A DNA stretch of 35,363 nucleotides from Actinomycetes bacterium. Its GTDB lineage: Bacteria; Actinomycetota; Acidimicrobiia; Acidimicrobiales; Microtrichaceae. The stretch's first letter is position 1, and each line of letters starts with the position of its first letter. Location: positions 1 through 35,363 of the forward strand of contig JAUXGW010000006.1 in the NCBI GenBank assembly GCA_030621865.1. The letters run 5' to 3'. The position numbers and the translations under genes were made by a program. Shown piece by piece: positions 1 through 35,363 of this stretch. The notes beneath the pieces were generated by a model. The model did no database searches, had not been told where the DNA came from, and worked only from the letters and a program-made list of their open reading frames with translations.

Positions 1-1824
1 ACTGACCTTCTCGAAGACGCTGAAGACCAACTCGTTGAGCTGGGGATGAGCAGCGAGGTCCTGTGCGAAACACTCGCCTGGCTCTGTGATGCTCCCGCCC
101 AGCCCGGTTCCACGATCGCCAGGGCAATGGATTACGCCGTGGTGGCAGTCAACGTTCGCGGTACTGGTTGCTCCGGCGGCGCATACGACTTCTTCGACGT
201 CCCACAGGTTCTCGACGGCTACGACGTGATCGAAACCGTAGCGGCACAACCGTGGGTGAAACACGGCAAGGTCGGCATGGTTGGCCTCAGCTATCCGGGA
301 ATCAGCCAGTTGTTCGTGGCCCGGACCCAGCCTCCCGGCCTGGCAGCCATCACGCCACAGTCGGTCACCGACGACACGGTCCGGGGACTTCTCGCCCCCG
401 GAGGCATCTTCAACGAGGGCTTCGCCCTGAGCTGGACAGATGAAGTGCTGAGGAAGGCCGAACCACTCGGCCAGGGCTGGGAGGAGGAACGGATCGAAGA
501 CGGAGACGAGGTCTGCGCCGAGAACCAGAAGCTACGCGGGCAGAACGTCAACGTCGTGGAGAAGGCTCTCGACTACACCTACTACCCACCGGAGATCGGC
601 GACTACTACAACCCCAGCCTCTTTGGTTCCGACATCGAGGTACCACTGATGCTCACGGGAGCCTTCGGTGATGAGCAGACCGGCCCTCGCTTCGCTCACC
701 TGTTCGACAAATTTCCGAACTCCCCGGTAACCAAGTTCGGCATGTGGAATGGAGTTCACGCCGACGGATTCTCACCTCACGGTCTGGCCGAGTTGAAAAC
801 CTTTCTGGACCTGTATGTGGATCAGGAGGTCCCGACCGACTCCCCCGTGATCTCCCTCCTCGGACCAGTCCTCACCGAGGACACCTTCGGAGTGGCCCTG
901 CCCATCCCGGCGGTGCGGTACAGCGACTACGCAACCGTTTCCGAAGCACGGGACGCCTACGAGGCCGAGCCGGACGTACGTCTGGTCTGGCAGTCCGGTG
1001 CGTTGCCTGATCAGGTCGGCGCCCCCGTTGGCACGAACACATATTTCCTCGACAGCTGGCCGCCATCGGACACACAAGCCGAGGCTTTCTACCTCACGAA
1101 TGATTCCTCGATGGGTTCCGCCGAACCCACCAACGATGATGGCGCAGCGAGCAGCTTCAACTTCGACGAGGAACTCGCATCAACGGTGACACTCGAAACC
1201 GACAACACCAGCGACATCTTCAAGACCCTGCCTGCCTACGACTGGCGCCAAGAGCCTGAAGGATCCGCTGCGGTCTTCGTCTCGGATCCCCTCGAAGAGG
1301 ACCTGGTGATGTTCGGTCCGGCGTCTGCCGACCTCTGGATTCGCTCCAGCACCACTGAAGCGGACATTGGCGTGACCCTCAGCGAGGTTCGTCCCGATGG
1401 CGACGAAACGCTCATCCAGTCGGGTCATACCCGGGGAACCCTTCGCAAACTTGATGATGACGCGACCGAACTCTGGCCTGCACATCGCGGATACGAAGAG
1501 GATGCAGAGCCCATGCCGGTCGGCGAGTTCACCGAGGTTCGGGTTGAGATCATGCCGTTCGCCCATGTGCTGCGCGCTGGTAGCCGGGTCCGAATGTCCG
1601 TGCACACACCCGGTGGGGATCGTCCGCGCTGGACATACATCCTCTCGGACGGTCAGGAAGGAGCTGTGTTCGACGTCGGCCACTCGGTTGCGACTCCGTC
1701 GCGGCTCGTGCTGCCGACGACGGGACTCATCACCGGTTACCCGCAGGAGTTGCCTCCGTGCCCGGGTCTTCGTGGTCAGCCCTGCCGGGAATTCGTGGAG
1801 TACACGAACACCCCGACGGACTGA
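1..1824 (+). CDS. CocE/NonD family hydrolase (X-Pro dipeptidyl-peptidase-like), 5' end truncated by window
   Basis: Frame is open to base 1 (TDLLEDAEDQLVELGMSSEV...). Contains VRGTGCSGG and the nucleophile elbow VGLSYPGISQ, plus a C-terminal jelly-roll-like region (RAGSRVRMSVHTPGGDRPRW). Confidence 0.85.
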   Translation, partial: TDLLEDAEDQLVELGMSSEVLCETLAWLCDAPAQPGSTIARAMDYAVVAVNVRGTGCSGGAYDFFDVPQVLDGYDVIETVAAQPWVKHGKVGMVGLSYPGISQLFVARTQPPGLAAITPQSVTDDTVRGLLAPGGIFNEGFALSWTDEVLRKAEPLGQGWEEERIEDGDEVCAENQKLRGQNVNVVEKALDYTYYPPEIGDYYNPSLFGSDIEVPLMLTGAFGDEQTGPRFAHLFDKFPNSPVTKFGMWNGVHADGFSPHGLAELKTFLDLYVDQEVPTDSPVISLLGPVLTEDTFGVALPIPAVRYSDYATVSEARDAYEAEPDVRLVWQSGALPDQVGAPVGTNTYFLDSWPPSDTQAEAFYLTNDSSMGSAEPTNDDGAASSFNFDEELASTVTLETDNTSDIFKTLPAYDWRQEPEGSAAVFVSDPLEEDLVMFGPASADLWIRSSTTEADIGVTLSEVRPDGDETLIQSGHTRGTLRKLDDDATELWPAHRGYEEDAEPMPVGEFTEVRVEIMPFAHVLRAGSRVRMSVHTPGGDRPRWTYILSDGQEGAVFDVGHSVATPSRLVLPTTGLITGYPQELPPCPGLRGQPCREFVEYTNTPTD

Positions 1825-1835
1825 ACCCCGCTTCC

Positions 1836-1912
1836 TGGTGGGCGTACACAGACTTGAACTGTGGACCTCTTGCGTGTCGAGCAAGCGCTCTAGCCAACTG
1901 AGCTATACGCCC
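1836..1912 (-). tRNA. tRNA-Val(GAC), CCA encoded
   Basis: Reverse complement folds as GGGCGTA/TACGCCC acceptor, GCTC/GAGC D-stem, CTTGC-TCGACAC-GCAAG anticodon arm, CACAG-TTCAAGT-CTGTG T-arm, A73 and CCA. Confidence 0.93.
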
Positions 1913-1942
1913 GGAACATGCGAGGATAACACCGTCGGGGAC

Positions 1943-2440
1943 TCAGTCAGGAACCGACGAGCTCTCACCGATGAGCGCCCCGAGAAGGAGAATCAGGGCG
2001 GCGCCCACAGCCAGGAGAACCCAAAGACCCATCCCCGGGCCGCTGCGGGTGTTGGTCATGCCAAATGCCCACTCCAGGGCCGCAAAGATCACCAGAGCCA
2101 CCGCAGCGACGCGGGCAAGTCGGATTCCCGCCTGTGTGCGCCCGGCCACGAGCAGGGCACCAGCGCCTGCCAGCAGGGCGGCGAGAATCACCACGATCCA
2201 GCCTCGGCCGAATGAGCCATCCGCCATTACCCAGCCGTTTTCGTCAGGTTTGAGGGATGAGCCGAAGTCCCGCCAGGAAAGCAACGGCGAAAGCGCAACA
2301 CCCACTGCAACGACCAACAGCAGTGCAGCCACCCACAGAGACCGCCTGTCGCTGCGTTCGGTCTCAGGTTCCGTTACCGGGTGGGTTCCGCCCAGTGGAA
2401 CGGAAGTGCCGTAGCGGTCGGGCTGTCGGGAATGCACCAC
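1943..2440 (-). CDS. Small multi-pass membrane protein of unknown function
   Basis: ORF 1943..2515 with several hydrophobic segments (WVAALLLVVAVGVALSPLL, WIVVILAALLAGAGALLVAG, GLWVLLAVGAALILLLGALIG). The tracked start lies inside tRNA-Cys, so a GTG near 2440/2437 is more likely. Confidence 0.65.
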   Translation of the reverse strand: MVHSRQPDRYGTSVPLGGTHPVTEPETERSDRRSLWVAALLLVVAVGVALSPLLSWRDFGSSLKPDENGWVMADGSFGRGWIVVILAALLAGAGALLVAGRTQAGIRLARVAAVALVIFAALEWAFGMTNTRSGPGMGLWVLLAVGAALILLLGALIGESSSVPD

Positions 2441-2455
2441 TACAGCATGCACTCT

Positions 2456-2529
2456 TGGAGGCGACGACGGGAATCGAACCCGTGTACAAGGCTTTGCAGG
2501 CCTCTGCCTAACCACTCGGCCACGTCGCC
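2456..2529 (-). tRNA. tRNA-Cys(GCA), CCA encoded
   Basis: Reverse complement ggcgacgtggccgagtggttaggcagaggcctgcaaagccttgtacacgggttcgattcccgtcgtcgcc-t-cca; anticodon loop CTGCAAA; U73. Confidence 0.95.
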
Positions 2530-2577
2530 AGGATGCGATTTTGAGCCCCTGACCGGAGTCAGGGGCTCAGAATCGAA

Positions 2578-2653
2578 TGGAGCGGACGACGAGATTCGAA
2601 CCCGCGACCTCAACCTTGGCAAGGTTGCGCTCTACCAACTGAGCTACGTCCGC
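2578..2653 (-). tRNA. tRNA-Gly(GCC), CCA encoded
   Basis: Reverse complement gcggacgtagctcagttggtagagcgcaaccttgccaaggttgaggtcgcgggttcgaatctcgtcgtccgc-t-cca; anticodon loop TTGCCAA. Confidence 0.95.
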
Positions 2654-2701
2654 AAGAGTGGTTGACTTTAACAGGGGTCAACCCAAGCCCGAAAATGACT
2701 C

Positions 2702-3676
2702 TCAGGTTGCGCCTGACTGGTTCTTGATCCGCTCGGCCAACTGAAGGGCGGCGGCAACATTCGTGATGCTGTCGACTCCGGTCAGACGATCTCCCTGGAT
2801 GAAGGTGAGCGATGCCACCTCGGAATCGTTTCGGGTGTGCACCGTGAGTTCTTCACTTGGTATGAACACGTCGATCAACGGCTTCCAGCGACGAGCATTG
2901 GCGATGATGACGCGCGAGTTTGTCAGCACGATGACCGCGGGATGACCCAGCAGTTGGCCCGCCACGCAGCCCAGCACTGCCTCCTGCGGTTCCAGAAGAG
3001 CTCCGCAAACGGCGATCGGGACAGCGCAACCCTCTCGCTCTGCCACACCCAGACTCTCCACTGCAGCGAACAGGCCGTTCTCGTCGGGAGTTGGCCTGAT
3101 CGTACGTTCGCCGGGCACTCCGGGTGCGGCACCAAAGGGATCCGGAGCGGCTGACGCGGCGGCAGCCGGTTGTGGCGGCGGAGCCGCGGGCGCCTGGACA
3201 GCCGCAGCGGCGGGCGGGACCGCAACTTCTGGCGACTCGGGCGCCGCGAAGGGATTTCGCCCAACAAGTGGATCGATGCCGGAATCGACGGGTTTGCTGG
3301 GCGAGGAACCAAACACGTCCGACCGGTCGTCTTCAGGTTCAGCTTCCTTGGTCTGCTGCGTGGCGGAGAAGGGACCGGCAGTTGCCTTGGGAGCCTCCGC
3401 CGGTTCCGCCGCCGGGCCCTCCGCCTCGACATCGATCACATCGTCTTCACTCGGGGCTTCGGTGCTCCAGACAGTCTCGTTGTACAGCACGGAATCGGGC
3501 TCGATCACCTGAGCATTCTCGGTGGCGACAGTGCCGAAGAGATCATCTTCATCGGGATCACGCAATTGTGATCCGCAGCCCACACATTTGGGCGCGTCAA
3601 GATCATTGGACACGCCGCAATACGGACATGCCCAAGCCCATTGACTGTCATTGTGCAGGTTCTGTGTGCCTGCCAC
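2702..3676 (-). CDS. RanBP2-type zinc finger protein with Ala/Pro-rich linker and C-terminal bacterial PH-like domain
   Basis: WACPYCGVSNDLDAPKCVGCG fits W-x-C-x2-C-x3-N-x6-C-x2-C. Long acidic/Ala-Pro linker, then GQLLGHPAVIVLTNSRVIIANARRWKPLIDVFIPSEEL resembling YokE-like PH domains. Confidence 0.7.
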   Translation of the reverse strand: MAGTQNLHNDSQWAWACPYCGVSNDLDAPKCVGCGSQLRDPDEDDLFGTVATENAQVIEPDSVLYNETVWSTEAPSEDDVIDVEAEGPAAEPAEAPKATAGPFSATQQTKEAEPEDDRSDVFGSSPSKPVDSGIDPLVGRNPFAAPESPEVAVPPAAAAVQAPAAPPPQPAAAASAAPDPFGAAPGVPGERTIRPTPDENGLFAAVESLGVAEREGCAVPIAVCGALLEPQEAVLGCVAGQLLGHPAVIVLTNSRVIIANARRWKPLIDVFIPSEELTVHTRNDSEVASLTFIQGDRLTGVDSITNVAAALQLAERIKNQSGAT

Positions 3677-3783
3677 TGGATCCTCCGTGATTCGAACTCA
3701 GCCAAGAATACGAGATGCGGCCTCCATGAATGAACCCGGGAGGCCACAGCGGGAATCATTGCTCATGGGAATCCGCTGAGGGT

Positions 3784-4020
3784 TCAGATTGAACCCTGGT
3801 CATCCCGGGGACGCAGATCGATCCGCAGCGTGAGGATCCCGTCGGTGAGGTCGCAATCTGCGTCAGCGATCATGGCGAAGTCCTGGAAATCCAGTCTGGC
3901 CTGGCGCATGAAGTCCTTGCGGGCTTCACCTTCAACAGGAGGTAACTGCCGTTGCTTCACTGCGATTGAGCGTTCGGAGAAACGCGTGACCATGTCGGTC
4001 GGATCGAATGCATCAGCCAT
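3784..4020 (-). CDS. Conserved hypothetical small protein (78 aa)
   Basis: Collinear ORF MADAFDPTDMVTRFSERSIAVKQRQLPPVEGEARKDFMRQ..., between two supported minus-strand genes. Confidence 0.6.
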   Translation of the reverse strand: MADAFDPTDMVTRFSERSIAVKQRQLPPVEGEARKDFMRQARLDFQDFAMIADADCDLTDGILTLRIDLRPRDDQGSI

Positions 4021-4030
4021 CCGGCCCAGA

Positions 4031-4375
4031 TTACTCGCGACCCGCCGGGGAGTCGATGGTGACCTTTGGCGGCCTGCTTCGCCACCAGATGATTGCCGTG
4101 ATGATGGCGATCAACGCCGCCAGGCCCAGCAACGCGATCACGATTGTGTCCAGCCAGCGTGCAGCGCGCTCCGATTCGGTCTCAGGTGGGGACTCACCGG
4201 ATTCGCCGGGAACCGAGGTCACGGGAGCCAACTCTGACGTCGTTGTCTCCCCGGCCACCGTGGTGGTGGACTCACCGTCCTGGGCGACTGCGGTCCCGGC
4301 AGACCCCGCGATGGAGCCGAACGCAATCGCCACCACGGCGACAACCACGGACAGGGCATGAACAAGGCCTCTCAC
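4031..4375 (-). CDS. Small secreted/membrane protein (signal peptide plus C-terminal TM helix)
   Basis: N-terminal hydrophobic segment (LSVVVAVVAIAFGSIAG), Ser/Thr/Glu-rich centre, TM TIVIALLGLAALIAIITAIIWW. Start codon overlaps the upstream PLP-enzyme stop (ATGA at 4372-4375). Confidence 0.65.
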   Translation of the reverse strand: MRGLVHALSVVVAVVAIAFGSIAGSAGTAVAQDGESTTTVAGETTTSELAPVTSVPGESGESPPETESERAARWLDTIVIALLGLAALIAIITAIIWWRSRPPKVTIDSPAGRE

Positions 4376-5535
4376 AGGGCACCCAGAATATCCGCCAGAA
4401 GATCCTCGGGATCCTCCAGGCCCACGGACATGCGAATCGTCCCGTCACCAATGCCGGCCGCTTCAAGTTCCTCCGGGAGGAGATTCACATGTGTTGTCGA
4501 GGCCGGGTGGGTGATGAGTGTCTCCGGTCCTCCCAGGGAAGTTGCCAGCTGGCAGATCTCGGTGCCTTCCACCAGCTTCTGGCCGGCTTCCAGTCCCCCG
4601 ACCAGATCGAATGTCAGGAGTCCTCCGGACAGATCCATCTGGTGGGCTGCCAGATCATGTTGAGGATGTGAAGGCAAACCGGGATACCGGACTTCCGTGA
4701 TCCGCTTGTCAGCTTCGAGTTGTTCCGCAATCTGCCTTGCGGAGGCGCTCTGTTGGCGCAGGCGAACACCCAGGGTCCGGAGGCCGCGAAGCCCTCCGGC
4801 GGCCTCATAGGGGCTGGCCACAGCACCCTGGAGGACCGCGAATCCCCACATCCACTCGATCAGCTCCTTACTTGATGCAACAACGCCGAGAGTCACGTCG
4901 TTGTGACCTCCGATGGATTTCGTGGCGGAATGGACCACGATGTCGCAGCCCGTCTCGAGGGGCCTCTGCCCCAGCGGAGTTGCAAAGGTGGAATCGACGG
5001 CCTTCATGGGTCCCTTGATAGCTCCGAGGCGTTCCAGATCCACGATGTCAAGTCTGGGATTCGCCGGGGTTTCGGCGAACAAGAGCACTGTTCTGCCGGG
5101 GATGACCGCCGCTTCCCAGGCGTCAGCATCGCCGGCATCGACATAAGTCACGTCGATGCCGAACCGCGGACACGCTGACTGAAACAGCATCTGTGTGCCC
5201 GCGTACAGCTGCCTCTGGGTCACCACATGGTCACCGGAGGAACAGAGCCCGAGCACCACCGCGCAGATCGCACCCATTCCGGATCCGAATGCACGAGCCG
5301 CCTCCGCACCTTCCATGTCGGCGATTGCCTCCTCGAAACCGTTGACGGTCGGGTTCCCGAATCTCGAATAGAACTTCGGAGCGCCCACTGAGGTAGCCAT
5401 CTCGCGACCCTCGGCAACGGTTGGCGTGACGAATGTGGAGGACGGCCAGATAACCGGTGCAAGGGCGGTGTCATTGTGCGACCGTCCAGCACGAATCAGC
5501 CTGGTGTCGGCTGACCACGTCGGCTTGTCATTCAT
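4372..5535 (-). CDS. metB: Trans-sulfuration PLP enzyme (cystathionine gamma-synthase / O-acetylhomoserine sulfhydrylase family)
   Basis: SRFGNPT, EAARAFGSGMGAI and PLP-Lys motif HSATKSIGGHNDVTLG; overlaps metX stop at 5535. Confidence 0.85.
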   Translation of the reverse strand: MNDKPTWSADTRLIRAGRSHNDTALAPVIWPSSTFVTPTVAEGREMATSVGAPKFYSRFGNPTVNGFEEAIADMEGAEAARAFGSGMGAICAVVLGLCSSGDHVVTQRQLYAGTQMLFQSACPRFGIDVTYVDAGDADAWEAAVIPGRTVLLFAETPANPRLDIVDLERLGAIKGPMKAVDSTFATPLGQRPLETGCDIVVHSATKSIGGHNDVTLGVVASSKELIEWMWGFAVLQGAVASPYEAAGGLRGLRTLGVRLRQQSASARQIAEQLEADKRITEVRYPGLPSHPQHDLAAHQMDLSGGLLTFDLVGGLEAGQKLVEGTEICQLATSLGGPETLITHPASTTHVNLLPEELEAAGIGDGTIRMSVGLEDPEDLLADILGAL

Positions 5536-6719
5536 CAGAGCGTCTCCTGGGACTTGTTGATCAGATCAGAAATGCGGGGAGCCAGCGCTGCGGTTTCAAG
5601 CAGGAAGCCGTCATGGCCGTGGGGAGAGTCGATGTCCACCCATGTGCTGTCGCTTCCCGCAGCAACCAGCTGTTCGTGCAGATCCTTTTGCTGCCGCGGC
5701 AGGTAGAGGCCGTCAGAGCGAACAGTTGCGACAATCGACGGAACCTCCACCCGCTTCAGGGCTTGGGGAACTCCGCCCCGTCCACGGCCGAGGTCGTGGA
5801 GATCCATTGCCCTGTTCAACCGAAGGTAGCTGTTGGCGTCGAATCTCCTGGCAAGCTTGAGTCCGTGATGATCCAGGTATCCCTCCACATCGAATGTGGG
5901 CTCGAGGGAGAACTGAAATTGGTCGATCACGGTTCGGTGGAATCGTTCGGTGAACACTTCGTCGGAGCGATACGTGACCTGTGCAAGCATGCGCGCAACT
6001 GCCAGTCCCCGGTGCGGACCGTCCCCGGGTTCCGCCTCGTAGTAGTCGCCGCTTCGGAATCGGGGATCCGCCTCAACTGCCATGCGGCCGATGTGGCTCC
6101 AGGCAATCTGTAGCGCGGAGGCTTCAGCGGTTGTGGATGCCAGAGCCAGCGACCGGACTCTGTGCGGGTACATCACAGACCACTCGAGTGCCTGCATGCC
6201 GCCCATCGAGCCACCAACAACAGACTGCCAGGCGTCTATCCCGAGCGAATCTGCGAGGGACGCCTGAGCCCTGACCATGTCCCGGATCGACACGACGGGG
6301 AAACTCGAGCCATATGGCGCAGAGGTGCCCGGGTCGATCGAGGCCGGTCCCGTGCTTCCCTGGCAGCCCCCGAGGACGTTTGAACACACCACGAACAGTT
6401 CGTCGGTATCAAGGGCCTTTCCCGGTCCGATGAGATCATTCCACCAGCCATCGGTGACGTGGCCTTCCCCCATCCGTCCCGCAGCGTGGCTGTCCCCGGT
6501 CAGTGCATGGCAGACGAGAACCGCGTTGGAGGCGTCCGGGGCAAGTTCTCCCCAGGTCTCATACGCGATCACAACCTCCGGCAGGCTGCCTCCGCCTTCC
6601 AGCTGGAACCGGCGGTCTGGTGTTGCATTGTGGAACTTTCGCTCCCCGACCGGATCACCCGCGCGCCAAGCACCAGTGGCCGGTAACTCCTGATCCATTG
6701 GCGGCGGTGCTGGGCTCAT
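5535..6719 (-). CDS. metX: Homoserine O-acetyltransferase (MetX)
   Basis: ETWGELAPDASNAVLVCHALTGDSH, GGSMGGMQALEW and DSPHGHDGFL (catalytic Asp/His). Start placed at MSPAPPPMDQ; the longer tracked ORF to 7091 runs through a structured leader and the upstream gene. Confidence 0.9.
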   Translation of the reverse strand: MSPAPPPMDQELPATGAWRAGDPVGERKFHNATPDRRFQLEGGGSLPEVVIAYETWGELAPDASNAVLVCHALTGDSHAAGRMGEGHVTDGWWNDLIGPGKALDTDELFVVCSNVLGGCQGSTGPASIDPGTSAPYGSSFPVVSIRDMVRAQASLADSLGIDAWQSVVGGSMGGMQALEWSVMYPHRVRSLALASTTAEASALQIAWSHIGRMAVEADPRFRSGDYYEAEPGDGPHRGLAVARMLAQVTYRSDEVFTERFHRTVIDQFQFSLEPTFDVEGYLDHHGLKLARRFDANSYLRLNRAMDLHDLGRGRGGVPQALKRVEVPSIVATVRSDGLYLPRQQKDLHEQLVAAGSDSTWVDIDSPHGHDGFLLETAALAPRISDLINKSQETL

Positions 6720-6772
6720 GTCGCGATCTTCCGTTGAAGCTCGACAACCCAGGTGGACCGCGATGGCCCCGG

Positions 6773-6898
6773 ACACTTGGTTGCGACCGGCATTGCCGAC
6801 CGCCGCATCCCTCCCATTGACGGGAGGTAGGCACCTTGGGTGTCCGCCCAGGTTGCCGGACCCCGAGGGGCCACTCCTGATGTTCTGGGTTCGAGTGT
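6773..6898 (-). ncRNA. SAM-I/SAM-IV-clan riboswitch (candidate)
   Basis: Reverse complement: ACACTcgaacccagaacATCAGGAGTGGCCCctcGGGGTCCGGCAACCtgggcggacacccaAGGTGCCtaCCTCCCgtcaatGGGAGGGATGcggcGGTCGGCaatGCCGGTCgcaaccaAGTGT. Has SAM-I-like GGCAACC...GGUGCC, P4-like CCUCCC/GGGAGG followed by GAUG, an extra hairpin after P4, and a closing ACACU/AGUGU stem. Lies just upstream of metX. Confidence 0.75.
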
Positions 6899-6925
6899 AG
6901 GGCAGGCGGGGGGTCTGGAAGCCAA

Positions 6926-8482
6926 TCACATCGCGCTCTTGGGTGGAGCGCTTTTTGGTGCAGCGCTTTTTGGTAGACGGTCGAGCCACCACTGCAGCAC
7001 GTGTTCCCGATCGTCTGGCGACCCGGAGGCGATTCTCGTGGCAAAGAGCTGGTCGAGTCTCCACCCGAGATCGCGGATCGTGTCGGAACACTCGATCGTC
7101 ACTTCCCGCCAGAGTTCGAGGTCCCCGGGAATCGGCAACTCTGCCACCGCCGATGCGCTCACCCTGATCGCCTGACTGCTTCTCCCGGTGCCTGCAGCGC
7201 GCTGGACGGCCACCGCAGAAACCGACGGCGCACTGAGAGCCACGCTCAACATGGCTGGGGTTATCCCCCTCTGCGTGGGCTCCACGCTCACCACCGGGGT
7301 CAACGGGACAAGTTCACCGAGCGGATCTGCCACCGCCTCGATCACCTTCGTCTGGGTGGCAACCACCACCTTCGGTACAAGTCGCTCCCGAACCCAGGCA
7401 TCCACCCGGGCCGACTCTGCCTTCAGCGAGTCCACATCAAGTACGGGATGGGAATACCGGATCCCGCCGATCTTCGCAGGGCGTTCACCCCACCAACACC
7501 GCAGGGGATCGATGCCTCCGCTGGTGATCACCCTCGGCAACCTCGAGGCGACGCTCCCCTCCCGAGTGCAGGCAGCCACCGAGTAGAACTCGTCGCGGAA
7601 TCCGGCGGTTACCTTTGCCACGTCACCGATCGTGCCGCCGTGCGTCATGGCGATGTCCGGAACTCCCGCAACGGCCGCAAGCAGCGGTGACCATCGTGAT
7701 CGGTCCACCAGCGCAAATTCGGCGGATTCCGAAAACGGTGTCTCCTCCCAATACACGCGGACCGATCGGGACACGCCGGCAGGTTTACGCAAAAAAGGCG
7801 CACAGACGCGAACTTGGGCATCGAAGTGGGATTCAGCGCTGGCCCACAGCCCGACGAGATCAGCTGAGCCCACCAGCGCGGCTCTTACCGGTTCGGCGTC
7901 CCGCGCTCCCAGAACCGACTGTGGCTGGATCATGCAGACCAGCCCGTCAGCGGCGACGAGTTCCACCGCGGCCAGGAGATGCAGGGCCGACAGATCGGTG
8001 TAGGCGGCGCGAACGCCAAAACGTCGCACGATCGCTTCGCGGGCATCGGAGTCCATTGCGGTGTCTGCCGCCAACTGGCTCAGAAAGGGTGGGTTGCCGA
8101 TGATCAGGTCCGGAGGTGTCGGCACGACGCCGGATGAGCCATCGACGAGCGCGTCGGCCACAAGGATCCGCGGTTCAGAACTCGCACCATGGTTGCGTGC
8201 CCAGTCCCTGAGCAGTTCCCTCGCGAGTTGCGCCGACTCCGCATCGATCTCGAATCCGACCAGGCGCTCCGACACGACTTCGGAAGCGGGAACACCGTCT
8301 CCGAGGAATCGTTCGGCGGCTGCAATGAGGAACGCTCCCCCACCACAACTTGGATCAAGGACCAGCCGGGGTGAACGGCCGAGGTCAGCCCACGCCAGTT
8401 CTGTCAGGTGTCGAGCCAGCGAATCGGGTGTGTAGTGCGCACCGAGGCGCCGGCGCCGTTGATCGGACAGGTGCTTGGTCAC
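6926..8482 (-). CDS. N6-adenine DNA methyltransferase (Eco57I/type II-like), no adjacent restriction gene
   Basis: GAHYTP (motif X), VLDPSCGGGAFL (motif I), DLIIGNPPFLSQ (motif IV NPPF), C-terminal VAELPIPG typical of target-recognition-containing MTases. Confidence 0.85.
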   Translation of the reverse strand: MTKHLSDQRRRRLGAHYTPDSLARHLTELAWADLGRSPRLVLDPSCGGGAFLIAAAERFLGDGVPASEVVSERLVGFEIDAESAQLARELLRDWARNHGASSEPRILVADALVDGSSGVVPTPPDLIIGNPPFLSQLAADTAMDSDAREAIVRRFGVRAAYTDLSALHLLAAVELVAADGLVCMIQPQSVLGARDAEPVRAALVGSADLVGLWASAESHFDAQVRVCAPFLRKPAGVSRSVRVYWEETPFSESAEFALVDRSRWSPLLAAVAGVPDIAMTHGGTIGDVAKVTAGFRDEFYSVAACTREGSVASRLPRVITSGGIDPLRCWWGERPAKIGGIRYSHPVLDVDSLKAESARVDAWVRERLVPKVVVATQTKVIEAVADPLGELVPLTPVVSVEPTQRGITPAMLSVALSAPSVSAVAVQRAAGTGRSSQAIRVSASAVAELPIPGDLELWREVTIECSDTIRDLGWRLDQLFATRIASGSPDDREHVLQWWLDRLPKSAAPKSAPPKSAM

Positions 8483-8496
8483 CGACTTGTACCCGA

Positions 8497-9648
8497 TCAG
8501 CCAGAGAATTTCTCCAGGTCGCCGAGGCGAGGATCGTTGGAGAAGACCTCCACCATCGGTTGCTCCAGCTTGAGCCGCTTCTGGAGGCGGCGAACCTCGA
8601 GTTCCTGGTTCCAGAGGACGAATGTCACCACGATTCCCGATTCACCTGCCCTGGCCGTGCGGCCGGAACGATGAACGTAGGTCTTCGAATCCGAGGGGGG
8701 ATCGTAGTGAACGACCACATCGACGTCATCCACGTGAATGCCGCGTGCTGCCACATCGGTGGCGACCAACGCGGCAACTTTGCCTCTCATGAAGTCATTC
8801 AACGAACGCTCGCGCAGGTTCTGTCGGAGGTCACCGTGGATCGCCCGGGCTTCGACACCTTGATCCTCGAGCTTGCGGGCAAGCCGATCTGCACCGTGTT
8901 TGGTGGCGCTGAAGATCATCGTGCGATCCACTCCCTCGATGATGGAAGCCACAACCTTCGACTTATCCATCTCGTGGACATGCAGGAAGATGTGGGTCAT
9001 GTTCGCCATCGACGGACCCTTGGAGGCAACCTCATGACGGACCGGGTCGTGCTGGTACCGACGAATCAGGCCGTCGACAACGCCGTCCAGCGTTGCCGAG
9101 AACAGCAGGGTCTGGTGCCTGCCTTCGACGTTGCGGAGTATCCACTCGACCTGGGGCATGAAGCCCATGTCCGCCATGCGATCTGCCTCGTCGATGACCA
9201 CATGGGAGACATCGGCAACCGACAGGTCACCGCGATCAATCAGATCGATGGCACGACCCGGAGTGCATACGGCGAAATCAACCCCGTCCTTGAGGTGTTT
9301 GATCTGCTTCTCGATCCTGTCGCCACCGTAGATCGCAGCGATCCGAATGCCCTTGGCGTGAGCCGCAGGTGTGAGTTCGTCCCTCACCTGGGTGGCCAGC
9401 TCGCGAGTGGGAACCAGCGCGATGCCGGTGGGGCGGCCGGGTTTTGCCCTTGGCAGCAACTGCAGAAGCGGCAACCCGAAGGCCAGGGTCTTTCCGGATC
9501 CGGTCCTTGCCTTCCCACACACGTCCTTGCCGGCAAGAATGTCGGGAATGCTCATTTCCTGGATCGCGAATGAACTGGTTATGCCCCGCTCCGCAAGTAC
9601 GTGCACAACCTCCTCGTCGAGCCCCAGGGATTCAAATGTGGCGCTCAT
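8497..9648 (-). CDS. DEAD-box RNA helicase
   Basis: ARTGSGKT, VPTRELA, VIDEADRMADMGF, SATL, ATDVAARGIHVDDVDVVVHYDPP, HRSGRTARAG. Confidence 0.95.
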   Translation of the reverse strand: MSATFESLGLDEEVVHVLAERGITSSFAIQEMSIPDILAGKDVCGKARTGSGKTLAFGLPLLQLLPRAKPGRPTGIALVPTRELATQVRDELTPAAHAKGIRIAAIYGGDRIEKQIKHLKDGVDFAVCTPGRAIDLIDRGDLSVADVSHVVIDEADRMADMGFMPQVEWILRNVEGRHQTLLFSATLDGVVDGLIRRYQHDPVRHEVASKGPSMANMTHIFLHVHEMDKSKVVASIIEGVDRTMIFSATKHGADRLARKLEDQGVEARAIHGDLRQNLRERSLNDFMRGKVAALVATDVAARGIHVDDVDVVVHYDPPSDSKTYVHRSGRTARAGESGIVVTFVLWNQELEVRRLQKRLKLEQPMVEVFSNDPRLGDLEKFSG

Positions 9649-9678
9649 TGGATTGTGTTCCTGGAGGATGATTTCACG

Positions 9679-10581
9679 ATGAGCGACAGGCTACCGGCAA
9701 GCGCTGACGGCGAAGAATCCTCGGTGCTGAGCGAAGTCGACTCGTGGGATTCCGGAGCAGCCGTTGCGGTGAGTTCCGGACCCCGACAACTCAGCACCCA
9801 TGGCGACATCACGAGAACGTCACCGGTGGCTTCGTTGACGAAGCTCGTCACCGCGTGGGCGGTGCTCATCGCCGTGGAAGAAGGAGCAATTCGACTGGAT
9901 GATCCGGCAGGACCGCCGGGAGCCACGGTGGCCCACCTGCTTGCCCACAGCAGCGGTCTGGATTTCGGCAGCGACCACGTGCTGAGCCCTCCGGGAAGTC
10001 GGCGGATCTACTCCAACACCGGATACCTCGCCCTGGCGGAACACGTCGAGGTCGCCACGGGGTTCTCCTTCGCCGAGTACCAACGAGAAGCGGTTCTGGC
10101 GCCGCTCGGCATGGACAGTTCCGTGCTCCACGGGTCGCCCGCTTCAGGATTGGTTTCGTCGGTCAGCGATCTGGCACTGCTGGCCGAGGAGCTGCGCTCC
10201 CCCACTTTGATTCATCCAGGCACCGCAGCGTTGGCCGAAAGCGTCCGATTTCCGGGATTGCCCGGAGTGCTTCCGGGCTTCGGCCGGCAACTGGAGTGCG
10301 ACTGGGGCTTCGGACCCGAGATCAAGGGCAACAAGGTTCCACACTGGAGCGGAAACGAAGCACCTCCTGCCACCTTCGGACACTTCGGTGCCTCAGGCAG
10401 TTTCCTCTGGATCGATCCCGTCGGCGGATTCTTCTGTGTCGTCGTCACCGGCCGGGACTTCGGGGACTGGGCTGTCAGGCTCTGGCCGCCCTTCAGCGAC
10501 CGCGTCCGCGGTCTCCTCGCCCGCTCCGCCGGCAAGGGCGTAGTGAAGGGTTTGGTCACCGAAAATCTCGGGGAAGGTTGA
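9679..10581 (+). CDS. Serine hydrolase, beta-lactamase/class C family
   Basis: ASLTKLVT (SxxK), YSNTGYLALAE (YxN), FGHFGASGSFLWIDP (HxGxSG). Start placed at ATG 9679 rather than 9601, which is inside the divergent helicase gene. Confidence 0.82.
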   Translation: MSDRLPASADGEESSVLSEVDSWDSGAAVAVSSGPRQLSTHGDITRTSPVASLTKLVTAWAVLIAVEEGAIRLDDPAGPPGATVAHLLAHSSGLDFGSDHVLSPPGSRRIYSNTGYLALAEHVEVATGFSFAEYQREAVLAPLGMDSSVLHGSPASGLVSSVSDLALLAEELRSPTLIHPGTAALAESVRFPGLPGVLPGFGRQLECDWGFGPEIKGNKVPHWSGNEAPPATFGHFGASGSFLWIDPVGGFFCVVVTGRDFGDWAVRLWPPFSDRVRGLLARSAGKGVVKGLVTENLGEG

Positions 10582-11460
10582 TCCCGCCTTCAACTTGGCC
10601 GTGGACTCCTTGTCAAGGGGACCGCCGCCCCAGAGCAGCCACACCAGACCGGCGAGGATGATGGCGATTGACATCCAGATGTTCACCCGGATTCCTGCAA
10701 TCAGGGTCGCTTCGTCAATCCGTATGGATTCGACCCACAGCCGTCCGAGTCCGTAACCCATCACGTACACGGCGAACCATCGTCCGGGCTTGAACACCAT
10801 CCTGCTCGAGCCCCAGACGATCAGTCCTGCCAGAGCGAGGTTCCACAAGCCCTCGTAGAGGAACGTCGGATGGAAGGCTGCCACATCGACGTACTCCGCC
10901 GGCCGATACAGGAAATCCACCTCGAGTCCCCAGGGCAGGTCAGTCGGTCCGCCGTACAACTCCTGGTTGAAGTAGTTGCCGAATCTGCCGATCGCCTGGG
11001 CGACAGGAAGACCGACAACGATCGCGTCAGCCAGGAGAAAGGGCTTCGGCACCAGCCTTTTCGCAACAATGATTCCGACGATCGCACCGAGCAATACTCC
11101 ACCCGGAATACCCAGGCCACCCTGCCAGATCTTGAAGGCCTCGACCCAGCGACCTTCGTCGTACTTGTCGCCCCAGTCGGTGATCACGTGATAGAGCCGG
11201 GCGCCTATCAGTCCAGCGGGAACGGCCCAGATTGCGACGGTTATGACATCCTCGGGATCACCACCCCATCGGCGCCACCGCCTCTGACCGATGGCCACAG
11301 CGGCAAGTACCCCAAGAGCGATGCACAGGCCATAGAGGCGGAAATTCAGCGGCCCAAGTTCAATGGAGTCGAACGGCGGGGCAGGAATCAGTCCCAACAC
11401 GTCGTGTTGATTCAAGTTCAACGAGATCTCCCTGTGTGTGGCGGGCCGAACCCGACCCAC
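10393..11460 (-). CDS. lgt: Prolipoprotein diacylglyceryl transferase
   Basis: FRLYGLCIALGVLAA, GLIGARLYHV and signature GRFGNYFNQELYGGPTDLPWGL; acidic C-terminal extension. N-terminal start codon uncertain. Confidence 0.92.
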   Translation of the reverse strand: MGRVRPATHREISLNLNQHDVLGLIPAPPFDSIELGPLNFRLYGLCIALGVLAAVAIGQRRWRRWGGDPEDVITVAIWAVPAGLIGARLYHVITDWGDKYDEGRWVEAFKIWQGGLGIPGGVLLGAIVGIIVAKRLVPKPFLLADAIVVGLPVAQAIGRFGNYFNQELYGGPTDLPWGLEVDFLYRPAEYVDVAAFHPTFLYEGLWNLALAGLIVWGSSRMVFKPGRWFAVYVMGYGLGRLWVESIRIDEATLIAGIRVNIWMSIAIILAGLVWLLWGGGPLDKESTAKLKAGSTFPEIFGDQTLHYALAGGAGEETADAVAEGRPEPDSPVPEVPAGDDDTEESADGIDPEETA

Positions 11461-11463
11461 AGG

Positions 11464-12249
11464 TCAGTTTTGCTCGTCGGCCTCGAATTCGGATGCTTCT
11501 GATCTTCCGGCAGAACCCGGTAGGTCCTCGCCTGCTTCCCCGGTGTCATCACCTTCGACGCCCTGGATCTCCTCGTCTCCGGGCAGATCCACGCCGTACC
11601 AGGTAAACGCCGTGTCTGGCAGGCACACATTGGCATACGCGAGCATGGCGGTCGCCATCTCAGCGTCGTTGTTGAACGGATCGACTTCGGTGCCGAAGGC
11701 CCAGGCGTCAACGAAGCTCCCGGCGAGACCTTGTTCGGCGAGGCCGTCAGCCATGCACAGTGCCTGAGCCGAAGTCATGTTGCCGCTTCCCATGAACAGC
11801 GCAGCCGTGGCCTGAGTCATGTCCACGCAACTCTCGAACAGCGTCCCGATCCTTATGGTTTCCGCCACCGTCAGTTCGATGTCGTTCAATGATGCGCCAC
11901 TGGTGCCGGGCAGGTAGCCGAGTTCCGACAGGGTGGGAGCGCCGAGATCGGCCACGATCTTGCTGGCCGCACACTCGGCTTGTTCGGTGGGGGGCACCCA
12001 CAGATTCAGATCGGTGGGAGTGGTTGTGAAGTCGTACACCAATCCGGCGATCAGAAGATCTTCCGGCACCTGACCCGTTTCGGGAAAGTCGGGGGGTGGC
12101 GGCAACACGGCGTCATCGGAGCCAGAACCGGCTTCTGACGCAGATCCGGATTCCGAGGGTACGCAGGCACCAAGGAGCAGAGCGCTCGCGGCCAAGGAGG
12201 CTGCGAGGACGAGCCCCAGATGATTCAAACGCACGAGTCGAGGGTACAT
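11464..12249 (-). CDS. Lipoprotein of unknown function
   Basis: Signal peptide with lipobox LLLGAC (LVLAASLAASALLLGACVPSESG); rest without recognised domain. Confidence 0.75.
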   Translation of the reverse strand: MYPRLVRLNHLGLVLAASLAASALLLGACVPSESGSASEAGSGSDDAVLPPPPDFPETGQVPEDLLIAGLVYDFTTTPTDLNLWVPPTEQAECAASKIVADLGAPTLSELGYLPGTSGASLNDIELTVAETIRIGTLFESCVDMTQATAALFMGSGNMTSAQALCMADGLAEQGLAGSFVDAWAFGTEVDPFNNDAEMATAMLAYANVCLPDTAFTWYGVDLPGDEEIQGVEGDDTGEAGEDLPGSAGRSEASEFEADEQN

Positions 12250-12298
12250 GGGTCACTTCTGACCGAGATATCGGCAAAACAACCCAACTGTGAATCCC

Positions 12299-12778
12299 TC
12301 AGACAAGCCGTGCTTCGACCTCATTGAGCGCGTCGTCCTCGGAAACGTCCAGGGCAAAGCTCAGCTCGGACACAAGCACCCCGCGCGCCTTGACGAACAT
12401 GGTCTTTTCGCCGGCCGAAAGGCCTTTCGCCTGATCTCTCAGAGAGAGGTTCCGGACTACCTCAGCTACCTGGTAGACGTCGCCTGACTTGAGCTTCTCC
12501 TGATGGTTCTTGAACCGACGACTCCAGTTGGAAGGCTCGCGAATGTCCCGCTTGGCCAGGAGTTCGAAGAGATCCTCGACCTCATCCTTGCCAATCGGCG
12601 GTCGCATCCCGACCTCGTCGGCATTGTCCACGGGTACGGAAAGGGTCAGCTCCCCGTGTGCCATCTCCAACACCAGGTACTCGTTCTTTTCGCCACCAAT
12701 TTCGCGCTTCTCACGGCGCACGATTATTGCGGCGCCGTGATGTGGATACACGACTCGATCGCCGACGTCATAGGTCAC
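12299..12778 (-). CDS. carD: CarD family transcriptional regulator
   Basis: GTG start giving VTYDVGDRVVYPHHGAAIIVRREKREIGGEKNEYLVLEMAHGELTLSVPV. The tracked ORF to 12892 includes a doubtful N-terminal extension. Confidence 0.9.
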   Translation of the reverse strand: MTYDVGDRVVYPHHGAAIIVRREKREIGGEKNEYLVLEMAHGELTLSVPVDNADEVGMRPPIGKDEVEDLFELLAKRDIREPSNWSRRFKNHQEKLKSGDVYQVAEVVRNLSLRDQAKGLSAGEKTMFVKARGVLVSELSFALDVSEDDALNEVEARLV

Positions 12779-12866
12779 TAGGGGTCCCTCAAATGCTCGC
12801 TTATGCCCGCTCCCAAGGTGCCGTCCGGCCCCAATGAGGATGTCCCAAGATAGCAGATCAGGACAC

Positions 12867-15551
12867 TCAGGAACAGCCGCTGGTGCTGCCACATTCCTGA
12901 CACACGAAACACGATCCGGCGCGGCTCATGACAACTCCACAGCTCATGCACAGGGGAGCATCCGAAACGGGTCGTTTCGATTCCGTGACCGTTGCTTCCT
13001 CGATACCGGGAAGAGTCTGCTGGGTGCGCTCGGAAGTACCCAGAACCCCGAGGTCCTGACGCACTTCCAGCGGCAAGTATTCGATGGCCAGCCTGCGGAA
13101 CAGATAGTCGACCAGGCTATTGGCGATACGGACCTCCGGGTCATCGGTCATGCCTGCCGGTTCGAAGCGCATTCCCACCAGCGCTTCGACGAAGGCCTCC
13201 AGGGGAACGCCGTACTGCAGACCATGACTGACCGAAATTGCAAAGGCATCCATGATTCCCGACAGGGTCGAACCCTGCTTGGAAACCCGGAGAAACAACT
13301 CTCCGGGTCGGCCGTCTTCGTATTCGCCCACAGTCACAAAACCCTTGCAGTCCGCCACCCGGAATTCAATGGTACGTGAAGGTCTTGACCTGGGGAGGCG
13401 CTCACGGGTCGGGCGGCGGGCTTCGGAGGCCACGGAATCCACTATCTCCGTTGAGGTCCCCACGTTGAGGGGCTGCGATACCTTGCAGTTGTCCCGATAG
13501 AGGGCCACACACTTGATGCCCTTTTGCCAGGAATCGATCAACAAGAGTTCGACTTCCTCGACACTCGTGGTTTCAGGCAGGTTGACCGTTTTCGACATCG
13601 CACCAGAGAAGAATGGTTGCAGCGCAGCCATCATCCGCAGGTGCCCTCCATAGGCGATGACCGTGCCATCTTCGACAGTCCCACCCATCGCACAGGCGAA
13701 TACCGGGAGATGTGCCGGTTCCAGGCCGGGAGCTCCCGACATGGTGTGGTTCTCGCGTAGGTATTCGGTGATCGCACCGATCGTGTACTCGGTGTAACCC
13801 AACGCCTGCAGCGCCCTCGACACAGTCTGATTGACGGACTCTATGGTGCCGCCACCCACCAGCTTCTTGTGCTTCACCAGAGCCAGTTCAGGCTCGATAC
13901 CCGTGGTGTCGGCATCCATCATGAAGCTGATCGTGCCGGTGGGAGCCGCCACGGTGAGTTCCGCGTTGCGGGCGCCGTGCACCTTCAAGCGATCGCAGGC
14001 CTGCTGCCACAAATCCACCAACCACTGATTCAGGTCGGTCTGGGTCTGCACGGCCGATACCGACCTTGCCGACTCGAGATGCATGTCGTATACGTTCTGC
14101 CACGGCTCGGCGTTGGTCGAGTACAAAGGCGCCGGCTCGAGGTCCTCGGCCAGTTCGGTACTGCGCACTGCAGCCGCGCCGGTGAGAATCCCGGTGACAG
14201 CCGCGGCCCAGGCCCGACCATCTTCCGAATCGTAGGGAAGACCCATGGCCATCAGTGAAGCGCCGAGGTTCGTGTAACCAAGGCCGATGTCTCGTGCTCT
14301 TTCGGACTGGGAAGCGATTTCCTCGGTGGGATAGTCGGAAGAACCCACAAGGATGTCCTGGGCGGTCACAAGGACGCGGGCCGCCTGCACGAATCCCTCA
14401 ACGTCGAAGTTTTCGTCCTCGTCCAGGAATGACAAAAGGTTGAGTGACGCGAGGTTGCAGGCGCTGTTGGGCAACCGCAGGTGCTCCGAACACGGGTTGC
14501 TGGCGTCGATCCGGCCTTCATTCGGAGTGGTGTTCCAGCGATTGATCGTGGTGTCGAACTGAACTCCGGGATCTGCGCATTCCCAGGACGCCTCCGCGAT
14601 CTGTCGGAGGAGGTTTCTCGCATCGACGGACTCAATGACCTCGCCGCCGAGTCGGGCCGTCAGGTCCCAGGTCTCGCCGCCAACGGCAGCCTGCATGAAC
14701 TCATCGCTGAGGCGAACGGAGTTGTTGGCATTCTGGTATTGGACAGAGTGGATGTCCTTGCCATCGAGGGACATGTCGAATCCAGCCCGTTCCAGGGCGT
14801 GGGCCTTGCGTTCCTCGATGGCCTTGCACCAGACGAACTCCTCGATGTCGGGGTGATCATCATCGAGCACAACCATCTTGGCGGCCCTTCTGGTGGTCCC
14901 GCCGCTCTTGATCGTTCCTGCCGATGCGTCGGCACCGCGCATGAAGCTCACCGGACCGGACGGTTCTCCGCCACGGGAGAGTTGTTCTTTGGCGGACCGG
15001 ATCTTGGAGAGGTTCACTCCAGCACCCGATCCTCCCTTGAAGATCAGGCCTTCCTCCGTATACCAGTTGAGAATGGATCCGAGGTCGTCTTCCACATCGA
15101 GGATGAAACAGGCAGCAGCCTGTTGGGTGGCCCCGGGGACGCCGATGTTGAACCAGACGGGTGAGTTGAACGAAGCGCGCTGATTCACGAGGAGATATGT
15201 GAGTTCGTCGGCGAACACCATGGCTATCTCTTCGTCGGAGAAATATCCTTCTTTCAGGCCCCATTGCTTGATCGCGTTCACCACGCGCCCGATCACCTGC
15301 CGCAGCGATGATTCGCGTTCCGTACTGCCCAGGGAGCCCCGAAAGTACTTCTGGCTGACGATGTTCCCGGCAGTCACCGACCAGGAGGTCGGGAACTCGA
15401 CATCGCGTTGTTCGAAGACAGGTTTGTCCGTGCGGAAATCGAGCATCACACAGTCGCGTTGTCCCCACTCGACCGAGTCCAGGGGATCTGTTCCATCCGA
15501 TGTGAACCATCTCTTGATCTGTCGATCGGTTTCAACTGGTGACAAACTCAT
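12867..15551 (-). CDS. nrdJ: Adenosylcobalamin-dependent (class II) ribonucleotide reductase
   Basis: FNSPVWFNIGV, NPCSEHLRLPNSACNLASLNLL, APTGTISFMMDADTTGIEPELALVKHKKLVGGG, C-terminal zinc-ribbon-like CMSCGVVMSRAGSCFVCQECGSTSGCS. Confidence 0.95.
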   Translation of the reverse strand: MSLSPVETDRQIKRWFTSDGTDPLDSVEWGQRDCVMLDFRTDKPVFEQRDVEFPTSWSVTAGNIVSQKYFRGSLGSTERESSLRQVIGRVVNAIKQWGLKEGYFSDEEIAMVFADELTYLLVNQRASFNSPVWFNIGVPGATQQAAACFILDVEDDLGSILNWYTEEGLIFKGGSGAGVNLSKIRSAKEQLSRGGEPSGPVSFMRGADASAGTIKSGGTTRRAAKMVVLDDDHPDIEEFVWCKAIEERKAHALERAGFDMSLDGKDIHSVQYQNANNSVRLSDEFMQAAVGGETWDLTARLGGEVIESVDARNLLRQIAEASWECADPGVQFDTTINRWNTTPNEGRIDASNPCSEHLRLPNSACNLASLNLLSFLDEDENFDVEGFVQAARVLVTAQDILVGSSDYPTEEIASQSERARDIGLGYTNLGASLMAMGLPYDSEDGRAWAAAVTGILTGAAAVRSTELAEDLEPAPLYSTNAEPWQNVYDMHLESARSVSAVQTQTDLNQWLVDLWQQACDRLKVHGARNAELTVAAPTGTISFMMDADTTGIEPELALVKHKKLVGGGTIESVNQTVSRALQALGYTEYTIGAITEYLRENHTMSGAPGLEPAHLPVFACAMGGTVEDGTVIAYGGHLRMMAALQPFFSGAMSKTVNLPETTSVEEVELLLIDSWQKGIKCVALYRDNCKVSQPLNVGTSTEIVDSVASEARRPTRERLPRSRPSRTIEFRVADCKGFVTVGEYEDGRPGELFLRVSKQGSTLSGIMDAFAISVSHGLQYGVPLEAFVEALVGMRFEPAGMTDDPEVRIANSLVDYLFRRLAIEYLPLEVRQDLGVLGTSERTQQTLPGIEEATVTESKRPVSDAPLCMSCGVVMSRAGSCFVCQECGSTSGCS

Positions 15552-15592
15552 CTGGAAGGCCCTTCGCCGTTCATGGATCCTCCGCGGTTCAT
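15548..15592 (-). other. Possible 14-codon leader ORF (MNRGGSMNGEGPSR*) overlapping the nrdJ start
   Basis: ATG AAC CGC GGA GGA TCC ATG AAC GGC GAA GGG CCT TCC AGA TGA; its TGA overlaps the nrdJ ATG (ATGA). GGAGG sits 4 nt upstream of each ATG. Confidence 0.45.
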
Positions 15593-15628
15593 GGATCCTC
15601 CGCCTTACACGGATCCTCCGCCTTACAC
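15557..15628 (-). repeat. 18-bp tandem repeat, about 4 units, in the nrdJ leader
   Basis: Reverse complement: GTGTAAGGCGGAGGATCC / GTGTAAGGCGGAGGATCC / ATGAACCGCGGAGGATCC / ATGAACGGCGAAGGGCCT. Confidence 0.9.
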
Positions 15629-15900
15629 GGATACGGCCCGTGGGGCCGCTCGAACCTTACGGGGATTCTGTTGTGTGGCGAAAGGGGTACAACCTGTGGA
15701 TACTTGTGCATATTCCTGCGCCAGCGGGCGGAACGGGGCACCGTCGCGCCACCGAAGGTGATCGAAGCCGACGAATTCCCGCCTGAGTAATCACTCAGTG
15801 CAGTCGGGCTCACCGCATTTGACTGAATCTCATGCTCTTTCCGTGTCCACAGCCTGCGGATAACCCTGTGGAAAACATTTCCTGAAGTACGCTCCGGCGA

Positions 15901-16635
15901 ATGGAGCAACTTCTTGCAGCCGGAGCACCACTCGACGACGTCACAGACGTGTTCGAGGTACTTCACGCCGACCGCGGTCCGGCACCGGACGGCAGACCCT
16001 GGGTGAGCACCAACATGGTGATGAGTGCCGATGGCTCCTACACGAGCGATGGACTCTCCGGCGGCCTGAGCTCTCCGGGCGACAAGGATCTGTTCATGGC
16101 CCTGCGAGCGCTGAGCGACGTGGTTCTGGCCGGAGCCTCCACGGTTCGCAAAGAGGGTTATCACCGGCCGCGGGCTCAGGGCTTTTCCCTGAACGCCCGA
16201 CATCGCGATGGCCAGGAACCTGCACCTACGCTCGTGGTGGTGAGCCGATCGATGGATCTCGGAACCGAGGCTCCAGTACTTTCCGATGACGGACCGAAGC
16301 CCATCATGGCTCACCCCCGCGGCGTCACCCTGCCGCCGGATCTGAGCGGATTGGAGGATCTGGCGGCCGGCGACGACGGCGTCGACATGGTCGAGCTCAT
16401 GTCGGCCCTTCACTCGCGGGGCGTCAGGAGTGTGATCTGTGAAGGAGGGCCGCATCTGCTTGGCCAACTTGCCGCAGACGATCTGATCGACGAGTACAAC
16501 CTGACGCTCGCACCGACTCTGGTTGGCGGCACCGACACCGGCCTGCTCGGTGGATTCAGTGTTGGCCGATCCTTCCACCTGCACCGAGTGCTGCGCGACG
16601 GGGATCACCTCATGCTCTGTTACCGGCGACACTGA
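15901..16635 (+). CDS. RibD C-terminal / DHFR-like reductase domain protein (pyrimidine reductase family)
   Basis: RPWVSTNMVMSADGSYTSDGLSGGLSSPGDKDLFMALRALSDVVLAGASTVRKEGY and SVICEGGPHLLGQL; no deaminase domain. Confidence 0.8.
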   Translation: MEQLLAAGAPLDDVTDVFEVLHADRGPAPDGRPWVSTNMVMSADGSYTSDGLSGGLSSPGDKDLFMALRALSDVVLAGASTVRKEGYHRPRAQGFSLNARHRDGQEPAPTLVVVSRSMDLGTEAPVLSDDGPKPIMAHPRGVTLPPDLSGLEDLAAGDDGVDMVELMSALHSRGVRSVICEGGPHLLGQLAADDLIDEYNLTLAPTLVGGTDTGLLGGFSVGRSFHLHRVLRDGDHLMLCYRRH

Positions 16636-16652
16636 GGTCACCGGCTTGGTGC

Positions 16653-17051
16653 TCACCGCGGTGAGGGGATCGCAATCACATCACCCACACGGAGGCTGCC
16701 GAGGCCTCCATTGAGCGCGGCCAGATCGGCGACCGCTTCGCGCCGGTCCACCCCGGGCATGTATCCGCCCGCAATTGACCAGTACGTATCACCGGCACCC
16801 ACACGGATCACCTCACCCGAGGAGATCGGGCGGGTTGGTGCGGGATCACCCAGGTATGAGAACGCAGTCAGGGCGCCGCAGGCGACGATTGTCACCAACA
16901 CCAGCAGAACGGCTGCCCGGCGAATCAAGTAGGTGACGCGGGTTGGCGGATACAACCATGCGAGCGAAGGCTGTGACGGGCGACGGTGAGTGTGTGGAAT
17001 CTGGACTGTTAGGGCCATGAGAGAAGTCTCCATTAAGGGTGTGACAGCCAC
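16653..17051 (-). CDS. Single-pass membrane LysM domain protein, divergent from lexA (YneA/Rv2719c-like cell-division suppressor candidate)
   Basis: TM RRAAVLLVLVTIVACGALTAF followed by VIRVGAGDTYWSIAGGYMPGVDRREAVADLAALNGGLGSLRVGDVIAIP (LysM). Start may be internal (MALTV, about 17018). Confidence 0.75.
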   Translation of the reverse strand: MAVTPLMETSLMALTVQIPHTHRRPSQPSLAWLYPPTRVTYLIRRAAVLLVLVTIVACGALTAFSYLGDPAPTRPISSGEVIRVGAGDTYWSIAGGYMPGVDRREAVADLAALNGGLGSLRVGDVIAIPSPR

Positions 17052-17063
17052 CTGCGAGTCCGT

Positions 17064-17232
17064 CGAACAGTTGTTCCGGAACAGTTGTACTGGACCAGTT
17101 ATTCCGAACGACTGTTCGAGGCAGCATGATCACCATGTTGTCCGAACGACTGTTCGACGTCAAGCACTATTCCGAACAAGTGTTCCACCACTTGGAACGA
17201 CTCAGGTGCTACGTTGGTCAAACAGGTGTTCG
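17064..17232. promoter_or_regulatory. Array of LexA/SOS boxes in the lexA-LysM intergenic region
   Basis: CGAACAGTTGTTCC 17064-17077; CGAACGACTGTTCG 17105-17118; CGAACGACTGTTCG 17143-17156; CGAACAAGTGTTCC 17173-17186; CAAACAGGTGTTCG 17219-17232. These match or nearly match the Gram-positive CGAACN4GTTCG consensus. Confidence 0.92.
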
Positions 17233-17247
17233 AAGGAGGAATATCAA

Positions 17248-17880
17248 ATGACCGAACAGAATCTCACCCAGCGCCAGCACGACGTACTCACCTACATCGA
17301 CGAGTCGATACGGGACCGTGGATATCCCCCGTCGGTCCGCGAGATCGGCGAAGCCGTGGGCCTGGCCTCACCTTCCTCAGTCCACAATCACCTGCACACA
17401 CTCGAGCGGTTGGGATTCCTGCGCAGGGATCCCACCAAACCGCGCGCCATCGAAGTCACCTCGGACACGGAATCCCAGACCACTGCGGAACGCCGACCGA
17501 CGAGGCACGTGCCGCTCGTGGGAGACGTGGCCGCCGGCACGGGTGTACTCGCTCAGGAACAGGTGGAAGAACTGGTTCCACTGCCATCGGATTTCACGGG
17601 GGACGGCGAGTTGTTCATGCTTCGTGTCCGCGGTGAATCGATGATTGACGCGGGAATTCTCGACGGCGATTTCGTGGTGGCCAGAGTCGAGGCGTCCGCC
17701 CGCAACGGCGACGTGGTGGTCGCCGGAATCCCCGGAGAGGAAGCCACGGTGAAGGGTTACCGCTCCGAAGGCTCCGAAATCGTCCTCGAACCAGCCAACG
17801 AGTCGCTCGAACCAATGCGCTTCCCCGCCAACGACGTGATGCTGTACGGCGTGGTGGTGACCGTACTCAGGAAACTCTGA
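17248..17880 (+). CDS. lexA: LexA repressor
   Basis: GGAGGA RBS before ATG 17248. MTEQNLTQRQHDVLTYI...GYPPSVREIGEAVGLASPSSVHNHL wHTH, VAAGTG cleavage-site-like Ala-Gly, catalytic GESMIDAGI and TVKGY. Confidence 0.96.
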   Translation: MTEQNLTQRQHDVLTYIDESIRDRGYPPSVREIGEAVGLASPSSVHNHLHTLERLGFLRRDPTKPRAIEVTSDTESQTTAERRPTRHVPLVGDVAAGTGVLAQEQVEELVPLPSDFTGDGELFMLRVRGESMIDAGILDGDFVVARVEASARNGDVVVAGIPGEEATVKGYRSEGSEIVLEPANESLEPMRFPANDVMLYGVVVTVLRKL

Positions 17881-17928
17881 TCGCCCGGGAAACTCTGATC
17901 CAGTTCTGAACCAGTGCCGTGTCAGGCA

Positions 17929-19086
17929 TCAGTTATTGTGGAGTTCCTCGTTGAGGCCTTCAGACCAGGTTCCTTCCCGCGGCAGCGCTTCCACCGAACC
18001 ACTGATGGAGTTCCGGCGGAACAACAGCCCGGGCACACCGCTCAGCGAACCTGCTTTGACAACCTTGCCGTCCGAAGTGGCCACGCGGGTTCCAGCGGTC
18101 AGATAGAGACCGGCCTCCACGATGCAGCCGTTGCCCAGGGATATCCCGACTCCCCCGTTGGCACCGATCAGGCAATCAGAACCGATGCTGATCACTTCCT
18201 TGCCGCCACCCGAGAGGGTACCCATGATTGATGCGCCGCCGCCGACATCGGAGTTCTCTCCGACAACCACGCCTGCACTGATACGCCCTTCAACCATGGA
18301 TGCGCCAAGGGTTCCTGCGTTGAAGTTCACGAATCCCTCGTGCATCACTGTGGTTCCGGAAGCCAGATGTGCGCCCAGCCGCACGCGCGACGCATCAGCG
18401 ATCCGCACTCCGGAAGGAATCACGTAATCCGCCATACGCGGAAACTTGTCGATCCCATTGACCACGAGATGCTCACCTGCGACCGAAGCCTTCGCCTGAG
18501 CCACCGGGAATGACTCCAGGTCACATGGTCCCTGATCGGTCCACACGCAGTTGGCCAGCAGCCCGAACACGCCATCCAGATTCAGACCATGTGGCTGAAC
18601 CGAACGGTGCGAAAGCAGATGCAACCTCAGATAGGCGTCATGAATGTCGACCGGTGCATCGGACAGACCAGAAATGAAAGTCACCACCGGCACTCGTGTG
18701 GTGGGTAATGCACCCTTTGCCGGTGTCTCGGTACCGAGCGCCTCCAGGATCGCCACATTCCGGTGGCCGGGTTTGCCCAGGAACGGAGCGAACCAATGGA
18801 GAATCTCGGCGAAGTGGTCCGCACCCAGACGATATGTGGCCGCACCTGAAGCGTGGCCCAGAACATCGGCCAGAACTGCGGCCGTACGTTCGTTGTCACC
18901 ACAACTCACCGAACCGAACCAGGTGTCGAGTACTGACCCGTCACTGTCCGCGATCGTGGCCAGCCCCACACCGAAAGCGGCCGGTTCGATGTATCCGTCC
19001 TTCTTCATGAGTTCATCGGCAAGGGTGAGAAACTCGTCGGACGATTCTGGAGGAATCAACTTTCTTCCTTTCGTGGCGGTGTCCAC
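17929..19086 (-). CDS. dapD: Tetrahydrodipicolinate N-succinyltransferase (actinobacterial DapD type)
   Basis: Hexapeptide repeats in VRLGAHLASGTTVMHEGFVNFNAGTLGASMVEGRISAGVVVGENSDVGGGASIMGTLSGGGKEVISIG; next to dapE. Confidence 0.88.
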   Translation of the reverse strand: MDTATKGRKLIPPESSDEFLTLADELMKKDGYIEPAAFGVGLATIADSDGSVLDTWFGSVSCGDNERTAAVLADVLGHASGAATYRLGADHFAEILHWFAPFLGKPGHRNVAILEALGTETPAKGALPTTRVPVVTFISGLSDAPVDIHDAYLRLHLLSHRSVQPHGLNLDGVFGLLANCVWTDQGPCDLESFPVAQAKASVAGEHLVVNGIDKFPRMADYVIPSGVRIADASRVRLGAHLASGTTVMHEGFVNFNAGTLGASMVEGRISAGVVVGENSDVGGGASIMGTLSGGGKEVISIGSDCLIGANGGVGISLGNGCIVEAGLYLTAGTRVATSDGKVVKAGSLSGVPGLLFRRNSISGSVEALPREGTWSEGLNEELHNN

Positions 19087-19187
19087 CCACTTCGGTGTGC
19101 ACCCATGACTAGCGGCCCAAGTTAGAACAACGGCCGCCGGAGCCGGGAACGGCCCGGTCGATGCAATCGGTTGAATTCCGGTGGCAG

Positions 19188-20249
19188 TCAGAATCCAACT
19201 TCGATGGCCTCTGTGAGAGCACCGTAGGTTCGCTCGATGCTCTGGCGATCGACACGCTCCTGCGCCGTGTGAGCAAGAGTCGCATCACCCGGACCGAAGT
19301 TGATCGCAGGAATACCCAGCGCGCTGAATCTTGCCACATCGGTCCATCCGAGCTTGGCCCTGACATCGAGGCCCTGCCGCTCGATCATCCCGTTCACGAA
19401 CGGATGATCAGTTGCAGGCCAAGCCGCGTCCGATCGGTCAAGCACCTCGACCGAGTCCCCGTTCTCGAGAACCCCGCCCAGGGAGGAGAGCATGAATTCC
19501 TCGGCCTGTTCGGTGGAGCGGTCCGGCGCGAATCGATGCGTCAGCTGGATCGTCACCTCGTCAGGCACAACATTGCCTGCCAATCCACCTTCGATCGTCA
19601 CAGCCAGGAACGCCTCGTGGTATTCGCAGGCGGCTATCACCGGCCGCCGCGGTTCGTATTCGTTGAGGATGTCCAGGAGATCGCTGAGCCTGTGGATCGC
19701 GTTGCGGCCCATCCATGCCCTCGCAGTGTGGGCGCGGGCCCCGCGCAGTGTGACGTTCATCCTGACGACACCCTGACAGCCAGCCTCGACACTTCCTCCC
19801 GTCGGCTCACCAAGAATCGCCACGTCGCCCATCAGGAGTTCGGGATTGGCCTGGGTGATCTCGATCAGACCGCTGTGTTCTGCCGCAACTTCCTCGCGCG
19901 CATAGAAAACGAAGGACAGATCCACTGGGGGCGCCACCTGGGTTTCGGCGATCCCCAGCATCACGGCCAATCCGCTCTTCATGTCGCTTGAACCGAGGCC
20001 CCACAAAGTGTCTCCATCGATTCGAGGCACGTCATTGTCCTTCGCCGGCACCGTGTCGGTGTGTCCGGCCAGCACAACGCGCCCGGCACGGCCCAACTCT
20101 GTGCGGGCAACGAGATTGTCTCCGACCCGGTGCAACGACAGGTGATCCAGAGAACCGAGACGATCCTCGATCAGACGGACCAGCCCACGTTCGGAGAAAC
20201 TCTCCGAGGGAATGGCGACCAATGACTCGGTCAGTTTGAACAGATCCAC
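19188..20249 (-). CDS. dapE: Succinyl-diaminopimelate desuccinylase
   Basis: M20 peptidase family: VVLAGHTDTVPA, LWGLGSSDMKSGLAVML, YAREEVAAEHSGL; between dapD and dapC. Confidence 0.9.
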   Translation of the reverse strand: MDLFKLTESLVAIPSESFSERGLVRLIEDRLGSLDHLSLHRVGDNLVARTELGRAGRVVLAGHTDTVPAKDNDVPRIDGDTLWGLGSSDMKSGLAVMLGIAETQVAPPVDLSFVFYAREEVAAEHSGLIEITQANPELLMGDVAILGEPTGGSVEAGCQGVVRMNVTLRGARAHTARAWMGRNAIHRLSDLLDILNEYEPRRPVIAACEYHEAFLAVTIEGGLAGNVVPDEVTIQLTHRFAPDRSTEQAEEFMLSSLGGVLENGDSVEVLDRSDAAWPATDHPFVNGMIERQGLDVRAKLGWTDVARFSALGIPAINFGPGDATLAHTAQERVDRQSIERTYGALTEAIEVGF

Positions 20250-20269
20250 GAAACGGATGATCCGAGGCC

Positions 20270-21076
20270 TCAGCGGCCCGCTGGAGGCGGAGGTGCTGAT
20301 GGAGGTGGTGGAGGAGACTCATCCCCCGGTGGTTGTGTTGGAAATGCAGGGGGCTGTGCTGGAGGCGCGGGCTGTGTTGCAGGTGGGGGCTGTGTTGGAG
20401 ATGCAGGGGGCTGTGCTGGAGGCGCGGGCGGCGGATACTGGGGACTCACCGGACCGGGCGTTGATCCCTGCGGTCCGGTGCCCACCGGTGACGGAGCCTG
20501 TGGCGGCACGCCATAGAACGGTTGTGGCTGTGAGTTCCGCTTCTTCCAGTTGCTCCGGCGGACGAGACCCACAATCAGTGCAATCACGGCCAGGAGGATG
20601 AACAGCCCGAATCCACCTCCGCCGGAGACCATCCAGATCAGGGAATTGCCGATCCCGGGATCAGACACCACCACATACTCGTCAAAGGGAGATTCGCTGC
20701 CGCAGGTGATCGAGTACGTCTGATCGACCTCGGTGTCGAAGACCAGAAAATCCACATAGTCAATCTCGTTCACCGAGATGGTCGTTCCGGGGCCGACGGA
20801 GCTGAACCGAATGTCCTCCCCAGATGCGTCCGTACCCTGGCAGACCGCCGAATCGGTCAGGAGGACAACAGCACCGTCCGATGAGGCGACGTAGCTGAGC
20901 GGCGAACCGAAGGGCACGGTGTTCGTGGCCTCGTCAATCAAGTCGGGCAACTCGCTCAGCACGCGAACGCCACCAAACGCGGCGACACCGCAACCTGCGA
21001 GGGCGAGCACGAAGAACACCAGAGATGCCCAGAGCCAACCGGAGGGTGCCTTGGCTGATCCGTTTGTTGTGTTCAT
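20270..21076 (-). CDS. Membrane protein with Pro/Gln-rich C-terminal tail
   Basis: Two TM segments (WLWASLVFFVLALAGCGVAAF; FGLFILLAVIALIVGLV) and tail PPAPPAQPPASPTQPPPATQPAPPAQPPAFPTQPPGDESPPPPP. Confidence 0.7.
   Translation of the reverse strand: MNTTNGSAKAPSGWLWASLVFFVLALAGCGVAAFGGVRVLSELPDLIDEATNTVPFGSPLSYVASSDGAVVLLTDSAVCQGTDASGEDIRFSSVGPGTTISVNEIDYVDFLVFDTEVDQTYSITCGSESPFDEYVVVSDPGIGNSLIWMVSGGGGFGLFILLAVIALIVGLVRRSNWKKRNSQPQPFYGVPPQAPSPVGTGPQGSTPGPVSPQYPPPAPPAQPPASPTQPPPATQPAPPAQPPAFPTQPPGDESPPPPPSAPPPPAGR
20334..20428. repeat. 57-bp period direct repeat within the Pro-rich tail coding region
   Basis: tgtgttggaaatgcagggggctgtgctggaggcgcggg at 20334 and tgtgttggagatgcagggggctgtgctggaggcgcggg at 20391. 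Confidence 0.85.
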
Positions 21077-21097
21077 GGTCTCGATTCTGGCAAATAC

Positions 21098-22240
21098 TCA
21101 GATGGATGTGGAGGATTCGGCACGCTGTTCCACAAGGTCCAGCACCTCGTCGGGCTGAACCACAGCCAGGCGTACATGGTCGTGCCCCGCCGGACCGTAG
21201 AACTCCCCGGGCGATCCGACCACACCGAGTTGTTGCGCCAAGTGGGTCGCCAACGCCCAGGCGTCACCCTTTGGGGCAGGAACCCACAGGTAGAAACCGC
21301 CGTCGGGCAGAGGCGCGGAAAGGCCTTCGGATTCAAGTATCTCCGACAGGCGTTGAAGTCGGGCAAGGTACCGCTTCCGCTGAACCTCCACATGCTCCTG
21401 GTCCCTGAGTGCGGCGACTCCCGCGGCCTGGGCCGGTCCGGGAACCATCAGGCCGCTGTGCTTGCGGACCTCGGATAGATAGTGGACCAGGTCCGGATCA
21501 CCCGCATAGAAGCCAACTCTCAGGCCTGCCAGATTGGAGCGTTTCGAAAGCGACTGCACCGAGAGCACACCGTCGATGCCCTCGGAAAGAATCGTGCGGC
21601 CCGGCTGACCATGGGCCAACATCGGCTCCCCCGACCAGGTGAACTCCACGTAGCACTCATCCGAAAGTACGGGGACTCCCCGCTGTCTCCCCCACTCCGC
21701 TGCCATGGACAGGTCATCGAGGCCACCCGCCGGATTTCCGGGAGTGTTCACCCAGAGACACAGGGCCCTGTCGGCGTCGGCATCCGAGATCGAGTCCAGG
21801 TCGATTCTGAATCGGTCGTCCACGCGTACGGCGACAGCCCGGCATCCGGCCAGTTCTGCGCCCATCGCGTAACTCGGATAGCTGATCTGCGGATACAGCA
21901 CTGTGTCTTTCGAAGGGGACCGCAGCTTCAACCAGTGAGGTATTCCGACCACCAACTCCTTGGTACCCACACATGCGGCCAGATGTGCGGAGTCGATGTG
22001 GAGGCCGAAGCGGCGCTCAAACCATCCGGCGACGGCATCGCGGAACTGATCGGATCCCACAGATGGCGGATAGCCGCGTTCGGCTCCTGATCCGGCAAGT
22101 GCGTCAATCACTGCGTCTGGCGGAGGATCACATGGTGTTCCTATGGACAGATCGACTGCCCCGCCGCTGTGCTCCGCTGCCATCTCGTGAATCGGCACCA
22201 GGCGGTCATAGGGATATGGGGGCGGAACGAAACCGGTCAT
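21098..22240 (-). CDS. dapC: Succinyldiaminopimelate aminotransferase (class I/II PLP aminotransferase)
   Basis: LSIGTPCDPPPDAV, WVNTPGNPAGG, SDECYVEF, SLSKRSNLAGLRVGF; in a dap gene cluster. Confidence 0.88.
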   Translation of the reverse strand: MTGFVPPPYPYDRLVPIHEMAAEHSGGAVDLSIGTPCDPPPDAVIDALAGSGAERGYPPSVGSDQFRDAVAGWFERRFGLHIDSAHLAACVGTKELVVGIPHWLKLRSPSKDTVLYPQISYPSYAMGAELAGCRAVAVRVDDRFRIDLDSISDADADRALCLWVNTPGNPAGGLDDLSMAAEWGRQRGVPVLSDECYVEFTWSGEPMLAHGQPGRTILSEGIDGVLSVQSLSKRSNLAGLRVGFYAGDPDLVHYLSEVRKHSGLMVPGPAQAAGVAALRDQEHVEVQRKRYLARLQRLSEILESEGLSAPLPDGGFYLWVPAPKGDAWALATHLAQQLGVVGSPGEFYGPAGHDHVRLAVVQPDEVLDLVEQRAESSTSI

Positions 22241-23634
22241 GGAGTGGTGCCCGCCGCCACCGTTGGATCCACGTCCTGATGATCGATATCCACCGCAAAC
22301 TCGTGATTGCGCCGGAGAACCGCCTCCGGAATCCGGGCGCGAATCCTGAGCAGGTCAGGAGTGGCCTCCTCCGAGAGAATCTCTCCCTTGCGATGCAACG
22401 TGGCAACCACATCTCCACGCGAATAGGGCACCTCGAAGGTGGCAATCGGCATGCCGGCCCTGATCTGGTCGGCAGCGTTGACCAGGAAGTCATCAATCCC
22501 GATTCCGCTTCCGGCCGAAATGCAGCTTGAACCCGGATTCCTGGCCGCCAACGCGGCCGGACGCTCCGACAGGTCGGCCTTGTTGAACACCAACATCTCA
22601 GGCACCTGCGACGCTCCGATTTCGGCCAGCACCTCGCGCACGGCATCGATGCAGCCCTGAGGATCGGGACCGGACCCGTCGACCACATGGATCAGCAGAT
22701 CCGCCTCGAGCGCCACACTGAGCGTGGAGCGGAAGGCCTCGACCAGATGGTGCGGAAGTTTGCGGACGAAACCCACTGTGTCGGTGACCAGCACAGTCTC
22801 TCCACCGGGAAGATCAAGTTTGCGGGTAGTGGCGTCGAGCGTGGCAAAGAGCCGATCTTCCACAAGCACTCCGGCATCCGTGAGACGATTCAACAGAGTT
22901 GATTTGCCGGCGTTCGTGTAACCGACGATCACGATGTGTCTGCGGTCAGAACGCTCCCGGCCCTTTCGCTGTGTCGCCCTGTTCTTCTTGATCACCTCGA
23001 GATCCGACTCGAGCTTGTGGATCTGGCGCGAAATGCGTCGCCGGTCGATTTCGAGCTGAGTTTCACCCGGACCTCTGCGTGCCCCGATTCCGCCGGCTTG
23101 CTGCGAGAGGCTCAAACCCTTTCCGCGCAGCCGCGGCAGGCGATACCTGAACAGTGCCAACTGCACCTGGGCCTTGCCTTCCTGGCTATGAGCGTTCTGG
23201 GCGAATATGTCCAGAATCACCGCGGTGCGGTCGATGGCAGAACGCTTGAGTATCTTCTCGAGGTTTCCTTGTTGGGCGGGGCTGAGTTCGTCGTCGAACA
23301 CAACCGTGTCGCAGTCTTCGGCCTCGGCGGCATCGAGGATCTCCAGCACCTTTCCACGACCGACATAGGTGGCCGGGTCCGGACGCTCCCGTCGCTGAAT
23401 CATTCGACCGACGACATCGGCGCCGGCAGTGTCCACCAACAACTCGAGCTCGTCGAGGGAGGCTTCCACTTCTTCGCGGGTTGTGTCCGGCAGCTGCACG
23501 CCGATCAGCAGTATCCGCTCCCGGAATGTTCGCTCGATGAATGCATCGGATTCACCACCGAACTCTCCGAACGCCCCGCGGTGGGAGTCGGCGGATGATG
23601 AAGGTCTGACTGGCTCGTCGGGTGCCGGACTCAA
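22237..23634 (-). CDS. hflX: GTPase HflX
   Basis: GIGARRGPGETQLEIDRRRI signature, G1 GYTNAGKSTLLNRL, DTVGFVRKLPHHLVEAFRSTL, NKADL. Start inferred as TTG 23634 overlapping the dapF stop. Confidence 0.95.
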   Translation of the reverse strand: MSPAPDEPVRPSSSADSHRGAFGEFGGESDAFIERTFRERILLIGVQLPDTTREEVEASLDELELLVDTAGADVVGRMIQRRERPDPATYVGRGKVLEILDAAEAEDCDTVVFDDELSPAQQGNLEKILKRSAIDRTAVILDIFAQNAHSQEGKAQVQLALFRYRLPRLRGKGLSLSQQAGGIGARRGPGETQLEIDRRRISRQIHKLESDLEVIKKNRATQRKGRERSDRRHIVIVGYTNAGKSTLLNRLTDAGVLVEDRLFATLDATTRKLDLPGGETVLVTDTVGFVRKLPHHLVEAFRSTLSVALEADLLIHVVDGSGPDPQGCIDAVREVLAEIGASQVPEMLVFNKADLSERPAALAARNPGSSCISAGSGIGIDDFLVNAADQIRAGMPIATFEVPYSRGDVVATLHRKGEILSEEATPDLLRIRARIPEAVLRRNHEFAVDIDHQDVDPTVAAGTTP

Positions 23635-24422
23635 GGTACGTTCACCTCCGCCACGAACACAGATGGGCCGGTCAACATCACGGACTCGGCATTCACGTCC
23701 ACCACGGCAGTGCCACCCGGCATGTGAACCCCGGTGGAACCCTCCACCAATCCCCATTCGGTGGCGGCGGCCACCGCGGCCGCTGCACCGGAACCGCAGG
23801 CTTCGGTGACCCCTGCGCCTCGTTCCCACGCGCGCAACTCCAGATCACCATCAGAACGAACCGATACGAAGTGAACATTCATTCCGGTGGAGTACCCCGC
23901 TTCGAGGGCTGCGCCATCGGCCGCAACATCGACCTGATCCGGGCTTTCCACGGCGAGCACCAGATGGGGATTGCCGATGTCGAATGTGCCCACGTGATGT
24001 GCTGGATAGCTGGAGCTTTCAGGTGTCAGTGACGGGCCGCCCGACACCGCACCCATGTCCACCTCGAGCACCATTTCCGTGGCGGTTTCGCCTCCGACCA
24101 CCTTCACGGTTCGGAGTCCACCGAGTGTCTCGACGTGTATCAGGTCGAGGTCGGATCCCGACGCCCGGAGAAATGCGTGGACAAGGCAGCGAATTCCGTT
24201 ACCCGAAACCTCCGCAGGTGACCCGTCGGAATTGATCAGAACCATGTCCAGATCGGCGCTGCTGTGGTGTAATCCGAAAATCAGTCCATCCGCTCCGACA
24301 CCTCGATGGCGGTCGCACAGTTCGCGCGCCGTTATCGGGTCCGGAGTCAGATTCGGGTTGTCGGACTCGAGGGCCACGAGGAAATCGTTGCCCAGTCCGT
24401 GATACTTGCCGAGACGTAACAC
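23631..24422 (-). CDS. dapF: Diaminopimelate epimerase
   Basis: KYHGLGNDFLVAL, SGNGIRCLVHAF, ERGAGVTEACGSGAAAA (catalytic Cys motif). Confidence 0.95.
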   Translation of the reverse strand: MLRLGKYHGLGNDFLVALESDNPNLTPDPITARELCDRHRGVGADGLIFGLHHSSADLDMVLINSDGSPAEVSGNGIRCLVHAFLRASGSDLDLIHVETLGGLRTVKVVGGETATEMVLEVDMGAVSGGPSLTPESSSYPAHHVGTFDIGNPHLVLAVESPDQVDVAADGAALEAGYSTGMNVHFVSVRSDGDLELRAWERGAGVTEACGSGAAAAVAAATEWGLVEGSTGVHMPGGTAVVDVNAESVMLTGPSVFVAEVNVP

Positions 24423-24436
24423 TTGGCGCTTTCTGA

Positions 24437-25486
24437 CTATGGGTTCTGATCCACGCTACCCACCGATCCAAGGTGCTCTGAACCCCTTTTGTGCCACAGA
24501 TCGATGATTTGTCGCGACACTGCCTCCACAGTGACCTCCGCCCGGGCTTCGAGCAGTTCATCCCTGGCATTGTCAGCAACGGGCGTCGGGGTGGTTCCGA
24601 GCGTGGACGGAGGATCAAACCACACAATTCGCGGATCCCGGACGAACCAGCGTTGCTGACGAACTGCGAACTTGCGGGTTCGGATCCTGGCTCGCTCGAG
24701 GGCCTCGGGGAGCGAGCACTCACCACGAAGGTGTGACATCAGTTCCCGGTATCCCAGGGCTTGACCGGCAGTTCGCGAAAGCTGATCGCCGAGGTTCACC
24801 AAGATCTGCGCCTCCGAGAGCATTCCATCTGCCAATTGTGTTTCATACCGCTGGGCGATCCTGTCAGTGATCTCTTCGCGGCTGGGCCACAATCCCGTGA
24901 GGACAAACGGTGTGCCGGGAAACGAATCGAGTCCCGAACCGAATGAGGAGAACGGTTGACCCGATCCGATGGTCACTTCCAGTGCACGTACCAGTCGGCG
25001 GCGGTTCCTTGGCGGAATGCGGCTGAGCGCCAGCGGATCCAGTCGCCGGAGGCGTTCGGTGAGTTCGTCGGTGGATTCCGACTCCAGATCCGTCGCCACC
25101 TGCGGGTACCGGGGTGGTGGATCGAATCCGTCCACCAGACCTCGTACGTACAGGCCGGTTCCGCCCACCAGCAGGGCATCAGCATCCCGCGACTCGATCT
25201 CGTCGATGCGCCGGTCAGCCTCCGCAATGAACTTCGGCAGATTGTGATCCTCTGTTGGAGCGACCACATCAATCATGTGATGAGGAATCCCCCGCCGGTC
25301 GGATTCCGTTGGTTTGTCGGTGCCGACATCCATTCCCCGGTACACCTGCATCGAGTCACAGCTGACGATCTCGGTCGGGTGGCCCGCCTCGGTCCTGCGC
25401 ACAGCCATCTCGATCGACACCGAGGTCTTGCCGGATGTGGTCGGCCCCATCAGTGCGAGGTGTCGACCCGGTTGCCTGTATGTCAT
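24437..25486 (-). CDS. miaA: tRNA dimethylallyltransferase
   Basis: LALMGPTTSGKTSVSIEMA, EIVSCDSMQVYRGMDVGTDKPT, LVGGTGLYVRGLVDG. Confidence 0.95.
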   Translation of the reverse strand: MTYRQPGRHLALMGPTTSGKTSVSIEMAVRRTEAGHPTEIVSCDSMQVYRGMDVGTDKPTESDRRGIPHHMIDVVAPTEDHNLPKFIAEADRRIDEIESRDADALLVGGTGLYVRGLVDGFDPPPRYPQVATDLESESTDELTERLRRLDPLALSRIPPRNRRRLVRALEVTIGSGQPFSSFGSGLDSFPGTPFVLTGLWPSREEITDRIAQRYETQLADGMLSEAQILVNLGDQLSRTAGQALGYRELMSHLRGECSLPEALERARIRTRKFAVRQQRWFVRDPRIVWFDPPSTLGTTPTPVADNARDELLEARAEVTVEAVSRQIIDLWHKRGSEHLGSVGSVDQNP

Positions 25487-25493
25487 CCGGGAG

Positions 25494-26060
25494 TCATGGC
25501 CTCGGCCTCAGCTGCAACGCCAGCGACCACCACTCGAGGCGGGAAGGATCCGGCCGACGTCCGTAGGTCTCGAAGAACACCGGAACCAGCATCGGACCGA
25601 GATTCGCTGCGATTGATGCCGCCGCTGCCGCCAGATCGCGGTGCGGATCAGCAACTCCTGCTCCCTCCCAGTCGACGAATCCAACTGCTTTTCCGTCTAC
25701 GCAGCGCAGGGTATCCAGGGTGGGATCACCATGGGTCACAACCAATGGTCCGTCGGCTGACGGTTCTGAGTCCGCAAGGATCTCCAACAGCCGATCCGGA
25801 CTCATGTGCGCGTACCCCTCATCCAGCTGATCCGCTCGAATCGGATCTGCCGTTCTGTCGGCCAGAACCGCCGAGGTACTCAACGCTTGTTCTTCTGTCG
25901 GGGGGACAATGGAATGCAGCACGGCCAGGGAGCGAGCCAGCAGGCCCACCGTACGCTCCGGATCAAACCGGTATTCCACGTTCGAGGCGGGTACTGCGTC
26001 TGCATTCGACGTTGCGTCAGCGCCGCTGGCGGCCAACAGCTGAACCAGTGTGGGACTCAC
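25494..26060 (-). CDS. Short aminoglycoside phosphotransferase (APH)-fold protein, C-lobe only
   Basis: VVTHGDPTLDTLRCVDGKAVGFVDWEGAGVADPHRDLAAAAASI resembles the APH catalytic and DxD regions. Only 188 aa; GTG start overlaps miaB stop (GTGA). Confidence 0.75.
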   Translation of the reverse strand: MSPTLVQLLAASGADATSNADAVPASNVEYRFDPERTVGLLARSLAVLHSIVPPTEEQALSTSAVLADRTADPIRADQLDEGYAHMSPDRLLEILADSEPSADGPLVVTHGDPTLDTLRCVDGKAVGFVDWEGAGVADPHRDLAAAAASIAANLGPMLVPVFFETYGRRPDPSRLEWWSLALQLRPRP

Positions 26061-27547
26061 CCGGCGGCCACCGGAATCCGGGTCTTGTGTGTGGGTTCCT
26101 TCACCAGGTCGACGAACTCGGCGATCATGTTGGTGATCGAGGCTTCCACGATTCGCACCGACACGAGCGAACCGGCCCGGATTGGTACGGGAGGCTTGAA
26201 GTGAACCAGACGGTTGTGTTCGGTTCGGCCCGACAGTCGATCCGGATTCCGCTTGGACGGTCCCTCCACGATCACGGTCTCGGTATTCCCGATGCGTGCG
26301 ACCTGTGCGAGCCTCGAGGAACGCTCGACCACGGTCCGCAACTTCTGCATCCGTTCGACTGCGACGCCATGATCGACGAACTGTGAGGTCATGTCGGCCG
26401 CTTCGGTCCCCGGCCTTGGTGAATACACAAAGGTGTAAGCGTTGTCGAAGCGGGCCTCGGCAGCGATCTCCAGCGTCTCGGCAAACTCGCGTTCGGTCTC
26501 GCCGGGAAAGCCGACGATTATGTCGGTGCTCACTGCGAGATCCGGGATCCGGGCACGGGCCTGATCGAGTCGATCCATGTATCGCTCCGCTGTGTATCCC
26601 CGGTGCATGGCTGCGAGAATCCGGTCACTGCCGGATTGGAGTGGTAGATGCAGATGAGCGCACACCGAGTCGGTCTCTGCCATCGCCGCAATGGTGTCGT
26701 CGCGGAGATCCTTTGGATGAGGGCTCGTGTATCGAACACGTTCGATGCCTTCGATGGCGCCGACCGATCGCAGCAGATCGGCGAACAACGGTCTGCCGCG
26801 CGGTTCGCCTTCTGCCCAGCTTCGGCCGGCCAGGTCGACAATTCCTGAAGGATCGGGCGCGCCGGCCGATCCCACCCGGGTCCGGAGGTCAAGGGTGATG
26901 TCCCTGCCATATGAATTCACGTTCTGACCCAGCAGCGTCACTTCGGATACACCATCGGCCGCCGCGTCTTCGATCTCGCGCAGGATGTCGCCGAATGGTC
27001 GGGATATTTCGACTCCGCGTACCGACGGGACGATACAAAAGGCGCAGTTGTTGTCACAGCCGATCTGGATTGTCACCCATGCGGCCCAGCCCACTTCGCG
27101 TACCACCGGAAGCGCGGAGGGGAATGATTCGTGATCCGCTGCGATCGTCTCTTCCAGGATTTCGATCACTGGCCCACCACGATGGCGATGTTCTTCGAGG
27201 AGTTCCAACGCCCGGCCCACGTTGTGGGTTCCGAACACAACTCCAACATGCGGAGCTTTTTCTGCGATCAGGTCCCGATCCTTCTGGGCGAGACAGCCTC
27301 CGACCATGATCTCCAGGTCAGGATTCCTGTCCTTGAGGGACTTGAGATGACCCAGCGTGCCGTAGAGCTTCGAATCGGCGTTCTCGCGGATACAGCAAGT
27401 GTTGAGCACCACAACATCGGCTTCAGACTCCGAATCAACCGGTTCGTAGCCATCCGCTTCCAGTAGTCCGGCAAGACGCTCCGAGTCGTGCTCATTCATC
27501 TGACACCCGAAGGTGCGGACCATGTACCGCTTGCTCACGGGACACAT
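26057..27547 (-). CDS. miaB: tRNA-2-methylthio-N6-dimethylallyladenosine synthase
   Basis: TFGCQMNEHDSERLAGLL, radical-SAM CDNNCAFCIVPSVRG, LPLQSGSDRILAAMHRGYT, TRAM domain at C-terminus. Confidence 0.96.
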   Translation of the reverse strand: MCPVSKRYMVRTFGCQMNEHDSERLAGLLEADGYEPVDSESEADVVVLNTCCIRENADSKLYGTLGHLKSLKDRNPDLEIMVGGCLAQKDRDLIAEKAPHVGVVFGTHNVGRALELLEEHRHRGGPVIEILEETIAADHESFPSALPVVREVGWAAWVTIQIGCDNNCAFCIVPSVRGVEISRPFGDILREIEDAAADGVSEVTLLGQNVNSYGRDITLDLRTRVGSAGAPDPSGIVDLAGRSWAEGEPRGRPLFADLLRSVGAIEGIERVRYTSPHPKDLRDDTIAAMAETDSVCAHLHLPLQSGSDRILAAMHRGYTAERYMDRLDQARARIPDLAVSTDIIVGFPGETEREFAETLEIAAEARFDNAYTFVYSPRPGTEAADMTSQFVDHGVAVERMQKLRTVVERSSRLAQVARIGNTETVIVEGPSKRNPDRLSGRTEHNRLVHFKPPVPIRAGSLVSVRIVEASITNMIAEFVDLVKEPTHKTRIPVAAG

Positions 27548-27572
27548 GCTACGGCCGGAGCGGAATCGATTG

Positions 27573-28640
27573 TCAGTCGAGGCTGATGGGCAGGTCGTCG
27601 TCGCTCAGGATCTCCCCGGTCTCCGTGTCGACCTCTGGCTCATCTGACTCATAGATTCCGACCTCTTTGAGAATGCGGTCCTGGACTTCGACCATGATCT
27701 CTGGATTCTCGGTGAGGAACACCTTGGCCTTCTCACGGCCCTGACCAAGCTGTTCACCCTCATAGGTGTACCAGGCACCGGACTTCTTCACGATGCTGAG
27801 GTCCACACCCAGATCCAGCAGGGACCCTTCACGACTGATTCCCTTGCCGTACATGATGTCGAACTCGGCTTGTTTGAACGGTGGAGCCACCTTGTTCTTG
27901 ACGACCTTCACACGAGTGCGGTTACCCACGATCTCAACACCATCCTTGATGGCCTCAATCCGGCGAATGTCGAGGCGGACAGAGCTGTAGAACTTCAGTG
28001 CACGACCGCCAGGAGTGGTCTCCGGCGAACCGAACATGACACCGATCTTTTCCCGAAGCTGATTGATGAAAATACAGATGGTTTGTGACCTGTTCAGGTT
28101 TGCGGTGAGCTTGCGCAGCGCCTGTGACATCAGCCGTGCCTGAAGGCCAACGTGGGTGTCGCCCATGTCGCCCTCGATTTCAACGCGAGGCGTGAGTGCC
28201 GCAACGGAGTCGATCACGATCACATCGATTGCACCGGAACGCACGAGCATGTCGGTGATCTCGAGGGCCTGTTCCCCGGTGTCCGGCTGAGAGATGAGGA
28301 GTTCATCCACATCCAAGCCGAGCTTCGCCGCATATACGGGATCCATGGCGTGTTCCGCGTCGACGTAGGCGCAGACACCACCATTACGTTGCGCTTCAGC
28401 CACGACGTGCATGGCGAGCGTTGACTTGCCGGATGCCTCAGGACCGAAGATCTCCGTGACACGCCCCCGGGGCAAACCACCAATACCCAGAGCGATATCA
28501 AGCGCAAGCGCTCCAGTGGGCACGGAATCAATCGCCATCGTGCCCTTGTCGCTCATCTTCATGACCGAGCCTTTGCCGAACTGCTTCTCAATCTGGCCGA
28601 GGGCCATTTCAAGTGCTTTTTCTTTGTCTTCCACGTTCAT
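27573..28640 (-). CDS. recA: Recombinase RecA
   Basis: [56 protein letters not shown]. Confidence 0.98.
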
Positions 28641-28776
28641 TCCCCTTGGTTGGATCTCGTGGAGTCAACATATTGTCGGGGTGTGACAAGGCACCGTTGC
28701 AGTGGTGTTGGGTAGCTGCGGTATTGGTTGTTGCCGAACCCCGGATCAGGAACTCCGAGTGACAACAGTGTAGTTA

Positions 28777-28790
28777 CGAACGGTTGTTCG
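28777..28790. promoter_or_regulatory. LexA/SOS box upstream of recA
   Basis: CGAACGGTTGTTCG, exact CGAACN4GTTCG palindrome 137 bp upstream of the recA start codon. Confidence 0.92.
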
Positions 28791-28813
28791 ACTCAAGCAT
28801 TTTCGCCCATCTT

Positions 28814-30097
28814 TCACTCAATTCCTGAAAGTTGCCTGCGAAGCAGGCCCAGCAATGAGATCACGCTGAACTCCCGAACCTGTCTCCGGCGTCCCGGCAG
28901 CCTCACTTCGATTGAGTCCTCGACTCCCCCTCCGGCATCACCAATCGACACAGCGAGACACACGGTGCCGGCGGGACGGTTCTCCCGGGTATCCGGTCCG
29001 GCGACTCCTGTGGCAGCGATTCCCACGTCTGCACCCATCAGCGTGCGGGCACCGCGGGCCATCTCCAATGCAGCCTCCCGGGTGACGACGGGTCCGGGGC
29101 TCACGCCGAGAAGGTCGAACTTGACCTGCGTTGCGTAGCTGATCACTCCTCCCAGAAACACCTCGGACGCACCGGGGACATCACAGATTCGGGATCCGAC
29201 CATTCCGCCGGTCAGTGACTCGGCAACCGCCAGCGTCATTGAGCGTTCACGCAACATCGCCAACACGGACGATTCCATGGTCTCGTCATCCACCCCGAAG
29301 ACCAACGGCCCGAGAATGCCCCTCAGGAAGTCCTCTTCGCGATCAAGAATCCTGTCGGCTTCGGAGGCTGACTCAGCTTTCGCGGTGACCCTCACCTTCA
29401 GGCCTTCCAGTCCGGATGCCAGAAATGCGAGGGTGGGATTGCCGGACTCATCCAGCTCGTCGATGCGCTCGGCAAGCATCTCCGCAAGTCCGGACTCGGA
29501 CTCACCCCAGGTTCGCAGAGTCCGAGACCTGATCACGGATTCGATTCCGGCTCGCTTCCGGAGATCGTTCAGAACAGTGCCGGCAATCATCTCCTTCATC
29601 TCCCACGGGACGCCGGGGACGGCATAGATGACCTTCGGGATCGGTTCGCCCCCGGATTCCGGGTCGGGCCAGTCGATCGGACACAACAATCCCGGCGCTG
29701 TGCCGGGCATTTCCGGGATGAACTCGGCACCCACAGGCTTCTCCGCCTGCTGGAGATTGTTCATCGACATTCTGCGCGAGCTACCGGAGAACATCGAGAT
29801 GATCCGGTTTTCCATCTCCTCATCCGACTCCAGGGGTACTCCCATGACCGAAGCAATGGCAGCTCTGGTGAGGTCATCCTGGGTCGGACCGAGACCGCCA
29901 CAACAGATGACTGCATCGCTTCGCTCGAGTGCCAGTCGAATGGTGTCGGAGAGTCGCTTCAGATTGTCTCCCACCTTGGTCTGGAAGAAGGAGTTGAATC
30001 CCTCCATCGCCAACTGCTCGCCGATCCAGGAGCTGTTGGTGTCAGTTATCTGACCCAGGAGCAACTCGGTTCCAACCGCAACCACCTCAACGCGCAT
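28814..30097 (-). CDS. cinA: CinA family protein (competence/damage-inducible protein A)
   Basis: MRVEVVAVGTELLLGQITDTNSSWI, CGGLGPTQDDLTR, VAESLTGGMVGSRICDVPGASEVFLGGVISY. Confidence 0.95.
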   Translation of the reverse strand: MRVEVVAVGTELLLGQITDTNSSWIGEQLAMEGFNSFFQTKVGDNLKRLSDTIRLALERSDAVICCGGLGPTQDDLTRAAIASVMGVPLESDEEMENRIISMFSGSSRRMSMNNLQQAEKPVGAEFIPEMPGTAPGLLCPIDWPDPESGGEPIPKVIYAVPGVPWEMKEMIAGTVLNDLRKRAGIESVIRSRTLRTWGESESGLAEMLAERIDELDESGNPTLAFLASGLEGLKVRVTAKAESASEADRILDREEDFLRGILGPLVFGVDDETMESSVLAMLRERSMTLAVAESLTGGMVGSRICDVPGASEVFLGGVISYATQVKFDLLGVSPGPVVTREAALEMARGARTLMGADVGIAATGVAGPDTRENRPAGTVCLAVSIGDAGGGVEDSIEVRLPGRRRQVREFSVISLLGLLRRQLSGIE

Positions 30098-30152
30098 CCA
30101 ATGAATCTACCGGTCGAGCGGAATTGCGGTGACCCGTGTCCGGGGCACTGGT

Positions 30153-30722
30153 TCAACGAGCCATGTCCGATGTGGCGCGAGATCCCGCAGTCACATACTG
30201 CAGAGCGCTGATCCATGCCACCGCCACGGCCGACCACAGCGCAACATCTGCCAGCCATGTGATGTCTGTGGTGAGGGGCAGCACCACGAGGCTGACTGAG
30301 CTGAACTGCAGGAAGGTTTTGGCCTTGGCAATACGCGAGGCCTCCACCGCCAGACCCTTTCGGCTCCAATAGAAGCGGAAACCCGATATCAGAGCTTCCC
30401 GCAGCGTTATCAATGCCACTGGAAGCCACCAGAACCGACCTTCGATCACCATCGCCCACATGCCGCCCAGAGCGAGGACCTTGTCGGCCAGCGGATCGAG
30501 GAACGCCCCGGAACGAGTCGTTCCCTGTCTGCGAGCCAGGTAGCCGTCGAGGCTGTCCGATGCCGTGATCGCAAACCAGAGGATGAAAAGGCCCCACCCG
30601 GATCCCTGATCCACAATCAGCCAGAAGGCCACCGGGGCCAGGAGCAAGCGCACGATCGTGATCGCATTGGCCGGAGTGATGATCGCCGAGGGCCCATAGG
30701 TCCGCTCGCTGTTCGCGGTCAT
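30153..30722 (-). CDS. pgsA: CDP-diacylglycerol--glycerol-3-phosphate 3-phosphatidyltransferase
   Basis: CDP-alcohol phosphotransferase motif SDSLDGYLARRQGTTRSGAFLDPLADK. Confidence 0.93.
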   Translation of the reverse strand: MTANSERTYGPSAIITPANAITIVRLLLAPVAFWLIVDQGSGWGLFILWFAITASDSLDGYLARRQGTTRSGAFLDPLADKVLALGGMWAMVIEGRFWWLPVALITLREALISGFRFYWSRKGLAVEASRIAKAKTFLQFSSVSLVVLPLTTDITWLADVALWSAVAVAWISALQYVTAGSRATSDMAR

Positions 30723-31987
30723 GGTTCGATCAACTCCGCAAACAGGTCCGGGCCTTCTGCCGCCACAATTGAAACGTCATGAAACTGCCCGACCTCCAGT
30801 GACTCGGGCACCCAGATCATGCCGTCGATCTCCGGCGCCTCACGGTGTGACCGGCCCAGTCCGATCTCGTCAACCAGCACCTTTGTGGTGATCCCGATCA
30901 GTGCGTCCCGGCGCGCCGCGCTGATGTCATCCTGGATCTCGCGGAGCTCGGCCAGTCGGTCCGCCACCAGTTCATCCGGAACCCCGCCGTCAAGGTCCGC
31001 GGCGTATGTTCCCTCTTCTTCGGAATATCGGAAGAAGCCGCACCAGTCGAGTTGTGCCTCGCTCACGAACTCCAGAAGTGCGTCCTGATCAGCTTCGGTC
31101 TCCCCGGGATAACCGACTATGAAGTTGGAGCGGAACGCCGAATCGGCGTTGAGTTCGCGTATCCGCTGAATACGTTCGAGATATGACTCGGCTGACCCCG
31201 GTCGGCGCATTCTCCGCACCAGTGGCTCCGACACATGCTGAAGCGACAGGTCGAAATACGGAACGGGTGATGCTGCGATCGTCTCGATCAACTCCTCGGA
31301 CAACTCCGAGGGATACAGATACAGGAGACGGACCCAGTCCGTCACCTCTGAGACCCTGCGAACCAACTCCACGATGCGACGCTCGCCCCGGCCTCCGTCT
31401 CGCCCGTACGCACCGAGGTCCTGAGCTATCAGCACGACCTCGCGGACAGCCAGTTGATCGACCTCATCAAGGATCGAATCGATGTTTCGGCTCACTTGGG
31501 TGCCACGAAAGCTGGGAATGGCGCAAAAGCCACACTTTTTGTCGCAGCCCTCGGCCACTTTCACGTAAGCCCATGGCGCCTCCGCAGGTGGCCGGGCCAT
31601 GTTCAGGAGATCCATCAATGGAGGCGGCGCAGAACCTGATCCTGTGGCGGACGGCTTGGCGCTCAGGGTCACCGGCACACCGAATCCGGCGACCCGGTCA
31701 ACCTCCGGGAGCGCATCAGCCAATTCGGAACCGTAACGCTCGGCCATACATCCGGTGACGACGAGTTCGGCGCCGCCGGAACGGAACTCATCAAGGTCGA
31801 GGATGGCCGCAATCGATTCCTCCCGTGCCTCTTCGATGAAGGCACAGGTGTTCACGACGACCAGGTCGGCAGAGTCCGCAGTCCGCGCAGCAACCAGTCC
31901 GTCGGCAAGCATGCCTGCGGTGAGCTTTTCGGAATCAACCTGATTCTTTGGACAGCCGAGGGTCTCGACCCAGAAGGAGCGGGTCAC
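30719..31987 (-). CDS. rimO: Ribosomal protein S12 methylthiotransferase
   Basis: VETLGCPKNQVDSEKLTAG, radical-SAM CDKKCGFCAIPSFRGTQVSR, LQHVSEPLVRRMRRPG. Start set at GTG 31987; the tracked ORF to 32281 overlaps the next gene. Confidence 0.95.
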   Translation of the reverse strand: MTRSFWVETLGCPKNQVDSEKLTAGMLADGLVAARTADSADLVVVNTCAFIEEAREESIAAILDLDEFRSGGAELVVTGCMAERYGSELADALPEVDRVAGFGVPVTLSAKPSATGSGSAPPPLMDLLNMARPPAEAPWAYVKVAEGCDKKCGFCAIPSFRGTQVSRNIDSILDEVDQLAVREVVLIAQDLGAYGRDGGRGERRIVELVRRVSEVTDWVRLLYLYPSELSEELIETIAASPVPYFDLSLQHVSEPLVRRMRRPGSAESYLERIQRIRELNADSAFRSNFIVGYPGETEADQDALLEFVSEAQLDWCGFFRYSEEEGTYAADLDGGVPDELVADRLAELREIQDDISAARRDALIGITTKVLVDEIGLGRSHREAPEIDGMIWVPESLEVGQFHDVSIVAAEGPDLFAELIEP

Positions 31988-32000
31988 CTTCCCAGAGTAG

Positions 32001-32915
32001 TCACGACCACTCAAGAGCCAGTCCAGGCGTCGGCCATTGTGCCTTGAGCAACCTGCCCGTGCTTGAAGCTGTGATGAAGGCGGTTCGAAGATCCTCGCCA
32101 CCGAAACAGATGTTGGTGGTGATGGTGTCGTCGACTGCAACGTGCTCCACCGACTCGCCATCCGGCGACACCACGGTGATCCCACCATTGACCAAAGTGG
32201 CAACACAAACGTTTCCCTCACCGTCCACTGCGAGCGAGTCGAACAACTGAAGACCGGGCAGCCCGACCAGCAGGTCGCCATTTGGTGGCATCAAGCCTCC
32301 GCCCACAGCGACTCCCGGCTCCGGGACATCCCAGCTCCAGACACGGCCCGTGTGGGTTTCGGCCACGTACAGCCTGGAACCATCCGGGCTGAGTCCGATG
32401 CCATTTGCGGACTCGAGCGGCTGAAGCACCTCCCCTATCTCCGAACCGTCGCAACGGGCGTAGAAGACTCCACCTCGGTCAGCACTTCGCTCCGAGCGTC
32501 GTCCGTGATCGGTGAACCAGAATCCGCCGTGTGCGTCCATGACCAGATCATTCGGAGCCCGTAGGGGCCTGCCATCACATTCGGAATAGATGATCTCAAC
32601 GTTGCCCGTGGCGGGATCAACACGTTCGATGCGCCCGAAGTCGTAGTTGTCGGATGAGTCCAGCGGGACTGTCATGCCGTCGAGGTCGAGGAATTCGAAA
32701 TTGCCGCCATTGTTGGCGATCCACACCTCACCATCGGGTCCCAGGGCAGCGCCATTGGGTCCTCCCCCACACTCGGCAACCACTTCTGTGTCACCGTCTG
32801 GTTGAACCCGACTCAGGGTGCCCCGGGCAATTTCCACAAGGAGCACCGATCCGTCGGACATGGCAATTGGTCCCTCGGGGAACCGGAGACCGCTCGTCAT
32901 CTCGGTGAAGTTCAT
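32001..32915 (-). CDS. SMP-30/gluconolactonase/LRE family protein
   Basis: LRFPEGPIAMSDGSVLLVEIARGTLSRV, PNDLVMDAHGGFWFTDHG, ANGIGLSPDGSRLYVAETHTGRVWSW. Confidence 0.88.
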   Translation of the reverse strand: MNFTEMTSGLRFPEGPIAMSDGSVLLVEIARGTLSRVQPDGDTEVVAECGGGPNGAALGPDGEVWIANNGGNFEFLDLDGMTVPLDSSDNYDFGRIERVDPATGNVEIIYSECDGRPLRAPNDLVMDAHGGFWFTDHGRRSERSADRGGVFYARCDGSEIGEVLQPLESANGIGLSPDGSRLYVAETHTGRVWSWDVPEPGVAVGGGLMPPNGDLLVGLPGLQLFDSLAVDGEGNVCVATLVNGGITVVSPDGESVEHVAVDDTITTNICFGGEDLRTAFITASSTGRLLKAQWPTPGLALEWS

Positions 32916-32969
32916 CAGGTTGCCTCCAGGCTGCGGGGTGTGCTGCGGTCGGCGTTGGTGCCGAAGGAT

Positions 32970-35363
32970 TCAGAGTTGTCCGGATTCGGACATGTTTTCA
33001 AAATCCTCTTCCGTCAGGAGAACTTCCCGGGCCTTCGAACCTTCGGATGGACCAACAATCCCGCGCTGCTCTAGCAGATCCATCAGTCGGCCGGCCCTGG
33101 CGAACCCCACTTTGAGCTTTCGTTGGAGCATCGAGGTGGAACCGAGTCCGGAGCGGACCACCAATTCGAATGCCTGCGCGTACAACTCATCATCGTCACT
33201 GCCCCCGGAGGTTCCCCCGATCCCCGAATCACGGGAATCGGATCCTTCCACGTCGTCTTCGTAGTACTGCTCCACATTCGGGGCCTGTTTCTTCCAGAAG
33301 GAAGAAATCGATCGAACTTCACTCTCCTCGACCCACGCACCCTGGATTCGTTGCGGAGCAGAGGAAGCGGGGCCAAGCAACAACATGTCGCCCTGACCGA
33401 TGAGACGTTCGGCGCCGCCTTGATCAAGGATCACCTTGGAGTCCGTGGCGGATGACACCGAGAACGCCAACCTTGCCGGGATGTTTGCCTTGATGACACC
33501 GGTGATCACGTTCACCGACGGCCTCTGGGTTGCGATCACCAGATGGATTCCGACCGCCCTCGCCATCTGGGCGATGCGGCAGATCGAATCTTCGACATCA
33601 CGGGCGGCAACCATCATGAGGTCGCTCAACTCATCAACCACAACAAGGATGAAAGGCAGGCGTGAGTGCTCCCTGCCCGAGTCGGAACCTGATTGGTAGG
33701 TCCCGTCGTCCGTTTCGGCTTCGCCGTCTGAATCCGACTTCGGAGTGAAGTCTCCGCGGTCAAACGCGGCGTTGTATCCGGTGATGTCCCGAACGCCGAC
33801 CTCCGAGAGGACGTCGTACCGACGTTCCATCTCCTTCACGGCCCAATTCAGTGCGTTGGCGGCCTTCTTCGGATTGGACACCACCTGGGTGAGGAGATGG
33901 GGAATGCGGTCGTACTGGGTGAGTTCCACCCGCTTCGGGTCGATGAGGATCAACCGGACCTGTTCGGGAGTGGAACGCATCATCACCGAGGTGATGATCG
34001 AGTTGATGCAACTCGACTTGCCAGAGCCGGTCTGACCTGCGATCAGAAGGTGTGGCATCGTGGCCAGGTTCATCAACACCGAGTGCCCGTTGATGTCGCG
34101 ACCCACACCGACCTCCAGCGGATGTGAGGCCTCCTGGGCTTCGGGGGAAGTGAGAATGTCGCCGAGGGCCACCACTTGTCGATCCGTGTTGGGAACCTCG
34201 ACCCCAATGGCCTGTCGGCCCGGGATGGGAGCGAGGATCCGGACATCTGCTGACGCCATTGCATAGGCGATGTCGCGGTTGAGTGAGGTCACCTTGGAAA
34301 CCTTCACGCCGGTACCGAGCTCGAGTTCGTACCGCGTAACCGTGGGCCCGACAACCATCCCGACCAGGCGCGTCTGCACTCCGTGATCAGCCAGAGCCGA
34401 CTCCAGCACCCGGCCCCGCTCCTCCACGATCTTGGTGTCCACACTTCTCTTGCTCGACACGGACAGCAGTTTGCGAGCGGGGAGCTTCCAGGGTGATGCT
34501 TCGGCCAGCGGACCCAGATCCAGGTCGAGCTGGGTCGGATCCATGTCCTGGTCCTGCTGCCCGACACTCACCTTGGGCTTGGATTTCCTGGTCTTCCTCG
34601 ATGGCTTCGGCGGCACGACAAGGTCGCTTTCGTCGCCGTCGTCCTGATCATAGAGATCGACTGATGGCGCCTCGGGCGAGGAGTCATCGGTCGGCCCCGC
34701 AGAATCGTCTGCGCCGATCCGGAACAATCCGCTCAGCCATTCGCCGCCCTTCGCCAGCGCGGGGGTCGTAGATGCGGAGATCCATTGAGCCATCTGTTTC
34801 AACGAACGGCCACTCAGAAGACTGATGGACAACACACCCAGGAGCACGAGCAGAACGATCGCCCCGATGGTCCCGATGGCGCTCGCCAGCGCTCCGGCGG
34901 TGGAGGCCCCCACAAGTCCACCGGCGGAGTCGAATGCATCGATGCCGTCGGTTTCAACGGTCGCATCGCCGCCAAGTGTCAAGTGGGCGAGACCGACCAC
35001 GACGAGGGCGGCCACGATCAGACCGGCCACAGTTCGGGGCGGGCTGTGATGCCGTGCCGGCGGTTCCTGCGCGGTGGCTTCGGACGCATCCATCACTGAT
35101 GTATGGCCCTCCGGGTTGGGCTTGGGAGCATCTGCTTGCTCCGGGATGACCCGAGGTCCCCGAATGAGGGCTATCCCTCCACCGACGAGCGCCAGAGGCA
35201 CGAGCACTCTCAGGACTCCAACAGCGATCCCGGTTCCATTCGCGATGCCCCTGCCGACCACGGCGCCCAGACCGAACCAGATCCCCAGTGCAGCCACAAC
35301 ACCCAACACGATGAGGATCAGTCCCCAGATGTCGTGGCCGTGTCCGTCGAACAGATACCGAAG
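32970..35363 (-). CDS. ftsK: FtsK/SpoIIIE DNA translocase, 5' end truncated by window
   Basis: Walker A IAGQTGSGKSSCINSIITS, LILIDPKRVELTQYDRIPHLL, LVVVDELSDLMM, ATQRPSVNVITGVIKANIPAR, C-terminal gamma domain. Frame continues open upstream (LRYLFDGHGHDIWGLILIVLGVV). Confidence 0.95.
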   Translation of the reverse strand, partial: LRYLFDGHGHDIWGLILIVLGVVAALGIWFGLGAVVGRGIANGTGIAVGVLRVLVPLALVGGGIALIRGPRVIPEQADAPKPNPEGHTSVMDASEATAQEPPARHHSPPRTVAGLIVAALVVVGLAHLTLGGDATVETDGIDAFDSAGGLVGASTAGALASAIGTIGAIVLLVLLGVLSISLLSGRSLKQMAQWISASTTPALAKGGEWLSGLFRIGADDSAGPTDDSSPEAPSVDLYDQDDGDESDLVVPPKPSRKTRKSKPKVSVGQQDQDMDPTQLDLDLGPLAEASPWKLPARKLLSVSSKRSVDTKIVEERGRVLESALADHGVQTRLVGMVVGPTVTRYELELGTGVKVSKVTSLNRDIAYAMASADVRILAPIPGRQAIGVEVPNTDRQVVALGDILTSPEAQEASHPLEVGVGRDINGHSVLMNLATMPHLLIAGQTGSGKSSCINSIITSVMMRSTPEQVRLILIDPKRVELTQYDRIPHLLTQVVSNPKKAANALNWAVKEMERRYDVLSEVGVRDITGYNAAFDRGDFTPKSDSDGEAETDDGTYQSGSDSGREHSRLPFILVVVDELSDLMMVAARDVEDSICRIAQMARAVGIHLVIATQRPSVNVITGVIKANIPARLAFSVSSATDSKVILDQGGAERLIGQGDMLLLGPASSAPQRIQGAWVEESEVRSISSFWKKQAPNVEQYYEDDVEGSDSRDSGIGGTSGGSDDDELYAQAFELVVRSGLGSTSMLQRKLKVGFARAGRLMDLLEQRGIVGPSEGSKAREVLLTEEDFENMSESGQL

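Follow-up and report, generated by a model that had tools for sequence, protein, structure and literature searches.

In bicistronic design (BCD) leaders, the Shine-Dalgarno sequence (SD) that serves the target gene lies within the leader cistron, whose stop codon overlaps the target start codon. Such leaders are used in biotechnology (for example, PMC5995908). Translationally coupled short upstream ORFs that end in an NTGA overlap have the −4 arrangement, the most frequent one among coupled genes, and some short ORFs are described as serving merely to deliver ribosomes (PMC12548453). Mycobacterial interspersed repetitive units (MIRUs) appear mobile and occur at many sites (PMC12548453). TAACTGA direct repeats, which also occur at many sites, are short, lie just upstream of start codons, and have a suggested translational role (MacGregor 2015, PMC4679880).

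The window analyzed here, a 35,363-nucleotide stretch of DNA from a member of the Microtrichaceae (contig JAUXGW010000006.1), carries nrdJ on its minus strand, directly preceded by four 18-bp units (15628-15557), each an SD/start-codon unit in the same frame. Like the NTGA-coupled short ORFs, this leader has an SD, an ATGA overlap, and a downstream SD inside the short ORF; it differs in the tandem repetition of its SD/start unit and in the presence of start-stop units, and coupling is putative here. As in BCD leaders, the target SD lies inside the leader cistron and stop and start overlap, but the nrdJ leader is natural, is shorter in a sister species, and has its first SD repeated. The array shares with MIRUs a repeated short-ORF unit in an actinobacterium and a next gene placed for coupling at −4 spacing, whereas its unit is 18 bp long, slippage-like, and found at one site. 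It resembles the TAACTGA heptamers in being short and just upstream of a start codon, but it is an 18-mer at one locus with a full SD and start codon. The array is most likely a lineage-specific expansion of a leader mini-ORF that is probably coupled to nrdJ, and thus a variation on a known arrangement rather than a demonstrated switch.

Promoter and architecture of the nrdJ leader

The features of the leader are collected in Table 1. Direct reading of the minus strand bore out the coordinates, 18-bp period, and common frame that a preliminary description had assigned to the units, along with its two GTG-TAA start-stop units and its 14-codon leader whose TGA overlaps the nrdJ ATG. Unit 4 is followed by TCCAG and then by the ATGA at 15551-15548. 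Tandem Repeats Finder reports a period of 18 with 3.2-3.4 copies and a score of 88-89. The lag-match score is 36 at lag 18, a value that none of 2000 dinucleotide shuffles attained (shuffle maximum 11); the repetitiveness of the array is far beyond chance. Units 1 and 2 are identical and would therefore represent the latest duplication, pointing to a recent expansion. A second tandem repeat with a similar score (period 18-21, about four copies) is present at 20334-20429, inside an ORF at 20270-21076.

Table 1. Features of the nrdJ leader region in the window
Feature	Position	Strand	Evidence or remark
nrdJ, class II (B12-dependent) ribonucleotide reductase, 894 aa	12867-15551	−	Pfam PF02867, PF08471, PF12637
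Leader mini-ORF, 14 codons from the U3 ATG (8 from the U4 ATG)	15548-15592	−	TGA overlaps the nrdJ ATG as ATGA
18-bp tandem array including flanks	15549-15632	−	Direct read, Tandem Repeats Finder, shuffle test
Unit 1 (U1), GTGTAAGGCGGAGGATCC, GTG-TAA start-stop	15628-15611	−	Direct read
Unit 2 (U2), same sequence as U1, GTG-TAA start-stop, SD −9.5 kcal/mol	15610-15593	−	
Unit 3 (U3), ATGAACCGCGGAGGATCC, ATG of the 14-codon mini-ORF, SD −9.5 kcal/mol	15592-15575	−	
Unit 4 (U4), ATGAACGGCGAAGGGCCT, internal in-frame ATG and nrdJ's own SD, GAAGGG	15574-15557	−	
Small GC hairpin between the promoter and the array, at the predicted 5′ end of the mRNA	15633-15649	−	Stem partly kept in the sister species
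Probable −10 hexamer TAAGGT (TAGGGT in most relatives)	15654-15659	−	Element aligned in 19 leaders
Upstream promoter/operator element TATCCACAGGTTGTACCCCTTTCGCCACACAACAGAA, strongly conserved	15666-15702	−	One difference from the sister species; recognizable in other family members

A family-conserved promoter lies about 30 nt upstream of the array. The element upstream of nrdJ in the family, ATCCACA..TTGTCCCTCTT..CCACAGG-N8-CGTAGGGT, is common to the window and its sister species. The position of this promoter suggests a transcription start near 15647, and the whole array should therefore be within the nrdJ mRNA. The promoter/operator element also contains GTTGT...ACAAC inverted half-sites, which are near-identical in both species though nrdR is missing from both.

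The 16S tail of the window genome bears a normal anti-SD, GGATCACCTCCTTT. An SD is present before three of the four start codons of the array, with a duplex energy of −9.5 kcal/mol each; the GTG of U1 has none before it (−2.5 kcal/mol), and U1 provides the SD for U2. The 4-nt spacing between these SDs and their start codons is shorter than usual, which counts against a coupled leader. The SD of nrdJ itself is found 8 nt before the ATG, with an energy of −7.1 kcal/mol. It had been called weak and distant: weak it is, compared with −9.5 to −10.0 kcal/mol, but 8 nt is a normal spacing.

The array had also been proposed to load ribosomes or hold them on standby. An initiating ribosome occupies about 30 nt, or roughly two units. 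This footprint exceeds the 18-nt unit, so adjacent units would be mutually exclusive and no ribosome queue could form; loading of several ribosomes is thus unlikely, and we set this candidate aside.

Comparison with a sister species and the proposed mechanism

Comparison within the genus is with one species, G001 (contig JAHRAZ010000126, a Microthrixaceae MAG), at one genome per species. Its NrdJ is 93% identical to that of the window, and its nrdJ DNA is 90% identical. The G001 leader consists of ACGAAACGCGGAGGATCC, ATGAACGGCGGAGGGCCT, and TGCAGATGAGC in succession, the first two being repeat units. It thus has two units versus four in the window, and since the length from the −10 hexamer to the ATG is otherwise equal, the difference is exactly two units. 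G001 has one 8-codon mini-ORF, retains the ATGA overlap, and contains no GTG-TAA units and a single GGATCC. Its SDs for both the mini-ORF and nrdJ have energies of −10.0 kcal/mol, so that its nrdJ SD is at full strength. The two units are themselves weakly repetitive, an old repeat equaled by 18 of 2000 shuffles; the first pairs best with window U3 (16/18) and the second with U4 (17/18). The start, the stop overlap, and 6 of 8 residues of the mini-ORF are conserved, which in two species is not firmly separable from shared descent.

Copy number therefore differs between lineages, as in a variable-number tandem repeat, and the anticipated variation in unit number among related nrdJ leaders is found as 4 versus 2 in two species. 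The expectation that the array and its start-stop units would be conserved fails: the array is absent from all other genera of the family examined, and G001 has no GTG-TAA unit. The simplest history would be an old two-unit leader with two units gained in the window lineage; alternatively, units may have been lost in G001, the array having no outgroup.

Other occurrences of the unit were also sought. A strict SD/start tandem pattern gives four other matches in 33 family genomes, about equal to a reversed control pattern, so the same tandem is not found elsewhere in these genomes beyond the control level. The sequence GGCGGAGGATCC has two copies in the array and three exact copies elsewhere in the genome, all three coding-like. 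This argues against a dispersed repeat or a mobile origin of the 18-bp unit and against the dispersal at several start codons that characterizes MIRUs.

Coupling of the mini-ORF to nrdJ, as suggested earlier, is the natural reading of a leader that is expected to be transcribed, that keeps its mini-ORF and ATGA in G001, and whose nrdJ SD is weaker in the window. The mini-ORF has its own SD and start, which would lie on the same transcript as nrdJ given a promoter recognized by conservation, and the NTGA overlap is present at 15551-15548 in the window and in G001. Our main reading, to which we assign a probability of roughly 0.6, is that this is a natural bicistronic leader in which the mini-ORF is coupled to nrdJ by ATGA, with its SD/start unit expanded here by slippage. 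Ribosomes would initiate at the U3 or U4 ATG, each of which has a strong SD, terminate on the ATGA, and then re-initiate at the nrdJ start, whose own SD is contained in the mini-ORF. The anatomy can be read directly, and re-initiation is the step that we infer from it. The two-unit form would be common to both species of the genus compared, with expansion to four copies in the window lineage, most simply by replication slippage because the 18-bp period is exactly tandem. This expansion would have given the mini-ORF a second in-frame start and created the two GTG-TAA start-stop units. Because the period is a multiple of 3, the added units stay in the frame of the mini-ORF and would leave the ATGA coupling intact. 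The nrdJ SD appears to have lost one G in the window lineage (GGAGG to GAAGG), and since it is the weaker, nrdJ would depend more on coupling in the window than in G001. The additional units are probably close to neutral, or they may adjust nrdJ expression modestly through the frequency with which 30S subunits land near the mini-ORF; they could make landing nearby more likely or divert ribosomes unproductively to GTG-TAA.

A second reading, which we hold to be possible though clearly less probable, is that the array is nothing more than a slippage microsatellite in a leader without structure, where nrdJ starts on GAAGGG, the mini-ORF is an incidental feature, and the number of units makes no difference. 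The restriction of the array to this genus, the unequal unit number in the two species, leader folding that does not surpass shuffled sequences (z −0.1 to −1.5), and the SD that nrdJ retains at normal spacing all fit such a repeat. It accounts less well for the strong SD kept in every unit but the one serving nrdJ and for the ATGA overlap and 8-codon frame kept in both species.

Folding also bears on an RNA switch in which alternative GGATCC-GGATCC pairing between neighboring units would hide or expose SDs. The self-complementary GGATCC is repeated at 18-nt intervals, and the minimum-energy fold pairs that of U2 with that of U3. However, the array and mRNA leader show no structure beyond shuffles (z −0.13 to −1.48), and G001 has a single GGATCC, making this switch very improbable. 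A search of window positions 15000-17000 against Rfam 15 (cobalamin riboswitches and all other families) gave no match at E ≤ 1, ruling out an Rfam riboswitch in the leader.

Leader RNA and nrdR in related genera

In other genera of the family, a structured RNA of about 138 nt lies between the same promoter and nrdJ. Its closing stem is 15 bp long, and its internal junction contains the conserved sequences GGAAUGGUGGCUGG and CUCCUGGGGGU. An alignment of 18 sequences contains 29 pairs, 15 of which show compensatory double changes. In a model-fitted alignment of 44 distinct sequences, 91.7% of cells pair, and neither any of 500 shuffles nor any slid control matches the observed covariation; because of that fitting, these counts lean toward the model. 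The RNA model (R1) recovers a single copy in each of 26 of the 33 family genomes, and switching the filters off adds G010. Among the family genomes lacking a match, G031, G028, G013, and G006 either match nrdJ only in fragments or have a leader truncated at the end of a contig. Across 199 genomes of the order, R1 gives 23 single matches, of which 22 adjoin nrdJ (the exception is L102), and in 398 genomes of the phylum it gives two matches outside the order, neither beside nrdJ. Example loci in sister genera and other families of the order are L011:1277-1411, L015:1296-1430, L024:4148-4286(−), and L019:1024-1162. The relatives' nrdJ leaders that were tested have no match in Rfam 15. The RNA is plausibly a candidate riboswitch-like element or other cis-regulator for the B12-dependent enzyme.

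Many nrdJ leaders from other families (L041, L044-L051, L055-L061) contain NrdR-box-like palindromes, for example CCACTACATCTTGTGG, and have no R1 match, which suggests alternative control layouts.

With filters off, R1 gives only chance-level scores in the window and G001, none of them at the nrdJ leader, leaving no sign of a relic of the relatives' RNA in either. The genus differs from its relatives in nrdR as well. Most other family genera keep nrdR in the nrdJ cluster, with the order nrdJ, RibD_C, nrdR, LysM, lexA, THDPS in G009. The order in the window and in G001 is nrdJ, RibD_C, LysM, lexA, THDPS; in the window RibD_C ends at 16635 and LysM starts at 16653, leaving 17 bp between them. 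The loci that bear on the absence of nrdR from this otherwise syntenic cluster in both species of the genus are window 16635-16653 and L110:4109-4636(−). NrdR was detected in 24 of 33 family genomes and nowhere in the window genome or G001, drafts that are 93% and 95% complete with a contiguous nrdJ cluster in each. In both species of the genus, then, nrdR is missing from its usual position and the leader RNA is absent, and the array would therefore sit on a leader stripped of ancestral control.

This setting lends some appeal to the earlier proposal of a copy-number-tunable switch. In the form considered here, slippage in the population would vary the units and start-stop units would hold or release ribosomes, setting nrdJ output. 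The array lies in the leader of a gene without its nrdR repressor and structured RNA, its two identical units look recent, and unit number varies between species. Yet each species is represented by a single genome, an array of four is small for phase variation, no SD precedes the first GTG-TAA, and with a frame-preserving period of 18, copy changes cannot switch coupling off. We consider such a switch improbable and prefer the bicistronic leader with its slippage expansion.

It can be suggested that the array compensates for the losses of nrdR and the leader RNA. In a stronger form, which we judge doubtful at best, the genus would have rebuilt nrdJ control after those losses from a repeat-expandable SD/start mini-ORF array whose unit number sets translation. 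The array is a compact natural test case for repeated SD/start units and start-stop codons acting on a coupled gene, set in a genus without the usual nrdJ controls. The covarying RNA of its relatives, which has no Rfam match, is probably a larger discovery than the array.
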